From Aquiflexum balticum DSM 16537 (GTDB lineage: Bacteria; Bacteroidota; Bacteroidia; Cytophagales; Cyclobacteriaceae), in assembly GCF_900176595.1 (NCBI RefSeq), contig NZ_LT838813.1, positions 4,172,001 to 4,236,000 on the forward strand: 64,000 nucleotides of DNA, written 5' to 3'. Within the stretch, counting starts at the first letter, position 1, and every line of letters begins with the position of its first letter. Position numbers and translations under genes: made by a program. The notes under the pieces are model-generated. The model was given only the letters and a program-made list of their open reading frames with translations, had not been told where the DNA came from and ran no database searches. Shown in pieces: positions 1 to 64,000 of the stretch.

Positions 1-1513
1 TAGAAAGGGTATTGTCCTGAATATTGAAAAAACCTTTTTTACTGATGGACAGGCTAAAGTCTGTATCCAAGGAAAGTTCTGCGGTTAATTCAGATTTTTC
101 ATTTCGGGAAGTAGGGATTGGGTTTGAAGTGTTTCTTTCTGTGATTTTGGATTCAAACTCTTCAGTAATGACGTTTCCATCACAGTCAATTACCCTTGCG
201 ATCAATCGCTTATTAAGATCTTCGATGAGATAAATATCATCCATTCCCATTCCTCCAACCCTGTCCGAGGATAAATACCTTTTACCATTTGGTGAAATAT
301 AGAAAGCAAAATCATCTCTTGAAGAATTAAAGGGGAGGCCCATATTCGTAACTTTTCCAAGATTGCCATTTTGATAATCTGAAATGAAAATATCCATTCC
401 ACCCAGACCCAAATGGCCTTTAGACGAGAAATAAAAATTGCTTCCCATTCTGGACGGATGGGTTTCGTCCTTATCGGTATTGATGTCCGGACCTAAATTG
501 ACGGGCTCGCCAAAATTTAATTGATCATCATAGGTGACATAGTAAAGGTCAAAACCACCAAATCCGCCTGGTTTGTCAGATGCATAATATATTCTTTTGG
601 CTTCCTCATCTACAAAGGGAGTCATTACTCCGTACTCGGTTATGTTGTTGATAGGGAAAGGCTTACTATCCGTAAATTGTCCATTTGTGGAAATATTGCT
701 GAAATAGATTTCAGGATGAACCGAAAAATCTAATCTATTCTTAATTTTTCTGACATTTCTGAAAACTGTGTAGAATAAAATATTTCTGCTTTCCATCAGA
801 CTTGGATCTGAATATTGCAAGGCATCAGCTATATCAGAACTGATTTTGGAAATATCACCTGCAGTGCTGAATCGATAAATCCCAAAATACTCCATGTCAT
901 TGAAATCACTTTTTTCCTCACTGAAAAGGCTGTTTTTGGCATCCAACCTTACACCGGGCTTGTTTGACTCAAAGCTGGAACCTCTATTGCTGGAGAAATA
1001 TTTATTATCCAAAGTATCTGCTGTGATCCCATAGTCAGAACCTTGACTGTTTAAATCAGATAGCGGAACCAATTTTACATTGGCTTGTTTTTTCTTCAAT
1101 TCTTTGAGCTGATTGAAATCTATTTCCGGAAAATCAAACTCAGAATAGGGGCTTCCTGCGAACAATTCCTGGACATTGGGGTCAACCTCAAATTTCATTG
1201 CAGCTTTGAGGTATTTCAAATAATCTTCTCTGGTGGATTCTTCATGACTCACCACGGTTTTCCACCATTTGAAGGAGTTTTCGTAATCCTGAAGATTCTG
1301 GAAGGATTCGGCCGCCAATACTGCTGTACTGTATTTCGCCTTTCTCTCATAAGCCTGAGAATAAAGCGTTGCTGCCTGGGAATAATTTTCAAGAGCATAT
1401 TGCTTTTCCGCAAATCTCAATAAGGAGTTTTGGGCCTGTAAAGGCAGGTGGACAAGTCCACCTGCCATAGCCAAAACAATTACCAACAAAAAATTTCTTT
1501 TGATCTGATCCAT
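1..1513 (-). CDS. PD40/OmpA-type outer-membrane-associated protein (3' end outside window)
   Basis: An open frame without a stop runs leftward from an ATG at 1513 to the window edge (504 codons). The N-terminus is a signal peptide (MDQIKRNFLLVIVLAMAGG..., cleavage likely after LQAQ). Next comes a helical TPR-like stretch (FAEKQYALENYSQAATLYSQAY), then PD40/WD40-like propeller strands such as SKGHLGLGGMDIFIS and SSDRVGGMGMDDIYL. This is the layout of the T9SS-associated PorE/OmpA family, whose C-terminal OmpA peptidoglycan-binding domain would lie beyond the edge. In-frame ATGs at 1543 and 1549 are alternative starts; 1549 would leave only 6 nt after the adhesin stop. It is probably co-transcribed with the adhesin and PorP/SprF genes. 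The function is inferred from the family. Confidence 0.8.
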   Translation of the reverse strand, partial: MDQIKRNFLLVIVLAMAGGLVHLPLQAQNSLLRFAEKQYALENYSQAATLYSQAYERKAKYSTAVLAAESFQNLQDYENSFKWWKTVVSHEESTREDYLKYLKAAMKFEVDPNVQELFAGSPYSEFDFPEIDFNQLKELKKKQANVKLVPLSDLNSQGSDYGITADTLDNKYFSSNRGSSFESNKPGVRLDAKNSLFSEEKSDFNDMEYFGIYRFSTAGDISKISSDIADALQYSDPSLMESRNILFYTVFRNVRKIKNRLDFSVHPEIYFSNISTNGQFTDSKPFPINNITEYGVMTPFVDEEAKRIYYASDKPGGFGGFDLYYVTYDDQLNFGEPVNLGPDINTDKDETHPSRMGSNFYFSSKGHLGLGGMDIFISDYQNGNLGKVTNMGLPFNSSRDDFAFYISPNGKRYLSSDRVGGMGMDDIYLIEDLNKRLIARVIDCDGNVITEEFESKITERNTSNPIPTSRNEKSELTAELSLDTDFSLSISKKGFFNIQDNTLS

Positions 1514-1555
1514 CTTGGATATTCTTTTTAGAGTTAGAGTCATATTCATTCCAAT

Positions 1556-4500
1556 TTATTTTTTGATCACTTGAATCCATCCCTTGAATTCGTGGTCTTT
1601 ACCATTTCTATCTACTGTCTTTAGGACAAAGAAGTAGGTTCCTGACACAAGTCCTTCAGCAGACCATTCATTCTGGTAATTCTTTCTTTCTAATACATGG
1701 TCTCCGTTTCTGTTGAAGATGACGATTTCATTTTCCACAAATTTGTCCAATCCTTTGATTTCAAATGTATCGTTGAGACCGTCACCATCAGGGGTGATTA
1801 CATTTGGGATAAAGAATGGATGGATCTGATTGGTATCAGTTGCCTGATTATCAGTCATATTTGTGTCATTCTCATCTGAAGAAACTCTGGCAATATTGGT
1901 GACCTGAACCACCCTTTCAGAATTGATTTCATTTGCCCGGACCTTGATTTTGATCATCAGAGTTGCGTCAGCTGGGAAGAAAGGAACCGTAAAGGTGACA
2001 GCAACACCGCTGACCCTGATATCAACTTCCATTTGAGGATCCGAAGATTCGAAGGTTGAACTCAAGTAGGACACCGCATTTGGCAGGTCATCAACAATTA
2101 CCACATTGCTGGCATCAGTTCCTCCGATATTGCTGACCATGATTTCATATTCAAATTCATCTCCTTCAAAAACTTCCATGGAATTGGATGTTTTTGTGAT
2201 GGAAAGGTCAACATCATTGACGAGCAACCTGAAGGTAACCGTAGCCAAATCAGTGTTTGTCGGATTTGCTGCTTCGCGCAATTCGTAGGTAAGGACATAT
2301 TCTCCTGGAGGATTGAGACCCGGGATCAAACTCAGTTCACCGTTTTCATTGATCAGCAATCCAATTATTCCTGCCAGGTCAGTAAATTCAAAGTTTACTT
2401 CTTCAAAATTCACCGGATTACCATTCAATAGGTCATTGTCCAATATGTTACCCAAAACGCCGCCGTATGTAACCACATAGTCTCCAAGGTCATCATCATT
2501 TGCAATGATTTTATTAGCAGAACCATTGACTGTGGCCGTATCTGTTCCGTTTACCTCATTTCCATCCGGATCGGTGGATGTTACATTTACCCTGTTTTCA
2601 AGAGTTCCTGATTCCAGATCTTTCAATTGGATAGCATAGGTTGTTTCAAATGTTACAGATTGTCCAGGTGCGAGAGTTGGAATACTTTCTGCCAAACCGG
2701 TCAATGGATCAGAAACCTGGACATTGCTCAATGTGACATTGCCTGTATTGGTGACAGAAATCGAATAGATAATCTCCTGACCAATGACACTATATGTTTC
2801 TGTTAAAGCGGTTTTGCTGACAGCTATCTGGCTTGATTTTTCCACTTCGACACTAATTTCGTCTTCAGTTTCCAGATCATCTCCGGTTTGAGCTGAGGCA
2901 ACATTTCTTACACTTCCTCTATCTAAATCAGCTTGGGTAACGGTATGTGTTGTATTGACTGTCCAAGTTTCGTTAGGTGCCAAATTTTCAATTGTCTCAG
3001 TGAGTCCAGTTAAAGGATCTGTTACCACAACACCTATCAAATTGGTATTTCCGGTATTTTGTACAATCAAAGTATAGATGATTTCATCTCCCACAGCATT
3101 GACGGTAGACCTGTTGGCCGTCTTCGAAATTGCAAGAGCAGGGGACTGGGTAGCTGTTACAGTTACCTCATCATTTACCGAAATATCATTCACCGAAGCC
3201 GTAGCCGTATTGGACACGGAACCTGCATCGATATCATCCTGATCGACTGTATAGGTTGTATTGATATCCTGGGAAGCACCCGGAGCGAGAACCGTGATTG
3301 TCGTGTTCAATCCTGTCAGAGGATCGACAACCGAGATATTCTCCAGAGTAGTGTTTCCTGTATTGGATACCGTAATGGTATAATTCAGTTCATCACCCGG
3401 AGCGGCAAAGGTTGTTTCAGTTACTGCTTTGCTGATTGCAAGGGCAGGAGACTGGGTAGCGTTTACCGTTACCTCGTCATTTACCGATATATCATTGACA
3501 GAAGCAGTAGCCGTATTGGAAACTGAACCTGCATCGATATCATCCTGATCTACTGTATAGGTTGTATTGATATCCTGTGAAGCACCCGGAGCAAGAACGG
3601 TGATGGTGGTGTTCAGTCCGGTCAATGGATCTACTACGGAGATGTTCTCCAGAGTGGTGTTACCGGTGTTTGATACCGTAATGGTATAATTCAGTTCATC
3701 ACCAGGAGCGGCAAAGGTTGTTTCGGTCACTGCCTTCGAAATAGAAAGAGCAGGAGATTGGGTAGCCGTTACGGTCACCTCATCCGAAACAGAGATGTCA
3801 TTGACTGAGGCAGTAGCCGTGTTGGACACGGAACCCGCATCGATATCATCCTGATCTACTGTATAGGTTGTATTGATGTCCTGTGAGGCACCCGGGGCAA
3901 GAACGCTGATGGTGGTGTTCAGTCCTGTCAAAGGATCAACCACTGAAATATTCTCCAGAGTGGTGTTTCCTGTATTGGATACCGTGATGGTATAATTCAG
4001 TTCATCACCCGGAGCGGCAAAGGTTGATTCGGTCACTGCCTTGCTGATTGAAAGAGCAGGAGACTGGGTAGCGTTTACCGTCACCTCATCATTTACCGAA
4101 ATATCTTTCACCGAAGCCGTAGCCATATTGGACACCGAACCTGCATCGATATCATCCTGATCCACTGCATAGGCAGTGTTGATATCCTGGGAAGCACCCG
4201 GAGCAAGAACCGTGATGGTCGTGTTCAATCCTGTCAAAGGATCAACAACGGAGATATTCTCCAGAGTAGTGTTTCCTGTATTGGATACCGTAATGGTATA
4301 ATTCAGTTCATCACCCGGAGCGGCAAAGGTTGTTTCGGTCACTGCTTTGCTGATTGAAAGAGCAGGAGACTGGGTAGCCGTTACGGTTACCTCATCATTT
4401 ACCGATATATCATTGACTGAAGCAGTAGCCGTATTGGAAACCGAACCCGCATCGATATCATCCTGATCTACTGCATAGGTTGTATTGATATCCTGTGAAG

Positions 4501-5116
4501 CACCCGGAGCAAGAACGGTGATGGTGGTGTTCAGTCCTGTCAAAGGATCGGCCACCGAGATATTCTCCAGAGTGGTGTTTCCGGTATTGGATACCGTGAT
4601 GGTATAGTTCAGTTCATCACCCGGAGCGGCAAAGGTGGTTTCGGTCACTGCCTTAGCAATTGCAAGAGCAGGAGACTGGGTAGCTGTTACAGTTACCTCA
4701 TCATTTACCGAAATATCATTCACCGAAGCCGTAGCCGTATTGGACACGGAACCTGCATCGATATCATCCTGATCGACTGCATAGGTTGTATTGATATCCT
4801 GGGAAGCACCCGGAGCAAGAACCGTGATGGTGGTGTTCAATCCTGTTAAAGGATCGACAACCGAGATGTTCTCCAGAGTAGTGTTTCCTGTATTGGATAC
4901 CGTGATGGTATAATTCAGTTCATCACCCGGAGCGGCAAAGGTTGTTTCAGTTACTGCCTTGATAATTGAAAGGGCAGGAGACTGGGTAGCGGTTACCGTT
5001 ACCTCTTCATTTACCGATATATCTTTGACAGAAGCGTTAACCGTTTTGGAAACTGAACCTGCGTATTTATCTTCCTGATCTACTGAATCAGCTTGTATTG
5101 ATATCCTGTGAAGCAC
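1556..5116 (-). CDS. Giant DUF11-repeat T9SS adhesin, C-terminal part (frameshifted from upstream part)
   Basis: This frame continues the adhesin gene read from 12518. It begins inside a repeat unit at a GTG with no sign of a real start. It carries the last half of unit 19 and six further 102-residue DUF11-like units (to about residue 657). After these come two diverged DUF11 units, a cadherin/Ig-like segment (NDDDLGDYVVTYGG) and a further DUF11 domain. The protein ends in a CHU_C gliding-motility/T9SS type B sorting domain (FIPNVITPDGDGLNDTF...). Such domains send very large adhesins through T9SS to the cell surface. One extra base near 5085-5093 separates it from the upstream frame, so the natural product is probably one chain of about 3,650 residues. 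Its stop lies 6-42 nt from the next gene, depending on that gene's start. Confidence 0.85.
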   Translation of the reverse strand: MLHRISIQADSVDQEDKYAGSVSKTVNASVKDISVNEEVTVTATQSPALSIIKAVTETTFAAPGDELNYTITVSNTGNTTLENISVVDPLTGLNTTITVLAPGASQDINTTYAVDQDDIDAGSVSNTATASVNDISVNDEVTVTATQSPALAIAKAVTETTFAAPGDELNYTITVSNTGNTTLENISVADPLTGLNTTITVLAPGASQDINTTYAVDQDDIDAGSVSNTATASVNDISVNDEVTVTATQSPALSISKAVTETTFAAPGDELNYTITVSNTGNTTLENISVVDPLTGLNTTITVLAPGASQDINTAYAVDQDDIDAGSVSNMATASVKDISVNDEVTVNATQSPALSISKAVTESTFAAPGDELNYTITVSNTGNTTLENISVVDPLTGLNTTISVLAPGASQDINTTYTVDQDDIDAGSVSNTATASVNDISVSDEVTVTATQSPALSISKAVTETTFAAPGDELNYTITVSNTGNTTLENISVVDPLTGLNTTITVLAPGASQDINTTYTVDQDDIDAGSVSNTATASVNDISVNDEVTVNATQSPALAISKAVTETTFAAPGDELNYTITVSNTGNTTLENISVVDPLTGLNTTITVLAPGASQDINTTYTVDQDDIDAGSVSNTATASVNDISVNDEVTVTATQSPALAISKTANRSTVNAVGDEIIYTLIVQNTGNTNLIGVVVTDPLTGLTETIENLAPNETWTVNTTHTVTQADLDRGSVRNVASAQTGDDLETEDEISVEVEKSSQIAVSKTALTETYSVIGQEIIYSISVTNTGNVTLSNVQVSDPLTGLAESIPTLAPGQSVTFETTYAIQLKDLESGTLENRVNVTSTDPDGNEVNGTDTATVNGSANKIIANDDDLGDYVVTYGGVLGNILDNDLLNGNPVNFEEVNFEFTDLAGIIGLLINENGELSLIPGLNPPGEYVLTYELREAANPTNTDLATVTFRLLVNDVDLSITKTSNSMEVFEGDEFEYEIMVSNIGGTDASNVVIVDDLPNAVSYLSSTFESSDPQMEVDIRVSGVAVTFTVPFFPADATLMIKIKVRANEINSERVVQVTNIARVSSDENDTNMTDNQATDTNQIHPFFIPNVITPDGDGLNDTFEIKGLDKFVENEIVIFNRNGDHVLERKNYQNEWSAEGLVSGTYFFVLKTVDRNGKDHEFKGWIQVIKK

Positions 5117-8100
5117 CCGGAGCTTGAACGCTGATGGTGGTGTTCAATCCTGTCAAAGGATCAACCACTGAAATATTCTCCAGCGTGGTGTTTCCTGTAT
5201 TGGATACCGTGATGGTATAATTCAGTTCATCACCCGGAGCGGCAAAGGTTGTTTCGGTCACTGCCTTAGCAATTGAAAGTGCAGGAGACTGGGTAGCGTT
5301 TACCGTTACCTCATCATTTACCGAAATATCATTCACCGAAGCCGTAGCCGTATTGGACACGGAACCTGCATCGATATCATCCTGATCGACTGTATAGGTT
5401 GTATTGATATCCTGGGAAGCACCCGGAGCGAGAACCGTGATTGTCGTGTTCAATCCTGTTAGAGGATCGACAACCGAGATATTCTCCAGAGTAGTGTTTC
5501 CTGTATTGGATACCGTAATGGTATAATTCAGTTCATCACCCGGAGCGGCAAAAGTTGTTTCAGTTACTGCTTTGCTGATTGCAAGGGCAGGAGACTGGGT
5601 AGCGTTTACCGTTACCTCGTCATTTACCGATATATCATTGACAGAAGCAGTAGCCGTATTGGAAACTGAACCTGCATCGATATCATCCTGATCTACTGTA
5701 TAGGTTGTATTGATATCCTGTGAAGCACCCGGAGCAAGAACGGTGATGGTGGTGTTCAATCCTGTCAAAGGATCGACAACAGAAATATTCTCCAGCGTGG
5801 TGTTTCCTGTATTGGATACCGTGATGGTATAGTTCAGTTCATCACCCGGAGCGGCAAAGGTTGTTTCGGTCACTGCTTTGCTGATTGCAAGAGCAGGGGA
5901 CTGGGTAGCTGTTACAGTTACCTCATCATTTACCGAAATATCATTGACTGAAGCCGTAGCCGTATTGGAAACCGAACCCGCATCGATATCGTCCTGATCG
6001 ACAGCATAAGTGGTATTGATATCCTGGGAAGCACCCGGGGCAAGAACGGTGATGGTCGTGTTCAATCCTGTCAAAGGATCGACAACAGAGATATTCTCCA
6101 GCGTGGTGTTACCTGTATTGGAAACCGTGATGGTATAGTTCAGTTCATCACCAGGAGCGGCAAAGGTTGTTTCGGTCACTGCCTTAGCAATGGAAAGAGC
6201 AGGGGACTGGGTAGCTGTTACAGTTACCTCATCATTTACCGAAATATCATTCACCGAAGCCGTAGCCGTATTGGACACGGAACCTGCATCGATATCATCC
6301 TGATCGACTGTATAGGTTGTATTGATATCCTGGGAAGCACCCGGAGCGAGAACCGTGATTGTCGTGTTCAATCCTGTCAGAGGATCGACAACCGAGATAT
6401 TCTCCAGAGTAGTGTTTCCTGTATTGGATACCGTAATGGTATAATTCAGTTCATCACCCGGAGCGGCAAAGGTTGTTTCAGTTACTGCTTTGCTGATTGA
6501 AAGAGCAGGAGACTGGGTAGCGTTTACCGTTACCTCGTCATTTACCGATATATCATTGACAGAAGCAGTAGCCGTATTGGAAACTGAACCTGCATCGATA
6601 TCATCCTGATCTACTGTATAGGTTGTATTGATATCCTGTGAAGCACCCGGAGCAAGAACGGTGATGGTGGTGTTCAGTCCGGTCAATGGATCTACTACGG
6701 AGATGTTCTCCAGAGTGGTGTTACCGGTGTTTGATACCGTAATGGTATAATTCAGTTCATCACCAGGAGCGGCAAAGGTTGTTTCGGTCACTGCCTTCGA
6801 AATTGAAAGAGCAGGAGATTGGGTAGCCGTTACGGTCACCTCATCCGAAACAGAGATGTCATTGACTGAGGCAGTAGCCGTGTTGGACACGGAACCCGCA
6901 TCGATATCATCCTGATCGACTGTATAGACAGTGTTGATGTCCTGGGAAGCACCCGGGGCAAGAACTGTGATGGTAGTGTTCAGTCCGGTCAAAGGATCGG
7001 CAACCGAGATATTCTCCAGAGTAGTGTTTCCTGTATTGGATACCGTGATGGTATAGTTCAGTTCATCACCCGGAGCGGCAAAGGTTGATTCGGTCACTGC
7101 CTTGCTGATTGAAAGAGCAGGAGACTGGGTAGCGTTTACCGTCACCTCATCATTTACCGAAATATCTCCCACAGAGGCCGTTGCAATATTGGAAACCGAA
7201 CCCGCATCGATATCATCCTGATCCACTGCATAGACAGTGTTGATGTCCTGGGATGCACTCGGAGCAAGAACGGTGATGCTTGTATTCAATCCTGTCAAAG
7301 GATCAACAACCGAGATATTTTCCAGAGTTGTGTTTCCGGTATTGGATACGGTAATGGTATAGTTGAGTTCATCGCCCGGAGCGGCAAATGAACTCTCAGC
7401 CACTGATTTGCTGATTGCAAGAGCAGGAGACTGGGTACCCGTAACGGTTACCTCATCCGAAACGGAGAGATCATTGACTGCAGCAGTGGCCGTATTGGAA
7501 ACTGAACCCGCATCGATATCATCCTGATCCACTGCATAGACAGTATTGATGTCCTGTGAAGCAGCCGGAGCAAGTACGGTGATTGTCGTGTTCAGTCCTG
7601 TCAAAGGATCGACAACCGAGATATTTTCCAGAGTTGTGTTGCCGGTATTGGATACAGTGATGGTATAGTTGAGTTCATCGCCCGGAGCGGCAAAGGTTGT
7701 TTCAGTTACCGCCTTGGCAATGGAAAGAGCAGGTGACTGGGTAGCCGTAACGGTTACCTCATCATTTACCGAGATATCATTGACTGAAGCCGTGGCCGTA
7801 TTGGAAACGGAACCCGCATCGATATCGTCCTGATCTACTGCATAGACAGTGTTGATGTCCTGGGATGCACCCGGAGCAAGAACGGTGATGGTAGTGTTCA
7901 GCCCTGTCAAAGGATCAACCACGGAAATGTTCTCCAAAGTGGTGTTACCGGTATTGGATACCGTTATGGTATAGTTCAGTTCGTCACCTGGAGCGGCAAA
8001 GGTTGTTTCAGTTACCGCCTTGGCAATTGAAAGAGCAGGAGACTGGGTAGCCGTTACCGTCACCTCATCATTTACGGATAAGTCACCAACAGAAGCAGTG

Positions 8101-10796
8101 GCCGTATTGGATACGGAACCCGCATCGATATCATCCTGATCGACTGCGTAGGTTGTATTGATGTCCTGTGAAGCACCCGGAGCAAGAACAGTAATGGTGG
8201 TGTTCAGCCCTGTCAATGGATCTGCTACGGAGATGTTCTCCAGAGTGGTATTTCCTGTATTGGATACCGTGATGGTATAGTTCAGTTCATCACCCGGAGC
8301 TGCAAAGGTGGTTTCAGTTACTGACTTAGCAATGGAAAGTGCAGGAGACTGGGTAGCGCTTACCGTTACCTCATCCGAAACAGAGATATCATCTACTGAA
8401 GCAGTGGCGGTATTGGACACGGAACCCGCATCGATATCGTCCTGATCGACTGCGTAGGTTGTATTGATGTCCTGTGAAGCACCCGGAGCAAGAACAGTAA
8501 TGGTGGTGTTCAGCCCTGTCAAAGGATCGGCTACGGAGATGTTCTCCAAAGTAGTGTTACCCGTGTTGGATACCGTGATGGTGTAATTCAGTTCATCACC
8601 CGGAGCGGCAAAGGTTGTTTCGGTCACTGCCTTGGCAATTGCAAGTGCAGGGGACTGGGTAGCGTTTACCGTTACCTCATCATTTACCGATATGTCACCA
8701 ACAGAAGCCGTAGCTGTATTGGAAACGGAACCCGAATCGATATCATCCTGATCAACTGCATAGACAGTGTTGATATCCTGGGATGCCCCCGGAGCAAGAA
8801 CGGTGATGTTTGTGTTCAGCCCTGTCAAAGGATCTACAACAGATATGTTCTCCAGAGTGGTGTTTCCAGTATTGGATACCGTGATGGTATAATTCAGTTC
8901 ATCACCCGGAGCGGCAAAGGTTGTTTCAGTTACTGCCTTACTGATGGAAAGGGCAGGGGACTGGGTAGCCGATACCGTTACCTCATCATTTACCGATATG
9001 TCTGCAACAGAAGCCGTAGCTGTATTGGACACGGAACCTGCGTCTATATCATCCTGATCGACTGCATAGACCGTGTTGATGTCCTGTGAAGCACCCGGGG
9101 CAAGGACAGCTATTGTTGTGTTCAGCCCTGTCAATGGATCTGCCACGGAGATGTTCTCCAGAGTGGTGTTACCGGTGTTTGATACCGTAATGGTATAATT
9201 CAGTTCATCACCAGGAGCGGCAAAGGTTGTTTCGGTCACTGCCTTCGAAATTGAAAGAGCAGGAGATTGGGTAGCCGTTACGGTTACCTCATCCGAAACA
9301 GAGATATCATTTACTGAAGCAGTGGCTGTGTTCGATACGGAACCCGCATCGATATCATCCTGATCTACTGCATAGCTTGTATTGATATCCTGTGAAGCAC
9401 CCGGAGCAAGAACGGTGATGCTTGTGTTCAGTCCTGTCAAAGGATCGGCCACGGCGATGTTTTCCAGAGTTGTGTTACCCGTATTGGATACCGTGATGGT
9501 ATAATTGAGTTCATCACCCGGAGCGGCAAACGAACTCTCAGCCACTGATTTGCTGATCGCAAGGGCAGGAGACTGGGTAGCCGTCACGGTCACCTCATCA
9601 TTTACCGATATGTCTCCAACAGAAGCCGTAGCCATGTTCGACACAGAACCTGCATCGATATCATCCTGATCTACTGCATAGACAGTGTTGATGTCCTGGG
9701 ATGCACCCGGAGCGAGAACAGTGATGTTTGTATTCAGTCCCGTCAAAGGATCCACAACCGAGATATTTTCAAGAGTGGTATTTCCTGTATTGGAAACCGT
9801 AATGGTATAGTTCAGTTCATCCCCCGGAGCGGCAAAGGTTGTTTCAGTTACCGCCTTGGCAATTGAAAGGGCAGGAGATTGGGTAGCCGTTACGGTTACC
9901 TCATCATTTACCGATATATCTCCAACAGAAGCCGTAGCCATGTTCGACACAGAACCTGCATCGATATCATCCTGATCAACTGTATAAGTTGTATTGATAT
10001 CCTGTGAAGCACCCGGGGCAAGAACGGTGATGCTTGTGTTCAGTCCTGTCAAAGGATCGGCAACTGAGATGTTCTCCAAAGTGGTATTTCCTGTATTGGA
10101 TACCGTGATGGTATAGTTCAGTTCATCACCCGGAGCGGCAAAGGTGGTTTCGGTCACTGCCTTGGCAATGGAAAGTGCAGGAGACTGGGTAGCGGTTACC
10201 GTTACCTCATCATTTACCGAGATATCCCCAACAGAAGCCGTAGCCGTATTGGAAACGGAACCCGCATCGATATCATCCTGATCGACTGCATAGACAGTGT
10301 TGATATCCTGTGAAGCACCCGGAGCAAGAACGGTGATGGTGGTGTTCAGTCCTGTCAAAGGATCGGCCACGGAGATATTCTCAAGTGTAGTGTTTCCTGT
10401 ATTGGATACCGTTATGGTGTAATTGAGTTCATCACCCGGAGCAGCAAAGGTGGTTTCAGTTACCGCCTTTGCAATGGAAAGTGCAGGAGACTGGGTAGCG
10501 GTCACGGTTACTTCATCATTTACAGAGATGTCATTTACCGAAGCAGTGGCAGTATTGGAAACGGAACCCGCATCGATATCATCCTGATCGACTGCATAGA
10601 CAGTATTGATGTCCTGAGATGCCCCAGGAGCAAGAACCGCAATATTCGTGTTTAATCCTGTCAAAGGATCGGCCACGGAGATGTTCTCCAGAGTGGTATT
10701 TCCTGTATTGGATACCGTGATGGTATAGTTCAGTTCATCACCCGGAGCGGCAAAGGTTGTTTCGGTCACTGACTTAGCAATGGAAAGTGCAGGGGA
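3146..10796 (-). repeat. 25-copy tandem repeat, 306-bp unit (102 aa, DUF11-like)
   Basis: The array spans 7,651 bp, which is 25 x 306 + 1. Each unit encodes SPAL(S/A)I(S/A)K, then FAAPGDELNYT, SNTGNTTLENI, DPLTGLNT, APGASQDIN, VDQDDIDAGSVSN and DEVTV. Every unit has the same length except unit 19, counting from the N-terminus, which holds the single extra base. Units differ at a small set of sites (TTYT/TTYA/TVYA, NDIS/GDIS/DDIS, VTATQ/VNATQ), and blocks of several units are duplicated almost exactly. This is a protein-coding repeat of the adhesin, not a CRISPR or satellite. Confidence 0.97.
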
Positions 10797-12518
10797 AAGT
10801 ACTGTGGGAGTTATGGCAGAAGCTACTGTTGGGCCAGGAACCTGTGTTGAGTTTACATTTACAACATTGACCAAATTGTCCCCAGTATCAAACACATTTT
10901 GTTCTACATTATAATCTATAGAATAAACCCAAATTTCACCCACATCCAAAATGCCCGGATTTTGATTATCGCCATTGACGACATTTAAAACAATTCCGGA
11001 TGAACTTCCCGGTAAAAAATCAGTAGTCACAACATTTGAAATATTGACATTGCCTGTATTTTCTACTGTAATTTGATAAGTTAATTCTTGACCAGCTGCA
11101 GTGACAGGATTCGGTCCCCCGATTTGGTTTTTTTCAACAATTAGGCTTGGTAGTTGGGTAAAGTTTTCAGTGTGGCTGTCGGTAGCATTGACTTTAACAT
11201 TTCCAGCATCTGCTATAACCGACGCAGAATTTGTAAAAAATCCATTCTCAATATCAAGTTGTGTTAAAGTATAAGTACCGGAAAAAGCAACATTATTTGA
11301 TTCTCCCACAGGAAGTGGAAAAGTATTGCCGGTCAAAATGATCAAAGGATCAGAAACCAATACATTGCTTAAAGGAAAATTCCCTGTATTGGTCACTAAA
11401 AAAGTATAATTGATTCTGTCACCTGCATTTTGGAGGCCATCGCCATTGGTATCCTCATAAACCCCTGATTTAACAAGACTGATATTTGGCTCAGGACTTG
11501 TGAGGTTTATAGTAACTGATTTTTGGCAATTGAAAGCATCGGTGACTGTAGCAATATATGTTCCTGCCGCCAATCCAGTCCTTTCCAATCCTGTGGTTCC
11601 ATCATTCCAAGAAACTGAAATATTGCCTGTTCCACCTGTAGTATTCAAAAGTATAGAGCCATCGTTGTTACCTGGAGTAGGCTGAGCAGTAGTGGAGTTG
11701 ACAATTAATTCATTTGGTATTGTGACAGCCTTTACGAATGTATTTGAAACCCCTTTTGTATCTGTTACAATTAAAGTAGCTGATCCAGCAGAAGTATAAG
11801 TTACAATCGGATTTGGTAAATTTGAAGTAGTAGGACTGGCGTTATTTCCAAAATTCCAATTGTATTGGTATGGCTGACTTCCTCCATTAGTAGTTGAAAT
11901 AAAGTTAACGGTGGTAGTACCTTCCACCGTACATGCAGTAAAATCAAATTGAACTGCCAAGGGGGCATCCACCACAATATCTGCTCCAAATTGGCATTGG
12001 GCACTTGGATAGCTGTTGCACTCATAACTTGAGGAAAAGTCGCCGGAGCCGCTGGTTGTCCATGCCAAAAGAGGATTGTCAAGCCTTACCTCAGCCCCAC
12101 AAGTCCAAGTGAAGGAATGATTAAGTGTTACAACCCTGTCTGCATTCTTCGCAGCGGGAAGGTCCCCAATCCATATATTGAAAAATTCTGGTATACCCCC
12201 TACAGTCAAGTCAGCAAAAAGGCGGGTATTACTGGAATTCGACCCGGAATTTGAACGGTAAACAAACGAGATAAAAGAAGTCTGCTGCACTCCCGGTGTA
12301 CATGTTGCAAAGCTGCTAGATAAAGGGACTCCATTTGCATCACTCAGGTAAACTTCCTTAATGGTGAAGTTATTTGAGGAGCATGAGTTTCCACAGGTCC
12401 TTAAATCCAGTAAATTAGGTTGATTCTGGGCATTGGCCTCATTTGGTATTGCTAAAAAATTCAATACTAAAAGTAAAGCCAAATTGGCGAAGCAAGTAAA
12501 TGTTTTTTTCATTGCCAT
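5088..12518 (-). CDS. Giant DUF11-repeat T9SS adhesin, N-terminal part
   Basis: This is the main part of a very large secreted surface protein. The start chosen is ATG 12518 (MAMKKTFTCF), because a classical signal peptide follows (LALLLVLNFLAIPNEANAQ). An upstream in-frame ATG at 12581 and one at 12512 also exist. After the signal come a Cys-containing region, a PKD-like domain (YNWNFGNN), a SprB-type repeat (NNDGSILLNTTGGTG...), two diverged DUF11 domains and 19 near-identical 102-residue DUF11 units. The frame stops at TGASQDINTS-like residues inside unit 19 because of a one-base insertion, and the sequence continues in the frame ending at 1556. SprB/CHU adhesins act in gliding or attachment; that role is inferred. 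PorP/SprF partners commonly sit beside such genes, as one does here. Confidence 0.85.
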   Translation of the reverse strand: MAMKKTFTCFANLALLLVLNFLAIPNEANAQNQPNLLDLRTCGNSCSSNNFTIKEVYLSDANGVPLSSSFATCTPGVQQTSFISFVYRSNSGSNSSNTRLFADLTVGGIPEFFNIWIGDLPAAKNADRVVTLNHSFTWTCGAEVRLDNPLLAWTTSGSGDFSSSYECNSYPSAQCQFGADIVVDAPLAVQFDFTACTVEGTTTVNFISTTNGGSQPYQYNWNFGNNASPTTSNLPNPIVTYTSAGSATLIVTDTKGVSNTFVKAVTIPNELIVNSTTAQPTPGNNDGSILLNTTGGTGNISVSWNDGTTGLERTGLAAGTYIATVTDAFNCQKSVTINLTSPEPNISLVKSGVYEDTNGDGLQNAGDRINYTFLVTNTGNFPLSNVLVSDPLIILTGNTFPLPVGESNNVAFSGTYTLTQLDIENGFFTNSASVIADAGNVKVNATDSHTENFTQLPSLIVEKNQIGGPNPVTAAGQELTYQITVENTGNVNISNVVTTDFLPGSSSGIVLNVVNGDNQNPGILDVGEIWVYSIDYNVEQNVFDTGDNLVNVVNVNSTQVPGPTVASAITPTVLSPALSIAKSVTETTFAAPGDELNYTITVSNTGNTTLENISVADPLTGLNTNIAVLAPGASQDINTVYAVDQDDIDAGSVSNTATASVNDISVNDEVTVTATQSPALSIAKAVTETTFAAPGDELNYTITVSNTGNTTLENISVADPLTGLNTTITVLAPGASQDINTVYAVDQDDIDAGSVSNTATASVGDISVNDEVTVTATQSPALSIAKAVTETTFAAPGDELNYTITVSNTGNTTLENISVADPLTGLNTSITVLAPGASQDINTTYTVDQDDIDAGSVSNMATASVGDISVNDEVTVTATQSPALSIAKAVTETTFAAPGDELNYTITVSNTGNTTLENISVVDPLTGLNTNITVLAPGASQDINTVYAVDQDDIDAGSVSNMATASVGDISVNDEVTVTATQSPALAISKSVAESSFAAPGDELNYTITVSNTGNTTLENIAVADPLTGLNTSITVLAPGASQDINTSYAVDQDDIDAGSVSNTATASVNDISVSDEVTVTATQSPALSISKAVTETTFAAPGDELNYTITVSNTGNTTLENISVADPLTGLNTTIAVLAPGASQDINTVYAVDQDDIDAGSVSNTATASVADISVNDEVTVSATQSPALSISKAVTETTFAAPGDELNYTITVSNTGNTTLENISVVDPLTGLNTNITVLAPGASQDINTVYAVDQDDIDSGSVSNTATASVGDISVNDEVTVNATQSPALAIAKAVTETTFAAPGDELNYTITVSNTGNTTLENISVADPLTGLNTTITVLAPGASQDINTTYAVDQDDIDAGSVSNTATASVDDISVSDEVTVSATQSPALSIAKSVTETTFAAPGDELNYTITVSNTGNTTLENISVADPLTGLNTTITVLAPGASQDINTTYAVDQDDIDAGSVSNTATASVGDLSVNDEVTVTATQSPALSIAKAVTETTFAAPGDELNYTITVSNTGNTTLENISVVDPLTGLNTTITVLAPGASQDINTVYAVDQDDIDAGSVSNTATASVNDISVNDEVTVTATQSPALSIAKAVTETTFAAPGDELNYTITVSNTGNTTLENISVVDPLTGLNTTITVLAPAASQDINTVYAVDQDDIDAGSVSNTATAAVNDLSVSDEVTVTGTQSPALAISKSVAESSFAAPGDELNYTITVSNTGNTTLENISVVDPLTGLNTSITVLAPSASQDINTVYAVDQDDIDAGSVSNIATASVGDISVNDEVTVNATQSPALSISKAVTESTFAAPGDELNYTITVSNTGNTTLENISVADPLTGLNTTITVLAPGASQDINTVYTVDQDDIDAGSVSNTATASVNDISVSDEVTVTATQSPALSISKAVTETTFAAPGDELNYTITVSNTGNTTLENISVVDPLTGLNTTITVLAPGASQDINTTYTVDQDDIDAGSVSNTATASVNDISVNDEVTVNATQSPALSISKAVTETTFAAPGDELNYTITVSNTGNTTLENISVVDPLTGLNTTITVLAPGASQDINTTYTVDQDDIDAGSVSNTATASVNDISVNDEVTVTATQSPALSIAKAVTETTFAAPGDELNYTITVSNTGNTTLENISVVDPLTGLNTTITVLAPGASQDINTTYAVDQDDIDAGSVSNTATASVNDISVNDEVTVTATQSPALAISKAVTETTFAAPGDELNYTITVSNTGNTTLENISVVDPLTGLNTTITVLAPGASQDINTTYTVDQDDIDAGSVSNTATASVNDISVNDEVTVNATQSPALAISKAVTETTFAAPGDELNYTITVSNTGNTTLENISVVDPLTGLNTTITVLAPGASQDINTTYTVDQDDIDAGSVSNTATASVNDISVNDEVTVNATQSPALSIAKAVTETTFAAPGDELNYTITVSNTGNTTLENISVVDPLTGLNTTISVQAPGASQDINTS

Positions 12519-12581
12519 ATGATTGATAATTGAAGAGTCGGGCGGTAAACACCAATGTTTAATTCTCAAAAACTTATTCAT

Positions 12582-12943
12582 CCATAAAATTTGGATTCAG
12601 AAAAGTCCTAAAACATTATTTTGCCTTCCTTGGGTGAGAAAAGGAAGACAAAAAAATATTTTATAAACATTTACTTTTATAAAATTAAATTTCTTGAGTG
12701 ACCAAGAATCTGAGAAAATAAACAGGAAGTTTAAAAACTACCTTATTTTGGTGATTAAGCCTTTATTGGGTTCTTCAAAATTTTGACTTTTATTTTACAA
12801 AAAAAAACTTTTAATGTACAAAGCATAAAATTGATTTTAATTTGCTTTTTTATTGCTATTTCACATTCACTAAATTAACAGTTGGATTTCGTTTTGGATA
12901 TAAAATCCAGGAATTCAAGTAAACAACAAAAAACTTCTTAGAC
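12582..12943. other. AT-rich intergenic leader upstream of the adhesin
   Basis: I see no gene in this stretch. It is AT-rich, with homopolymer A/T runs, and must hold the adhesin promoter if that gene is expressed independently of the PorP/SprF gene, since a terminator lies just beyond at 12944-12986. I could not identify a convincing promoter. Confidence 0.5.
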
Positions 12944-12986
12944 AAAAAAAAGCTGCCTAGTAAGGTGAATCACCCCAGGCAGCCTT
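12944..12986 (-). terminator. Rho-independent terminator after the PorP/SprF gene
   Basis: GCTGCCT (12952-12958) pairs with AGGCAGC (12977-12983). Read on the minus strand, the stem is followed by eight T residues. It lies about 150 nt after the stop of the PorP/SprF gene and before the adhesin, so it should separate the two transcripts at least partly. Confidence 0.8.
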
Positions 12987-13056
12987 TTGAATTTATAGAC
13001 TCTAAACTTAAAAAATCTCTTTTATGATATCCGCTTGAATCTGCGTTTCTCATGTG

Positions 13057-13109
13057 GTCCGGGATTCCCCGGACTTTGATGGGGAGATTGGATAAATCTT
13101 TTTATCCAA
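13057..13109. other. Two consecutive hairpins in the PorP/SprF 3' region
   Basis: GTCCGGG (13057-13063) pairs with CCCGGAC (13068-13074). TTGGATAAA (13088-13096) pairs with TTTATCCAA (13101-13109). Neither has a T-tract, so they look like 3' UTR structures (RNA stability or processing) rather than terminators. Confidence 0.5.
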
Positions 13110-13133
13110 TCAATAATTGAAGAGTTGTATCTT

Positions 13134-14117
13134 TTAGAAATATCTTGGATTCTTCATGTTTACTTTTCTTGCAGAAAGGTAATAACCAAGAGAAATTTCG
13201 TGGGAATTTGTTCTCATGTCCTGGAGAACATTCAGATTTTGGTCATATGCATATCCAATTCTCAGGTTTGGAGTAGCAAAGAATTCGGTGATAAAAGCTA
13301 CAGCATTTCTATTGCTTAATGTTGGGCTGGAAGCTTCCAAATTCTCATTCCAGATATTGACGTTTGATCTATAAGAAGCACCTAACCAAAGTCTGTCCAT
13401 AAAGAGTAGCATTCCATTGATATCGTAATTGGTTGGCGAACCTTTAACTTCTTTTACCAAAAAGGATGGTTTGAACTGGATATTGTCAGTGACCGGTATC
13501 ATTACTCCCGCTGTCAGATAAAAATGTACATCATGAAAAGCTAGAGCTACATCTTCTCTTTCCAAGGCAGCCTTTCCTATTAAGTTATAAGCACTTAATC
13601 CGGCATAGAATTTATTGCTATGGAAAAACAATCCAAGGTTCATATTCGGTGTCATCATATTCTGAATTCCAGTTGGAATGTTGCCATCATTTTGATGTAG
13701 AGGTTTCAGCATGTCTCCATCGATCACATATTGTGAAACTCCCGCGCTGGCACCCAAAGAAAAGAATGATTCTCTTCCTGTTTGGATTCTGTATGCATAG
13801 GTAATCAAACCTGTAGTTGTGCTTGTAGGGCCAATTTTGTCTGACATTACAGAAGCTCCAAATCCCATCAAACCTTCATTTGCGCTTAGGTCTGCTGTAA
13901 CTGTAAACGTTGTAGGTGCGCCTTCAAATCCCACCCATTGGCTTCTGTAAGTACTTTGAACATAACCTTCATTTTTATATCCTGCATATGCCGGGTTGAT
14001 GTGAAGTCCATTAAAAATGTACTGGCTGAATTGTGGTAATTGTTGGCTGAAAGCAAAAGTCATTGCAAAGAGTATAACTGCAATGGTAAGTCCGGAAATC
14101 TTTAAAGTCGTTTTCAT
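13134..14117 (-). CDS. PorP/SprF family type IX secretion membrane protein
   Basis: This is a 327-residue outer-membrane beta-barrel protein of the PorP/SprF family. Residues 1-24 form a signal peptide (MKTTLKISGLTIAVILFAMTFAFS). The family hallmark follows directly: QQLPQFSQYIFNGLHINPAYAG, with RSQWVGFEGAPTTFT about 40 residues later. The rest is alternating amphipathic strands ending in EISLGYYL. SprF supports secretion and surface attachment of SprB-type adhesins, and the giant adhesin next door is the likely client (inference). The gene order here (PorP/SprF, adhesin, PD40 protein) differs from the common order with PorP after the adhesin. A terminator at 12944-12986 and a long gap separate it from the adhesin. 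Confidence 0.9.
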   Translation of the reverse strand: MKTTLKISGLTIAVILFAMTFAFSQQLPQFSQYIFNGLHINPAYAGYKNEGYVQSTYRSQWVGFEGAPTTFTVTADLSANEGLMGFGASVMSDKIGPTSTTTGLITYAYRIQTGRESFFSLGASAGVSQYVIDGDMLKPLHQNDGNIPTGIQNMMTPNMNLGLFFHSNKFYAGLSAYNLIGKAALEREDVALAFHDVHFYLTAGVMIPVTDNIQFKPSFLVKEVKGSPTNYDINGMLLFMDRLWLGASYRSNVNIWNENLEASSPTLSNRNAVAFITEFFATPNLRIGYAYDQNLNVLQDMRTNSHEISLGYYLSARKVNMKNPRYF

Positions 14118-14177
14118 AACATTTTTGTTTAGGGTGATGAATCTGGTTTGCAGATTCGATATTGTTTAGAGTTTTTA

Positions 14178-14206
14178 AAAATGTATTGCTGTTATGAGTA
14201 GACAAA
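14178..14206 (-). promoter_or_regulatory. Possible Bacteroidota-type promoter of the PorP/SprF gene
   Basis: On the minus strand TTTG (14203-14206) is followed after 17 nt by TACATTTT (14178-14185), close to the Bacteroidota TTTG / TAnnTTTG elements. The spacing is slightly short and the last base of the -7 box differs, so this is tentative. Confidence 0.3.
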
Positions 14207-14414
14207 TACATTATTATGCTGTAAATATAGAGCAAAATGTATTTCATATCCAAATAAAAATTAAAAATAATTTTTTGAAATGCGTTTTATTTTATTTCAA
14301 AAGGATTTTTATGGTTATAAAGTGTTTTTTAGATTTGAAATCCAAGAGATTAAAAACTGTTAAAAAGTGCCTTTAAATCATTTAAACAATGTTTTTTGAA
14401 ATAATCTAGAAAAA

Positions 14415-14458
14415 AATAAGTGCTGGACGTTGAATTCCAGCACTTAAAATTTTTTTTA
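14415..14458 (-). terminator. Terminator after the M28 peptidase gene
   Basis: AAGTGCTGGA (14418-14427) pairs perfectly with TCCAGCACTT (14436-14445). A/T tracts lie on both sides, so it could stop transcription either way. The gene reading into it is the M28 peptidase, whose stop is about 165 nt upstream on the minus strand. Between 14118 and 14611 I see nothing else except the possible promoter. Confidence 0.75.
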
Positions 14459-14611
14459 AAAAATATTTTAATAATTAATAGAATTGAAATCCATATACTG
14501 ATATCGGTTCCCTTAACTACCTTAAAGCAGGAATTAAAGGGAAACGACTTATTGAGTTTTAAATTGACTTAATGAACAGGAAAGATGTTTTTCCGTTAGG
14601 ATTTTCCTAAT

Positions 14612-16099
14612 CTATTTGATTCCATAAAGTTCTTTGCCAATGGCCTCGTATTTATCACCGCTTTTCCATACAGGTCTTTCATTCCAATTGGCGATATTTT
14701 CAGCAGCAAGAACATAGGATTTCCAATACAATAAAACATAATCCAAATCAAAATTATCCACTTGATCGGATGGTTGATGGTAATGTCTGGTGATATTTTC
14801 ATCAAATGCGGTAAAACCCATACTATATGTAGGAGCAGGAATCCCTTTCCTGGCAAAGCTGACATTGTCAGACCTGTCATAAAGGTTTTGTTCCGGTGCA
14901 GGGTCTGCAATGGCTTTGAGTCCAAACTCTGCTGCGGCCTTTTCCAGAAGGGGATCTACACTGGTTCTTCCCAATCCTATAACTGTTACCAAAGAAGTAT
15001 CATTATATCCGCCATTATCGATATTGAGGTTGTAAATGATTTGCTTTAGTGGAATTAATGGATTTTCAGCAAAATAGGCTGAACCCAATAAACCCTTTTC
15101 CTCAGCTGTCCAAGCACAAAGCAAGATGGAACGCTTAGGAGGGTTTTTGGCAAAATGCCTGGCTGCATTTATAACTGCCACAGTTCCTCCTGCATTATCT
15201 CTGGCTCCATTATATATAGAGTCTCCTTCAGCATTAGGGGTGCCAACACCCACATGGTCATAATGTGCCGAAAGCATGACATACTCATTTTTCAGCTTTG
15301 GGTCTGTTCCTTCAATAAAAGCCACTACATTTTTTCCTGTAACGCTTCGGTTTATTTTACCCTCAACAATTATATTGGCATTTTTAATCTCCCCGTTTCC
15401 AATAACATTAATATGTTCGTTATTCAGATCTCGTAACCATATATATGGTAGGCTTTCCTTTCCTTCTGTATTATCAACGGTAAGCTGGGTTCTGTTAAGG
15501 AAATTAGCAACTAGATTCCAAGGTACTGTTGGTACATTGTACATCTCAATCAGGGCCACAGCACCTTTTGATTGGGCTAATTTTATTTTTTCTCTTCCAG
15601 AACTGAAAAGGTCTGCCGGGCTCAATCTGTTTGGGGCTCCAACATTGGTGACAACTACCTTACCTTTCACATCTTTATCTTTGTAATCCTCCTCCAATCC
15701 ATATCCAACAACAACCAATTCAAAATTACCTGCGAATGAAGGACCATCAAGAACCAAAAGATTGTCGCCTTGAGTGAATGTATTGTTGCCCAAAGAGACC
15801 TTCCCCACTGTTGGAGGGCCGGAGATTCTAAATGGAATATCCTGGTAATAGCCATTGGCACCAGGGATCTCTTTTGCGCCATATTTCCAAAATTGTTCAG
15901 CGATATATCTGGCTGCCAAATCTATTTCAGGACGGATGGGATCTCTACCCTTCATTTCATCAGATGCTAGATACCTAAAATGGGAAATGGACTCTCTATC
16001 ATTGAAATTTGCTTCAATTGACTTTTTGCCATTTTGAGCAGAAACTGATAGGGTAACAAAAGCTGCCAATAGGCAAAGAATTGTTTTTTTATTCTTCAT
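14612..16099 (-). CDS. M28 family zinc aminopeptidase with PA domain, exported
   Basis: This 495-residue protein hydrolyses N-terminal residues from peptides outside the cytoplasm. A signal peptide (MKNKKTILCLLAAFVTLSVSAQ) is followed by an N-terminal region (SHFRYLASDEMKGR), a PA-like insert (about 110-255) and the M28 catalytic core. Metal ligands are visible: AHYDHVG (His279, Asp281), Asp301 in GARDNAGG, and the TAEEKG glutamates (333-334). A later His in the C-terminal HYHQPSDQ stretch completes the set. Length and motif order are normal for Bacteroidota M28 enzymes. It stands alone between two terminators. The exact substrate cannot be told from sequence. Confidence 0.92.
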   Translation of the reverse strand: MKNKKTILCLLAAFVTLSVSAQNGKKSIEANFNDRESISHFRYLASDEMKGRDPIRPEIDLAARYIAEQFWKYGAKEIPGANGYYQDIPFRISGPPTVGKVSLGNNTFTQGDNLLVLDGPSFAGNFELVVVGYGLEEDYKDKDVKGKVVVTNVGAPNRLSPADLFSSGREKIKLAQSKGAVALIEMYNVPTVPWNLVANFLNRTQLTVDNTEGKESLPYIWLRDLNNEHINVIGNGEIKNANIIVEGKINRSVTGKNVVAFIEGTDPKLKNEYVMLSAHYDHVGVGTPNAEGDSIYNGARDNAGGTVAVINAARHFAKNPPKRSILLCAWTAEEKGLLGSAYFAENPLIPLKQIIYNLNIDNGGYNDTSLVTVIGLGRTSVDPLLEKAAAEFGLKAIADPAPEQNLYDRSDNVSFARKGIPAPTYSMGFTAFDENITRHYHQPSDQVDNFDLDYVLLYWKSYVLAAENIANWNERPVWKSGDKYEAIGKELYGIK

Positions 16100-16359
16100 A
16101 GTTTTGGTGGTATAATTATCTCAATAATAAAGTAAAATTTAACCCATTCAAAAAAAATAACAATCTTTAAGAATAGAGGAGGACAATCAATAATATACTT
16201 TAATAAGAAAAAGATTCTTTTTGTAGCTGAATGGCTGAATTATTTAGTATCCCTCGGGCCTCAAGCAATTTTGAAATCAAATTGACCAAAAATGAATTCT
16301 AGCCTTAGGATTTCCAAAAAAGATTAAGGTCAAATTATTGGCCATGTTTACTTATGTTG
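16100..16359. other. Intergenic gap, nothing recognised
   Basis: AT-rich stretch upstream of the M28 peptidase gene, which must hold that gene's promoter. No open frame, RNA gene or clear repeat is visible. Confidence 0.4.
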
Positions 16360-16396
16360 AAAAAAAAAGCAGCAATTCCTAAACTGAAATGCTGCT
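16360..16396 (-). terminator. Terminator after the rhodanese gene
   Basis: AGCAGCA (16368-16374) pairs with TGCTGCT (16390-16396), and on the minus strand a run of about eight T residues follows. It lies 24-60 nt beyond the rhodanese stop and closes the PASTA, T9SS-cargo and rhodanese operon. Confidence 0.75.
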
Positions 16397-16419
16397 CAAA
16401 TTATTTTTTTTCAAATTTT

Positions 16420-16731
16420 CTAATCTTCCTCTTCCTCCATAGCACGGTAGGCCAAAATTCCGCCAAGAAGGTTTCTTACTTTATTGAACCCTTGGGTTTC
16501 CATAAATTTCTTGGCATTTCCACTTCTTGCACCAGATCGACATTGGAGTACAATTTCCTTATTTTTAAATTTCATAAAGTCATCGAGTTGATGGGGCAAT
16601 TGTCCCAAAGGAATATTTAAGGCTCCCAAGTTATCTTCTTCATATTCCCATTCCTCGCGGACATCTATGAAAACAAAATCTTCTTTGTTTTCAATTTTTT
16701 CTCTAAGTTCTGAAACAGTTATATCTTCCAT
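16420..16731 (-). CDS. Single-domain rhodanese-like sulfurtransferase
   Basis: This 103-residue cytoplasmic protein is one rhodanese domain. Visible motifs are FIDVREEWEYEEDNLGALNIPLG (substrate-side DxRE and N-I-P) and the active-site loop CRSGARS with a catalytic Cys, followed by LLGGILAY. Such proteins carry a persulfide on the cysteine and pass sulfane sulfur to acceptors. The acidic tail (EEEED) is typical of small Bacteroidota versions. It starts 3 nt after the stop of the T9SS cargo gene and is almost certainly co-transcribed with it. No functional link to that gene is evident. The individual substrate is unknown. Confidence 0.9.
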   Translation of the reverse strand: MEDITVSELREKIENKEDFVFIDVREEWEYEEDNLGALNIPLGQLPHQLDDFMKFKNKEIVLQCRSGARSGNAKKFMETQGFNKVRNLLGGILAYRAMEEEED

Positions 16732-16734
16732 ATA

Positions 16735-18576
16735 TTATTTAACTAAGATTCGAATTGATTTTTGATCTTTTTGATTGAATGTTTTAATCAAGTATACTCC
16801 TTTTTGGAGGCCCCCAAAATTAATACTTTTTCCGTTATCAGTTTCCTCCATAGGCAAACTTAAATTTCTTCCCAAAGGGTCAATAATAATTATATTCTCA
16901 AAGGCCCCTTCGATATACAATTTATCAGAAACGGGGTTAGGATAAACATTCAAATGCAATTGTGATTCGGATTCACTTTCAAAAGGAGCCGTCGGCGATA
17001 CATGGGGTCTCATCATCAAAGAACCCTCAACGGTTTCGTTTTGCTGCCAAACACCCGAAACATTATAAAATATTTCTTCTCCATTATTGAATGTCTTATC
17101 CAGTCCCACAAATAAAAATTCTCTGATAAACTGGGAAAACCCAATATAAAAAGTGCCGTTCACAGGGATGTTTTGATCTATCTCAAAAAATGAAAACTCA
17201 TTCAGTGTACTTTTTTCAGGAATAAAAACCTCTTTTACAAAAATCGGTTCTTCCTCTAGGTCATTCCATACCATTAGATCAATGACACTTCCAATTTGCA
17301 GAAAATTGGTGAAATTAATACTGATACCGGTGAGAAAAGCAGATTCTACCAGTTCATATCTTGTTGCCAACATACCGGAGCGCTGATTGATTCCTGCGGA
17401 GTAATCCACGCTTCCGTCATCATAGGCGAAAAAATCCCGAATAGGTAAGACAGTCCTGACAGTATCGTTTATTCTGAAATCTACCTCATTGTAAATGATA
17501 TCTTCTCCATTTTCATTTATGGTCAAGAAGTCATCACCCGTTACCAAATAACTTACAAGTTCATAATCAGATTCTTCATCAGGAATGGGTATTTCAGAAA
17601 AAGGATTACTGGAAAAACTCCGTCTTTCCTGAGCAATCGGAACAGGGTTAAAGGGAGTATTGCTATTAATTGCTTTAATGATATTCTGACTGGTTTTATC
17701 CCTCAACTGAAATGAATATTCCATTGCCCTGAAGTTGCTGCTTAAATTTTTGAACTCATTTTGAGTGTTATTCCAAAGATCTTCCGGGAACTTTTCAAGA
17801 ATGAACAAGGGTACAGCTGTATATTTTCCAAGGGGTCTTTCATTTAGCTTGGTCAGGGCCCTGTCTTCGAAGTTTAAATCCGAAATATTTCTATTCTTGT
17901 TCAAAAAGACGTAATCCAATATCCAACTATCAAATGGGCCTGATCTCCTTCCGCCGATCTGAAACCTAAACTGAAAAGCATCATGATGGAATTGTTGTTC
18001 GACTTGAATTATTTCCTGAGTAAAGAAAAATTGTTCGGCTGTTAGTCCTCCTGATTTTTCCCAAACGGTAATCCAAAGACCATTGGGATCAAGAAATTGG
18101 AGACTCAATTCATCATTTGTATCAGGAAGTTCCCCTTTTCCGCCCACCTGCCAAAAGAAACTGATATAAACAGTTTCTGATTCAATAGGAGGGATATTGG
18201 ATAAATCTATCGGTTGGGAGGTAATTCTGTCAGTGAATCCTTGCTCAAACTGAACATTTGAATAAGGCATCCCTCTTTCGTCTACGCCATCAAGAAGTAA
18301 AACTCCCAAAGATGGGGCGGAATTTCCAATTGTATTTGATTGTGTGGCCCCTTCACTGATCCATTTAGTCGAATCCAGACCGATTTTTGAAAAATCATCC
18401 CAAAAAGGAAGAAGTAGGGGGTTTTCCAATTTTCTCATTGAGTAAGAAGTCAAATTTGATTCCTTACTTTTCCAATCCGGTGTCGGTAATTGGGAAAATT
18501 GTGCGTATCCTATTCCATGTACTGAGATCAATACAATAAGCAAACTTAGCCTAATTATGGAATTACGGGAATTCAT
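16735..18576 (-). CDS. T9SS type A cargo protein, function unknown
   Basis: This is a 613-residue exported protein. Residues 1-26 form a signal peptide (NSIIRLSLLIVLISVHGIGYAQ). The middle (LLPFWDDFSKIGLDSTKWI... and SIDLSNIPPIESETVYISFFWQ-like strands) resembles the beta-sandwich/LamG-like modules of secreted Bacteroidota proteins. I could assign no enzymatic motif. The C-terminal 75 residues are a type A sorting domain (LNVYPNPVSDKLYIEG ... GLQKGVYLIKTF ... ILVK), which directs export by T9SS and is normally removed at the surface. It starts 3 nt after the PASTA gene and ends 3 nt before the rhodanese gene, so the three form one operon. Confidence 0.85.
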   Translation of the reverse strand: MNSRNSIIRLSLLIVLISVHGIGYAQFSQLPTPDWKSKESNLTSYSMRKLENPLLLPFWDDFSKIGLDSTKWISEGATQSNTIGNSAPSLGVLLLDGVDERGMPYSNVQFEQGFTDRITSQPIDLSNIPPIESETVYISFFWQVGGKGELPDTNDELSLQFLDPNGLWITVWEKSGGLTAEQFFFTQEIIQVEQQFHHDAFQFRFQIGGRRSGPFDSWILDYVFLNKNRNISDLNFEDRALTKLNERPLGKYTAVPLFILEKFPEDLWNNTQNEFKNLSSNFRAMEYSFQLRDKTSQNIIKAINSNTPFNPVPIAQERRSFSSNPFSEIPIPDEESDYELVSYLVTGDDFLTINENGEDIIYNEVDFRINDTVRTVLPIRDFFAYDDGSVDYSAGINQRSGMLATRYELVESAFLTGISINFTNFLQIGSVIDLMVWNDLEEEPIFVKEVFIPEKSTLNEFSFFEIDQNIPVNGTFYIGFSQFIREFLFVGLDKTFNNGEEIFYNVSGVWQQNETVEGSLMMRPHVSPTAPFESESESQLHLNVYPNPVSDKLYIEGAFENIIIIDPLGRNLSLPMEETDNGKSINFGGLQKGVYLIKTFNQKDQKSIRILVK

Positions 18577-18579
18577 CTA

Positions 18580-19353
18580 TTAATCATTTAGTCTTCTATT
18601 GATTTCGGAAATCCACAAATCAATTGGTTCACCTGTTTTGACAGTTGCTCCGGCGGGAGGAATTTGTTTTACGATTGTTCCTTCAGGAACAGTATCCGTT
18701 TCCACATAATTGATATTTCCCATTCTAAGTCCTGAACCTATGATCAAAAACTCCGCATCGATATTATCCAAACCTATGATATTGGGAACTTCCAGAATCT
18801 GATTACCCAATCCATCACCTACGACAAGATCAATCTGAGAGCCTTTCGGAACCTCAAATCCTTCCGGAATATTTCTTCCTCTGTATTTTTGTTCCAAAAC
18901 CACATTGATTCCTATATCGGGCACATAAATAATCTCACCCCTTATCAAGCCTATGTTCCCGAGAATTTCCTGGGCATTTTTCAAGAGACTGTTTACAAGG
19001 TTAGGCATTTTTATTAAAGGCGCATTTTTAGAATTCAATGTGACATAAATTTTTCTGCCACTTTTGACTGTACTTCCGGGATTTGGGATCTGCTTTAAAA
19101 CAGTGAGAGGCTTAAGCTCTGCATTGAATCCACTATCCAAGGTAACTTCAAAATTCAAGTCTCTTGCTGATAAGTACGATTGAAGTTCACTGTATTCAAA
19201 TCCTTCCAAGTCAGGAACAGTAACAGATTGTCCATGATTTGTATATGAAGGAAGATAAATTTTCAGAAATAAGACTGTTAATAAAAACACAATACCTATT
19301 ATCAGTGCAATATGTACGGTGATTTTTTTCAATGATGTCTTAAAATTCCCCAT
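18580..19353 (-). CDS. Membrane-anchored PASTA domain protein
   Basis: This 257-residue protein has one N-terminal membrane helix (about 10-32, ITVHIALIIGIVFLLTVLFL) and three PASTA domains (about 40-110, 112-180, 187-252). Each domain carries the V/M-P-(D/N)-L-x-G-type opening (VTVPDLEG, IKMPNLVN, LEVPNIIG) and Q-x-P-x-x-G-x-x-V-x-x-G endings. PASTA domains bind peptidoglycan or muropeptides in kinases and PBPs, but no kinase or transpeptidase domain is attached here, which is a known stand-alone form in Bacteroidota. It is the first gene of the operon running to 16420. A periplasmic cell-wall-related role is inferred. Confidence 0.9.
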   Translation of the reverse strand: MGNFKTSLKKITVHIALIIGIVFLLTVLFLKIYLPSYTNHGQSVTVPDLEGFEYSELQSYLSARDLNFEVTLDSGFNAELKPLTVLKQIPNPGSTVKSGRKIYVTLNSKNAPLIKMPNLVNSLLKNAQEILGNIGLIRGEIIYVPDIGINVVLEQKYRGRNIPEGFEVPKGSQIDLVVGDGLGNQILEVPNIIGLDNIDAEFLIIGSGLRMGNINYVETDTVPEGTIVKQIPPAGATVKTGEPIDLWISEINRRLND

Positions 19354-19437
19354 GGAGTGATTGTCTTAAGTAAACTAACGTATAAAGGTAAAATTATATT
19401 TGTTTTTTGAAGAACAAAATTCATGATTTGGGATTAA

Positions 19438-19484
19438 TAAAAAAACAGCCTAAAGGTGATTTTCAAGCCACCAATGAGGCTGTT
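19438..19484 (-). terminator. Terminator after the M43 protease gene
   Basis: ACAGCCT (19445-19451) pairs with AGGCTGT (19477-19483), with an inner GGTG/CACC pairing. On the minus strand the stem is followed by a T-run. It sits about 30 nt after the protease stop and closes the mrp-nifU-protease operon. Confidence 0.85.
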
Positions 19485-19511
19485 CCATAAATTTCCCGGG
19501 ATTGTTATTTC

Positions 19512-22500
19512 CTAATTGATGAATAATTTTTTTGTAGCAGTTATTGTGCTGCTTGTTATTTTTACAATAAACAGACCCTTTGAAAACTGTTGGGTTGTAA
19601 AGGTATAGGTTTGGTTTAAAGTATTGGGATAATTCACATCATGTACAAGTGCTCCGGTAGAAGAATATATCTGAATATTCACATTCTCATAGGATTCTAG
19701 ATTGAACACCAGGTTAAAGAAATCATTTGCTGGATTTGGGTATAAAACTGTATTTCCCAAACCTGGATCCACAGGTTCTGCATTTGCTGAAAGAAACAGT
19801 TCTATATTGTCCAAATATATGGGGCCATTATTCTCATCTCCATTTTCTATTACAAATGCCAACCTTGTTTGGGTTCTGTTAGGTCCTGCAAAATCTGTTA
19901 GGTTAACAAAGTCGCGAACATATTCAGATCTGTTGTTAGGATTGGCTTCAGCGGCCTGAACAGTAGTAATTTCGGCACCTGTTTTTCTGAAGACTTCTGT
20001 ATAGGAGACCCCGGCATTACTACTCGCATAAACTTTCAATACAGTATTGGGACTAAGAACACCTGCGGCCCTATCAAAAAACACACTGGCCTGCCTGCTT
20101 TTGTTTAATGCAAATATTGGAGTTCCCAGCCAATAACTATTGTTTCTGAGAGTCGTCTCCAATTTTATAACACCGGATCCCACATTGCCGGTTTGAAGGG
20201 ATTCAATAAACCATGCTTCGGAATTTTCTTCTGGATTGATACTTATCCATGGACTAAGTGAAGAAGAATCGTCAAACTTATTTCTCCAAGGAGATCTATC
20301 GAGTTCTGCATCCAGATAAACATACCTGACCAGGTTAATAACTCCTCTGGGATTTTGATCAAAACTGGGATAAGTTAAAGTATAATCCAATTTATTTAAT
20401 CCCAAATTAGTTGATTTAGGCAAAGAAATATTTGTTGTTTCCCCTGGTAACAAATCAGTTCCTCTTGCAATAAAATTTTGGGAGGATCCATTTCTGATTC
20501 GATTGAATATAAAACCTGAAATGGGCAGATTACCGGTATTTGTCATGGAAATATTTTCACTTTCATGAGCATTATTGGCAATGGGAGAGGGGGTAACCAA
20601 TTCCGAAATCACAACACTGTATAGGAATTTCTCTTCACTTAAAATTTCAATATCCTTGAGATAAACATTGTTTCCGAAACCGTTAACAGCAACAAAAGCA
20701 ATTCTGACATTGGATTGTCCGGCGTATGCGCTCAGGTTTACAACTTCTCTTCTAAACTGAGATTGTGAATTAGGAATAAATTCATCCGCAATCGGAGGGG
20801 AAGTTTGAAGAAAATCAACATCTTTATCATAGGGGGCACTTACCAAATCAAAGGTGTTTCCACAATCAGTCGAAACTGCGATCAACAAAAAGTCACCAAA
20901 TCCTTCGGCATTATATGGGCCATAGGATAGGTTAAAGGTAAGTTGTGGATTACTTATATCGGTTAAATCAAATTGTGGAGAAATCAGGTAATCCTGTTCT
21001 CCAGGTGCTTCGTATTCAAAATTCCGTATAAACAAAGCCTTTTGTCTTGATCCATCAATCGTCAATTCTGTTTCTTCCCAAGTAAAGCTTTCATCTGGAT
21101 TTTGTATTTCCCAAATTTGATCAAACTGATTAAAATCAAATGTATATGGCAAGACTACTGATGGCTGTATAACTGGAGTCGAAGAAAAGGTATTGTTATT
21201 TGGATTTGGGTCCATTTCACCATTAACCAGAACAATTTCGGCTTCAAAATTATTTCCAATCGGATTTAAAGTTATCGGGTCAAACAAAACAATTTCAGAC
21301 TCGCCACTATTTATATCAATAGAAAATGTTCTTGATTGAAGTAAAGTCCCGTTGTTTTTTATTTCCATTGAAACAGAAGTAACTCTATTGCTTCCAAAAT
21401 TCAATATTTCAAATTGAGGAATAACATTCAGATCACATATGAAATTCTGAGGATTCAAGGTTCTCTCTATACCAAGGTCATTGGGACTTAAAACAGGTAC
21501 AAAAGTCGCTCTTCCGTTAACCAAAGATGCCCTTCTAGGACTTTCTTCCAATACCACGTCCATTCTTTCTACCTGTCCTAAGGTGAAAATATTCATACAT
21601 GCATCAGCTGTATAATCCATGTAATTCTCGTTCATATCCTTTGAATCACATGTAAATCTTGGATTATTGATTCGACATACGGTGTTAGAACCGTTCTGAA
21701 GGGGGGTATCGGCTACAAAATCATCTACTTCACAACCACCGTCACCCCATATATGTCTCAATCCAAAAAAATGTCCGGCTTCATGGGTTGCTGTCCTTCC
21801 TTTTGATCCGGAAACTGCATTTCCGCCTTCTCCAAAATATCGATAATCAACCCAAATCCCATCTATTTCTCTAGGCCATGGATTATTTGACCATCCCGGT
21901 AAGCTTGAAACAGGAGGGGAGGCTATTCCCAAAAAGGGTGAGGTAAATGGCAAAACCCAAATATTAAAATATTCTTCCGGTGGCCAAAAAGATATTGAAC
22001 CTACCTGCAGGAGGTCATTCGGGCTGTAACTGGTTTTAGGTCCCACTACTCTGTTGATTCCGTCTGTAGGAAAACCTCTTTGATCTTGTTTGGCAAGAAC
22101 AAATTCAATATTGGCATCCGCAGCAAATGGAAGGAATTCTTCAGATGTAAGATTTCTATCTGCATTCTGCCTTCGGAAATCTTCATTCATTATCCTGATT
22201 TGCGCTTCGATTTGGGATAGGGGGATATTGGCCCCCTGACCTATGCTGGTTCCATTATGAATCACATGAACTACTACCGGAATTAACCTGACTTCGTTCT
22301 GTTTTCTCTGAAAAGCCTGAGGACGTTTTCTTTTTTCCTCAAGGCTACTTTTCATCCAGGATTCAAAATATTCTTTACTTCCCCTGATCCCCAATTTCTC
22401 CTCCTGCATCTTTTCAAAGATGACAGTTCCACATTTTTCATCATGCTGATGTTGGTAGGTTTTTCCAAAAAAATTCTGGGAATGAGAAAACTGGCCGGCA

Positions 22501-22559
22501 AAAACAAAAAACAGGAAAAGAAAATATCCAGTTCCTGAAATATAACCTCTATTATTCAT
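19512..22559 (-). CDS. M43 family (cytophagalysin/pappalysin-type) secreted zinc metalloprotease, T9SS cargo
   Basis: This is a 1,015-residue secreted endopeptidase. An N-terminal signal (FLFLFFVFAGQFSHSQ) precedes a propeptide and an M43 catalytic domain. The extended metzincin zinc site is HEAGHFFGLRH (259-269, three His and catalytic Glu260). Cys-rich M43 features follow (GGCEVDDFVADTP, FTCDSKDMNENYMDY with the Met-turn). The remainder holds beta-sandwich domains of the cleaved-adhesin/MAM-like kind (QYLISPQFDLTD-type). The end is a type A T9SS sorting domain (VLYPNPANDFFNLVF ... GLFIVKI). It starts 10 nt after the NifU-like gene, so a secreted protease shares a transcript with iron-sulfur assembly genes, an odd but probably incidental pairing. 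Confidence 0.93.
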   Translation of the reverse strand: MNNRGYISGTGYFLFLFFVFAGQFSHSQNFFGKTYQHQHDEKCGTVIFEKMQEEKLGIRGSKEYFESWMKSSLEEKRKRPQAFQRKQNEVRLIPVVVHVIHNGTSIGQGANIPLSQIEAQIRIMNEDFRRQNADRNLTSEEFLPFAADANIEFVLAKQDQRGFPTDGINRVVGPKTSYSPNDLLQVGSISFWPPEEYFNIWVLPFTSPFLGIASPPVSSLPGWSNNPWPREIDGIWVDYRYFGEGGNAVSGSKGRTATHEAGHFFGLRHIWGDGGCEVDDFVADTPLQNGSNTVCRINNPRFTCDSKDMNENYMDYTADACMNIFTLGQVERMDVVLEESPRRASLVNGRATFVPVLSPNDLGIERTLNPQNFICDLNVIPQFEILNFGSNRVTSVSMEIKNNGTLLQSRTFSIDINSGESEIVLFDPITLNPIGNNFEAEIVLVNGEMDPNPNNNTFSSTPVIQPSVVLPYTFDFNQFDQIWEIQNPDESFTWEETELTIDGSRQKALFIRNFEYEAPGEQDYLISPQFDLTDISNPQLTFNLSYGPYNAEGFGDFLLIAVSTDCGNTFDLVSAPYDKDVDFLQTSPPIADEFIPNSQSQFRREVVNLSAYAGQSNVRIAFVAVNGFGNNVYLKDIEILSEEKFLYSVVISELVTPSPIANNAHESENISMTNTGNLPISGFIFNRIRNGSSQNFIARGTDLLPGETTNISLPKSTNLGLNKLDYTLTYPSFDQNPRGVINLVRYVYLDAELDRSPWRNKFDDSSSLSPWISINPEENSEAWFIESLQTGNVGSGVIKLETTLRNNSYWLGTPIFALNKSRQASVFFDRAAGVLSPNTVLKVYASSNAGVSYTEVFRKTGAEITTVQAAEANPNNRSEYVRDFVNLTDFAGPNRTQTRLAFVIENGDENNGPIYLDNIELFLSANAEPVDPGLGNTVLYPNPANDFFNLVFNLESYENVNIQIYSSTGALVHDVNYPNTLNQTYTFTTQQFSKGLFIVKITSSTITATKKLFIN

Positions 22560-22569
22560 TCCTTATTTA

Positions 22570-22818
22570 TTAGGCGATTACTACATTGACTGCTTCAACT
22601 TTGGTGATTTCGGGTATTGCTCTTTTTATGGCCTCTTCAACTCCTGCCTTTAAGGTCATGGTGGACATAGGGCAGGAACTACAGGTTCCGGTCAATTCTA
22701 ACCTTACTACCATGTCTTCGGTTATTTCAACAATCTTTACATTTCCGCCATCAGCTTCCAAATACGGCCTTATACTATCAAGTGCCAATTCTACTTTATC
22801 AATCATTGTAGACCCCAT
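22570..22818 (-). CDS. NifU-like C-terminal domain protein (Fe-S scaffold)
   Basis: This 82-residue protein consists of a NifU C-terminal (Nfu) domain only. It has IRPYLEADGGNVKIVEI and the conserved CSSCPMS motif (Cys46, Cys49), whose cysteines hold a [4Fe-4S] cluster shared between subunits. Nfu proteins receive clusters and hand them to target enzymes. It lies 9 nt downstream of the mrp-family ATPase, a common Bacteroidota pairing and a sensible functional one, since both act as Fe-S carriers. The start used is the first ATG (MGSTMIDKVE); an internal ATG four codons on is possible. Confidence 0.93.
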   Translation of the reverse strand: MGSTMIDKVELALDSIRPYLEADGGNVKIVEITEDMVVRLELTGTCSSCPMSTMTLKAGVEEAIKRAIPEITKVEAVNVVIA

Positions 22819-22827
22819 TTCTATTTA

Positions 22828-23919
22828 TCAATTAATTTGTACAATTTGAGTTTTATTTTTTTCCGCATTTCTGATAGCAATCTGTCTTGCCACTGATTCA
22901 GCCAAAGAGGTATACGCATTTTCAGTAATGCCGGATTTAAAAAAGGCAGGAAAACCACTGTCCCCACTTTCGCGGATACTTTGAACTATTGGTATTTCGC
23001 CCAAAAAAGGCACATCAAACCTTTCTGCTAACCTTTTTCCGCCTTCTTTACCAAATAAAAAATATTTACTATCAGGCAATTCTTCCGGGGTAAAGTAAGC
23101 CATATTTTCAATAACTCCTAAAACAGGCACATTTATTTGAGGTTGCCTGAACATGGTTAAACCCTTGGTAGCATCTCCCAAGGCTACTTTTTGTGGAGTA
23201 GTTACAATTACAACACCTGTTACAGGTACCGTTTGAACCATGGTCAAGTGGATATCGGATGTTCCCGGGGGTAAATCAATCAACAGGTAATCCAACTCAC
23301 CCCAATCCACATCTCCGATAAATTGTTTTAAAGCAGAACTTGCCATTGGACCTCTCCAGACTACTGCAGAATCCGCGGGAGTTAAAAAACCTATGGACAT
23401 TAATTTGACTCCATATTGTTCGACCGGAATAATAATATTTTTACCATCTACCTGCTTGATACTTGGTTGCTCTGCCTCAACATTGAACATCATAGGAATG
23501 GAGGGGCCAGAAATATCCGCATCTATAAGTCCAACTTTTGCACCCATTTTGGATAATGCCACCGCTAGGTTTGTTGCTGTTGTGGATTTACCTACGCCTC
23601 CTTTACCCGAAGCTATCGCAATGATATTCTTTACATTCGTAAGCAAAGGGGTATTGGACCTGCTACTGGTTACATTGGAAGTCATTGTAATATCCAACTC
23701 AATGTTTTTTCCAAAATCTTCTTTCAGAACTTCGATGCAATTGTTTTTTATAACCTCTTTCAGCGGACATGCGGGTGTAGTCAAAACGACCTTAAAGCTT
23801 ATTTCCCTGTCTTTGATCTCAAGATTTTGAATCATCCCAAGTGTGACCAAGTCTTTTTTGAGGTCAGGATCTTCTACTCTGGATAAAGCTTTTAATATAT
23901 TTTCTTCTGTTAATGTCAT
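22828..23919 (-). CDS. apbC: Mrp/ApbC (NBP35-type) iron-sulfur carrier P-loop ATPase
   Basis: This 363-residue protein has an N-terminal MIP18/DUF59 domain (about 1-80, VEDPDLKKDLVTLGMI and TTPACP). A P-loop domain follows with the deviant Walker A SGKGGVGKST (104-113), an A'-type IDADISGPSIP and LIDLPPGTSD. ApbC/Mrp proteins bind and transfer [4Fe-4S] clusters in an ATP-dependent way. The usual CxxC near the C-terminus of many homologues is not obvious here; Cys51 in the N-terminal domain is present. It is the first gene of the minus-strand operon with NifU and the M43 protease, and is divergent from dnaG across a 183-bp shared upstream region. Confidence 0.92.
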   Translation of the reverse strand: MTLTEENILKALSRVEDPDLKKDLVTLGMIQNLEIKDREISFKVVLTTPACPLKEVIKNNCIEVLKEDFGKNIELDITMTSNVTSSRSNTPLLTNVKNIIAIASGKGGVGKSTTATNLAVALSKMGAKVGLIDADISGPSIPMMFNVEAEQPSIKQVDGKNIIIPVEQYGVKLMSIGFLTPADSAVVWRGPMASSALKQFIGDVDWGELDYLLIDLPPGTSDIHLTMVQTVPVTGVVIVTTPQKVALGDATKGLTMFRQPQINVPVLGVIENMAYFTPEELPDSKYFLFGKEGGKRLAERFDVPFLGEIPIVQSIRESGDSGFPAFFKSGITENAYTSLAESVARQIAIRNAEKNKTQIVQIN

Positions 23920-24102
23920 TGGTAATTTTTGAATTCCACTGCAAATTAGTTTATAATTATTCTAAATGGAAAAAGATTGTTGTTTAATGATTGATATTTC
24001 CGCTATTGTTCAACTTTCTACCGAGGCAAAAAGTTTCAGAATCTATTATACCCAATATTTGCAGGAATACTTTTTATCTTTGGATTCCCAATACTCAAAA
24101 AA

Positions 24103-26040
24103 GTGATCAATAGAAGCACCACCGAGAAAGTCAAAGAAAGAGCAGATATAGAAGATGTAGTCAATGACTACGTGCCACTTAAAAAGAAAGGCCAAAACCT
24201 TTGGGCCTGTTGTCCTTTTCATAATGAAAGCACACCATCTTTTTCTGTTTCTCCGGCCAAACAGATTTACAAATGTTTTGGCTGTGGAAAAGCGGGAGAT
24301 CCCATTCAGTTTGTTATGGATATTGAGGGCATTGGATTCAATGAAGCTATCAGACATTTGGCCCAGAAATACGGAATTGAAATTGAGGAAGAAAAGCAAG
24401 AATCCCCTGAGGCTATTCAGGCTTATAATGAGCGGGAAAGTCTATATATTATATTGAATTTTGCCAAGGATTTTTTTCGCAATAATCTCACTACTGAGGA
24501 AGGGCGTGCCATTGGTCTCAGTTATTTTAAGGAAAGAGGATTCAACCAATCCATTATTGATAAATTTGATTTGGGATATGCTCTTGACGGTTGGGATAAT
24601 CTTTTGAAAGCCGGAAAACAAGCCGGACATTCCGAAGAGTTATTGCTAAAGGCCGGGTTGATTTTACAAAAAGAAGGGGATGAAAAGAGGCTTTATGATA
24701 GATTTAGGGGCAGGGTTACTTTTACAATCCATAATTTAGGTGGTAAGCCTATCGGATTCGGCGCAAGGATTTTAACCCAGGATAAAAAACAGCCAAAATA
24801 TATCAATTCTCCGGAAACCGAGGTGTATCATAAAGGTGATACATTATACGGTATTTTTCAGGCAAAAAAATCAATCCGGGAAAAAGACAACTGTTATCTT
24901 GTAGAGGGATATACTGACGTAATTTCCATGCATTTGGCAGGAATAGAAAACGTGGTGGCTTCATCCGGAACTTCTCTAACTGAAAATCAGATCAAGCTCA
25001 TAAAAAGGTTTACAGATAATGTGACCGTTCTCTTCGATGGAGATGCTGCAGGAATCAAAGCCTCTCTTCGTGGAATTGATATGATTTTGGAGGGTGGACT
25101 GAATGTTAAAGCTGTAGTTTTTCCTCAGGGCGAAGATCCTGACAGCTATTCCAGAAAGGTAGGCTCAAAAGAATTTTCAGATTATCTGATTGAGAAAGCG
25201 CAGGATTTTATAGCATTCAAAATTGGACTGTATGCTGATGAAGCTGGTAAAGACCCTATTAAACAAGCTGATCTTATTAAACAGATAGTCAGTAGCTTAT
25301 CAAAAATTCCTGATCCTATCATCCGTACAGTTTATGTACGACAATCTGCATCTTTATTGGATATTGATGAGGATATTATTTTAACTGAGCTGAATAAGAT
25401 TTTCATCAAAGGAGAAAAGGATAAATTTTTTAAGGATCAAAGAGAGAACTCTGTAGAAACAAAAATAGAGGATATTCTACCAACTAAGGAGACTGCTTTG
25501 CCGGATAGTTCACTGATTTACATTCAGGAAAGGGAAATGATGCGGCTATTAGTTACTTATGGTTTTGAAATGGTTTCTGAAAAAACATCCGCTTGTGAAT
25601 ATATGTTGCAAGAAACAGCTGAGTTAAGCTTTGAAACTCCGGTGTTTAAAAAGATTCTGCAACTGTACCAAACCGCATTGTCTGGTGGGTTTATGCCTCA
25701 GCCTGATTTTTTTATGAGCACTGAAGATCAAGAGGTGAAAAAAGAAATAATTTCCATGATCACACGCAAATATGAGCTTTCCACTCTCTGGGAAAGCAGG
25801 CATCAGATTTTTACCTACCATGAAGCAGATGACTTGGCCAAAACCATTTATGACAGTGTTTTACATTTAAAGAAGCGGGTGATTAAAAAGCTGTTGCAGG
25901 AAGCAAAGTATAAAATCAAAGAAGCTGAAGATCAAAAACTCGGAATCGAATCTGTCTCCGAAAGGCTGAAGATTTACATGGAATTGAAAAAATTTCAAGT
26001 TGAAATAGATAAGCAACTGGGAATAGTCGTTAGTTATTGA
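24103..26040 (+). CDS. dnaG: DNA primase
   Basis: This 645-residue enzyme makes RNA primers for replication. The N-terminal CHC2 zinc finger (WACCPFHNESTPSFSVSP, then YKCFGCGKAGD) is followed by the catalytic core and Toprim motifs (VEGYTDVISMH; VLFDGDAAGIKAS). The C-terminal helicase-interacting part is diverged, as usual for Bacteroidota. The only reasonable start is a GTG at 24103 (VINRSTTEKVKERADIEDVV), since no in-frame ATG lies upstream before stops. A perfect TATCTTTG, matching the Bacteroidota -7 consensus, lies at 24075-24082, but a well-spaced -33 TTTG is not evident. It is divergent from the apbC operon. Confidence 0.96.
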   Translation: MINRSTTEKVKERADIEDVVNDYVPLKKKGQNLWACCPFHNESTPSFSVSPAKQIYKCFGCGKAGDPIQFVMDIEGIGFNEAIRHLAQKYGIEIEEEKQESPEAIQAYNERESLYIILNFAKDFFRNNLTTEEGRAIGLSYFKERGFNQSIIDKFDLGYALDGWDNLLKAGKQAGHSEELLLKAGLILQKEGDEKRLYDRFRGRVTFTIHNLGGKPIGFGARILTQDKKQPKYINSPETEVYHKGDTLYGIFQAKKSIREKDNCYLVEGYTDVISMHLAGIENVVASSGTSLTENQIKLIKRFTDNVTVLFDGDAAGIKASLRGIDMILEGGLNVKAVVFPQGEDPDSYSRKVGSKEFSDYLIEKAQDFIAFKIGLYADEAGKDPIKQADLIKQIVSSLSKIPDPIIRTVYVRQSASLLDIDEDIILTELNKIFIKGEKDKFFKDQRENSVETKIEDILPTKETALPDSSLIYIQEREMMRLLVTYGFEMVSEKTSACEYMLQETAELSFETPVFKKILQLYQTALSGGFMPQPDFFMSTEDQEVKKEIISMITRKYELSTLWESRHQIFTYHEADDLAKTIYDSVLHLKKRVIKKLLQEAKYKIKEAEDQKLGIESVSERLKIYMELKKFQVEIDKQLGIVVSY

Positions 26041-26066
26041 CCCAAACTTTAATTGGCAAATTCCTG

Positions 26067-26094
26067 TTTTGTAAACCAAAGGGTTGTAATTTTG
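26067..26094 (+). promoter_or_regulatory. Possible promoter of the ribBA operon
   Basis: TAATTTTG (26087-26094) matches the Bacteroidota -7 consensus TAnnTTTG. A TTTTG lies at 26067-26071, but with only about 15 nt spacing (19-20 is usual). No FMN riboswitch is seen in the 84-bp gap before ribBA. Confidence 0.35.
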
Positions 26095-26124
26095 GCCATA
26101 TATAAATGGATTCAGAAATAAATT

Positions 26125-27348
26125 ATGTCAAAAAATATTGATCTTAACACTATAGAAGAAGCTATAGAAGCCATAAAAAACGGTGAAGTAATCATTGTTG
26201 TAGATGACGAGGATAGGGAGAATGAAGGCGATTTTGTTTGTGCTGCAGAGAAAGTCACGCCGGAAATAGTGAATTTTATGGCGACTCATGGCAGAGGTTT
26301 GATTTGTGCGCCATTGATTGAAGATAGGTGTGATCAATTGGGGCTTCAGTTGATGGTAGGGAATAATACTGCAACTTTTGAAACACCCTTTACAGTTTCG
26401 GTTGATTTGATCGGTCATGGCTGTACGACAGGAATTTCTGCAAGTGACAGGGCCAAAACCATCAAAGCTCTGGTAGATGATTCCATTCACCCGGATGAAC
26501 TGGGTAAACCGGGCCATATTTTTCCCCTAAAAGCAAAACGAGGCGGAGTTTTAAGACGTGCTGGCCACACGGAGGCAGCCATTGATTTTGCAAGGCTAGC
26601 GGGATTGTCTCCAGCAGGTGTATTGGTAGAAATCATGAATGAAGACGGTACTATGGCGAGGCTCCCTGACCTTGTGGAAGTAGCCAAAAGATTCGATCTC
26701 AAACTGGTTTCAATTAAAGATTTAATTGCTTATAGGTTAAAAAAAGAAAGCCTCATCAAAAGGGAGATTGGGGTTGAGTTACCTACTACTTGGGGTGATT
26801 TTGATTTGATAGCATTTCGTCAAACCAATACGGAAGATATTCATTTGGCTTTAATAAAAGGGAAATGGGATATCAATGATGAAGTAATGGTAAGAGTGCA
26901 TTCTTCTTGTGTTACGGGTGATATATTTGGCAGCTGTAGATGTGACTGTGGACCTCAACTGCATACTGCAATGCAAATGGTAGAAAAAGAAGGTAGGGGA
27001 GTTGTCTTGTATATGAATCAGGAAGGAAGAGGTATTGGCTTGCTCAACAAGCTTAAAGCCTATAAATTACAGGAACAGGGAATGGATACCGTTCAGGCCA
27101 ATATTGCTTTAGGATTACCTATGGATAAGAGAGATTATGGGGTAGGGGCACAAATACTCCGGGATCTTGGAGTGAGTAAGATAAGGCTGATCTCAAACAA
27201 TCCGACTAAAAGAGTAGGTCTTTTGGGTTATGGACTTGAAATTGTGGAACAAATCCCAATTGAGATTGCTCCAAATCCCCATAATGAAAAATACCTTTCT
27301 ACAAAAAGGGATAAAATGGGACATACCATTCTTAAAAATCTTAAATAA
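26125..27348 (+). CDS. ribBA: Bifunctional DHBP synthase / GTP cyclohydrolase II (riboflavin synthesis)
   Basis: This 407-residue fusion performs the first steps of both riboflavin branches. The RibB domain (1 to about 205) has [12 protein letters not shown] and [16 protein letters not shown] and converts ribulose 5-phosphate to 3,4-dihydroxy-2-butanone 4-phosphate. The RibA domain (about 210-407) has the zinc site [24 protein letters not shown] and the [10 protein letters not shown] loop, and opens GTP to the diaminopyrimidine. Both active sites look complete and length is standard. It follows dnaG by 84 bp and probably leads an operon with the exported unknown and surE. Confidence 0.97.
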
Positions 27349-27449
27349 TCATCCAAAAGATTTTCGGACAGAAAAATGTTATTCAATTAAAAATAGGATC
27401 AACCAATTCCAATCAGTATCCGTTATTGAATTTAAAAAAAAACAACAAT

Positions 27450-28085
27450 ATGAAAAAAATACAGCTAATAGCCTTTTTCATATTTTTATTCAACTTGGAA
27501 TCTTTTTCCCAAAATGGTCAATTCCCTTCACAAGTATGGCACAAAGGCCAAATTGTAACACCGAGCGGACAGGTTTATCAAGGGTTGGTCAAATATGATT
27601 TAGAGAGCAATATCGTTCAAATCCAACAAAATGGTATAGAGACTTTTGGGGCTTCAAATGTTCTGGAATTTGAGATTTTTGATGAGCAATATGGTGGCAT
27701 ACGAAATTTTTATTCCCTACCATATTCCTTAACAGGGGATTATGAAACCCCTATTTTCTTTGAAATCCTGACTGAAGGAGAAGATATCATTCTATTGTGC
27801 AGAGAATATATTACAACGGACAACAGAAATATGGGCATGTATGGCCCAATGGCAATGAATCCTTTATGGGGTCCACAATTCGGCGGGGCTTATAGGCTTG
27901 CTTTCAATTACTACTTTCTTAAGGGAGGTCAAATCCAAAGGTACACTCAGAAGAAAAAAGAACTTTTGGATGTTTTTGCTGATCGCTCTGATGAAGTCGA
28001 ATTGTTTATGCGAAAAAACCGACTTTCTCATGACAAAAGAGGTGACCTGCTTCGCATAACAGCTTATTATAATCAAATCAAATAA
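27450..28085 (+). CDS. Exported protein of unknown function
   Basis: I do not recognise a named family. The start is the ATG at 27450, directly ahead of a signal peptide (MKKIQLIAFFIFLFNLESFSQ); an earlier TTG at 27426 would put a poor extension in front. The mature part of about 190 residues is beta-rich (GQIVTPSGQVYQGLVKYDLE, ITTDNRNMGMYGPMAMNP) with a basic helical C-terminus (QKKKELLDVFADRSDEVELFMRKN). No cysteines or catalytic motif stand out. It sits between ribBA and surE with 5 nt to surE, so it is likely co-transcribed. It is probably periplasmic, since no lipobox, anchor or sorting domain is visible. Confidence 0.8.
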   Translation: MKKIQLIAFFIFLFNLESFSQNGQFPSQVWHKGQIVTPSGQVYQGLVKYDLESNIVQIQQNGIETFGASNVLEFEIFDEQYGGIRNFYSLPYSLTGDYETPIFFEILTEGEDIILLCREYITTDNRNMGMYGPMAMNPLWGPQFGGAYRLAFNYYFLKGGQIQRYTQKKKELLDVFADRSDEVELFMRKNRLSHDKRGDLLRITAYYNQIK

Positions 28086-28090
28086 TTTTT

Positions 28091-28873
28091 ATGAAAAAAA
28101 AGCCATTGATTTTGGTTTCTAATGACGACGGTATTACCTCTAAGGGCATCAGGGTCTTGGTAAATGTGATGAAACAATTAGGGGACGTGGTGGTAGTCGC
28201 TCCCGATAGTCCACAATCTGGGATGGGCCATGCTATTACAATAGGTGAAACACTTAGACTTTACGAGGAAGACATTTTCCCGGACGTACAGGCATTTAAA
28301 TCCAGTGGAACACCGGCAGACTGCGTTAAACTTGCCAAGCATTACGTGCTTAAAGACCGTCAACCGGATCTTGTGGTCAGTGGTATCAATCACGGAAGTA
28401 ATACTTCAATTTCCGTTTTGTATTCAGGGACCATGTCAGCAGCAATTGAAGGGGCATTGGAAGGCCTGCCATCTATTGGTTTTAGTTTGTGTGACTATTC
28501 TTCAAAAGCCGAATTCAGCCATGTTGAGGAATATGTGTATAAAATTTCCAAGCAAGTACTGGAAAATGGAATTGCGAAAGGAGTAGCACTCAATGTCAAT
28601 TTCCCACCAAAAAGAAATGAATCCATAAGAGGAATTAAAATATGCCGTCAGGCCCATGCAAAATGGCAGGAGGAATTTTCAGAAAGATTTGATCCCAATG
28701 GAAGAAAGTACTTTTGGATGGCCGGTAATTTTGTAAATTTTGATAAAGGGGAAGATAATGATGAGTGGGCTATTGCCAACAATTTTGTTTCTATTGTACC
28801 TTGCCAATACGACCTCACAGCCCATCATGCCATCAGCCAAATCAATGAGGACTGGAATTGGGATGAATTATAA
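28091..28873 (+). CDS. surE: 5'/3'-nucleotidase SurE
   Basis: This 260-residue metal-dependent survival protein removes phosphate from nucleoside monophosphates. Family motifs are LVSNDDGITSKGI (metal-binding Asp pair, residues 11-15), VAPDSPQSGMGHAIT, SSGTPADCVKLA and VVSGINHGSNTSISVLYSGTMSAAIEG, with the conserved Asn that binds metal. Length is normal. It is the third gene after ribBA and the unknown exported protein. It converges with the SDR gene, and a shared hairpin at 28907-28946 separates them. Confidence 0.96.
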   Translation: MKKKPLILVSNDDGITSKGIRVLVNVMKQLGDVVVVAPDSPQSGMGHAITIGETLRLYEEDIFPDVQAFKSSGTPADCVKLAKHYVLKDRQPDLVVSGINHGSNTSISVLYSGTMSAAIEGALEGLPSIGFSLCDYSSKAEFSHVEEYVYKISKQVLENGIAKGVALNVNFPPKRNESIRGIKICRQAHAKWQEEFSERFDPNGRKYFWMAGNFVNFDKGEDNDEWAIANNFVSIVPCQYDLTAHHAISQINEDWNWDEL

Positions 28874-28906
28874 ATTCGATCTAAACAGAGAAATTTAATG
28901 GGTATT

Positions 28907-28946
28907 AATAAGTGGCTAATGGAATCAAATCCTATAGCCACTTATT
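28907..28946. terminator. Hairpin between convergent surE and SDR genes
   Basis: AATAAGTGGCTA (28907-28918) pairs perfectly with TAGCCACTTATT (28935-28946). The right arm includes the last codons of the SDR gene. The T-tract is poor, so its efficiency is uncertain, but the placement between two converging genes suggests a bidirectional stop. Confidence 0.55.
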
Positions 28947-29765
28947 CAACAACCTTTCACTTTCCTGCCATAGTCTCTCCTGCATTTTCTTTGATCTTGC
29001 AGTAGTCGAAGGTGTATTGGGCTTACTATTTTTGAAATAGTAGCCATTATAAGATTTGTCAATTTTGTTTTTTGCCAGATAGATACTTGTTTTTGCACCT
29101 TCTTTGGGAGTTACCATAAAAGGAGTTGCCAGTTTCCACAAAAACTTAAATACTCCCGATGTTTCCATTCCAAAATTCGATTTCACAACACCTGGATGAA
29201 GGGCAAAGGAGCTCAAACCCTTACTACTATATCTGTCAACAAGAGATTTTGTAAACAGTATGTTAAATAACTTCGCATTAGCGTAGGCATTGAATGAACT
29301 GTAATTCCCATTTTCATATTGAACATCATTGAAGTTGGGTTTTGCAGCTCGGTGGGCCTCTGAACTCACATTGATTACTTTTGGAGATTTGGATTTGAGC
29401 AACAATGGAATTAAATGATGAGTGAGCAGAAAATGTCCAAGGTGGTTTGCAGAAAATGTCAATTCAAATCCATCTTTGGTAATTTCCTTATTCTGAAATA
29501 TCCCACCGGCATTGTTAATAAGGACATCAAGGTGTTCGACTTCCTTCTCTATCAAGGCAATTGATTTGACGATAGAATTCATATCAGCCAGATCTAATGG
29601 AACAAAAACTGCCTTGGTACGGATATTTGAATCCAAAGATTGAATCAGATCTTTGGCCTTGTCAAGATTTCTTGCCAAAATCAACAATTTATCAAAGTCT
29701 TTTGTAAGTGCTTTAAATGTTTCGGCTCCAATGCCGGAAGTGGGGCCTGTTATAGCTAGGTTCAT
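28932..29765 (-). CDS. Short-chain dehydrogenase/reductase
   Basis: This 277-residue Rossmann-fold NAD(P)-dependent oxidoreductase has the cofactor motif TGPTSGIG (6-13), NNAGG and a catalytic Ser-Tyr-Lys set (VINVSSEAH; YANAK). The pattern (ALHPGVVKSNFG) is that of the retinol-dehydrogenase/WWOX-like SDR group, but substrates in this group are very varied, so no substrate is assigned. It is transcribed alone, towards surE. The opsin/retinal genes are 4 kb away with an insertion sequence between; I do not infer a link. Confidence 0.88.
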   Translation of the reverse strand: MNLAITGPTSGIGAETFKALTKDFDKLLILARNLDKAKDLIQSLDSNIRTKAVFVPLDLADMNSIVKSIALIEKEVEHLDVLINNAGGIFQNKEITKDGFELTFSANHLGHFLLTHHLIPLLLKSKSPKVINVSSEAHRAAKPNFNDVQYENGNYSSFNAYANAKLFNILFTKSLVDRYSSKGLSSFALHPGVVKSNFGMETSGVFKFLWKLATPFMVTPKEGAKTSIYLAKNKIDKSYNGYYFKNSKPNTPSTTARSKKMQERLWQESERLLNKWL

Positions 29766-29994
29766 AGGATTTTTATTTTTCTAACCTTATAATTATACAT
29801 TAGGTTTTGTTTTGCCAAAAATTCTCTGACAAAGAAGAAAAAGTTATTCATGATCATGCTAGCAGGGAGAGAATTGTAGTTGATTTGAAAAATTATAGAA
29901 TAATTTGAAGAATATCCTTTTAAAATCCCTGAAGAACTTTATGAGATTTAAAGAATTCAATAAAATAATATTTTGTAAATTAAAAATTTTCTTT

Positions 29995-30003
29995 ATCCAC
30001 AAT
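29995..30003. repeat. Left target-site duplication of the IS4-family element
   Basis: ATCCACAAT occurs here and again at 31401-31409, directly bordering the two inverted ends of the element. Confidence 0.9.
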
Positions 30004-31400
30004 CACTAGTGTCCGACTAAAGTCGGCCACTAGTGAAAATAGTTTGAATTGAATAAATATAAGCACTTTTTCTGTTTGGATTGAAAAGTAAGCCCCTACG
30101 TTGGGAACAGCGAGGTTTGACCTTGGTTTTTTATGCTTTCTTTTAACTCTTTTTCGGGATCATTAAGGAAGTTGATTAGATGAACATAGCTGACCATATG
30201 AAACCTGACCAAAGCCACCATATTTGAGAATGCCCACTTTCTTTTAATAGTCTTTCGGACAACTTCCATCAGTAGAAGAGAGATAAGTGAACACCAAATC
30301 TGTATTTCAATCGCATTCTGGTTATCTCCAAGAAAATATTTGAGAGGGAAGTTTTGCTTCAGTTTCTTAAACAGGAGTTCAATTTGCCATCTGTACTTAT
30401 AGATTCCTGCTATTGTAGCGGCTTCTTGCTCAAAACTGTTGGTCAAAAACACCATGATCTTGGATTTAGTATCATCCCAGAGAACCACTCTGCGAAGTTT
30501 TAAAGTCTCTTTATTACCGTTTGCCGTGTATTCCAGCGTTATTGTTTCATCTTTAATGATTTCCTGGTCTTTATCGTCGGGCAGATCAATGTCATCTATA
30601 CTTTCATAAACAGCATTATCCTTCATTCTTGTAATAAAAAATATACCCCTGTCACTCCATTGGGCATATTGCAGATAGTCTGTATAGCCCTTATCCATAA
30701 CAATGTAAGAACCTTCAGGCACATTGAGGTGCTTTAGAAACGTGTGGTCATGTCGAACCCCTTCTGTAAACCTTATCAGACAGGGCATCAGTTCTGCTGC
30801 ATGTATCATCACGTGGGCTTTGATGCCACCTTTACTCTTCCCGTCTTTTCTTGGTCTGCCTGCGACCCTGAGGATATCTTTAAACAGGCTTATGACGGTG
30901 GAATCAACAATAAACAGCTTTTTGATCACCTCCATGTTAAGCCGGCTGTCCGGTAAAATATGACGGTGTTTTTCAAAAAGGCCCATGTAAATATCTCTGA
31001 ACACTACACTGGGCCTTTTACTGTTACCATCGGATATTGTAGATCGTTTTGGAGAAGTCTTAATTCCAATATGAATCAGTTTATTTTGCCAAGCCAAAAG
31101 ACCCGTAGAAAGCTCTCTTAAGGATGTTGCTCCACTCAAAGAACAGAAAAGCATTGTCACTAAATGCTGCCAGGTATCAAATTTCTTGTAGTATCTGTCT
31201 GATTGATGTTTGGACTTGACCTGAGACAAAACTGATTTATCAATAAAAGAAAGTAGCTGTGAAAAAATCGGCTGTCCGAAGAAATGTGTATTTTTACCCA
31301 TGCGTAATTTATGTTGTCGTAAACACAAAGTACACAAAACAGGGTAGGTTCAAGCAATTGAATCTACCCTTATTTTAAAATCGTTTCTCGGACACTAATG
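30004..31400 (-). mobile_element. IS4-family insertion sequence (1,397 bp, complete)
   Basis: The ends are imperfect inverted repeats: CACTAGTGTCCGACTAAA at the left and CATTAGTGTCCGAGAAAC read inward from the right. They are flanked by a 9-bp direct repeat, and a single intact transposase fills the interior. The left end can also fold on itself (CACTAGTG ... CACTAGTG with CCGACT/AGTCGG, 30004-30035). The right end contains a 13-bp imperfect hairpin (31341-31370). These hairpins would shield the transposase from outside transcription. The intact gene and matching duplication indicate a recent insertion into non-coding DNA. Confidence 0.95.
30096..31301 (-). CDS. IS4 family DDE transposase
   Basis: This transposase of about 401 residues catalyses cut-and-paste movement of the element. 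I chose ATG 31301 (MGKNTHFFGQPIFSQLL), which matches typical starts of this group; a TTG 36 nt further up extends the frame implausibly. DDE residues are visible in IVDSTVIS and VMDKGYTDY, and the IS4 signature Y-x2-R-x3-E-x6-K is present in YKYRWQIELLFKKLK. The N-terminal DUF4372-like region (SLLSFIDK..., TWQHLVTMLFCSLSGATSLREL) is also typical. No frameshift or internal stop is seen, so it may be active. Confidence 0.95.
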   Translation of the reverse strand: MGKNTHFFGQPIFSQLLSFIDKSVLSQVKSKHQSDRYYKKFDTWQHLVTMLFCSLSGATSLRELSTGLLAWQNKLIHIGIKTSPKRSTISDGNSKRPSVVFRDIYMGLFEKHRHILPDSRLNMEVIKKLFIVDSTVISLFKDILRVAGRPRKDGKSKGGIKAHVMIHAAELMPCLIRFTEGVRHDHTFLKHLNVPEGSYIVMDKGYTDYLQYAQWSDRGIFFITRMKDNAVYESIDDIDLPDDKDQEIIKDETITLEYTANGNKETLKLRRVVLWDDTKSKIMVFLTNSFEQEAATIAGIYKYRWQIELLFKKLKQNFPLKYFLGDNQNAIEIQIWCSLISLLLMEVVRKTIKRKWAFSNMVALVRFHMVSYVHLINFLNDPEKELKESIKNQGQTSLFPT

Positions 31401-31409
31401 ATCCACAAT
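31401..31409. repeat. Right target-site duplication of the IS4-family element
   Basis: Second copy of ATCCACAAT, immediately after the right inverted end. Confidence 0.9.
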
Positions 31410-31493
31410 TTAAAATTTGTATTTTTAAAAACGAATAATTGCATTAATAGCAAAATCAGGAAACTGAATGGATTTCTTTAATCAGTAACTGAT

Positions 31494-32375
31494 TTGATAA
31501 TCAGAAAATTGAAAGAAACTGTAGCTAGGATTTATTTAAATCAAAATTCAAAAGTGAAAGGAACACAGAAATTTGTTGATATTGAAAAAATAATCAAGGG
31601 CAAAAGTGCCACTTTTTATAAGTGGGTGCCGGGATTTGTTTTGGGTTATATCAAAAGGATAGTTCATGAAAATGAGGTCAATCAAATCATGGCCAAAATA
31701 GGTCACCTCCAAGGAATTGATTTTGTAAATTCACTGATTGAAGAGTTTGGAGTGGAAGTAAGTCTGAAAGGTGCAGAAAATATTCCCTTGGACCGTTCTG
31801 TAATTTTCGCAGCAAACCATCCACTTGGCGGAATGGATGGGATAGCATTTATGTATGCATTGGGTAAATACAGAACTGATTTAAGGGTTTTGGTCAACGA
31901 TATACTTACCAATATCAAAAACTTTGAACCTATGTTCATTCCAGTCAACAAGTTGGGATCTAACAGTAGAGAGGTTACGAAATTGATAGAAGAAACTTAT
32001 GCAAGTGACAATGCAATACTCGTCTTTCCAGCAGGCTTGGTTTCCCGGAAACAAGCCAAAGGAATAATGGACCTAGAGTGGAAAAAGAGTTTTATAAGCA
32101 AATCCAAAAAATATAAAAAGGATATTGTGCCTGTTTATATTGAAGGTAGAAACTCAGATTTCTTTTATAATTTTGCTAAAATACGTAAAATGCTGGGCGT
32201 CAAGGTGAATTTAGAAATGTTTTATCTTTCAGATGAAATGTTTTCCCAAAAAGGAAAAAAAGTTGTCATACATGTAGGAAAACCTATTTCTTACAAGTAT
32301 TTTGATAAATTGAAAAGTGAAATAGAATGGGCTGAGGAGGTTAAAAGTCTGGTTTACCAAATGGCCTTAAAATAA
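31494..32375 (+). CDS. PlsC-like O-acyltransferase, probable glycine-lipid second step (GlsA-like)
   Basis: This 293-residue lysolipid acyltransferase-type protein has the catalytic motif AANHPLGGMDG (His109 and Asp115, five residues apart) and FPAGLVSR as the substrate-binding block. The start is a TTG at 31494; no in-frame ATG fits better. It lies 4 nt before a GNAT-type N-acyltransferase gene. In Bacteroidota such adjacent O- and N-acyltransferases (GlsA/GlsB in Bacteroides; OlsA/OlsB elsewhere) build N-acyloxyacyl amino-acid lipids: the N-acyltransferase acylates the amino acid and the O-acyltransferase adds the second chain. The assignment rests on gene pairing and family, so the head group (glycine or ornithine) is inferred. 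Confidence 0.75.
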   Translation: MIIRKLKETVARIYLNQNSKVKGTQKFVDIEKIIKGKSATFYKWVPGFVLGYIKRIVHENEVNQIMAKIGHLQGIDFVNSLIEEFGVEVSLKGAENIPLDRSVIFAANHPLGGMDGIAFMYALGKYRTDLRVLVNDILTNIKNFEPMFIPVNKLGSNSREVTKLIEETYASDNAILVFPAGLVSRKQAKGIMDLEWKKSFISKSKKYKKDIVPVYIEGRNSDFFYNFAKIRKMLGVKVNLEMFYLSDEMFSQKGKKVVIHVGKPISYKYFDKLKSEIEWAEEVKSLVYQMALK

Positions 32376-32379
32376 TATT

Positions 32380-33333
32380 ATGCAAGAAATTATACCTCCT
32401 GTAGACAAAGATTTAGTAGAGAAAGAACTTAATTCCGAGAGGTTTCTTAGGTATGCCAATAATGGTGACAACCATATTTATCTGGTTGATTTTCATAATT
32501 CCCCAAATGTGATCAGAGAAATTGGAAGACTTAGGGAATTGACATTTAGGTCAGCGGGGGGCGGAACAGGTTTGGCTTTGGACATCGATGAGAATGACAC
32601 CAATGAAAATTGCTATCAGCAATTGATTACCTGGAATCCTGAGGATAAAGAGATTGTGGCTGGTTATAGATTGATACATTGTAAAAATGCCAAGATCGAT
32701 GAAAATGGACATATTAATTTGTCTACGGCACATTTATTTGAGTTTTCCAAAGATTTTTTGACTAATTATATACCCTATACTATTGAATTGGGCCGGTCAT
32801 TTGTACAACCAAAATATCAGCCAAGTATAGATAACAGGAAAGGGCTTTTTTCTTTGGATAATCTTTGGGATGGCTTAGGTGCAATCGTGATGTTAAACCC
32901 CGAAGTAAAGTACCTTTTTGGAAAAGTAACCATGTATCCGCATTATGACAGAGAAGCAAGGGATATGTTACTTTGTTTTATGCATCATTATTTTCCTGAT
33001 AATGAATCTCTTGTTGTCCCTCACAAGCATTTAACTTTAACTTATGAAACTGATATTTCAGGGTTTAAAACGGAATTGGAGAAGTTGGATTATAAAGAAG
33101 GGTATAAATTGCTGAATTCAAAAATACGTGCTGCAAAAGAAAATATCCCACCTTTGATCAATACCTACATGAATCTGTCCCCGACAATGAAAACCTTCGG
33201 GACAGCATTGAACGACGAATTTGGAGCAGTGGAAGAAACAGGTATTATGATTACGATTGCCCATATCTATGAAAGTAAGAAGCATCGGCATATGGAAACG
33301 TTTGAAAGAGATAGGGTGTTTGGAAGTAGATGA
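32380..33333 (+). CDS. GNAT-fold N-acyltransferase, probable amino-acid lipid first step (GlsB/OlsB-like)
   Basis: This 317-residue protein of the hemolysin/OlsB-like acetyltransferase group has features such as IREIGRLRELTFRSAGGGTG, VAGYRLIHC, YTIELGRSFVQPKYQ and LFGKVTMYPHYD. The last three are typical of GNAT acyltransferases that use long-chain acyl-ACP. The expected reaction is N-acylation of glycine or another amino acid with a 3-hydroxy fatty acid. It follows the PlsC-like gene by 4 nt and overlaps the CoA-binding gene by 4 nt (ATGA), so translation of the three is probably coupled. The IS4 element sits about 90 nt upstream of this operon and could influence its expression. Confidence 0.75.
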   Translation: MQEIIPPVDKDLVEKELNSERFLRYANNGDNHIYLVDFHNSPNVIREIGRLRELTFRSAGGGTGLALDIDENDTNENCYQQLITWNPEDKEIVAGYRLIHCKNAKIDENGHINLSTAHLFEFSKDFLTNYIPYTIELGRSFVQPKYQPSIDNRKGLFSLDNLWDGLGAIVMLNPEVKYLFGKVTMYPHYDREARDMLLCFMHHYFPDNESLVVPHKHLTLTYETDISGFKTELEKLDYKEGYKLLNSKIRAAKENIPPLINTYMNLSPTMKTFGTALNDEFGAVEETGIMITIAHIYESKKHRHMETFERDRVFGSR

Positions 33334-33707
33334 AAAACAGAGATATTAAAACAGTAATCCTTGGTGCTTCAACAAATCCAGGAAGATATTCATACTTTGC
33401 AGCTCAGATGTTTTCAGAAAGAAACCTTGATTTTGTCCCCATTGGGCTAAAAAAAGGGGAATTGTTTGGAAAGGAAATATTGGATATACGACAAAAACCA
33501 CACGTAGAAGATGTCCACACGGTAACCTTATATATTGGTACAGCAAATCAGGTTGAATACTATGATTATATTCTTTCTCTGAAGCCTAAAAGGATTATTT
33601 TTAATCCGGGAACTGAAAATCCGGACCTTATGGAATTGGCAAAGAAAAATAATATAGATGTTTGGCCTGCCTGTAATCTTGTTCTCTTAAGTACCGGACA
33701 ATATTAA
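33330..33707 (+). CDS. CoA-binding protein (YccU-like Rossmann domain)
   Basis: This 125-residue protein is a single CoA_binding_2 domain. It has VILGASTNPGRYSYFAAQMF as the nucleotide loop, VPIGLKKGE, VTLYIGTANQVEYYDYIL and IIFNPGTENPDL, followed by ACNLVLL. Proteins of this kind bind CoA but their role is not known. The start codon overlaps the stop of the N-acyltransferase gene (ATGA), so it belongs to that operon, and a link to acyl-CoA handling is a reasonable inference only. Its stop overlaps the stop of the convergent blh gene. Confidence 0.88.
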   Translation: MKNRDIKTVILGASTNPGRYSYFAAQMFSERNLDFVPIGLKKGELFGKEILDIRQKPHVEDVHTVTLYIGTANQVEYYDYILSLKPKRIIFNPGTENPDLMELAKKNNIDVWPACNLVLLSTGQY

Positions 33708-34576
33708 CCTTTTCTTGTGTCCAAAAACATATTCATATACCAAATATGAGGCGCTGAGATTAATGAAACCAGGACAAAAAACAGCAATGTCAATTGGTCC
33801 GGGTTCATCATTTTGGAAAATATAATCAAGATCACAGATATTCCTGTTAAACTTATCAATGTAAATGGTAAAAGCTTCTTTATGAACCCTTTAAGCTTAT
33901 CCACTTTTAAATAATTTTCTAATGCTTCAAATTCTTCTTTCATGCTTGGAAGGGAATGCCAAAACCCAAAATAGATAATAAAACCAAGAAGCAGAGGTAA
34001 GTAATAGAGTAAAATGCCCAAGCACATGGATTCCAACAATAGCCCAAAAGCCTCTTTTTGAAGATTGATTAAAATGAGAATTGTTGAAAAGGAAAAGGTT
34101 AAAAGGATAAACAGAAATCCATAATTTTCGAGGAAACTCACCTCAATAATATTTGATAAAATGGATGTGGTATATTCAAAGTCTCCCCAAAGAATAGTGC
34201 TTAAAAAAAACAGACCCAAAGAAAGATAAGTTAACCTTTCAAATTTTTTTATTCTAAATTTAATGAAATGACTTTGCCCAAAGTGGTAAGCAGACATTAA
34301 AATAAATGCGAAAAGTGCCCATTTAGGAAAAATCATCCAAACTGCCAAGTAAACCACGATAATCGCCAGGTACTTGACAATGAACTTAAAAAGTTTTTCT
34401 TTATTGATTTCCGGGCTGAGCAAAAGATGGTCAATCGCTCCATGTGGAATTCCAACTAAAATCAAGATCGAGATGAAGCAAATCCACTCATATAATTCGT
34501 TTCCCTGAAAAAATAATAAATAAGTTAAACCTAAACTTAATCCAAAAATCTTTCCAATTATCTCAATGTTTTTCAT
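33704..34576 (-). CDS. blh: Brp/Blh beta-carotene 15,15'-dioxygenase
   Basis: This 290-residue integral membrane enzyme splits beta-carotene into two retinal molecules. Family motifs are VGIPHGAIDHLLL, SAYHFGQSHF and FGFWHSLPSM, whose histidines bind the catalytic iron. About eight hydrophobic helices fit the family. The start ATG lies inside the end of the lycopene cyclase gene (14-nt overlap), so the two are translationally coupled. It is the last gene of the opsin locus and its 3' end overlaps the convergent CoA-binding gene by 4 nt. The product supplies the chromophore of the neighbouring opsin. Confidence 0.93.
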   Translation of the reverse strand: MKNIEIIGKIFGLSLGLTYLLFFQGNELYEWICFISILILVGIPHGAIDHLLLSPEINKEKLFKFIVKYLAIIVVYLAVWMIFPKWALFAFILMSAYHFGQSHFIKFRIKKFERLTYLSLGLFFLSTILWGDFEYTTSILSNIIEVSFLENYGFLFILLTFSFSTILILINLQKEAFGLLLESMCLGILLYYLPLLLGFIIYFGFWHSLPSMKEEFEALENYLKVDKLKGFIKKLLPFTLISLTGISVILIIFSKMMNPDQLTLLFFVLVSLISAPHIWYMNMFLDTRKG

Positions 34577-35714
34577 AACTCAAAAGAGATTTGATGAAAA
34601 TGGCAAACTTCAATCTTGAAAGAATCCCGATCTCTTCCCATAAACTGGTTTCTTCACTTAAAAATTTCAGCACCACATTTGCCCTATTGTTTTCAAACAT
34701 TTTGCTGAAAATGCTAGGCAATGCGTTGGGCCATTTGACAGCAATATTTAAAATGATGTTGTCATAAAATTTAAATCCTCTTTTCCTATCCCATTTTCTT
34801 GAATTCACTTTTCCGGTGGTTGTCAATTCTTTGACTATAGACTTGCAATGTTTTTGAATATCATAAAAGGTATAACCTGTAGATGGCTTGGAACAACCGG
34901 CCAATGTCCCTAAGTGGATGATATTGGAATACTGACTTGAAGGTACTTCTAAAGTTGTCATAGGAATAGTGCCCGACTCTTTAAAAGTGACCACATATTC
35001 ATTGATTTTAAGCTCATTTTGAAGGTAATCCCTTAATTGCGCTTCCATATTTGGCAGATCTATCTCTTCTTTGGTGTAAAGCGTATATTCAACAAGGGCC
35101 TCATTCTCATTGTATGGAAGTGTGTAAAAAAAATCCGTTTTATTTTTCTGATCAGAGACAAAATGCATGAGGGAAACTGCCTTGGGATTAAAACAGTTTT
35201 TTTCGCAGGAAATTTTCCATCCAACAAATACCTGTTTTAGAACGGGTATATTTTTCAATGGAGAGGTGAATGGTATGCTATTGAACAAAACAGTAGACCT
35301 AAAGTCACCTGAATTCAAAGTTGAAACAGTTACAGGACCTTGTTCAGCCCCTTCAATATTCAAAACCCTGTCTTCTAAAAAAGAAACATTTGGGAACAAT
35401 TTGATCTTTTCTAAAACTTCCAAATAAAAATCCGAAGATTTGATATGGTAATAATTCAAATTTTGAAGTTTCGATGAAACTGAATTATTGGAATCAGTAA
35501 TTCTAACTGAATCCCAAAAAATCAAAGGGGTATTTTTTGGATGGATATCCAGTGGTTTTTCAGCCCAATAACACCACGTTCTATCATTTTCGGTTTTGGA
35601 GGAATTGTCAATAAGCAAAATTTTCTTATCTCTTAAGTGACTGTCGAGTAGATAATAAACCAAACTTAATCCTGAACATCCAAGACCTGTAACAATATAA
35701 TCGTATGTATCCAT
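34563..35714 (-). CDS. crtY: Lycopene beta-cyclase
   Basis: This 383-residue FAD-dependent enzyme closes the beta rings of lycopene to give beta-carotene. The N-terminal dinucleotide site is YIVTGLGCSGLSLVYYLL. Also typical are NDRTWCYW, ALVEYTLYT, GTIPMTTLEVPS and CSKPSTGYTFYDIQKH. I chose ATG 35714 (MDTYDYIVTG): the frame is open to 35747, but that extension lies in the terminator hairpin after the opsin gene. It overlaps blh by 14 nt. crtE, crtB and crtI are not in the window, so lycopene must be made by genes elsewhere. Confidence 0.93.
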   Translation of the reverse strand: MDTYDYIVTGLGCSGLSLVYYLLDSHLRDKKILLIDNSSKTENDRTWCYWAEKPLDIHPKNTPLIFWDSVRITDSNNSVSSKLQNLNYYHIKSSDFYLEVLEKIKLFPNVSFLEDRVLNIEGAEQGPVTVSTLNSGDFRSTVLFNSIPFTSPLKNIPVLKQVFVGWKISCEKNCFNPKAVSLMHFVSDQKNKTDFFYTLPYNENEALVEYTLYTKEEIDLPNMEAQLRDYLQNELKINEYVVTFKESGTIPMTTLEVPSSQYSNIIHLGTLAGCSKPSTGYTFYDIQKHCKSIVKELTTTGKVNSRKWDRKRGFKFYDNIILNIAVKWPNALPSIFSKMFENNRANVVLKFLSEETSLWEEIGILSRLKFAIFIKSLLSYEKH

Positions 35715-35730
35715 TGGCTTTTGGGTTGGG

Positions 35731-35764
35731 AAAAAAAAGGACTTCACTGTGTGCAGTGAAGTCC
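35731..35764 (-). terminator. Strong terminator between opsin and crtY
   Basis: GGACTTCACTG (35739-35749) and CAGTGAAGTCC (35754-35764) pair over 11 bp with a 4-nt loop. On the minus strand the stem is followed by eight T residues (35731-35738). It begins about 10 nt after the opsin stop and ends 17 nt before the crtY start, so crtY-blh probably depend on read-through or a weak promoter of their own. Confidence 0.9.
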
Positions 35765-35773
35765 CATGATTTT

Positions 35774-36526
35774 TTAAGCTAATTGGGTTTTTTTGGCCTT
35801 GGCTGTTTCCGAAATGGCCACAGAATAAATTACCAAACCAAATCCGATTTTGTTGATCGCATCAGCTAGGTTGTAAAATAAATCAATACTACTAACTTCA
35901 AATGCTCCTGACAATAAATTTCCTGGAAGGACCATGTATCCTATTGGATAAATTGACCAACCCAAGGTGATAAATATTTTCAATAAAAACATCGCTCTAT
36001 TGAGAGCAGGACTATTTGAACCTTTAGCTAATTTGGCTACATCACCGGCAAACACTTCATATACGATATACAAATAACCAACTGTTGAGAAAATCCCCCA
36101 CATAATGTTATTGTCTATACCTGATGTTTCACCGATATAACCGGTAATCAACATCAATAAAGAAGCAAGAATAAGCTTGGTAAGCGTACTGGTTTTTGCA
36201 CCAAATGGTTTTGTCAATAAATAGAATTCCACACACATCAAAGGAACAGTTAATGTCCAATCAACATACCTGAATGCTGTTGGACTTTGACCTGTTTGAA
36301 GGTAGAAATCTCTCATATAATAATAATGTACTGCCGCAATTCCTGTGATAAGACCGGAAACCAGTAAAGAAGTTTTCCATTTATCACTTACAGAGCTTCT
36401 TTCAACAAAGAAAAAAACTGCGGAAGCAAACATTGCCATGTACCCAATGAAGAAGGTAATGGCTACGGGGTCACTATTGATCAGTTTGTCTAAACCAATC
36501 AAATCTGCTGTTAAGATGGCATTCAT
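35774..36526 (-). CDS. Proteorhodopsin (outward proton pump type)
   Basis: This 250-residue seven-helix microbial rhodopsin has helix C RYVDWTLTVPLMCVE, with the D-T-E triad of proton-pumping proteorhodopsins: Asp89 (counter-ion), Thr93, Glu100 (proton donor). The tuning position next to the donor is Met97, as in green-absorbing Bacteroidota forms. The conserved helix-B His67 (VHYYYMRD) and the retinal-binding Lys226 (ADAINKIGFG) are present. By eye, Phe146 occupies the helix-E site where antenna-binding opsins have Gly, arguing against a carotenoid antenna. Light drives protons out to raise the membrane potential. Retinal supply is encoded downstream (crtY, blh). It is divergent from gyrB. 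Confidence 0.96.
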   Translation of the reverse strand: MNAILTADLIGLDKLINSDPVAITFFIGYMAMFASAVFFFVERSSVSDKWKTSLLVSGLITGIAAVHYYYMRDFYLQTGQSPTAFRYVDWTLTVPLMCVEFYLLTKPFGAKTSTLTKLILASLLMLITGYIGETSGIDNNIMWGIFSTVGYLYIVYEVFAGDVAKLAKGSNSPALNRAMFLLKIFITLGWSIYPIGYMVLPGNLLSGAFEVSSIDLFYNLADAINKIGFGLVIYSVAISETAKAKKTQLA

Positions 36527-38862
<2,336 letters not shown>

Positions 38863-38874
38863 TAATTAAAACTT

Positions 38875-38902
38875 AAGGGGCATCTAGCCCCTTTTTTTTT
38901 AT
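38875..38902 (+). terminator. Terminator after gyrB
   Basis: AGGGGC pairs with GCCCCT around an ATCTA loop, followed by about ten T residues, 13-40 nt after the gyrB stop. Confidence 0.85.
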
Positions 38903-38980
38903 TTAAATAATAAATTGCTAAAATTATGCATGGTTTTGGCCAAATAAATTTCCCTAATTTCCAAGCTGTTTAATCTGAAT

Positions 38981-41107
38981 ATGAAAGTAGCCTCTAAAGA
39001 TAAATTTGATAGTATCATTGAATCAAGTGATTTGGTCAGTAGGGACTTAAGTTGGTTGAAGTTCAACGATAGAGTATTGGATCAATCCAAAAAAGAACAA
39101 AGATCAATTTTCGAAAAATTGAAGTTTTTGGCCATTACAGCCTCTAATCTGGATGAATTTTTCATGATCCGGATAGGATCTCTTTACAATTACCTTGATT
39201 ATGAAAAGGAAAGGGTTGATTATTCAGGACTTAGGGAAGAGCCGTTCAAAATGAGATTGATGCTTGAATGTCAGGAGTTCCATAAAAGACAACAGGAGCA
39301 TTTTTTGAATAATCTCCTTCCGAAAATGTCAGAGTCAGGATTTATTCTCAGCAATGTGAGAAATCTTGAAATGGAAGAACAGGATTATATCAAATCTTAT
39401 TTTATGAAGGCGGTATATCCTATGCTGACGCCAATGGTATTTGATGGGTATAGGACATTTCCGATTCTGATGAACAAACTTCTGGTGTTTGGAGTGGTAA
39501 CATTGGCACCTGGAGACAAAAAAGAAAATAAAAAACTATCCTTTGTACAGATTCCGGCCAATATCCCCAGATTTTTTGAGATTGAAAGGGAGGATGTGGT
39601 CATTTATGTTCCTATTGAAGAAGTAATTAGAGAAAACATAATCACCCTTTTTAGAAATGTCAATATTGAATCGATCAATTTATTCAGGATCACCCGGAAT
39701 GGTGACTTTACTTTGGAGGAAAGTGAGGATATGGATGCCAACTTTCTGGAGGAAGTAAAAAGAAAATTAAATGAACGGAAAACAGGAAGGGTAGTACGTA
39801 TTGAAATAGAGGAAGGCTACAGCAGGTGGATGATCAATCTTCTTAAGGAAAGATGGAATATTCAGGATGACAGCATTTTCAAAGTAGATAGAACCAGCAT
39901 GATGGATTTTTCAGGGTTCTGGCAAGTAATCGGAAACAGGAGATTCAAGGATAAAATCCCGCAAATTCCCACTCCTGTACCACCAATTTCTTACCCGGAA
40001 GATGGGACAGATGACATATTCCAGGTATTGAGAGGAAGAGATATTCTATTACATCATCCATACAATAATATCGACCCTATCCTGGAACTGATAGAAAAGG
40101 CGGTGGAAGATCCGAATGTAATGGCCATTAAAATGACGATTTACAGGTTGGCTAAGGACTCCAGGATTACCAAGGCCTTGTTAAGAGCCGCTGAAAATGG
40201 CAAACACGTTTCGGTATTGTTTGAAGTAAAGGCAAGGTTTGATGAAGAAAATAACATCAGAGAGGCCAAAAAACTTCAAAAGGCAGGCTGCTTTGTTATT
40301 TATGGTATCAGTAATTTGAAGACACACACCAAATTATTACTGATCGTTAAAAAAGATGAAAATAACTACGTGACAAGATATGTGCATTTGGGATCTGGAA
40401 ATTACAATGAAGATACAGCAAGACTTTATACAGATATAGGGTTACTCACCACCAATGAAGTCCTTGCCAATGACGTATCTGAATTCTTCAATGTAATTAC
40501 AGGACATTCGATGCCAATGACTTATCAAAATCTGATAACGGCACCAAGGGATATGCGTAATCAGTTAATTGAATTTATAGAACAGGAAGCTGAAAATGCC
40601 CGAAATGGACTTCCGTCAGGAATTTTCATCAAGGTAAATTCACTGGAGGATTCCGAAATCATTTATGCCTTATACAGGGCTTCACAATCAGGAGTAATGA
40701 TTAAATTAATAATCAGGGGAATTTGCTGCCTGAGACCAGGTAGGGCAGGGCTCAGTGAAAATATACAAGTACTTTCTTTGGTGGGTGATTTTCTCGAACA
40801 TTCAAGAATCTATCATTTTCACAACAATGGTAAAACAAGAACCTACGCCGGCAGCGCAGATATGATGGTAAGAAGTTTTGATAAAAGATTGGAATCGCTT
40901 TTCAGAATAGAAGATTCTTTTCTTGAAAAACAACTTATGAACATTCTTTCCTATAATCTTCGCGACAATACCAATTCATATATCATGATGGAGGATGGTA
41001 CCTATGTGCCAAAAATCCCACAGGTTGATGAAGCGGAATTCAACGTGCATAAAGAATTTTTCTCTGTGAGGATTGAAGATGTGTTATCAGTTAAATTGGT
41101 TCATTGA
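38981..41107 (+). CDS. ppk1: Polyphosphate kinase 1
   Basis: This 708-residue enzyme polymerises the gamma phosphate of ATP into polyphosphate. It has the four-domain layout. The N-terminal part carries LSWLKFNDRVLDQ and LAITASNLDEFFMIR. The two phospholipase-D-like catalytic domains contain the phospho-accepting His449 (SNLKTHTKLLLI, matching E. coli His435), YVHLGSGNYNEDTA and a second conserved His in EHSRIYHF. CCLRPG is also present. Length is standard. It is transcribed alone after gyrB. No exopolyphosphatase (ppx) neighbour is present here, unlike in many genomes. Confidence 0.96.
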   Translation: MKVASKDKFDSIIESSDLVSRDLSWLKFNDRVLDQSKKEQRSIFEKLKFLAITASNLDEFFMIRIGSLYNYLDYEKERVDYSGLREEPFKMRLMLECQEFHKRQQEHFLNNLLPKMSESGFILSNVRNLEMEEQDYIKSYFMKAVYPMLTPMVFDGYRTFPILMNKLLVFGVVTLAPGDKKENKKLSFVQIPANIPRFFEIEREDVVIYVPIEEVIRENIITLFRNVNIESINLFRITRNGDFTLEESEDMDANFLEEVKRKLNERKTGRVVRIEIEEGYSRWMINLLKERWNIQDDSIFKVDRTSMMDFSGFWQVIGNRRFKDKIPQIPTPVPPISYPEDGTDDIFQVLRGRDILLHHPYNNIDPILELIEKAVEDPNVMAIKMTIYRLAKDSRITKALLRAAENGKHVSVLFEVKARFDEENNIREAKKLQKAGCFVIYGISNLKTHTKLLLIVKKDENNYVTRYVHLGSGNYNEDTARLYTDIGLLTTNEVLANDVSEFFNVITGHSMPMTYQNLITAPRDMRNQLIEFIEQEAENARNGLPSGIFIKVNSLEDSEIIYALYRASQSGVMIKLIIRGICCLRPGRAGLSENIQVLSLVGDFLEHSRIYHFHNNGKTRTYAGSADMMVRSFDKRLESLFRIEDSFLEKQLMNILSYNLRDNTNSYIMMEDGTYVPKIPQVDEAEFNVHKEFFSVRIEDVLSVKLVH

Positions 41108-41293
41108 ATTCCTGGAATCAAAAATTCAAATGTCATGCAAACTATTTCCTTTGGAGTAAGATCAAATTTGAAAATTATCATTTAGGTAATTTTCTGTGCC
41201 GATAGTCGTGAGGATTTTCTCTTTTAGATCCAAATAAGAACTTCTGCTCCACTGGAATTTGTGCGTTCATATCAAATTTCCAAAACGGTCGGA

Positions 41294-41503
41294 TTATTTC
41301 TTCCTTGTTCCAACCAATACCAGAACTCCGGCTATAATGGCAATTCCACCGGCATAATTTGGCCAACTCAGTTTATTTTCGTTGGTTTTGTTCACCTGAA
41401 TAGGTCCTGCGTCAATGACGGTTTCCTCAGTATTAAAACTGATGCTTGGAATAATAAACATTCCTATTCCAATGACAATTAATAAAATTCCTAAAGTTTT
41501 CAT
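41294..41503 (-). CDS. Small two-helix membrane protein (DUF3185-like)
   Basis: This 69-residue protein has two membrane helices (TLGILLIVIGIGMFII and AGGIAIIAGVLVLVG) joined by a polar loop (NTEETVIDAGPIQVNKTNENKLSWPNY). The pattern resembles small DUF3185-like proteins seen next to unrelated genes in Bacteroidota. The function is unknown. It stands alone, 186 bp from ppk1's end. I accept it because the hydropathy layout and codon use look like a real small membrane protein, whereas opposite-strand frames here do not. Confidence 0.7.
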   Translation of the reverse strand: MKTLGILLIVIGIGMFIIPSISFNTEETVIDAGPIQVNKTNENKLSWPNYAGGIAIIAGVLVLVGTRKK

Positions 41504-41719
41504 AATATGGATTTTGATAATCCAGTTGCAATAACTTTACCAAAGTCGAACCAAATATGAGTTTTCTTTATTTGTTTTTGCCAATTATATGGGGTTAAAT
41601 ACCTTAATCTCTTATTTCTTTTCAATCTCTATGCTGTAAAGTTGGGTGCTTTGATTTTTTTTTCGAAAGATTAGCCTAAATAATGAAGTTTTTAGGAGAT
41701 TAAAACTCAAGTTAGATTA

Positions 41720-42001
41720 CTACATTTTAGCGTAATAATGCTTTCTAAGCTTTCTTTTTACTCTATAAAAATTATAAAAACCCAAAATCAGCATTCCCAA
41801 ACTTAAGGCGAAACCCAAATAACCCAATTTACTTACATGGGATAAAGCATTTACTTCCATCAATGCTGTGCCGCTGACCAAAAAATACAAGGAGGTTCTA
41901 ATATAGGACAAAAGGGTTCTGTCATTGGCAAGGTATGTTCTCTGCCTTGCCAAATAATCCCTTACAATCAATTCATTTTCAGTAAAATTTTCTTCTGCCA
42001 T
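41720..42001 (-). CDS. DUF202 family inner-membrane protein
   Basis: This 93-residue protein has the DUF202 signature RDYLARQRTYLANDRTLLSYIRT ahead of two membrane helices (SLYFLVSGTALMEV and LGYLGFALSLGMLILGFYNF) and a basic tail (RVKRKLRKHYY). The family (YidH-like) is widespread and its function is not known. It is transcribed alone, divergent from the dCMP deaminase gene with 185 bp between. Confidence 0.9.
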   Translation of the reverse strand: MAEENFTENELIVRDYLARQRTYLANDRTLLSYIRTSLYFLVSGTALMEVNALSHVSKLGYLGFALSLGMLILGFYNFYRVKRKLRKHYYAKM

Positions 42002-42186
42002 TTTTCTTTTATTTTGGTGTAAAATTAATCCTGTTCACAGGTTCCAATGTGTGATTTTAAATACAAATTGACGAATTTTTATCAATCTGATGTAATAAAT
42101 TTTTGACTTTGATTACTTTTGGGTCTTAATGGTATTGGTTTTTTTATGCAAGAGGCAAATCCTAAAACCAATTCTTATTTTGAAGT

Positions 42187-42669
42187 ATGAGTAGACCTAA
42201 TTTTGATGATATTTTTATGGAATTGGCCGTTAATCTGGCCAAAAGATCCCATTGTATCAAGAAGCATGTTGGTGCGGTATTGACCAAAGAAACTCGGATC
42301 ATTTCCATTGGTTATAATGGACCACCTTCAGGTACGCATAACTGTGATGAGGAATTTCCGGAACATGGCTGTGCAAGAGATAGCAAAGGAAGCTGTTCAT
42401 TAGCCCTTCATGCTGAACAAAATGCCATTTTATATGCCGTGAAAAACAATACCTCCGTTGAAGGTTCTACATTGTATGTTACTTTGGCCCCTTGCTTGGC
42501 TTGCGCCAGGATTATTTTTTCTATGGGTATAGTAAAATTGGTTTATTTGTTTTCCTATGCAGAATATAAAGGCTTGCCCTCTGATGAGGGAATAGATTTT
42601 TTGACCAAATTTGGTGTTGAAGTTTTGAAATACAATAAAGAAATTGCTTTTGAAGATCCTTTGATTTAG
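42187..42669 (+). CDS. dCMP/cytidine deaminase family protein
   Basis: This 160-residue zinc deaminase has the zinc and proton-shuttle site HAEQNA together with PCLACARII; the two Cys and the His bind zinc and the Glu is catalytic. The length and the GYNGPPSGTHNCDEEFPEHGC stretch, with an extra Cys/His set, are those of dCMP deaminases (ComEB-like), which convert dCMP to dUMP for dTTP synthesis. Its stop overlaps the stop of the convergent murB gene by 4 nt. Confidence 0.9.
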   Translation: MSRPNFDDIFMELAVNLAKRSHCIKKHVGAVLTKETRIISIGYNGPPSGTHNCDEEFPEHGCARDSKGSCSLALHAEQNAILYAVKNNTSVEGSTLYVTLAPCLACARIIFSMGIVKLVYLFSYAEYKGLPSDEGIDFLTKFGVEVLKYNKEIAFEDPLI

Positions 42670-43679
42670 AGAAAATTCACTTCAGGTTGAAGTTGTACGT
42701 TGAATTTTTGGAGCACGGATTGTTGGATTTCTTCACTTAATTGTTGGATATCTTTACCATCACCGCCTCCATAGTTGACCAAAACCAAGGGATGCTGCTT
42801 GTGTACGCCGATATTACCAAGCTTTTTTCCTTTCCAGCCGGTTTGTTCAATCAGCCAGGCAGCAGGTATTTTTACTCCTCCCTCATTGGGGTAGCCCGGA
42901 ATATTAGGATAAGTACTTCTTAAGTTTTCAAAAAGTGAATCAGAAACTGTGGGGTTTTTGAAAAAGCTCCCCGCATTTCCAATGATTTTGGGGTCAGGCA
43001 ACTTGCTCTGACGTATTTTAATCACTGCGTTACTGATGGCGGAAATACTCAGTTCTTTGACTTTCATTTCAGCCAATGTCTCTTTTATGGCCCCATATTC
43101 AGTATGAAAAACAGGGATTTTGTTTAACTTAAAGATTACCCTTGTGATGATGTATTTGTTTTTTAAGTCATTTTTGAAAATGCTTTCCCGATATCCGAAC
43201 CTGCATGCTTTCCAATCGAATTCTTCCTCTTCTAGAGTTTCTCGGTTGATAGCTTTTAGGCCTTGAAATACATCCTTTATTTCAATCCCATATGCCCCTA
43301 TGTTCTGCATAGGTGATGCACCAACTGTACCTGGTATAAGAGATAAATTTTCTACACCAGACCAATTATTGTGTAAGCAGTGAAGAACGAATTCATGCCA
43401 GTTTTCTCCTGCTCCGACCTCTACAATGATATTTTCTTTACTTTGCTCCAGGATTTTGATACCCTTAATGTCAATTTTGAGAACAAATGAATCAAGATCC
43501 CTGGTTAAAAGAATATTGCTGCCACCTCCTAGAATTATAACCGGAAGTCCTAATTCTTTGGCTTTAATCAAGGCTTTTTTGATTTCATTTTCGGAGCTGG
43601 CGTTGATAAAATACCTTGCTTTTTTATCTATTCCGAAAGTATTATATGGTTTAAGAGAAATGTTTTCTTGTATATTCAT
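42666..43679 (-). CDS. murB: UDP-N-acetylenolpyruvoylglucosamine reductase
   Basis: This 337-residue FAD enzyme reduces the enolpyruvyl group to give UDP-MurNAc in peptidoglycan synthesis. FAD-binding motifs are PVIILGGGSNILL and NLSLIPGTVGASPMQNIGAYGIEIKDV. The proton-donor Ser lies in GNAGSFFKNP and the C-terminal Glu in QPEVNFL. I chose ATG 43679 (MNIQENISLKPYNTFGID): the frame stays open to 43892, but that extension overlaps the divergent hydrolase gene and has no MurB similarity. The type is the E. coli-like long MurB. Confidence 0.95.
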   Translation of the reverse strand: MNIQENISLKPYNTFGIDKKARYFINASSENEIKKALIKAKELGLPVIILGGGSNILLTRDLDSFVLKIDIKGIKILEQSKENIIVEVGAGENWHEFVLHCLHNNWSGVENLSLIPGTVGASPMQNIGAYGIEIKDVFQGLKAINRETLEEEEFDWKACRFGYRESIFKNDLKNKYIITRVIFKLNKIPVFHTEYGAIKETLAEMKVKELSISAISNAVIKIRQSKLPDPKIIGNAGSFFKNPTVSDSLFENLRSTYPNIPGYPNEGGVKIPAAWLIEQTGWKGKKLGNIGVHKQHPLVLVNYGGGDGKDIQQLSEEIQQSVLQKFNVQLQPEVNFL

Positions 43680-43767
43680 AGCCTGAAAATGTACTTGCGA
43701 ATAAAGCAAGAATTTGATCAAATAGAAAGATAATTGCTCCAATACCAAAATCAAATTTTGAATAATT

Positions 43768-44706
43768 ATGAAAGAAATGGTCATCAATGGAATACGCATT
43801 CGGCCCGGACAAACATTGAATATTGATATTGCCATTGCCAGACTTCCGACCCATACCTTGATTGATCTGCCGGTTTTTATCAAAAGGGCCAAGGAAGATG
43901 GTCCTGTAGTATTGATATCAGGTGGAATTCATGGTGATGAAATCAATGGTATTGTAGCTATTAGAAAAATGCTTGAGGAAGAGTTGATCACTCCCAATAA
44001 AGGTACAGTTATTTTTATACCCCTTGTGAATGTGTATGGTTTTTTGAGCAGTTCCAGAACTTTTCCGGATGGGAGGGACCTGAACAGAAGTTTTCCTGGA
44101 AGTAAAAAAGGTTCCCTTGCCTCACAGATTGCGTTTATTTTGTCAAATGAAATCATTCCCATTATTGATTATGGAATTGATTTCCATACCGGTGGAAGAA
44201 TGCTCTCTAATTACCCGCAAGTGAGAGTAGATTATAAGGACAAAAAAGGATTGGAACTTGCAAATGCTTTTGGTACCCATTTTATCCTGAACTCACCCCA
44301 TATTGACAAGTCTTTCAGAAAAGAGGCCTATAAAAGAAGGAAACATATTTTAGTATATGAAGGCGGAGAATCCATGAGATTGGATGATTATGCTGTGGAA
44401 GAAGCCATACTTGGGACCAAAAGGGTACTTATTCATCTAGGGATGATAGAAGGTGAGATTCCGCCCAAAGATACTATTCAAATCAAAGAGAGTTCTTGGG
44501 TTCGAGCCAAGGTATCGGGTATTTTCTCCTCCAATGTCAAACTTGGAGATGAAGTCAAAAAAGGGCAGATTATAGCAAAAATCACTGACCCTTACGGTCA
44601 GGTTAAGGTTCCGGTAAAGGCTACCAACAATGGTCATGTGGTTGGATTGAACAACAATCCTGTTGTCAATGCCGGTGATGCCATTGTCCACGTAGGCCGG
44701 ATTTGA
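43768..44706 (+). CDS. Succinylglutamate desuccinylase/aspartoacylase family zinc hydrolase
   Basis: This 312-residue M14-like deacylase has zinc ligands in SGGIHGDEING (His and Glu) and IDYGIDFHTGG (His), with RDLNRSFPG as the substrate Arg motif. A C-terminal biotinyl-lipoyl-like beta domain follows (VKLGDEVKKGQIIAKITDPYG). This architecture is typical of the predicted AstE/AspA-family deacylases that often occur with RimK-type ligases, but no rimK gene is nearby. It removes an acyl group from an amino acid or related small amide; the substrate is unknown. It is divergent from murB with 88 bp between. Confidence 0.9.
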   Translation: MKEMVINGIRIRPGQTLNIDIAIARLPTHTLIDLPVFIKRAKEDGPVVLISGGIHGDEINGIVAIRKMLEEELITPNKGTVIFIPLVNVYGFLSSSRTFPDGRDLNRSFPGSKKGSLASQIAFILSNEIIPIIDYGIDFHTGGRMLSNYPQVRVDYKDKKGLELANAFGTHFILNSPHIDKSFRKEAYKRRKHILVYEGGESMRLDDYAVEEAILGTKRVLIHLGMIEGEIPPKDTIQIKESSWVRAKVSGIFSSNVKLGDEVKKGQIIAKITDPYGQVKVPVKATNNGHVVGLNNNPVVNAGDAIVHVGRI

Positions 44707-44897
44707 TTTTTACTTTTCAATGATCGGTTCTAAATCCCGATTGAATAAAACCTAAAAGAACTGATATTATATATTTCTTTTGGATATATTTAATTAGAAA
44801 AGTGATATTTAATTTGTTATAATTATTTTATAATCAATTAGATATATATGTTTTATTGAACTTAATTCTAGGGCATAGTTTTATTTGAACCTAAATG

Positions 44898-44928
44898 GAA
44901 AGAGCCCGGTAGACTACCGGGCTCTTTC
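44898..44928. terminator. Bidirectional terminator between convergent genes
   Basis: GAAAGAGCCCGGTA (44898-44911) pairs perfectly over 14 bp with TACCGGGCTCTTTC (44915-44928), with a three-base GAC loop. It lies between the hydrolase gene (plus) and the phosphomutase gene (minus); the rest of the 308-bp gap is AT-rich with no gene seen. Confidence 0.8.
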
Positions 44929-45014
44929 TCTATATTTAATCATACTTAGACCTTCTAACTGATGGAACAAGTCAATTATTTAACAAGGTTTTTCTCACTT
45001 TGTCAATTGCATGA

Positions 45015-46748
45015 CTAGGCAAAATACTTCTTCAGACCTTCAAGCTTCTTATCCAAGGAAGCGGCTACTGAATCATAGGCTTCACGGTTTGGCAAGGCCT
45101 CATTTACAGAAAAATAATACTTAATTTTTGGTTCTGTTCCTGAGGGACGGGCAGAAATCTTACTGCCATCTTCTAAGTAAAATTGAATGACATTTGATTT
45201 ATCCATTTTTAAATCGGTTTCGGTGTCATTGACCAAATCAAATATTTTGCTTTCCTTGACGTCAACAATTTTGATAACCTTTATACCATTCATTTCTTTA
45301 GGTTTATTGGTTCTGAATCCTGTCATCAGATTCTGAATCTGTTCTGCACCGTCTTTCCCTTTTTTGGTAACTGAAATGAGACTTTCTTTATAAAAACCGA
45401 ATTGCATATAAATCTCAGCCAATACGTCCTGAACTGTTTTTCCCTTGGTTTTATAATACGCTACCAGTTCAGCCACCATAGAACAGGCTGAAACACCATC
45501 TTTATCCCTTACGAAATCACCGACCAAATAACCGTAACTTTCCTCTCCACCTCCGATAAATTTCTTTTCCCCTTCCAGATTTCTTATCACCTCTGCTATA
45601 TTTTTAAAACCGGTCAATACGGAATAGCAGGTAACACCGAAACCCTTACAAATCTCATCTATCAGTTCTGTGGTAACTATTGTGTTTACCATGAACTGTT
45701 CTCCGGTCAATCCGCCATATTCCCGCCATTTACTGAGCAAATAGTAGGTTAAAAGAGTGCCTGTTTGGTTACCATTGAGCAATTCAAAACCACCTTTACC
45801 ATCCGGAACGCAGGCTGCATAACGGTCTCCATCAGGGTCACAGGCTAATACCAATTCAGCACCCACCTTTTTACCCAACTCAATGGACATGGTCAGTGCT
45901 TCCGCTTCTTCAGGATTGGGATAAATTACAGTCGGAAAATTTCCATCAGGTTCAGCTTGTTCTTTGACAACATGGATATTTTCAAATCCGAAAACCTTTA
46001 AAGCTGCAGGGACCATTTTTCCCGATGCACCATGAATAGGCGAAAAAACAATCGGCATATCTCTCTGAAGCATGATTTCATTGGGAGAAAGACTGAGTTT
46101 TTTTACCAGGTTCAAATAAATCAGGTCAAAATCTTCTTCAATATATTCTATCAAGGATGCGTTTTTATCCCAATTTACATCATCCACAGAAACTATTTTC
46201 TGTACTTCCTTGATGATATTGGTATCATGTGGTGCAACGACCTGACCGCCATCATCCCAATAGGCCTTGTACCCATTATATTCTTTTGGATTATGGGAAG
46301 CGGTAACCATCACACCACTCTTGCAACCAAAATGTCTGATGGCAAAAGAAAGCATAGGAGTTGGTCGCAGTTCCCTGAAATATTTGACTTTTATACCATT
46401 TGCTGAAAAAACATTTGCGGTGGTATCTGCAAACAAAGTATTGTTTATTCTGCAGTCATGGGTTAAAGCCACACTGATTTCCTCATTGGGAAAGCATTTC
46501 AAGAGGTAATTTGCCAATCCTTGGGTGGCCATGCCAATGGTATAAACATTGACCCGGTTTGAACCTACGCCCATTAGTCCTCTAAGGCCTCCTGTTCCGA
46601 ATTCCAGTTCCCTGTAAAAGGAATCTATCAGCTCAGTTTTATCAGGAGAATCAAGAAGCGACCTTATCTCTGCTTTGCTTTTTTCATCAATATTACTCTT
46701 TAGCCAGTTTTCAGCTTTGGCTACAATCATTGGATCTATTGTTGTCAT
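45015..46748 (-). CDS. Phospho-sugar mutase (phosphoglucomutase/phosphomannomutase type)
   Basis: This 577-residue alpha-D-phosphohexomutase interconverts 1- and 6-phospho sugars. The catalytic phosphoserine loop is VMVTASHNPKEYNGYK. The metal loop is LVLACDPDGDRYAA. The sugar-binding loop is FIGGGEESYGYLVGDFVRDKDG. The phosphate-binding loop is SARPSGTEPKIKYYF. Length fits the Bacteroidota long phosphomutase group that works as phosphoglucomutase, with or without phosphomannomutase activity. It is transcribed alone, with the terminator at 44898-44928 downstream. Confidence 0.92.
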   Translation of the reverse strand: MTTIDPMIVAKAENWLKSNIDEKSKAEIRSLLDSPDKTELIDSFYRELEFGTGGLRGLMGVGSNRVNVYTIGMATQGLANYLLKCFPNEEISVALTHDCRINNTLFADTTANVFSANGIKVKYFRELRPTPMLSFAIRHFGCKSGVMVTASHNPKEYNGYKAYWDDGGQVVAPHDTNIIKEVQKIVSVDDVNWDKNASLIEYIEEDFDLIYLNLVKKLSLSPNEIMLQRDMPIVFSPIHGASGKMVPAALKVFGFENIHVVKEQAEPDGNFPTVIYPNPEEAEALTMSIELGKKVGAELVLACDPDGDRYAACVPDGKGGFELLNGNQTGTLLTYYLLSKWREYGGLTGEQFMVNTIVTTELIDEICKGFGVTCYSVLTGFKNIAEVIRNLEGEKKFIGGGEESYGYLVGDFVRDKDGVSACSMVAELVAYYKTKGKTVQDVLAEIYMQFGFYKESLISVTKKGKDGAEQIQNLMTGFRTNKPKEMNGIKVIKIVDVKESKIFDLVNDTETDLKMDKSNVIQFYLEDGSKISARPSGTEPKIKYYFSVNEALPNREAYDSVAASLDKKLEGLKKYFA

Positions 46749-46823
46749 TTTGTAAAAAGTTTGAATAAGATTCTAAGATAGAGAATTCATTAAAAATAGC
46801 CATGCAAAGAAGAAATTAAAGAT

Positions 46824-46879
46824 TAAAAAAAGCCAGGGTATAATTTATTTCTGGTTATAAAATAAATTATACCCTGGCT
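46824..46879 (-). terminator. Long perfect hairpin terminator after hppD
   Basis: A 20-bp perfect stem (46831-46850 with 46860-46879; arms begin AGCCAGGGTA) has a nine-base loop. On the minus strand a run of T residues follows (TTTTTTTAATC), 120-170 nt downstream of the hppD stop. Confidence 0.85.
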
Positions 46880-46999
46880 AATTCATTGATCCCATATTTT
46901 TAGATAGGAATTTTTCTTGGGTTTTTCTTAAATGGAAGATCAGCCATAGTTCAGAAATTAACCAAATGAAAAGCATGCCGGTATAATTCAGGGCAAAGC

Positions 47000-48094
47000 T
47001 TACAGATTTCCCCTTAATTCCTGTTCCCTTTCTATGGCTTCAAAAAGGGCTTTGAAATTTCCTTTGCCAAATGACTTGGCGCCTTTTCGTTGAATGATCT
47101 CATAGAAAAGGGTAGGCCTGTCCTGAACAGGTTTGGTGAAAATCTGAAGGAGATACCCTTCCTCATCCCTGTCTACGAGAATATTGAGATCCTTCAGTGG
47201 TTTAAGGTCTTCGTCAATTTGGCCAACCCTATCCAATAAATCATCATAATAGGTTTTTGGAACGTCAAGAAATTCCACGCCTCTTTTTCTCAACTCTGTT
47301 ACAGTATGAATAATGTTATCGGTAGCGATGGCCATATGCTGAACTCCTGCTCCATTATAAAAATCTATGTATTCCTCAATCTGTGATTTTTTCTTGCCTT
47401 CAGCAGGTTCATTGATTGGGAATTTGATGTAACCATTTCCATTGGAAACGACTTTCGACATCAAGGCAGTATATTCAGTTGAAATATCCTTATCATCAAA
47501 AGTGATCAGAAGTTTGAAACCCATCACATTTTCATAAAAATCAACCCACTTGTTCATTTCCCCCCAACCAACATTACCCACGCAATGGTCAATGTATTTC
47601 AGACCGATAGGAACTGCCTTATATTCACTTTTTCTTGGTAGGTACCCTGGAAGGAAGACTCCCTTGTAATTTTTTCTCTCGACGAAAGTGTGGATAGTTT
47701 CTCCATAGGTACGGATTGATGAAGTAACCACTTCTCCGAATTCATCCTTTAGGGTTTTTGGTTCTTGATAGGATAAAGCCCCTCTTGAAGTGGTTTCCCG
47801 CCAGGATTTTTCGGCATCATCTACCCAAAGGGCAAGGACTTTGACTCCATCGCCATGTTTTTTGATATGATCTGCTATGGGATGATTTTCCAGTAAAGGA
47901 GTGGTCAGCACCAATCTGATTTTATCCTGTTTCAACACATAGGATGCGCTGTCTTTTATACCTGTCTCCGGCCCTGCATAAGCGATGAGTTCGTAACCAA
48001 AAGCATATTGATAGAAGAGAGCGGATTGTTTGGCATTGCCAACATATAATTCAACATAATCCGTCCCATTGATGGGAAGAAAATCCTGTTCCAT
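47000..48094 (-). CDS. hppD: 4-hydroxyphenylpyruvate dioxygenase
   Basis: This 364-residue non-haem iron enzyme converts 4-hydroxyphenylpyruvate to homogentisate in tyrosine breakdown. It has two vicinal-oxygen-chelate halves. Iron ligands are His170 (YIDHCVGNVGWGEM), His253 (VQHMAIATDN) and Glu332 (LFYEIIQRKG). The C-terminal motif PTLFYEIIQRKGAKSFGKGNF is diagnostic for HPPD rather than hydroxymandelate synthase. Homogentisate dioxygenase (hmgA) is not adjacent here, so the rest of the pathway must lie elsewhere. Transcribed alone with its own strong terminator. Confidence 0.95.
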   Translation of the reverse strand: MEQDFLPINGTDYVELYVGNAKQSALFYQYAFGYELIAYAGPETGIKDSASYVLKQDKIRLVLTTPLLENHPIADHIKKHGDGVKVLALWVDDAEKSWRETTSRGALSYQEPKTLKDEFGEVVTSSIRTYGETIHTFVERKNYKGVFLPGYLPRKSEYKAVPIGLKYIDHCVGNVGWGEMNKWVDFYENVMGFKLLITFDDKDISTEYTALMSKVVSNGNGYIKFPINEPAEGKKKSQIEEYIDFYNGAGVQHMAIATDNIIHTVTELRKRGVEFLDVPKTYYDDLLDRVGQIDEDLKPLKDLNILVDRDEEGYLLQIFTKPVQDRPTLFYEIIQRKGAKSFGKGNFKALFEAIEREQELRGNL

Positions 48095-48289
48095 GATAAA
48101 GTTATTTTTGGGTTTTAATATTTCTGTTCCAAATATAGGAATATTTAAACTTGCAGGCTGCTTGAGGGCTTTAAAAGAAAGTCCAAGAATTAACTCAATA
48201 AAGAATCGTTCATTACAATTTCTAAAACATTAAACCCAAGATTCCTAAACCTTCAACCATTGAATTTTTATAACATTTCATTCCTTCTT

Positions 48290-49297
48290 TTACCCTTGCC
48301 CATTTCTATTGGCCAATAAATAGATGAAACCTAGAATTGCCCAAGAAAATGCCCAAGTTTCAAAACCCAATAAAGGCAAGCCAATCAAAACAAAAATATA
48401 CCATAAAGGCACCGCTACCAATCCTATGACAAATTTGAAAGTTGACGTAAATGCGGGATCTTCAATTTTTGGTGCAATCAGAAGCCATATCCAATAAACG
48501 GGAAAATGAAAAACTTTCATCACTTTATTGGTGAAGTATGGTGGAGAGTAGGTTTTAGGGTCAATGGAATTGGATTGACCTGAAATAAAGGATCTAACTT
48601 CTTTAGGTTCGGTGAAATCTATCCTGTTTAAGATCATTTCCTTCTCAATCTGATTATATTTTTCTTCAGGAATGTGGCTTACCAATGGTTCCAAACCAAC
48701 TTCTACTGCCTTGATCAGTGGATCGAAATGTGGATAAAAAATCCTGGGATTAATTGTCGGACCAAAGATTATACTCACTTTACTTCCGGTTCTTTGATGG
48801 TTTCCGTAGTTGAGACCAACAGGTAAAATCACCAAGTCCAAATCCGGATTCGCTTCAAGTGCCTGATAAGCAATTCTGGCAAATCCCTTTTTAAGCGGGC
48901 GAAGATTTCGGTGAATATGATGGTTACCCTCACCGAATATTACTATTGTTCCCTTATTCAAAAGCACCTCGGTGCTTTTCTCAAATGTTTCTTTGTTTTT
49001 TTCCATATTTCCAATCCCATCTCTGACACGGTAGATCGGAATCATCCGGATAAAATCAAGCAATTTGGCAATGAATGATTTTTTAAAAACAGATGCCCTG
49101 GTTAAAAAATAAGGGTTGAGGCGGGTATGGGTAGCAATCAAAAGCGGATCCACCAAAGCATTCTGATGGTTGGCTACAAGAATGATTGCTTTATTTTTAG
49201 GAATGTTTTCCTTGCCATAAACCTTGATTTTGGAAAAGTAAAAATGAAGGGCAATTTTAACTTTTATCCTAAGAATCGCATTAAAAAGATCTTTCAT
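48290..49297 (-). CDS. PlsC-like lysophospholipid acyltransferase with C-terminal membrane helices
   Basis: This 335-residue protein carries a PlsC domain in its N-terminal half. The catalytic motif VANHQNALVDP has His and Asp separated by five residues, unlike the usual HX4D, as seen in glycerol-3-phosphate/dihydroxyacetone-type relatives. GEGNHH-type residues mark the substrate block. The C-terminal part has at least two membrane helices (VFHFPVYWIWLLIAP; FVIGLVAVPLWYIFVLIGL). Its probable role is an acyl transfer in phospholipid synthesis; substrate not determined. It follows the BASS transporter gene by 20 nt, so the two form an operon. Confidence 0.85.
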   Translation of the reverse strand: MKDLFNAILRIKVKIALHFYFSKIKVYGKENIPKNKAIILVANHQNALVDPLLIATHTRLNPYFLTRASVFKKSFIAKLLDFIRMIPIYRVRDGIGNMEKNKETFEKSTEVLLNKGTIVIFGEGNHHIHRNLRPLKKGFARIAYQALEANPDLDLVILPVGLNYGNHQRTGSKVSIIFGPTINPRIFYPHFDPLIKAVEVGLEPLVSHIPEEKYNQIEKEMILNRIDFTEPKEVRSFISGQSNSIDPKTYSPPYFTNKVMKVFHFPVYWIWLLIAPKIEDPAFTSTFKFVIGLVAVPLWYIFVLIGLPLLGFETWAFSWAILGFIYLLANRNGQG

Positions 49298-49317
49298 CAG
49301 AAAATGGTTACGGGGAA

Positions 49318-50244
49318 CTATTCTTGGGAAAAGGAATGAATTAACGGTTTATAGAAATTTTTCCATATGGTGGCTATACCCATACCTGAAATGATATGCC
49401 AGATTCCCCACCAAGCAGCAATGATTGCCATTCCACCCAAACCATCAAAATAGGTGAAAATCAATACCAAAGCCAGTCCTGAATTTTGAATCCCAGTTTC
49501 TATGGTAAGGGTTTTTGTATCGGCCAAGCTTAACTTACCGATTTTGGAAAGAGAATATCCGGAAAATAAGGCAATAAAATTATGACCTAATACCCAAAGA
49601 AAAATCAATCCTATAAACTTCAAAAACAGGTTGTAATTGCCTATAAAAGCAATGACCACAAAGCCAGCAAAGATTAATATACTCAGTGGTTTTAAAATTT
49701 TGGTAGCTTTTTGAGCCCAGTTTGGATACCGGCCATTGATGTACATGCCCACCATCAAGGGTAAACCAAGGATAAGTGCAACTGTCTGGAATACTTCAAA
49801 ATAGGAAAGTGATATTTCCTTTAGCATCGTTGCTGTAGGTTCATAAAAACCAGCCCATAAAGCAAAATTGAAAGGTGTCAGAAATATCGAAAAGGCCGTA
49901 GAAAAAGCAGTAAGGGATACGGAGAGTGCCGTATTTCCTTTTGCCAGGTGAGTCATAAAATTAGAGACATTGCCACCGGGGCATGCCGCAACCAAAAACA
50001 TTCCTAAAGCCACTGAAGGGGGTGGCTGTATAAAACTTATGAAAACCAATGTCAATAGGGGCAGCATAAAAAATTGGGAAAGAATACCCAATCCGAATGA
50101 TTTTGGATTTTGGAATATATACCTGAAATCGGAACCTTTTAAATCCAAAGCCACTCCAAACATGATAATGGCCAATGAAATATTCAGAAGGAAAAGGGAA
50201 TCCTGATTAAAATTTAGCGTGCTGGTATCAAGTTCTTCTATCAT
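49318..50244 (-). CDS. Bile acid:sodium symporter (BASS) family transporter
   Basis: This 308-residue inner-membrane protein has about ten hydrophobic segments and the BASS-type motif VAACPGGNVSNFMTHLAKGNTALS, which forms the crossed re-entrant region that binds Na+. A second such stretch is ETGIQNSGLALVLIF. Family members move organic anions, such as bile acids, pantoate or thiosulfate derivatives, with sodium. The substrate cannot be told, and bile acids are unlikely for a presumed environmental organism. Upstream of the PlsC-like gene, probably co-transcribed. Confidence 0.88.
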   Translation of the reverse strand: MIEELDTSTLNFNQDSLFLLNISLAIIMFGVALDLKGSDFRYIFQNPKSFGLGILSQFFMLPLLTLVFISFIQPPPSVALGMFLVAACPGGNVSNFMTHLAKGNTALSVSLTAFSTAFSIFLTPFNFALWAGFYEPTATMLKEISLSYFEVFQTVALILGLPLMVGMYINGRYPNWAQKATKILKPLSILIFAGFVVIAFIGNYNLFLKFIGLIFLWVLGHNFIALFSGYSLSKIGKLSLADTKTLTIETGIQNSGLALVLIFTYFDGLGGMAIIAAWWGIWHIISGMGIATIWKNFYKPLIHSFSQE

Positions 50245-50659
50245 TCAAAAATTGCTTGTTTGAGGAAATATAATAAGTTGGATAATCAATGACAAAATTC
50301 TTCAAAAAAACCTGATTATTGCATTGCGGCTTTCTCCAAAAAAGGTCTACTACAGAAAAATTTTTTGAGACAAAAGGCAATAGTTTTGATATAAAAAGCA
50401 CAAACTGTTAAACGTAATTTTAATTTAAAATTTAATTTTGCACTGAAAGTATAAATTATTATCTTTTCCGAGTATTTGTTGAATCACCCAAAAATCCAAC
50501 AAATTTTATCATCCTTTTTTGAACCAGTGTTTTTATTACAAAATAAAGACGATGGAAAAAATAAAGGGCAGCTTTCTTGAATGTCATTCAACATTTTTGA
50601 CGTTTTAGATTGGTATTTGAACTGTTTAATGAATTTCTTTTTCTAAACGCTAATGGTAT
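50245..50659. other. 415-bp intergenic region before the DUF1800 gene
   Basis: It contains AT-rich DNA with several short palindromes but no recognisable gene, RNA or terminator. The promoters of both flanking genes should be here. An 18-codon frame at 50551 is not credible. Confidence 0.4.
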
Positions 50660-52387
50660 ATGTTTCCAATCAAACCTGGACAATACAAGCATCTACAGCC
50701 TCTTTATAGGGAGGTGCTTCCTCCTGATCTTACTAAAGGGCTGAAACCCGCAAATAATAACTGGACTGAAGCTTTATCACGTCTACATGAAATAGGTGAA
50801 GGTTTAGAATCATTTGACGGTGACCTAACGGATTTTCACTTGGCTCATTTGGTCAAGAGGACAAAATTTGGGGCAACTATTCAGGATATCAAAAATCTCA
50901 GGAATAAATCACTTTCAGCTATTCTGGACGAAATGTTTGAAGTATCCCTGGAGTATCCCGAGCCTATCAATAATTATAATGACCTCAGCAAAGGCAAATT
51001 TGATCTTGAAGTGCCCCTTGGAAGCAGTTTTGTCAATGCCAGATTCAATGAAGATCTTGAAGGTGATCGGCTGGTTTCGCTCAAGTCATGGATGATCGGA
51101 AGAATTTTAAGTACCAATAATGGCATACAGGAAAAGATGCTTTTATTCTGGTGGAATTTTCTTCCTATCAAAATGTGGGATGTATTTATCTCAAAATCCT
51201 GTTACCGATACATTACCATGTTGAATCGGCATGTAATCGGGAATTTTAAGGAACTTATCAGAGACCTGACCATAGATCCTGCCATGTTGGTTTTTCTGAG
51301 CGGTGCATTCAATAATAAAGATACTCCTGATGAAAACTTTGCCAGAGAATTGCAGGAATTATTCTGTATAGGTAAAGGCCCCGGAGCAGGCTATCAGGAA
51401 GAGGATGTTAGGGCTGCTGCAAGAGTATTGACAGGTTGGACTGTCAATTGGGAAAGTATTCATTCGGAGGGTCCACCGGAGTCTTATTTCAATGCTGAGG
51501 CACACCATACCGGAAATAAACAGTTTTCGGCCTTTTATGGCAATAAAGTAATTGAAGGAAAAGCAGGTATAGCAGGTGCAGGGGAATTGGATGAAATGTT
51601 GGAGATGATTTTTGCCACCAATGAATCTTCAAAGTTTATTGCCAGAAAGCTTTATACCTTTTTTGTGGCAAGCGAAATTTCCACTATGGCAGAGATTAAT
51701 GTAATCGAACCTTTGGCCGCGATAATCAAAGGTAACAACTATAATATCAGACCTGCCTTGAAGGCTCTGTTGAGTTCAGCGCATTTCTTTCACCCTGAGG
51801 TAATGGGTGCTTTGATCAAAAGTCCAATGGATTTCATTTTGGGACTTTGGAGGAATTTTGATATGCCAAGAGCAGACAATCCACTTGGAGAAAAAGATTT
51901 TTATTCTGCCATACTTTGGAATATGGGAAACATTGGGATGGAATTGGGTGATCCCCCCAATGTCGCTGGTTGGCCTCCTTACTATCAGACGCCAAATTAT
52001 GACAAAATCTGGATCAATACCGATTCCATCACCAAAAGAGCTTTGGCTTCTGATTCAATGATTTTTTGGGGGTACTGGATTTCAGACTCTGTGAAAGTTA
52101 ACGCAAATCTTCTAGAATATGTCAAGGAATTTGAAAACCCCGAAGATCCGAATGCACTCATCAATGAGTTTGTCTTGTTGAATTTGGGGCTTGATTTGAA
52201 TGAAACTCAATTTGAGATGACTAAAAAAATTCTACTGAATGGCCAAGAGCAGGATTATTATTGGACAGGTGCCTGGCTGACATATTTGGCAAATCCAAAT
52301 GAGGAGTCAAATGCCACCATTGTTTTAAATAGACTTAAACCCGCATTTCAACTGTTGTTACAAATGGGAGAATCGCAATTAATGTAA
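50660..52387 (+). CDS. DUF1800 family protein
   Basis: This 575-residue protein of the DUF1800 family shows typical blocks: LTDFHLAHLVKRTKFGAT, QEKMLLFWWNFLPI, NFARELQELFCIGKGPGAG, AARVLTGWTVNWES and PPNVAGWPPYYQTP. Many members carry a signal, but this start (MFPIKPGQYKHLQP) shows none. It is always or nearly always found with a DUF1501 partner, here 4 nt downstream. The biochemical role of the pair is unknown. I infer that the two proteins form a functional unit because the pairing is so widespread. Confidence 0.88.
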   Translation: MFPIKPGQYKHLQPLYREVLPPDLTKGLKPANNNWTEALSRLHEIGEGLESFDGDLTDFHLAHLVKRTKFGATIQDIKNLRNKSLSAILDEMFEVSLEYPEPINNYNDLSKGKFDLEVPLGSSFVNARFNEDLEGDRLVSLKSWMIGRILSTNNGIQEKMLLFWWNFLPIKMWDVFISKSCYRYITMLNRHVIGNFKELIRDLTIDPAMLVFLSGAFNNKDTPDENFARELQELFCIGKGPGAGYQEEDVRAAARVLTGWTVNWESIHSEGPPESYFNAEAHHTGNKQFSAFYGNKVIEGKAGIAGAGELDEMLEMIFATNESSKFIARKLYTFFVASEISTMAEINVIEPLAAIIKGNNYNIRPALKALLSSAHFFHPEVMGALIKSPMDFILGLWRNFDMPRADNPLGEKDFYSAILWNMGNIGMELGDPPNVAGWPPYYQTPNYDKIWINTDSITKRALASDSMIFWGYWISDSVKVNANLLEYVKEFENPEDPNALINEFVLLNLGLDLNETQFEMTKKILLNGQEQDYYWTGAWLTYLANPNEESNATIVLNRLKPAFQLLLQMGESQLM

Positions 52388-52391
52388 CGTT

Positions 52392-53942
52392 ATGAAAAGA
52401 AGGTCTTTTATCAAGCACGCCGCCCATAGTTTGGCCATTCCAGGTTTCTTTGGAGCATTGAACAATCAGAGTTTCGGTCAGACTTTAGACAGATTCTTAA
52501 ATTTGGCGAATGAAACGGATAGGGTATTGGTTCTTATTTATTTGGAAGGTGGCAACGATGGTCTCAATACCGTGATACCAGTATCTTACCTCAGTCAGCT
52601 TAATCAGGTAAGACCTCATGTGATTATGCCTGACAGCAAATTGTTACATATTGATTCCGGTGATTTTGCATTACACCCTTCACTGGATGGTTTTAAATCC
52701 TTATATGAAGAAGGAAGGTTACAGGTAATTCATTCTGTAGGTTACCCCCAACAAAGCTTTTCCCACTTCAAATCTACTGATATATGGATGAGCGGTTCCA
52801 ATTCAGATGAACTGTTGCCTTCTGGATGGACCGGAAGATATTTGGAATCCAATTATCCCGAGTTTCCGAATGGATATCCCAATGAGGACAAACCCGATCC
52901 AATGGCAGTTGAAATCGGTTACGGTTCGTCTATGCTTTTCCAAGGCGAAAGGGCCAATTTCAGTATGGTAATCAACAATCCCAATTCATTTTATCAGATA
53001 CTCGAAAATGCTGTTGAAGACACCCCGGATACCATGGCAGGGGATAAACTAAGGTATATCAGGTTGATTGCACAGCAATCCCAAAAATACGGGATGGTTG
53101 TAAAAAGAGCTGCTGAAAAAGTCACCCAACAAAAAGTTTACCCTGATACAAGATTAGGCAATCAACTCCGTATAGTTTCCAGGTTGATTTCAGGGGGGTT
53201 GAAAACTCCGCTATACTTGGTTAGAATGGGCGGGTTTGATACCCATGATAATCAGGTGGATGGTGGAGACCATACCAAAGGCCGACATGCCAATTTATTA
53301 AAACAACTCAATGATGCGGTCGTCGCCTTTATGAATGACCTTGAATTTCAAGGCTCGGCGGATAGGGTGATGGGGATGACATTTTCTGAGTTCGGAAGGA
53401 GGATAGTGTCCAATTCCAGCAATGGTACAGATCATGGATCATCTGCCCCTCTTTTTGTTTTTGGAAATATGTCTTATGGAGGTTCATTGGGGACAGCTCC
53501 TCAGATTAAAGGAACTGAGGTTTACCGGGACAATATACCCCTCCAATATGATTTTAGGCAGGTTTATACCTCTTTGCTGAGTCAGTGGTTTGATGCAGGG
53601 GATACCAGTATTCAGGCCGCAACTCGGGGTAATTTTGAGCAAGTACCTGTTATCAAAAACGGTCTTGTTACCGGAATACAAGATATTGAACCTGTTAATC
53701 TTAAAATTTACCCTAATCCAACTCTAAATGTTGTCACCCTGAAAATGGATGTTGTACCGGGCAAACTTTCAATTAAAGTCGTTGATAGTTCCGGAAGAAA
53801 GACCGCAACTATTTTTGAGGGATTGGTCAATACATATCAATTCCAGCAAAGTTTTGATTTGAGTCAGTATCCTGCAGGCATGTATATATTCCTGATTTCG
53901 AATGGAAACAAAAAATTCACACGCAAATTGATCAAACTTTGA
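52392..53942 (+). CDS. DUF1501 family protein with Tat-type signal and T9SS type A sorting domain
   Basis: This 516-residue protein has a twin-arginine-like N-terminus (MKRRSFIKHAAHSLAIPGFF), a DUF1501 body with the sulfatase/alkaline-phosphatase-like fold signs (LIYLEGGNDGLNTV, GGFDTHDNQV, TFSEFGRRI) and a C-terminal T9SS type A domain (LKIYPNPTLNVVTLKM ... GMYIFLIS ... KLIKL). Predicted path: Tat across the inner membrane, then T9SS across the outer membrane, unless the Arg pair is accidental. It directly follows the DUF1800 gene and a hairpin terminator follows it. Confidence 0.88.
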   Translation: MKRRSFIKHAAHSLAIPGFFGALNNQSFGQTLDRFLNLANETDRVLVLIYLEGGNDGLNTVIPVSYLSQLNQVRPHVIMPDSKLLHIDSGDFALHPSLDGFKSLYEEGRLQVIHSVGYPQQSFSHFKSTDIWMSGSNSDELLPSGWTGRYLESNYPEFPNGYPNEDKPDPMAVEIGYGSSMLFQGERANFSMVINNPNSFYQILENAVEDTPDTMAGDKLRYIRLIAQQSQKYGMVVKRAAEKVTQQKVYPDTRLGNQLRIVSRLISGGLKTPLYLVRMGGFDTHDNQVDGGDHTKGRHANLLKQLNDAVVAFMNDLEFQGSADRVMGMTFSEFGRRIVSNSSNGTDHGSSAPLFVFGNMSYGGSLGTAPQIKGTEVYRDNIPLQYDFRQVYTSLLSQWFDAGDTSIQAATRGNFEQVPVIKNGLVTGIQDIEPVNLKIYPNPTLNVVTLKMDVVPGKLSIKVVDSSGRKTATIFEGLVNTYQFQQSFDLSQYPAGMYIFLISNGNKKFTRKLIKL

Positions 53943-53949
53943 TGATAAG

Positions 53950-54022
53950 ATTTGATTATCCACTAAGAAGAAAAAAGGATAAATCCTGATTCTCATTTAA
54001 TGGATAATCAAATATTTTTTTT
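53950..54022 (+). terminator. Terminator after the DUF1501 gene, overlapping the convergent gene's stop
   Basis: ATTTGATTATCCA (53950-53962) pairs perfectly with TGGATAATCAAAT (54001-54013), followed by A and about eight T residues. An inner AGGAT/ATCCT pair lies in the loop. The T-tract touches the stop of the ketoacyl synthase gene on the other strand. Confidence 0.85.
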
Positions 54023-55098
54023 CAGGGATTTAGGTATATAAATGCGTTGACATTCATTCCTGCGCCTACAGATGCAAATACTAAATTTTCTCCGGAGCTG
54101 AATTGATAGCCGTTCAATTTACTTTTTGCAATCATATCATATAGTATGGGTACTGTGGCTACTGAATTATTACCCATTTTGGAAATAATCATCGGCATAA
54201 TTCCATCTGGCTTTTCATTTACCCCAAAAAGCTTTAAAGTCCTTATCAAAATGGCTTCGTCCATTTTGGCATTGGCCTGATGAATAAGCACTTTTCCAAT
54301 ATCTTTGATATCCAATCCGGCTTTTTCAATGGTTTCCTTCATTAAAACAGGAACAGTGTTCAGGGCATATTCATATAACTTTCTCCCATTCATTTTAAGA
54401 AACAAAGTATCATCTTTAAATTCAGGATTATAGGAAACATCCATTTTTAGATAATGGGCCTGAGTAATCGTGTCTGTTCTGGTCTTGTGACACAAAACCC
54501 CGATAGGATGATCACTCTCAACTCCTTCCAAAACTACCGCTCCGGCCCCATCTGAGTATATCATGCTGTCAATATCATGCGGGTCTATGATCCTGGAAAG
54601 TGTCTCTGCACCGATAATTAAAGCACGTTTGGCATCACCGGATTTAATGAAGTAATCAGCATGAATCACTCCCTGCACCCAACCCGGACATCCGAAAGGC
54701 AAATCATAAGCGACACAATTCGGGTTCACTATTTTGAGCATGTGTTTTACCCTTGAAGCAATAGTAGGAAGAATATCCGTTTTCCTGTTATTATATAATA
54801 TTTCTCCAAAGTTTTGGGCCACAATAATATAGTCAAGTGTTTCAGGATCTATGCCTGAATCTTCAATTGCCGCTTTAGCAGCGATGAATGCCATATCAGA
54901 GGTATTCAATTCTGGACTTAAATACCTTCTTTCCTCTATTTCTGTTATTTCCTGGAATTTTTGGATGATAGCACAATTCTCTTTGGGGATTTTTTCTCCC
55001 TTTTCGGTGATGAAATTATTATTTAAAAAGTCTTCATTCTTTACAATTACATCAGGCAGGTATGAACCTGAACCTTTGATTACGGTGTAAATCGACAT
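54022..55098 (-). CDS. Beta-ketoacyl-ACP synthase III family protein
   Basis: This protein of about 358 residues belongs to the FabH-type thiolase fold. The catalytic Cys lies in DLPFGCPGW, the active-site His in VLIHQANAKMDEA and the Asn in SKMGNNSVATVPI. Start ATG 55098 (MSIYTVIKGSGSYLPD) was chosen because family members begin this way; the longer frame to 55158 adds unlike residues. It is not beside the usual fab genes, so it is more likely a specialised KAS III (for example for hydrocarbon or acyl-starter use) than the housekeeping FabH. It is convergent with the DUF1501 gene. Confidence 0.85.
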   Translation of the reverse strand: MSIYTVIKGSGSYLPDVIVKNEDFLNNNFITEKGEKIPKENCAIIQKFQEITEIEERRYLSPELNTSDMAFIAAKAAIEDSGIDPETLDYIIVAQNFGEILYNNRKTDILPTIASRVKHMLKIVNPNCVAYDLPFGCPGWVQGVIHADYFIKSGDAKRALIIGAETLSRIIDPHDIDSMIYSDGAGAVVLEGVESDHPIGVLCHKTRTDTITQAHYLKMDVSYNPEFKDDTLFLKMNGRKLYEYALNTVPVLMKETIEKAGLDIKDIGKVLIHQANAKMDEAILIRTLKLFGVNEKPDGIMPMIISKMGNNSVATVPILYDMIAKSKLNGYQFSSGENLVFASVGAGMNVNAFIYLNP

Positions 55099-55182
55099 AT
55101 GAGGTGATTTTGAGACGATGTTTTTATTTCGGCAGCCAATTAAGTAATAAAATTTCAAAAAAAAGTAATCTGATTAAATTAA

Positions 55183-55212
55183 AAAAGAAAAGCCCTGCGT
55201 GATAACAGGGCT
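55183..55212 (-). terminator. Terminator after the peroxiredoxin gene
   Basis: AGCCCTG (55191-55197) pairs with CAGGGCT (55206-55212), followed on the minus strand by a T-rich tract (TTTTCTTTTTT), just beyond the peroxiredoxin stop. Confidence 0.8.
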
Positions 55213-55221
55213 ATTGGATTC

Positions 55222-55857
55222 TTATATATTTGGCTGTGGTGTGGTACGGAGGTAGGGTTTGATTTTTGTATGTCCCTTAGGAAATTTTGCCGGAATATCC
55301 TCATCTTTTATACTTGGCACAATGACCACATCTTCTCCGTTTTTCCAATTGGCCGGTGTGGCAACCGAATGATAAGCAGTCAACTGCAAAGAATCAATTA
55401 CTCTTAACAATTCATCAAAATTCCTGCCTGTACTTGCAGGGTAAGTAATTATCAATTTTATTTTTTTGTCATTTCCGATTACAAAAACAGATCTTACTGT
55501 CGCTTTTTCACTTGCATTGGGATGAATCATATCGTACAGTTCAGCTACTTTTCTATCCTCATCTGCGATAAGTGGAAAGTTGACAATAGTGTGCTGCGTT
55601 TCATTGATATCTTTGATCCATTCCTTATGGTCAGCCAATCCATCCACACTTAGCGCCAATACCTTGACATTTCTTTTGTCAAACTCAGATTTTAATTTGG
55701 CAACAGCACCGAGTTCGGTAGTACAAACCGGCGTATAGTCAGCAGGGTGCGAAAATAGGACTCCCCATCCATCGCCTAAATATTCATGAAAATCAATTTT
55801 TCCTTCTGTCGTCTCCGCGACAAAATTTGGAGCAATATCCCCTAATCTTAGTGACAT
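55222..55857 (-). CDS. 1-Cys peroxiredoxin (Prx6-type)
   Basis: This 211-residue thiol peroxidase has the peroxidatic site SHPADYTPVCTTELG, with Cys45 as the only cysteine in the protein. It therefore works by the one-cysteine mechanism and needs an external reductant. FPLIADEDRKVAELYDM and the long C-terminal arm (ANWKNGEDVVIVPSIKDEDIPAKFP) place it in the Prx6/1-Cys group. It reduces hydrogen peroxide and alkyl hydroperoxides. It is transcribed alone with its own terminator. No oxyR-type neighbour is seen. Confidence 0.95.
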   Translation of the reverse strand: MSLRLGDIAPNFVAETTEGKIDFHEYLGDGWGVLFSHPADYTPVCTTELGAVAKLKSEFDKRNVKVLALSVDGLADHKEWIKDINETQHTIVNFPLIADEDRKVAELYDMIHPNASEKATVRSVFVIGNDKKIKLIITYPASTGRNFDELLRVIDSLQLTAYHSVATPANWKNGEDVVIVPSIKDEDIPAKFPKGHTKIKPYLRTTPQPNI

Positions 55858-56172
55858 AGTTTTGTTATTTTAGTCTATAGAATTAATAGGTTATACAAAA
55901 TTCCAGCCCGATTAGTTTCAAATCAGAGATTATTTGCAGGAAAAAATCGGCTTTCTAAATGTATAAATTATTTAAATGAAGAAATTTCCGGTAAACAAGC
56001 CATTGAATAGTATGGTTGTAATTAAAATTCTGAGTAAATCAGTTTCTTTTACATTTTGCTCAAGAAATATGGTGAAAAAAATATCTTGTAATTTAAGATT
56101 AATCCAAAAATTGATAGAACAAAAGTTAACTTCTGCCTGATGTCTGCCAAAAGCAATCCATTACCTAAAATC

Positions 56173-56802
56173 ATGAAAAACAAAAATTCAAAAAACGCCA
56201 TTATCATATTTCAAAAAAATCTGATCCAAGGAAAAGTAAAAACCAGATTGGCAGCTTCACTTGGCCATCAACAGGCTATGGAGATTTATAGGGATTTGGT
56301 TGCCTTTACTTATAGACAGGTCATTGAAATTAGAGATGCTGATATTTGGGTGTTTTTTTCCGAATCTTTTGAAGAAATGGATGGGAATTTCCAGGAGCAT
56401 ATTACAGCCACCATGGTTCAGGAGGGTTCTGATTTGGGCGAAAGAATGGAAAATGCTTTCAGAACTATTTTTGGATTTGGTTATACAAAAGCGGTTCTGA
56501 TTGGGACTGATTGTCCTGAAATTACTCCTGGAATCATAGAAAATGCTTTAAAATCCCTAGAAAAGGATGAAGTGGTAATCGGGCCTGCAATGGATGGAGG
56601 ATATTACCTGATTGGAATGGCCAAAGTTCTTCCCCAGTTATTCAGTCAAATTCCCTGGAGCACCGAAAATGTCTTGCCCATTACTTTGCAAAGGATAAAT
56701 CAGGACAACATTTCCCATTTTACTTTACCTGTCCTATCCGATATAGATACAGAAGAAGATTGGATAAATCTCAAAAATCTCATTTCAGAACATTACAGTT
56801 GA
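56173..56802 (+). CDS. TIGR04282-type glycosyltransferase (DUF2064)
   Basis: This protein of about 209 residues has a nucleotide-sugar transferase fold. Residues include KNLIQGKVKTRLAASLGHQQA, SDLGERMENAF, VLIGTDCPEITP (metal-binding D-x-D-like area) and GPAMDGGYYLIGM. The family is named for a proposed arsenosugar pathway, but nothing arsenic-related is present here. The ATG at 56140 gives an 11-residue longer version; I prefer 56173 because family members start near this point. It lies before the DUF6134 gene and the TIGR04283 glycosyltransferase in the same direction, so they probably act together on one glycan or sugar conjugate (inference). Confidence 0.85.
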   Translation: MKNKNSKNAIIIFQKNLIQGKVKTRLAASLGHQQAMEIYRDLVAFTYRQVIEIRDADIWVFFSESFEEMDGNFQEHITATMVQEGSDLGERMENAFRTIFGFGYTKAVLIGTDCPEITPGIIENALKSLEKDEVVIGPAMDGGYYLIGMAKVLPQLFSQIPWSTENVLPITLQRINQDNISHFTLPVLSDIDTEEDWINLKNLISEHYS

Positions 56803-57031
56803 TTTCCATTACGTCAATTCAAAATTTTGCTGGAAATATACATTAGAATCCAAGGTGCATTTTCGTTTTGCATGCTTATAATTTCAATGAATACCCATTT
56901 TCTAATTTCAAAAATTCCAAAAAACATCAATAAACCTATAGACTTATAATTCATCTAATGAATTTGGTCTATAATTCCAATATTCTTTATATTGGAGCAG
57001 TTTGGTCAGTATTGATATTTTATTAAAAGGA

Positions 57032-57634
57032 ATGAAAAGACATCTCAATAGATTCGTGTCCATTTGTTTGATCTCTTTCTTTTTTCAACCTTCATCGGTA
57101 AATGGACAGGAAGTGGTCAATTTTGATATATCTGTTGCAGGGATTTCAATCGGAGAAATGAGCGCCATCAAAACCACCACAGGTAATGAAATAAAATATC
57201 AGATCAACAGCTTGGTGAGTTTTTGGTTTTTTGGAAAAATATCGGTGGATTATAAATCAAATACTATTTATAAAAACAAGCAACTTTACAGTGCCATCAG
57301 CAGCACAAATTCAAAAAGAGGTGATTTTTCCTCCTCCATCCAATGGAACAAAGATCATTATAAAGTGGATGCAAAAACGTATAAATTTGAAAATAACAGT
57401 CCGATCAAAAAACCATTTTTTTTTAGTTCAGCCATGTTGTTTTTCGAGGAACCAAAAATGGTAAAAGAATTTTTAGCTGAAAATTTTGGTCTTCCCTCCC
57501 CTGTGACAAAAGTTAAAGATTATTACGAAGTTGATGTAAATGGGCATAAAAATAGGTACTACTATATTGGTGGCAAGTTGGACAAGGCGATTATATATAA
57601 TCCCGTCAAGAATTATATGATCAAAAGAAAATGA
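57032..57634 (+). CDS. DUF6134-like exported protein
   Basis: This 200-residue protein has a signal peptide (MKRHLNRFVSICLISFFFQPSSVNGQ). The start is set at ATG 57032, since the frame opens at 57002 with a poor extension. The mature part is a beta-rich domain (NFDISVAGISIGEMSA, VDYKSNTIYKNKQLYSA, FFFSSAMLFFEEPKM, YYYIGGKLDKAIIYN). It looks like DUF6134, a periplasmic protein of unknown function often near lipid or glycan genes. It lies 7 nt before the TIGR04283 glycosyltransferase gene and 229 bp after the TIGR04282 gene. No anchor is seen. Confidence 0.75.
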   Translation: MKRHLNRFVSICLISFFFQPSSVNGQEVVNFDISVAGISIGEMSAIKTTTGNEIKYQINSLVSFWFFGKISVDYKSNTIYKNKQLYSAISSTNSKRGDFSSSIQWNKDHYKVDAKTYKFENNSPIKKPFFFSSAMLFFEEPKMVKEFLAENFGLPSPVTKVKDYYEVDVNGHKNRYYYIGGKLDKAIIYNPVKNYMIKRK

Positions 57635-57641
57635 TTTTTTT

Positions 57642-58331
57642 ATGAAGCTGAGCATTATTATTCCTGTTTTGAATGAATCAAAAAATCTTCAGGAATTGTT
57701 GCCATTTTTTCTCAATCATAAAATGAAAAATGATTTTGAAGTGATTGTAGTGGATGGGGGAAGTAGCGACGATTCAGTAGAAACTGCATTTAAATTTGGC
57801 ACTAGGGTTGTGACATCGAAAGTAAGTTCCCGGGCCTGTCAGATGAATTTAGGCGCTAGAAATACTACAGGGAATATCCTTTATTTCGTCCACGCAGATG
57901 TCAGACTTTTGAATACTTTTTTTGAGGATATTATGGAGGTTGTGGAGAAGGGAGTACCATCAGGATGTTTTGCCTATTCCTTCGACTCGGACAATTCACT
58001 GCTGCAAGTCAATTCCTGGTTTACGCAATTCAATGGAATTCTTTCGGGTGGGGGAGATCAGACTTTATTTGTCAAAAGGGATGTATTCGAGACATTGGGA
58101 GGCTTTGATGAAAATTATTGCATCATGGAGGATTTTGAATTTGTTAGAAGATTGAAGAAAACTTATACCTTCCATGTCATACCCAAAAAAATCACTGTTT
58201 CTGCCCGAAAATATGAAAACAATTCCTGGATGCGGGTGCAATTGGCCAACTTGATTGTATTTGCTTTTTTCTTTTTAAAAATACCTCCCGGAAAGCTAAA
58301 ACAATGGTATTACAAACTCTTGCTTAAATGA
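57642..58331 (+). CDS. TIGR04283-type family 2 glycosyltransferase
   Basis: This 229-residue GT2-fold glycosyltransferase has IIIPVLNESKNLQELLP, VIVVDGGSSDDSVE, YFVHADVRL (D-x-D-like metal motif region) and GGFDENYCIMEDFEF (acceptor/catalytic ED region). It ends with a hydrophobic segment (LANLIVFAFFFLKIPPG) and a short basic tail, suggesting membrane association. The family usually pairs with TIGR04282, as here, on the same strand with DUF6134 between. The sugar and acceptor are unknown. A good terminator follows at 58336. Confidence 0.88.
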   Translation: MKLSIIIPVLNESKNLQELLPFFLNHKMKNDFEVIVVDGGSSDDSVETAFKFGTRVVTSKVSSRACQMNLGARNTTGNILYFVHADVRLLNTFFEDIMEVVEKGVPSGCFAYSFDSDNSLLQVNSWFTQFNGILSGGGDQTLFVKRDVFETLGGFDENYCIMEDFEFVRRLKKTYTFHVIPKKITVSARKYENNSWMRVQLANLIVFAFFFLKIPPGKLKQWYYKLLLK

Positions 58332-58335
58332 AAAA

Positions 58336-58368
58336 AAAGAGACAGTAGGACTGTCTCTTTTATATATC
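58336..58368 (+). terminator. Terminator after the TIGR04283 gene
   Basis: AAAGAGACAGT (58336-58346) pairs with ACTGTCTCTTT (58350-58360), a perfect 11-bp stem with a three-base loop, followed by a short T/A tract. Confidence 0.85.
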
Positions 58369-58654
58369 GTCAAACGTATGAAGAAAAATTTACTGAGGCA
58401 AAGGTACCATTCATAATTTGTTGCTTGGTTAAGGGATTGTGAAGTTAAGGTGATTAAATGATCTTCTCTATTTGAGAAATGTTTTTCCGTTTGTGATATA
58501 TAGTTGAAATATGCCTTCGGCGATATAATTTCCCATCATCAAACCTGAAGGGCAAAATTTTCCCGATTTTACCAGGAATGCTTCATCCTTTTTTGATTTA
58601 TTTCAAGCTTATCCCACTCCCTGTATCCCGCTTTGATTTCTACTCTGTTTCCTA

Positions 58655-58840
58655 AAAATATCTATATAATATCAATAATTATCAACTAATATCTCACAAT
58701 ATCCCGAATCTCTTAAGCTCTTCAAAAGTCAATTTCTTTGTTAATCCACAAAAAATATCAATCAATATCAAAAAAATATCCACTTATATCTCAAACAATA
58801 TTTCAATTTATTTCAAAATATATCTACCAATTTCTATTTT
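58655..58840. repeat. Degenerate ~10-bp-phased TATC array
   Basis: The motif ATATC (or TTTC/AATC in weaker copies) recurs at nearly helical spacing. C bases ending the motifs fall at 58662, 58673, 58683, 58693 and 58703, then after a gap at 58746, 58759, 58769, 58780, 58790, 58804, 58814, 58824 and 58834. The steps are mostly 10 or 11, with a few of 13-14. It runs into the stop of the M20 gene. The rest of 58369-58654 shows nothing else I can name. I do not know a function. Confidence 0.6.
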
Positions 58841-60171
58841 TTCATCATCTCCACATTCTTCAAAATGTCCATCGCAAACAAACTCATGGCTTTTACTCCG
58901 GTCTTTATAGTGGGCTCGGGCAACGGGGCGAAATAGGGAGAGTGCAGTCCGGGTACATCCAATCCCTCTCTTTGGGCTTTTTCCAAAAATTCCGGATCAG
59001 AAGCACCTAGATAAAACATACTGATCGGAATATTCCTTTCCTGTAAACCAAAACGGCTAAAATCTTCCCCAACCATTAGAGCTTTTACTTCTTTTACTTT
59101 GTCCGCACCTATATTATTTTTAAAGACATCTACCATCCTTCGGGTCAATTCATCATCATTGATCAAAGCCGGTGTGTACGGATGACGGATCCAATAGGAT
59201 GGCATTTTGTCCTCGGATAAACCGGCTGCCCGGGCATATTGCTCACTGATTCGCTTGATGCTGCTGATCATTTCTTCCCTTACTTCAGGAGAATATGACC
59301 GAAGAGTCAACTGCATCACTACCTCATCCGGAATGATATTGTGTACAGTTCCTCCATGAATGGATCCCACCGTAACAACCGCCGGATCCATGGGAGATAT
59401 TCTTCTGCTCACAATGGTCTGATAAGCCTGTATCATTTGAGCACTGAGGACTATGGGATCAATTCCTTTATCCGGAACAGCACCATGTGTACCTTCACCA
59501 TAAACCGTCACATTCATCAAATCCACCCCAGCCATCAATGGGCCTGATTTATAGCCAAGCATTCCGGCCGGTAAAAATGGGTCATCATGTAATGCAATGG
59601 CATAATCAGGGTGGGGGAAGCGTTCGTACAAACCGTCGTTCATCATATTCCAGGCACCCATGCCGTTTTCTTCTGCAGGCTGTCCGACCATCAATAATGT
59701 GCCTCTCCAGGCGTGTCTGTATTCTACCATCATTTTGGCCGTCCCCACAAAAACACTCATATGGATATCATGTCCACAGGAATGGGTGATAAAGGTTTCC
59801 TTCCCGTCATTGGAAATTCCTTTTTTGGTGGAAGCATAAGGAAGCCCCGTTTTTTCTTCCATTGGCAGCGCATCCATATCAGTCCGAATTAAAAGAACAG
59901 GACCAGCCCCGTTTTCCAATACCCCAACCACGCCATAGCCACCGATATTTTCAGTTACCTCGTAACCCAAAGATTTCAGTTCCTTGGCTATCCTTGCAGA
60001 AGTTTCTTTTTCCTGCAGGGACAGTTCCGGGTTTTGGTGCAGCGTTTTATAAAGTTGATCCAGTTCAGGATAGATTTTGTCAATAAAATTATCCACAGAT
60101 TGGGAAAATCCAGGCTTTGGAAATATTCCGATCAGGATAAAAAGACAAAGGGAATACAGGGAAACTTTCAT
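58834..60171 (-). CDS. M20 family amidohydrolase, exported
   Basis: This 445-residue metal-dependent amidohydrolase has a signal peptide (MKVSLYSLCLFILIGIFPKPGFSQ). Metal motifs are IRTDMDALPME (Asp), HSCGHDIHMS (Cys, His, His) and QPAEENGMGAW (Glu pair), plus a C-terminal His in LHSPYFAP. The dimerisation lid domain begins near YGEGTHGAVPD. This is the hippurate-hydrolase/N-acyl-L-amino-acid amidohydrolase group, which removes acyl groups from amino acids. It is divergent from the YheT-like hydrolase. Its stop lies at the edge of the phased TATC array. Confidence 0.92.
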   Translation of the reverse strand: MKVSLYSLCLFILIGIFPKPGFSQSVDNFIDKIYPELDQLYKTLHQNPELSLQEKETSARIAKELKSLGYEVTENIGGYGVVGVLENGAGPVLLIRTDMDALPMEEKTGLPYASTKKGISNDGKETFITHSCGHDIHMSVFVGTAKMMVEYRHAWRGTLLMVGQPAEENGMGAWNMMNDGLYERFPHPDYAIALHDDPFLPAGMLGYKSGPLMAGVDLMNVTVYGEGTHGAVPDKGIDPIVLSAQMIQAYQTIVSRRISPMDPAVVTVGSIHGGTVHNIIPDEVVMQLTLRSYSPEVREEMISSIKRISEQYARAAGLSEDKMPSYWIRHPYTPALINDDELTRRMVDVFKNNIGADKVKEVKALMVGEDFSRFGLQERNIPISMFYLGASDPEFLEKAQREGLDVPGLHSPYFAPLPEPTIKTGVKAMSLFAMDILKNVEMMKK

Positions 60172-60253
60172 AAAATCTTATATTATTCTTTTTCAAATAA
60201 AGCAAATAATTCCCTCTTTTGGGGTATAGATTTAATTTTAGGTTGAAGTAATT

Positions 60254-61219
60254 ATGCCGATAATTGAAAAATCCAGTTATGCCAATCCACCACGATTGCT
60301 TTTCAATGGTCATTTTGAAACCATTATTCCCAGCATCTTTAGAAAAATCATCGGTGTCCAATATCAGCGGGAAAGGATTGATACACCGGACAATGATTTT
60401 TTAGATCTGGATTGGTCAAATGTGGGGAGTAACAAACTCCTGATCATCAGCCACGGCTTAGAGGGAAGTTCTGAAAGACATTATGCCCGTGGATTGGCCA
60501 AATTGTTCAATCAAAATGATTATGATGTATTGGCTTGGAACAACCGTACCTGTGGGGGTGAAATGAATCTTCAGCCCATCATGTACCATCATGGGGCATC
60601 CTATGATTTGAAAACAGTGATTGATCATGTGGAAAAGACCAAAAATTATGAAGCCTATTACTTGGCAGGCATCAGCATGGGCGGTGCGCAAACCTTGAAA
60701 TACTTGGGAGAAAATGGACTTGACCTGAATTCAAAAATCAAAAAAGCAGCTGTTTATTCCACTCCCTGCAACTTACCCGATTCTGCGGCAACTTTGAAGG
60801 CAAAAAAGAATGCTTTTTACAAAAAACGCTTTCTGGGAAAACTGAAAGCCAAAATGTTCTTAAAAGGGCAACAGTTTCCCGGTTTGGTGGATTTGGATTT
60901 ACTGAAAAAGGTAAAGGAATTTGATACTTTCGATACCCATTTTACAGCCAAAATCCATGGGTTCAAAGATGCAGATGATTTTTACCACTCGGTAAGTGCT
61001 GACAATTGGATAAAAGATATTCAGATACCCACCTTGGTCATCAATGCACTGAATGATCCACTTTTAATGGATAGATGCTACCCAATAGATTTGGCCAGAA
61101 ACCACCCACAGCTATTTCTGGAAATGCCCAATAGGGGCGGCCATACTGGTTTTATAGTCAAAGGTCAGGAGTTTACATGGGCGGAGTATAGGTTTTTGGA
61201 GTTTTTGAAAGAGATGTGA
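60254..61219 (+). CDS. YheT-like alpha/beta-fold hydrolase
   Basis: This 321-residue hydrolase belongs to the YheT/ABHD1-3 group. Blocks are FNGHFETIIPSIFR, LLIISHGLEGSSERHYARGLA and YDVLAWNNRTCGGEMN. The nucleophile is Ser141 in LAGISMGGAQTLKYLG, the acid is Asp in NALNDPLL, and the His is in GGHTGF. It acts on an ester or similar lipid bond in the cytoplasm; the natural substrate is not known. Its last codons run into the heptamer repeat, so the TGA stop is itself inside a repeat unit. It marks the end of the core-like part of the window. Confidence 0.88.
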   Translation: MPIIEKSSYANPPRLLFNGHFETIIPSIFRKIIGVQYQRERIDTPDNDFLDLDWSNVGSNKLLIISHGLEGSSERHYARGLAKLFNQNDYDVLAWNNRTCGGEMNLQPIMYHHGASYDLKTVIDHVEKTKNYEAYYLAGISMGGAQTLKYLGENGLDLNSKIKKAAVYSTPCNLPDSAATLKAKKNAFYKKRFLGKLKAKMFLKGQQFPGLVDLDLLKKVKEFDTFDTHFTAKIHGFKDADDFYHSVSADNWIKDIQIPTLVINALNDPLLMDRCYPIDLARNHPQLFLEMPNRGGHTGFIVKGQEFTWAEYRFLEFLKEM

Positions 61220-61266
61220 GATGTGAGACTTGAGACACAAGACGCAAGACATAAGACACAAGATAT
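61211..61266. repeat. Imperfect heptamer tandem repeat (8 units)
   Basis: The sequence divides into seven-base units: GAGATGT, GAGATGT, GAGACTT, GAGACAC, AAGACGC, AAGACAT, AAGACAC, AAGATAT. It begins in the last codons of the YheT-like gene and continues for 47 nt past the stop, up to the accessory region. Between 61267 and 61389 I see nothing more than a short GTCTT-C-AAGAC palindrome. Confidence 0.85.
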
Positions 61267-61389
61267 CTTTTAAGGGTAAAAATTAAACTTCATGAGAAAT
61301 GGAGGCCCTCGTGACTACCAAGAACAGATTTTAGATTTATACCTTTGAACTGTAAAATGTCTTCAAGACTGTAAAGAACTTTGCCTTGT

Positions 61390-61402
61390 CACTTCGATCC
61401 CG
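61390..61402. repeat. Left half of a REP-like palindrome split by the IS110 element
   Basis: CACTTC-GA-TCC followed by the shared CG (61401-61402). Joined to the right half at 62635-62646 it makes an imperfect palindrome with 9 of 11 pairs and a tandem GA mismatch. The surroundings (TTGTCACTTCG on the left, GAAGTGTATTTTGCCC on the right) resemble intergenic repeats that I recall from Bacteroidota genomes. Confidence 0.65.
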
Positions 61403-61412
61403 ATAGTTACCT

Positions 61413-61595
61413 TAGATTTGATCAGTTGTATTAAACCAAGAACGGTGGTATAATTGAAAACCTGTCAGCGATCCATCGATGGCCTGAGTAGAGCACTATC
61501 GCGATATTTGGAACTGACAGGTTTAAAGAACCAAGACCTGTATAAGATATTAGTCTTACATCTGTTAAGGTTATTAGGTAACGGTTCTTATCATT
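61413..61595 (+). ncRNA. Putative bridge RNA of the IS110 element
   Basis: Three consecutive stem-loops precede the transposase. SL1 (61422-61457) pairs CAGTTGTAT with GTATAATTG (three G-U pairs) plus ACC/GGT inside. SL2 (61458-61524) has an 11-bp perfect stem (AAACCTGTCAG/CTGACAGGTTT) with an inner GCGAT/ATCGC and large internal loop. SL3 (61526-61589) has AAGAACC/GGTTCTT and an inner AAGAC/GTCTT. This matches the 5' stem-loop plus two guide-loop layout of IS621-type bridge RNAs. SL2 bases 61495-61508 are perfectly complementary to the predicted RE-CG-LE junction. Ends are approximate. Confidence 0.7.
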
Positions 61596-61617
61596 TAATA
61601 TATCTAAACGCTAAAGT

Positions 61618-62619
61618 ATGAAATTCAAAACATTTATTGGAATTGATGTCAGTAAATTGACATTAGACATTTGCCTTATTACCGCTGATGGGGTAATTGA
61701 ACACTTCAAAATTGAAAACAAAGAACTTTCCATAAAGAAGTTTTTCAAGAACTTGGAAAAGAGCTGTCTATGGGAAGATATTCTTGTCTGTGCTGAATTT
61801 ACAGGCCATTATTCCAATCCTTTGAAAGTGTTTTGCATAAGTCAAAATATTGCATTATGGTTGGAAAGCGGAGCAGAAATCAAGCTTAGATCAGGTGTCC
61901 AGAGAAGAAAAAATGATAAAATTGATGCCGAAAGGATAGTTGATTATGCGATACGGTATGTTGACAAAGCCAGGCTTCAGAATCTCGATGATAAGGTCAT
62001 TGAAACAGTCAAATCACTTAGTAATGAGAGGGATATGTATATAAGGGACCGGGCTAAATACAAATCCCAGGTAAAGGATTTTGAAGGATACATTGATTCA
62101 GATATTTATAAAGCCAAAAGCAAAAGGCTTAAAAAACAGATCCTTTCATTAACCAAATTAATTGATTCTATCGACAAACAGATAGACCAACAGTTCGCCT
62201 CCAGTGAGAAACTCACCATTCAAAAAGAGATATTGTTGTCAGTTGGAGGTGTAGGAGATAAAGTAGCAACTGAGACGATCATAGCCACACGAGGCTTCAC
62301 CAAGTTTGGTAACGGTAGGGAATTTTCCTGTCATGTAGGCGTTGCTCCATTTTCCTTTGAATCAGGTACAAGTCAGAGATCTAGGAAAAAGGTGTCCAAC
62401 AGAGCCAATAAGGAGCTTAAAAAACTCTTCCATATGGCTGCACTCTCTGCAATCAAGATGAAAGGAGAGCTTAGAGAATATTTTGAAAGGAAGGTTGCTG
62501 AGGGAAAGAATAAAATGACTGTAATAAATGCCGTTAGAGCCAAAATCATAAACAGGATTTTTGCCCTGATAAGGGATAATAGAAAATATGAAAAATCTTA
62601 TATTCCTTCTGTTGTTTAA
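61618..62619 (+). CDS. IS110 family DEDD transposase (RNA-guided recombinase type)
   Basis: This 333-residue enzyme has an N-terminal RuvC-like DEDD domain (IGIDVSKLTLDICL with Asp, AEFTGHYS with Glu, RRKNDKIDAERIVDYA with two Asp), a central coiled coil (about 120-205) and a C-terminal Tnp_20 domain (LLSVGGVGDKVATETIIA, FSCHVGVAPFSFESGTSQRSRKKVSNRANKELKK). The Ser in the ESGTS stretch is the likely covalent nucleophile. Relatives such as IS621 recombine DNA under guidance of a bridge RNA encoded in the element's leader. The frame is intact, so it may still move. It starts 23 nt after the putative RNA. Confidence 0.95.
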   Translation: MKFKTFIGIDVSKLTLDICLITADGVIEHFKIENKELSIKKFFKNLEKSCLWEDILVCAEFTGHYSNPLKVFCISQNIALWLESGAEIKLRSGVQRRKNDKIDAERIVDYAIRYVDKARLQNLDDKVIETVKSLSNERDMYIRDRAKYKSQVKDFEGYIDSDIYKAKSKRLKKQILSLTKLIDSIDKQIDQQFASSEKLTIQKEILLSVGGVGDKVATETIIATRGFTKFGNGREFSCHVGVAPFSFESGTSQRSRKKVSNRANKELKKLFHMAALSAIKMKGELREYFERKVAEGKNKMTVINAVRAKIINRIFALIRDNRKYEKSYIPSVV

Positions 62620-62634
62620 TCCATAAGAATATCG

Positions 62635-62646
62635 CGGAGAGAAGTG
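62635..62646. repeat. Right half of the REP-like palindrome at the IS110 border
   Basis: The shared CG (62635-62636) is followed by GAGAGAAGTG, the partner of the left half at 61390-61402. Confidence 0.6.
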
Positions 62647-63044
62647 TATTTTGCCCGTTTAAGATTACCTCACACCTTTTATTACATTTTCTGATAATAC
62701 CAATTTTCAACTTTTCTGAGGGTCAGGACAAAAAAAACGATAGCTCAAATAGCTACCGCTAATTAATAACTATTACCCAATCAATTTTCGGTTATCGCCG
62801 AAAAAGATATCTTCACTGTAACGTATTATTTTTATTTCCGTTCGACTCAGGACAAGCATATTTACCTTGAAATTCTTTTATTTTACTTAAGATTGGTTAA
62901 ATCTTGGATTAAATAATCTCAAATTATTAAAGGATATCTAAATTTTTTATAATGCTTTAAACTTAATTCTTATTTTTATTGAACTATTTGTTTTAGGTTT
63001 TAGGAAGAGAATTTGGTGGTTTAAGTTTTCTAATTGTTTAGCAT
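62647..63044. other. Accessory intergenic region before the TcmP-like gene
   Basis: It is about 400 bp of AT-rich DNA without a gene. A weak minus-strand terminator-like hairpin lies at 62731-62757 (TAGCT/AGCTA preceded by eight A residues), and a TTTTCGG/CCGAAAA hairpin at 62785-62804. The first resembles a terminator without an upstream gene and may be a remnant. The promoter of the TcmP-like gene should lie near the right end. Confidence 0.45.
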
Positions 63045-64000
63045 ATGAAAGATTCACAGTCAAACATGTTTGAGCATTCTGAGGTAAAAGTAAGGCTGCT
63101 CAATCTGTACATTCAAAAATACCTGAACATCTTGAGCAGGGCTCAAGGGATTGAAAAAGTAAATCTTTACGATCTTTTTTGTGGTGAAGGAATTTATGAG
63201 AATGGAGGAGAAGGAAGCCCTATCATATTTTTGAAGGCTATCAGAGAAATCTACTATAGGAATCAAGCTGGCAAGCATAAGATTATCCAAGTGGATTGTG
63301 TATTCAACGACCTGGAAACTTGGAAGACAGAAAAAGTCAAATCTATTGTAGAAAGCAAAAAGTTGCATTACCCCATTTTTGGTGATTTGCGATTCCGAAA
63401 CGTGGATTATACCGACGCTGTGCCACTTGTAGTGGATCAAATATCCAAATCAAAGAAATCTAAAGCCTTTGTCTTTATTGATCCCTATGGATATAAGGAT
63501 ATAAGGGCGTCTCAGATTAAGTCAATCTTAGAAACAAAAAAAGCAGAAGTACTATTGTTTCTACCAACTCATCATATGTTTAGGTTTGAGAAAAAGGGTA
63601 GACCAAAGGCATTTATGTCATTTATAGAAGATCTTATTCCTGAAAAACATTGGCCTAATTCTCCAACAGGGATTGTTTTTATTGAAAACCTGAAATCAGC
63701 ATTTCGTGAATATTTAGGAGATGAATACTTTGTAGAAACCTTTATCATTACTAGAGATGTCAATCAATTTTTTTGTTTGTTCTTCTTTACCAGTCATATT
63801 TACGGCTTTGACAAAATGTTAGAAGCCAAATGGGAAATCGATTCTGAAGAAGGTAGGGGATGGTCTTATAAGATTCCTGACGCCCCAAATCTATTTAGTC
63901 CTACTAAAGCTGATAAGGTCAATAAGTTAGAGAGTTTCTTTCTCTCCTTTTTGAAAGAACCGAGATCGAACGGAGAAATTTATCAAGCTACCCTTCATCA
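63045..64000 (+). CDS. tcmP: Three-Cys-motif partner protein TcmP-like (3' end outside window)
   Basis: The frame starts at ATG 63045 (MKDSQSNMFEHSEVKVRLLNLY) and stays open for 318 codons to the edge. It shows TcmP-type blocks: YIQKYLNIL, VNLYDLFCGEGIYENGGEGSP (nucleotide/SAM-like loop), KAFVFIDPYGYKDI, TKKAEVLLFLPTHHMFRF and the start of the C-terminal winged-helix end (SNGEIYQATLHH). TcmP genes usually accompany a DUF5131 (three-Cys-motif/Gp37-Gp68) partner in defence-type loci; that partner is not visible here and would have to lie to the right. No function is proven for the pair in my knowledge. Confidence 0.8.
   Translation, partial: MKDSQSNMFEHSEVKVRLLNLYIQKYLNILSRAQGIEKVNLYDLFCGEGIYENGGEGSPIIFLKAIREIYYRNQAGKHKIIQVDCVFNDLETWKTEKVKSIVESKKLHYPIFGDLRFRNVDYTDAVPLVVDQISKSKKSKAFVFIDPYGYKDIRASQIKSILETKKAEVLLFLPTHHMFRFEKKGRPKAFMSFIEDLIPEKHWPNSPTGIVFIENLKSAFREYLGDEYFVETFIITRDVNQFFCLFFFTSHIYGFDKMLEAKWEIDSEEGRGWSYKIPDAPNLFSPTKADKVNKLESFFLSFLKEPRSNGEIYQATLH

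What the first reader, a model, noticed from the sequence alone, without database searches (positions are those of the whole stretch)
61401..61600. IS110 leader folds like a bridge RNA
Three adjacent stem-loops (61422-61457, 61458-61524, 61526-61589) fill the leader: a 5' hairpin and two hairpins with large internal loops. This is the layout of RNAs that guide IS621-type recombinases to donor and target. The element therefore looks like an RNA-guided recombination system from Bacteroidota.
Basis: partly seen in the sequence, partly recalled or inferred. Interest (0 to 1): 0.75.

Follow-up and report, generated by a model that had tools for sequence, protein, structure and literature searches.

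The report
Bridge RNA of a Bacteroidota IS110
A small jumping gene in this genome carries the hairpin RNA that, in its known relatives, pairs with both the element and its landing site to steer insertion; here it matches a palindrome repeated dozens of times in the genome, so it is a convincing new member of a recently discovered kind rather than a new kind of system.

Summary
Observation and interpretation both hold. The 208-nt leader of the IS110 transposase (61618-62619) folds into a 5' hairpin and two internal-loop hairpins (z -4.1, 0/200 shuffles). A covariance model from five leaders finds hairpins 2 and 3 in 27 of 46 sources given; 25 of 33 pairs show two-sided changes. A structure-blind alignment recovers the target hairpin (13 of its 14 pairs so supported) but not the donor hairpin. 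Loop 1 matches each element's own target: right guide at least 5/7 in 23 of 23 insertions scored, own pairs beating swapped ones. Loop 2 matches the element end. An identical second copy, empty-site homologues and an exact empty site of a relative fix the ends. Joining the ends builds a Bacteroidota-type promoter. Target: CCGATAG(C/T)TATCGG, 52 exact sites here. Catalytic D, E, D, D, S are invariant in 29 of 29 proteins. Weak spot: the window's own left target guide fits at 5-6/9. No transcript was tested. New member of a known kind; NCBIfam already names the protein RNA-guided.

The parts
61410..62631 (+). IS110-group element as the circle would carry it (1222 bp, counting one core TA)
   Evidence: two copies identical over window 61397-62634, flank comparison, empty-site homologues of the second copy; exact empty site of a relative, L070
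61399..61409 (+). left target half CCCGATAGTTA, its last two bases (61408-61409) being the core TA
   Evidence: flanks of both copies, empty palindromes CCGATAGYTATCGG
62630..62636 (+). core TA plus right target half TCGCG
61413..61420 (+). -7 box TAGATTTG (TAnnTTTG, Bacteroidota primary sigma)
   Evidence: sequence; consensus from passages of PMC9723704 and PMC7366714; in the 26 model-found relatives whose joined ends are printed, 19 have an exact TAnnTTTG and 7 are one base off
62612..62614 (+). -33 TTG; 20 nt from the -7 box only when the ends are joined
   Evidence: TTG invariant at this distance from the core in 15 of 15 distinct right ends; joined ends
61425..61591 (+). predicted bridge RNA; 5' end inferred from the -7 box (-12 to -5 of the start), 3' end from the end of hairpin 3
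   Evidence: inference; no transcript data
61422..61457 (+). 5' hairpin
   Evidence: window sequence only
61458..61524 (+). target-binding hairpin
61477..61485 (+). left target guide CGATGGCCT (L014-L017: CGATAGCTT; L056: CGATAGCCT)
   Evidence: 5/9 for this copy's own site
61500..61506 (+). right target guide CGCGATA, exact complement of TATCGCG at the right flank of this copy
61526..61589 (+). donor-binding hairpin
   Evidence: not recovered by the structure-blind alignment
61541..61552 (+). left donor guide region TATAAGATATTA (end of element CATAAGAATA; six contiguous bases shared)
61566..61573 (+). right donor guide region TAAGGTTA (start of element TACCTTAG, reverse complement CTAAGGTA)
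   Evidence: read from the sequence; TAAGGT invariant in 18 of 18 aligned leaders
61618..62619 (+). IS110 transposase, 333 aa; D10, E60, D100, D103, S249
   Evidence: Pfam, NCBIfam NF033542 above cut-off, IS621 match, residues

Best explanation
The leader is the bridge RNA of a recently mobile IS110-group insertion sequence. Excision joins the ends into a circle; the junction assembles a Bacteroidota-type promoter that transcribes the leader. The RNA binds the transposase; loop 1 pairs with both halves of a palindromic target (CCGATAG(C/T)TATCGG), loop 2 with the two element ends, and the enzyme exchanges strands just after a two-base core. Shown by sequence: conserved structure, guide-target and guide-donor matches, element ends, target repeats, catalytic residues. 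Inferred: circle, transcript, RNA binding, catalysis.
For: Fold z -4.1. Model R1 hits 27 of 46 sources at E<=0.03, 22 of them outside the five training rows (some identical copies), upstream of the transposase. 25 of 33 pairs with two-sided changes; 90% of cells paired and score 0.575, against 24-48% and 0.036-0.174 for slid partners. Structure-blind alignment: 13 of 14 target-hairpin pairs with two-sided changes. Right guide at a fixed place matches its own right target at 5 to 7 of 7 in 23 of 23 scored insertions. Own pairs beat swapped ones: joint score reached in 0 of 200000 permutations (nine relatives) and 1 of 200000 (window copy as one representative); with one element per lineage 31 of 200000, about what the unshuffled order alone gives among 7! 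orders. Left donor guide shares 8 contiguous bases with its own element end in 15 of 23 and 6 in 8 of 23. TTG invariant in 15 of 15 right ends, in some of them behind the stop codon. Second copy, identical over 1238 bases, in the same palindrome. D, E, D, D, S-G invariant in 29 of 29 proteins.
Against: The window element's own left target guide is poor: 5/9 for its site, 6/9 for the second copy. L019 has 3/9 on the left, L070 2/9 unshifted. The left donor guide of the window clade departs from the element end after ATAAGA. Left-guide scores allow a shift of 0 or 1 base, and the guide columns were chosen by eye on the same data before scoring. If the right-junction core is used instead of the left one, one row (L070) falls to 4/7. 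The pair counts use an alignment fitted to the structure; one of its measures, further pair types, is no higher than in shuffles (51 against 51.1, 299/500), and one row (L058) lacks most of the target hairpin. The structure-blind fold does not give the donor hairpin: its four pairs there join ACCU to the right donor guide and none has a two-sided change. R1 does not find the 11 more distant loci L022-L032. No transcript or activity data.
Confidence: 0.95

Rival explanations
1. The leader is a structured 5' UTR that regulates translation of the transposase, without a guide role.
For: It lies directly upstream of the start codon and would be part of the transposase mRNA; small RNAs thought to modulate an IS110 transposase (ISPpu9) are mentioned in PMC11208160 (section 5).
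Against: A regulator would not need loops that change together with each element's own insertion site and its own end. Both roles could coexist.
Confidence: 0.03
2. The bridge RNA is real in relatives, but the window copy is losing its target guide and is no longer mobile.
For: Left guide 5-6/9 against 7-9/9 in nine of nine relatives taken as representatives; no exact GATRGYTATCGCG in the genome, only matches with one mismatch.
Against: Two copies identical over 1238 bases at two different places suggest recent movement (gene conversion not excluded); right guide is an exact match to the window copy's flank; catalytic residues intact.
Confidence: 0.1
3. The stem-loops are chance folding or DNA-level inverted repeats.
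For: The opposite strand of hairpins 2 and 3 folds too.
Against: 0/200 shuffles, two-sided changes in 25 of 33 pairs, same place before the gene in 27 sources.
Confidence: 0.01

Closest known systems
IS621 and its bridge RNA (IS110 group; sections 5, 6, 7, 12 and passages of PMC11208160, passages of PMC11208158)
   Same: 5' hairpin, target loop then donor loop in a long left end; short right end; promoter formed across the joined ends; dispersed palindromic target (REP elements there); DEDD plus serine active site; in relative L070 the left junction keeps the target core and the right one the donor core, as the published strand exchange predicts.
   Different: Protein only distantly alike (phmmer E 1e-13); core TA instead of CT; in some relatives left and right junction cores differ; promoter boxes of Bacteroidota type instead of sigma-70.
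ISCro4 (PDB 9t56)
   Same: second solved IS110 recombinase matched (E 4e-13)
   Different: distant sequence; no RNA comparison made
seekRNA of ISEc21 and of IS1111 elements (passages of PMC11187229)
   Same: RNA-guided target choice, circle with abutted ends creating a promoter, natural reprogramming among relatives, no target duplication
   Different: IS1111 elements carry the RNA in the 3' end; the ISEc21 seekRNA is given as 74 nt
TIGR-Tas endonuclease (NCBIfam NF052498)
   Same: weak match of residues 139-295 (E 6e-5, 23 bits against a cut-off of 100)
   Different: full DEDD domain and IS ends present here; a repeat array was not searched for

Membership tests
IS110 family transposase | DEDD RuvC-like domain PF01548 and Tnp domain PF02371 with catalytic serine | tested here: met
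   Pfam both above cut-off; NF033542 155.5 against 140 bits; D10 E60 D100 D103 S249 correspond to the IS621 residues
IS110 group, not IS1111 | long left end, short right end, RNA in the left end | tested here: met
   left end 208 nt, right end 10 nt plus core; the only strong model hit in the window is in the left end; two weak ones are its opposite strand (E 0.05) and 33765-33871 (E 0.4)
IS110 group, not IS1111 | no sub-terminal inverted repeats of 7-17 bp | tested here: inconclusive
   by eye only: a short CTTA/TAAG pair flanks the core; no dedicated search was run
Bridge RNA | 5' stem-loop then two stem-loops with internal loops, kept by compensatory change | tested here: met
   target hairpin also on a structure-blind alignment, donor hairpin not; the 5' hairpin was folded in the window only and not tested for covariation
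[quoted passage not shown]
   right guide clear, left guide of the window copy weak (5-6/9)
Bridge RNA | second loop pairs with the donor (joined ends) | tested here: met
   left donor guide (window shares 6 contiguous bases); right donor guide TAAGGT is invariant, so no co-variation test is possible there
Bridge RNA | expressed from the promoter formed in the circle | not testable with these tools
   promoter boxes only
Bridge RNA | binds the recombinase and is needed for recombination | not testable with these tools
   none
Rfam family | match to any curated RNA family | tested here: not met
   0 matches

The most novel reading that the evidence does not exclude
In this branch of IS110 the donor and target cores need not be identical. 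In relative L070 an exact empty site (GTCGCTCA-CA-GCGGTGAGCC) shows target core CA at the left junction and donor core TA at the right one; left and right junction cores also differ in other relatives. Core choice might therefore be reprogrammable with the guide, unlike the strongly preferred CT of IS621. Mixed support: of 23 rows the right guide fits the left-junction core better in 5 (L067-L071), the right-junction core better in 7 (L018, L019, L021, L058, L059, L061, L062) and both equally in 11. I ran no literature search on this point, and the window element itself has TA on both sides.
Probability: 0.3. Interest if true: 0.5.

Novelty: new member of a known kind. Interest (0 to 1): 0.36.

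Why it matters
It adds a Bacteroidota lineage with readable guides, ends and targets, and a core other than CT, to the elements from which programmable recombinases can be chosen. The promoter boxes at the joined ends suggest how such elements express their guide RNA in this phylum. Its target palindrome is a natural repeated landing site (at least one exact site in 49 of 98 family genomes examined).

Tried and rejected
Folding energy as proof of strand: rejected, both strands of hairpins 2 and 3 fold. Viral contigs: 9 pattern stretches, none a relative. Plasmids: 2627 records with a match, best 41% identity, not used further. Rfam: nothing. One search printed ten loci in the wrong orientation; one search corrected this. 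A motif search missed the serine in many relatives; the alignment replaced it. The spacer of 15 printed for most rows is to an overlapping TACCTTAG; the spacing of 20 to TAGnTTTG follows from the joined strings there and. Empty site for the L058 group: none in 3 genomes.

Rows dropped: of 37 loci with a readable transposase (L032 gave none), one search scored 23. Left out were three copies identical to scored ones (L057, L065, L066) and 11 loci (L022-L031 and L072) whose ends or alignment were not resolved; some of these show partial guide matches by eye, others do not, and none was counted. For six rows (L002, L058, L062, L064, L069, L070) the guide letters were taken from the aligned sister copy. 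L018 has two CCTTAG starts and the first was used. Model R1 was given the window and 45 of the 72 loci then held. Changed on checking: the claim that the structure-blind fold recovers the donor inner stem was wrong and is withdrawn; the probability of the novel reading went from 0.35 to 0.3 because of the seven rows against it.

Full report
Observation. Window 61401-61600 folds far better than shuffled sequence (-55.1 kcal/mol, z -4.11, 0 of 200), with hairpins at 61422-61457, 61458-61524 and 61526-61589, the last two with internal loops. The reverse strand of the last two folds as well, so this alone was not taken as proof.

The element. The gene at 61618-62619 is an IS110 transposase (Pfam PF01548 and PF02371; NCBIfam NF033542 'IS110 family RNA-guided transposase' above cut-off) and matches IS621 (E 1e-13) and ISCro4 (E 4e-13) by sequence. 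The IS621 residues D11, E60, D102, D105 and S241 (passages of PMC11208158) correspond to D10, E60, D100, D103 and S249, invariant in 29 of 29 distinct related proteins. A second copy in the same 5.99 Mb genome is identical over window 61397-62634. Comparing flanks places the ends at 61410 and 62631 with a shared core TA. Close homologues of the second copy's site without the insertion are in the same genome, e.g. L085 CCCCGAATCCCGATAGC-TATCGGGACGGGGCAGGC.

Relatives. One genome-contig scan gave 35 loci; the closest are from Algoriphagus, Marinoscillum and Hyunsoonleella (record titles). Searches of 295, 390 and 395 genomes at family, order and class level (drawn from larger groups, overlapping) found matches at E<=1e-80 or 1e-85 in 6, 6 and 2, own genome included. 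Viral contigs gave none.

RNA structure. A covariance model of hairpins 2 and 3 from five leaders was run on the window and 45 of the 72 loci then held; it finds 27 of these 46 sources at E<=0.03. Three further matches up to E 1 are opposite-strand readings of the same region. The 19 sources without a hit are 11 more distant loci (L022-L032), the other IS110 of this genome (L051, L052) and six loci with partial transposase matches. On the 19 distinct rows 25 of 33 pairs have a two-sided change (shuffles 19.8, 3 of 500 as high), 90% of cells are paired and the score is 0.575; slid partners give 24-48% and 0.036-0.174, shuffles 68.9% and 0.224 with 0 of 500 as high; further pair types are no more than in shuffles (51 against 51.1). 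That alignment leans to the structure, and its row L058 lacks most of the target hairpin. A plain MAFFT alignment of 18 leaders gives the target hairpin with two-sided changes in 13 of 14 pairs; in the donor region it gives four pairs that join ACCU to the right donor guide instead, none with a two-sided change. The donor hairpin thus rests on the fitted alignment (outer stem: 7 of 7 pairs with two-sided changes).

Guides. For the 23 insertions scored, seven bases at one fixed place of loop 1 are complementary to the right target at 5 to 7 of 7 in 23 of 23, taking the core from the left junction; with the core of the right junction it is 4 to 7, at least 5 in 22 of 23. The left guide matches at 7 to 9 of 9 in nine of nine relatives taken as representatives, with a shift of 0 or 1 allowed. 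The 23 rows are about nine target specificities, not 23 independent cases, and the guide columns were chosen by eye on the same data. Results against: the window copy has 5/9 and its twin 6/9 on the left, L019 3/9, L070 2/9 unshifted. The window copy's right guide CGCGATA is the exact complement of its own TATCGCG flank, while L014-L017 and L056 have CCCGATA. L067 and L071, from one genome, differ at seven places in the aligned hairpins (counted by eye), three of them in the nine-base left guide, which matches its own flank at 9/9 and 8/9. Loop 2: the left donor guide shares 8 contiguous bases with its own element end in 15 of 23 and 6 in 8 of 23, the window among the 8.

Promoter. Joining the ends puts TTG (62612-62614) 20 nt before TAGATTTG (61413-61420). 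The Bacteroidota consensus is TAnnTTTG at -7 (passages of PMC9723704 and PMC7366714) and TTTG near -33 in Bacteroides fragilis; [quoted passage not shown] TTG is invariant in 15 of 15 distinct right ends although neighbouring bases vary and the stop codon lies at different distances, in L019-L021 before the TTG. The -7 box is exact in 19 of the 26 model-found rows and one base off in 7. In the integrated form the bases at the -33 distance are CAC.

Target. CCGATAG(C/T)TATCGG occurs at 52 places in this genome (46 forward and 46 reverse matches, 40 palindromic sites being counted on both strands; reversed-pattern control 0) and CCGATAGCTATCGG in 49 of 98 family genomes, own included. The close relatives L014-L017 and L056 sit in the same palindrome or, for L014, a two-base variant of it.

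Core. For relative L070 an exact empty site exists in its genome: GTCGCTCACAGCGGTGAGCC, right flank 150 of 150 identical, left 119 of 154 with the nearest part identical. The left junction is CACA-CCTTAG, the right GAGTA-GCGG: target core CA stays left, donor core TA right, as expected from the IS621 strand exchange (passages). Here target and donor cores differ in one base. Whether the guide follows the target core is mixed across relatives (see the section on the most novel reading).

Known work. Durrant et al. 2024 (sections 5, 6, 7, 12 and passages of PMC11208160) predict bridge RNAs in 85.7% of IS110 elements and describe palindromic (REP) targets. The seekRNA paper (passages of PMC11187229) reports natural reprogramming and the circle promoter. 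So this is a new member, not a new kind. Six literature searches were run; 'IS110 + Bacteroidetes + insertion sequence + palindromic' gave 8 papers and 'repetitive extragenic palindromic + Bacteroidetes + IS110' gave 1, none with a title pointing to this element; of these I saw the listings only. ISfinder could not be searched.

Noticed in passing
L074 (own genome, minus strand, about 2290-1450), L081 1430-1620; also L089, L090, L105, L117: The target palindrome also sits in copies of the 5' part of tRNA genes, where it replaces the D-arm GCTCAGCTGG: arrays read in full upstream of tRNA-Lys and tRNA-Ala; similar short contexts near tRNA-Val and tRNA-Thr. ARAGORN even calls two 78-nt tRNA-Lys that contain it. 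Origin unknown.
   Followed up: partly
66 palindrome sites in L073-L130 (52 of the own genome, 14 of the same-genus genome G001): The palindrome is extended symmetrically by at least 2 bases at 60 of 66 sites, with different letters at different sites (TC/GA, TT/AA, TA/TA, AT/AT, CC/GG), as if the arms were kept complementary. Sites in tandem arrays are not independent.
   Followed up: partly
window 61312-61404: The left flank of the element is part of a dispersed repeat with 11 further places in the genome, matches of 27 to 93 bp, 73-96% identical.
   Followed up: partly
L051-L055 (own genome): A second, distant IS110-type element (23% protein identity) with five copies in the same genome; approximate ends from flank divergence. 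R1 does not hit L051 or L052.
   Followed up: partly
L058, L059, L061, L062: In these relatives the transposase stop codon TAA ends exactly at the right core as placed here, so it seems to be completed by core or target sequence.
   Followed up: no
window 63045-63998, + strand, running off the window: Three-Cys-motif partner protein TcmP (NCBIfam TIGR04474, E 8e-43) just downstream of the element.
   Followed up: no
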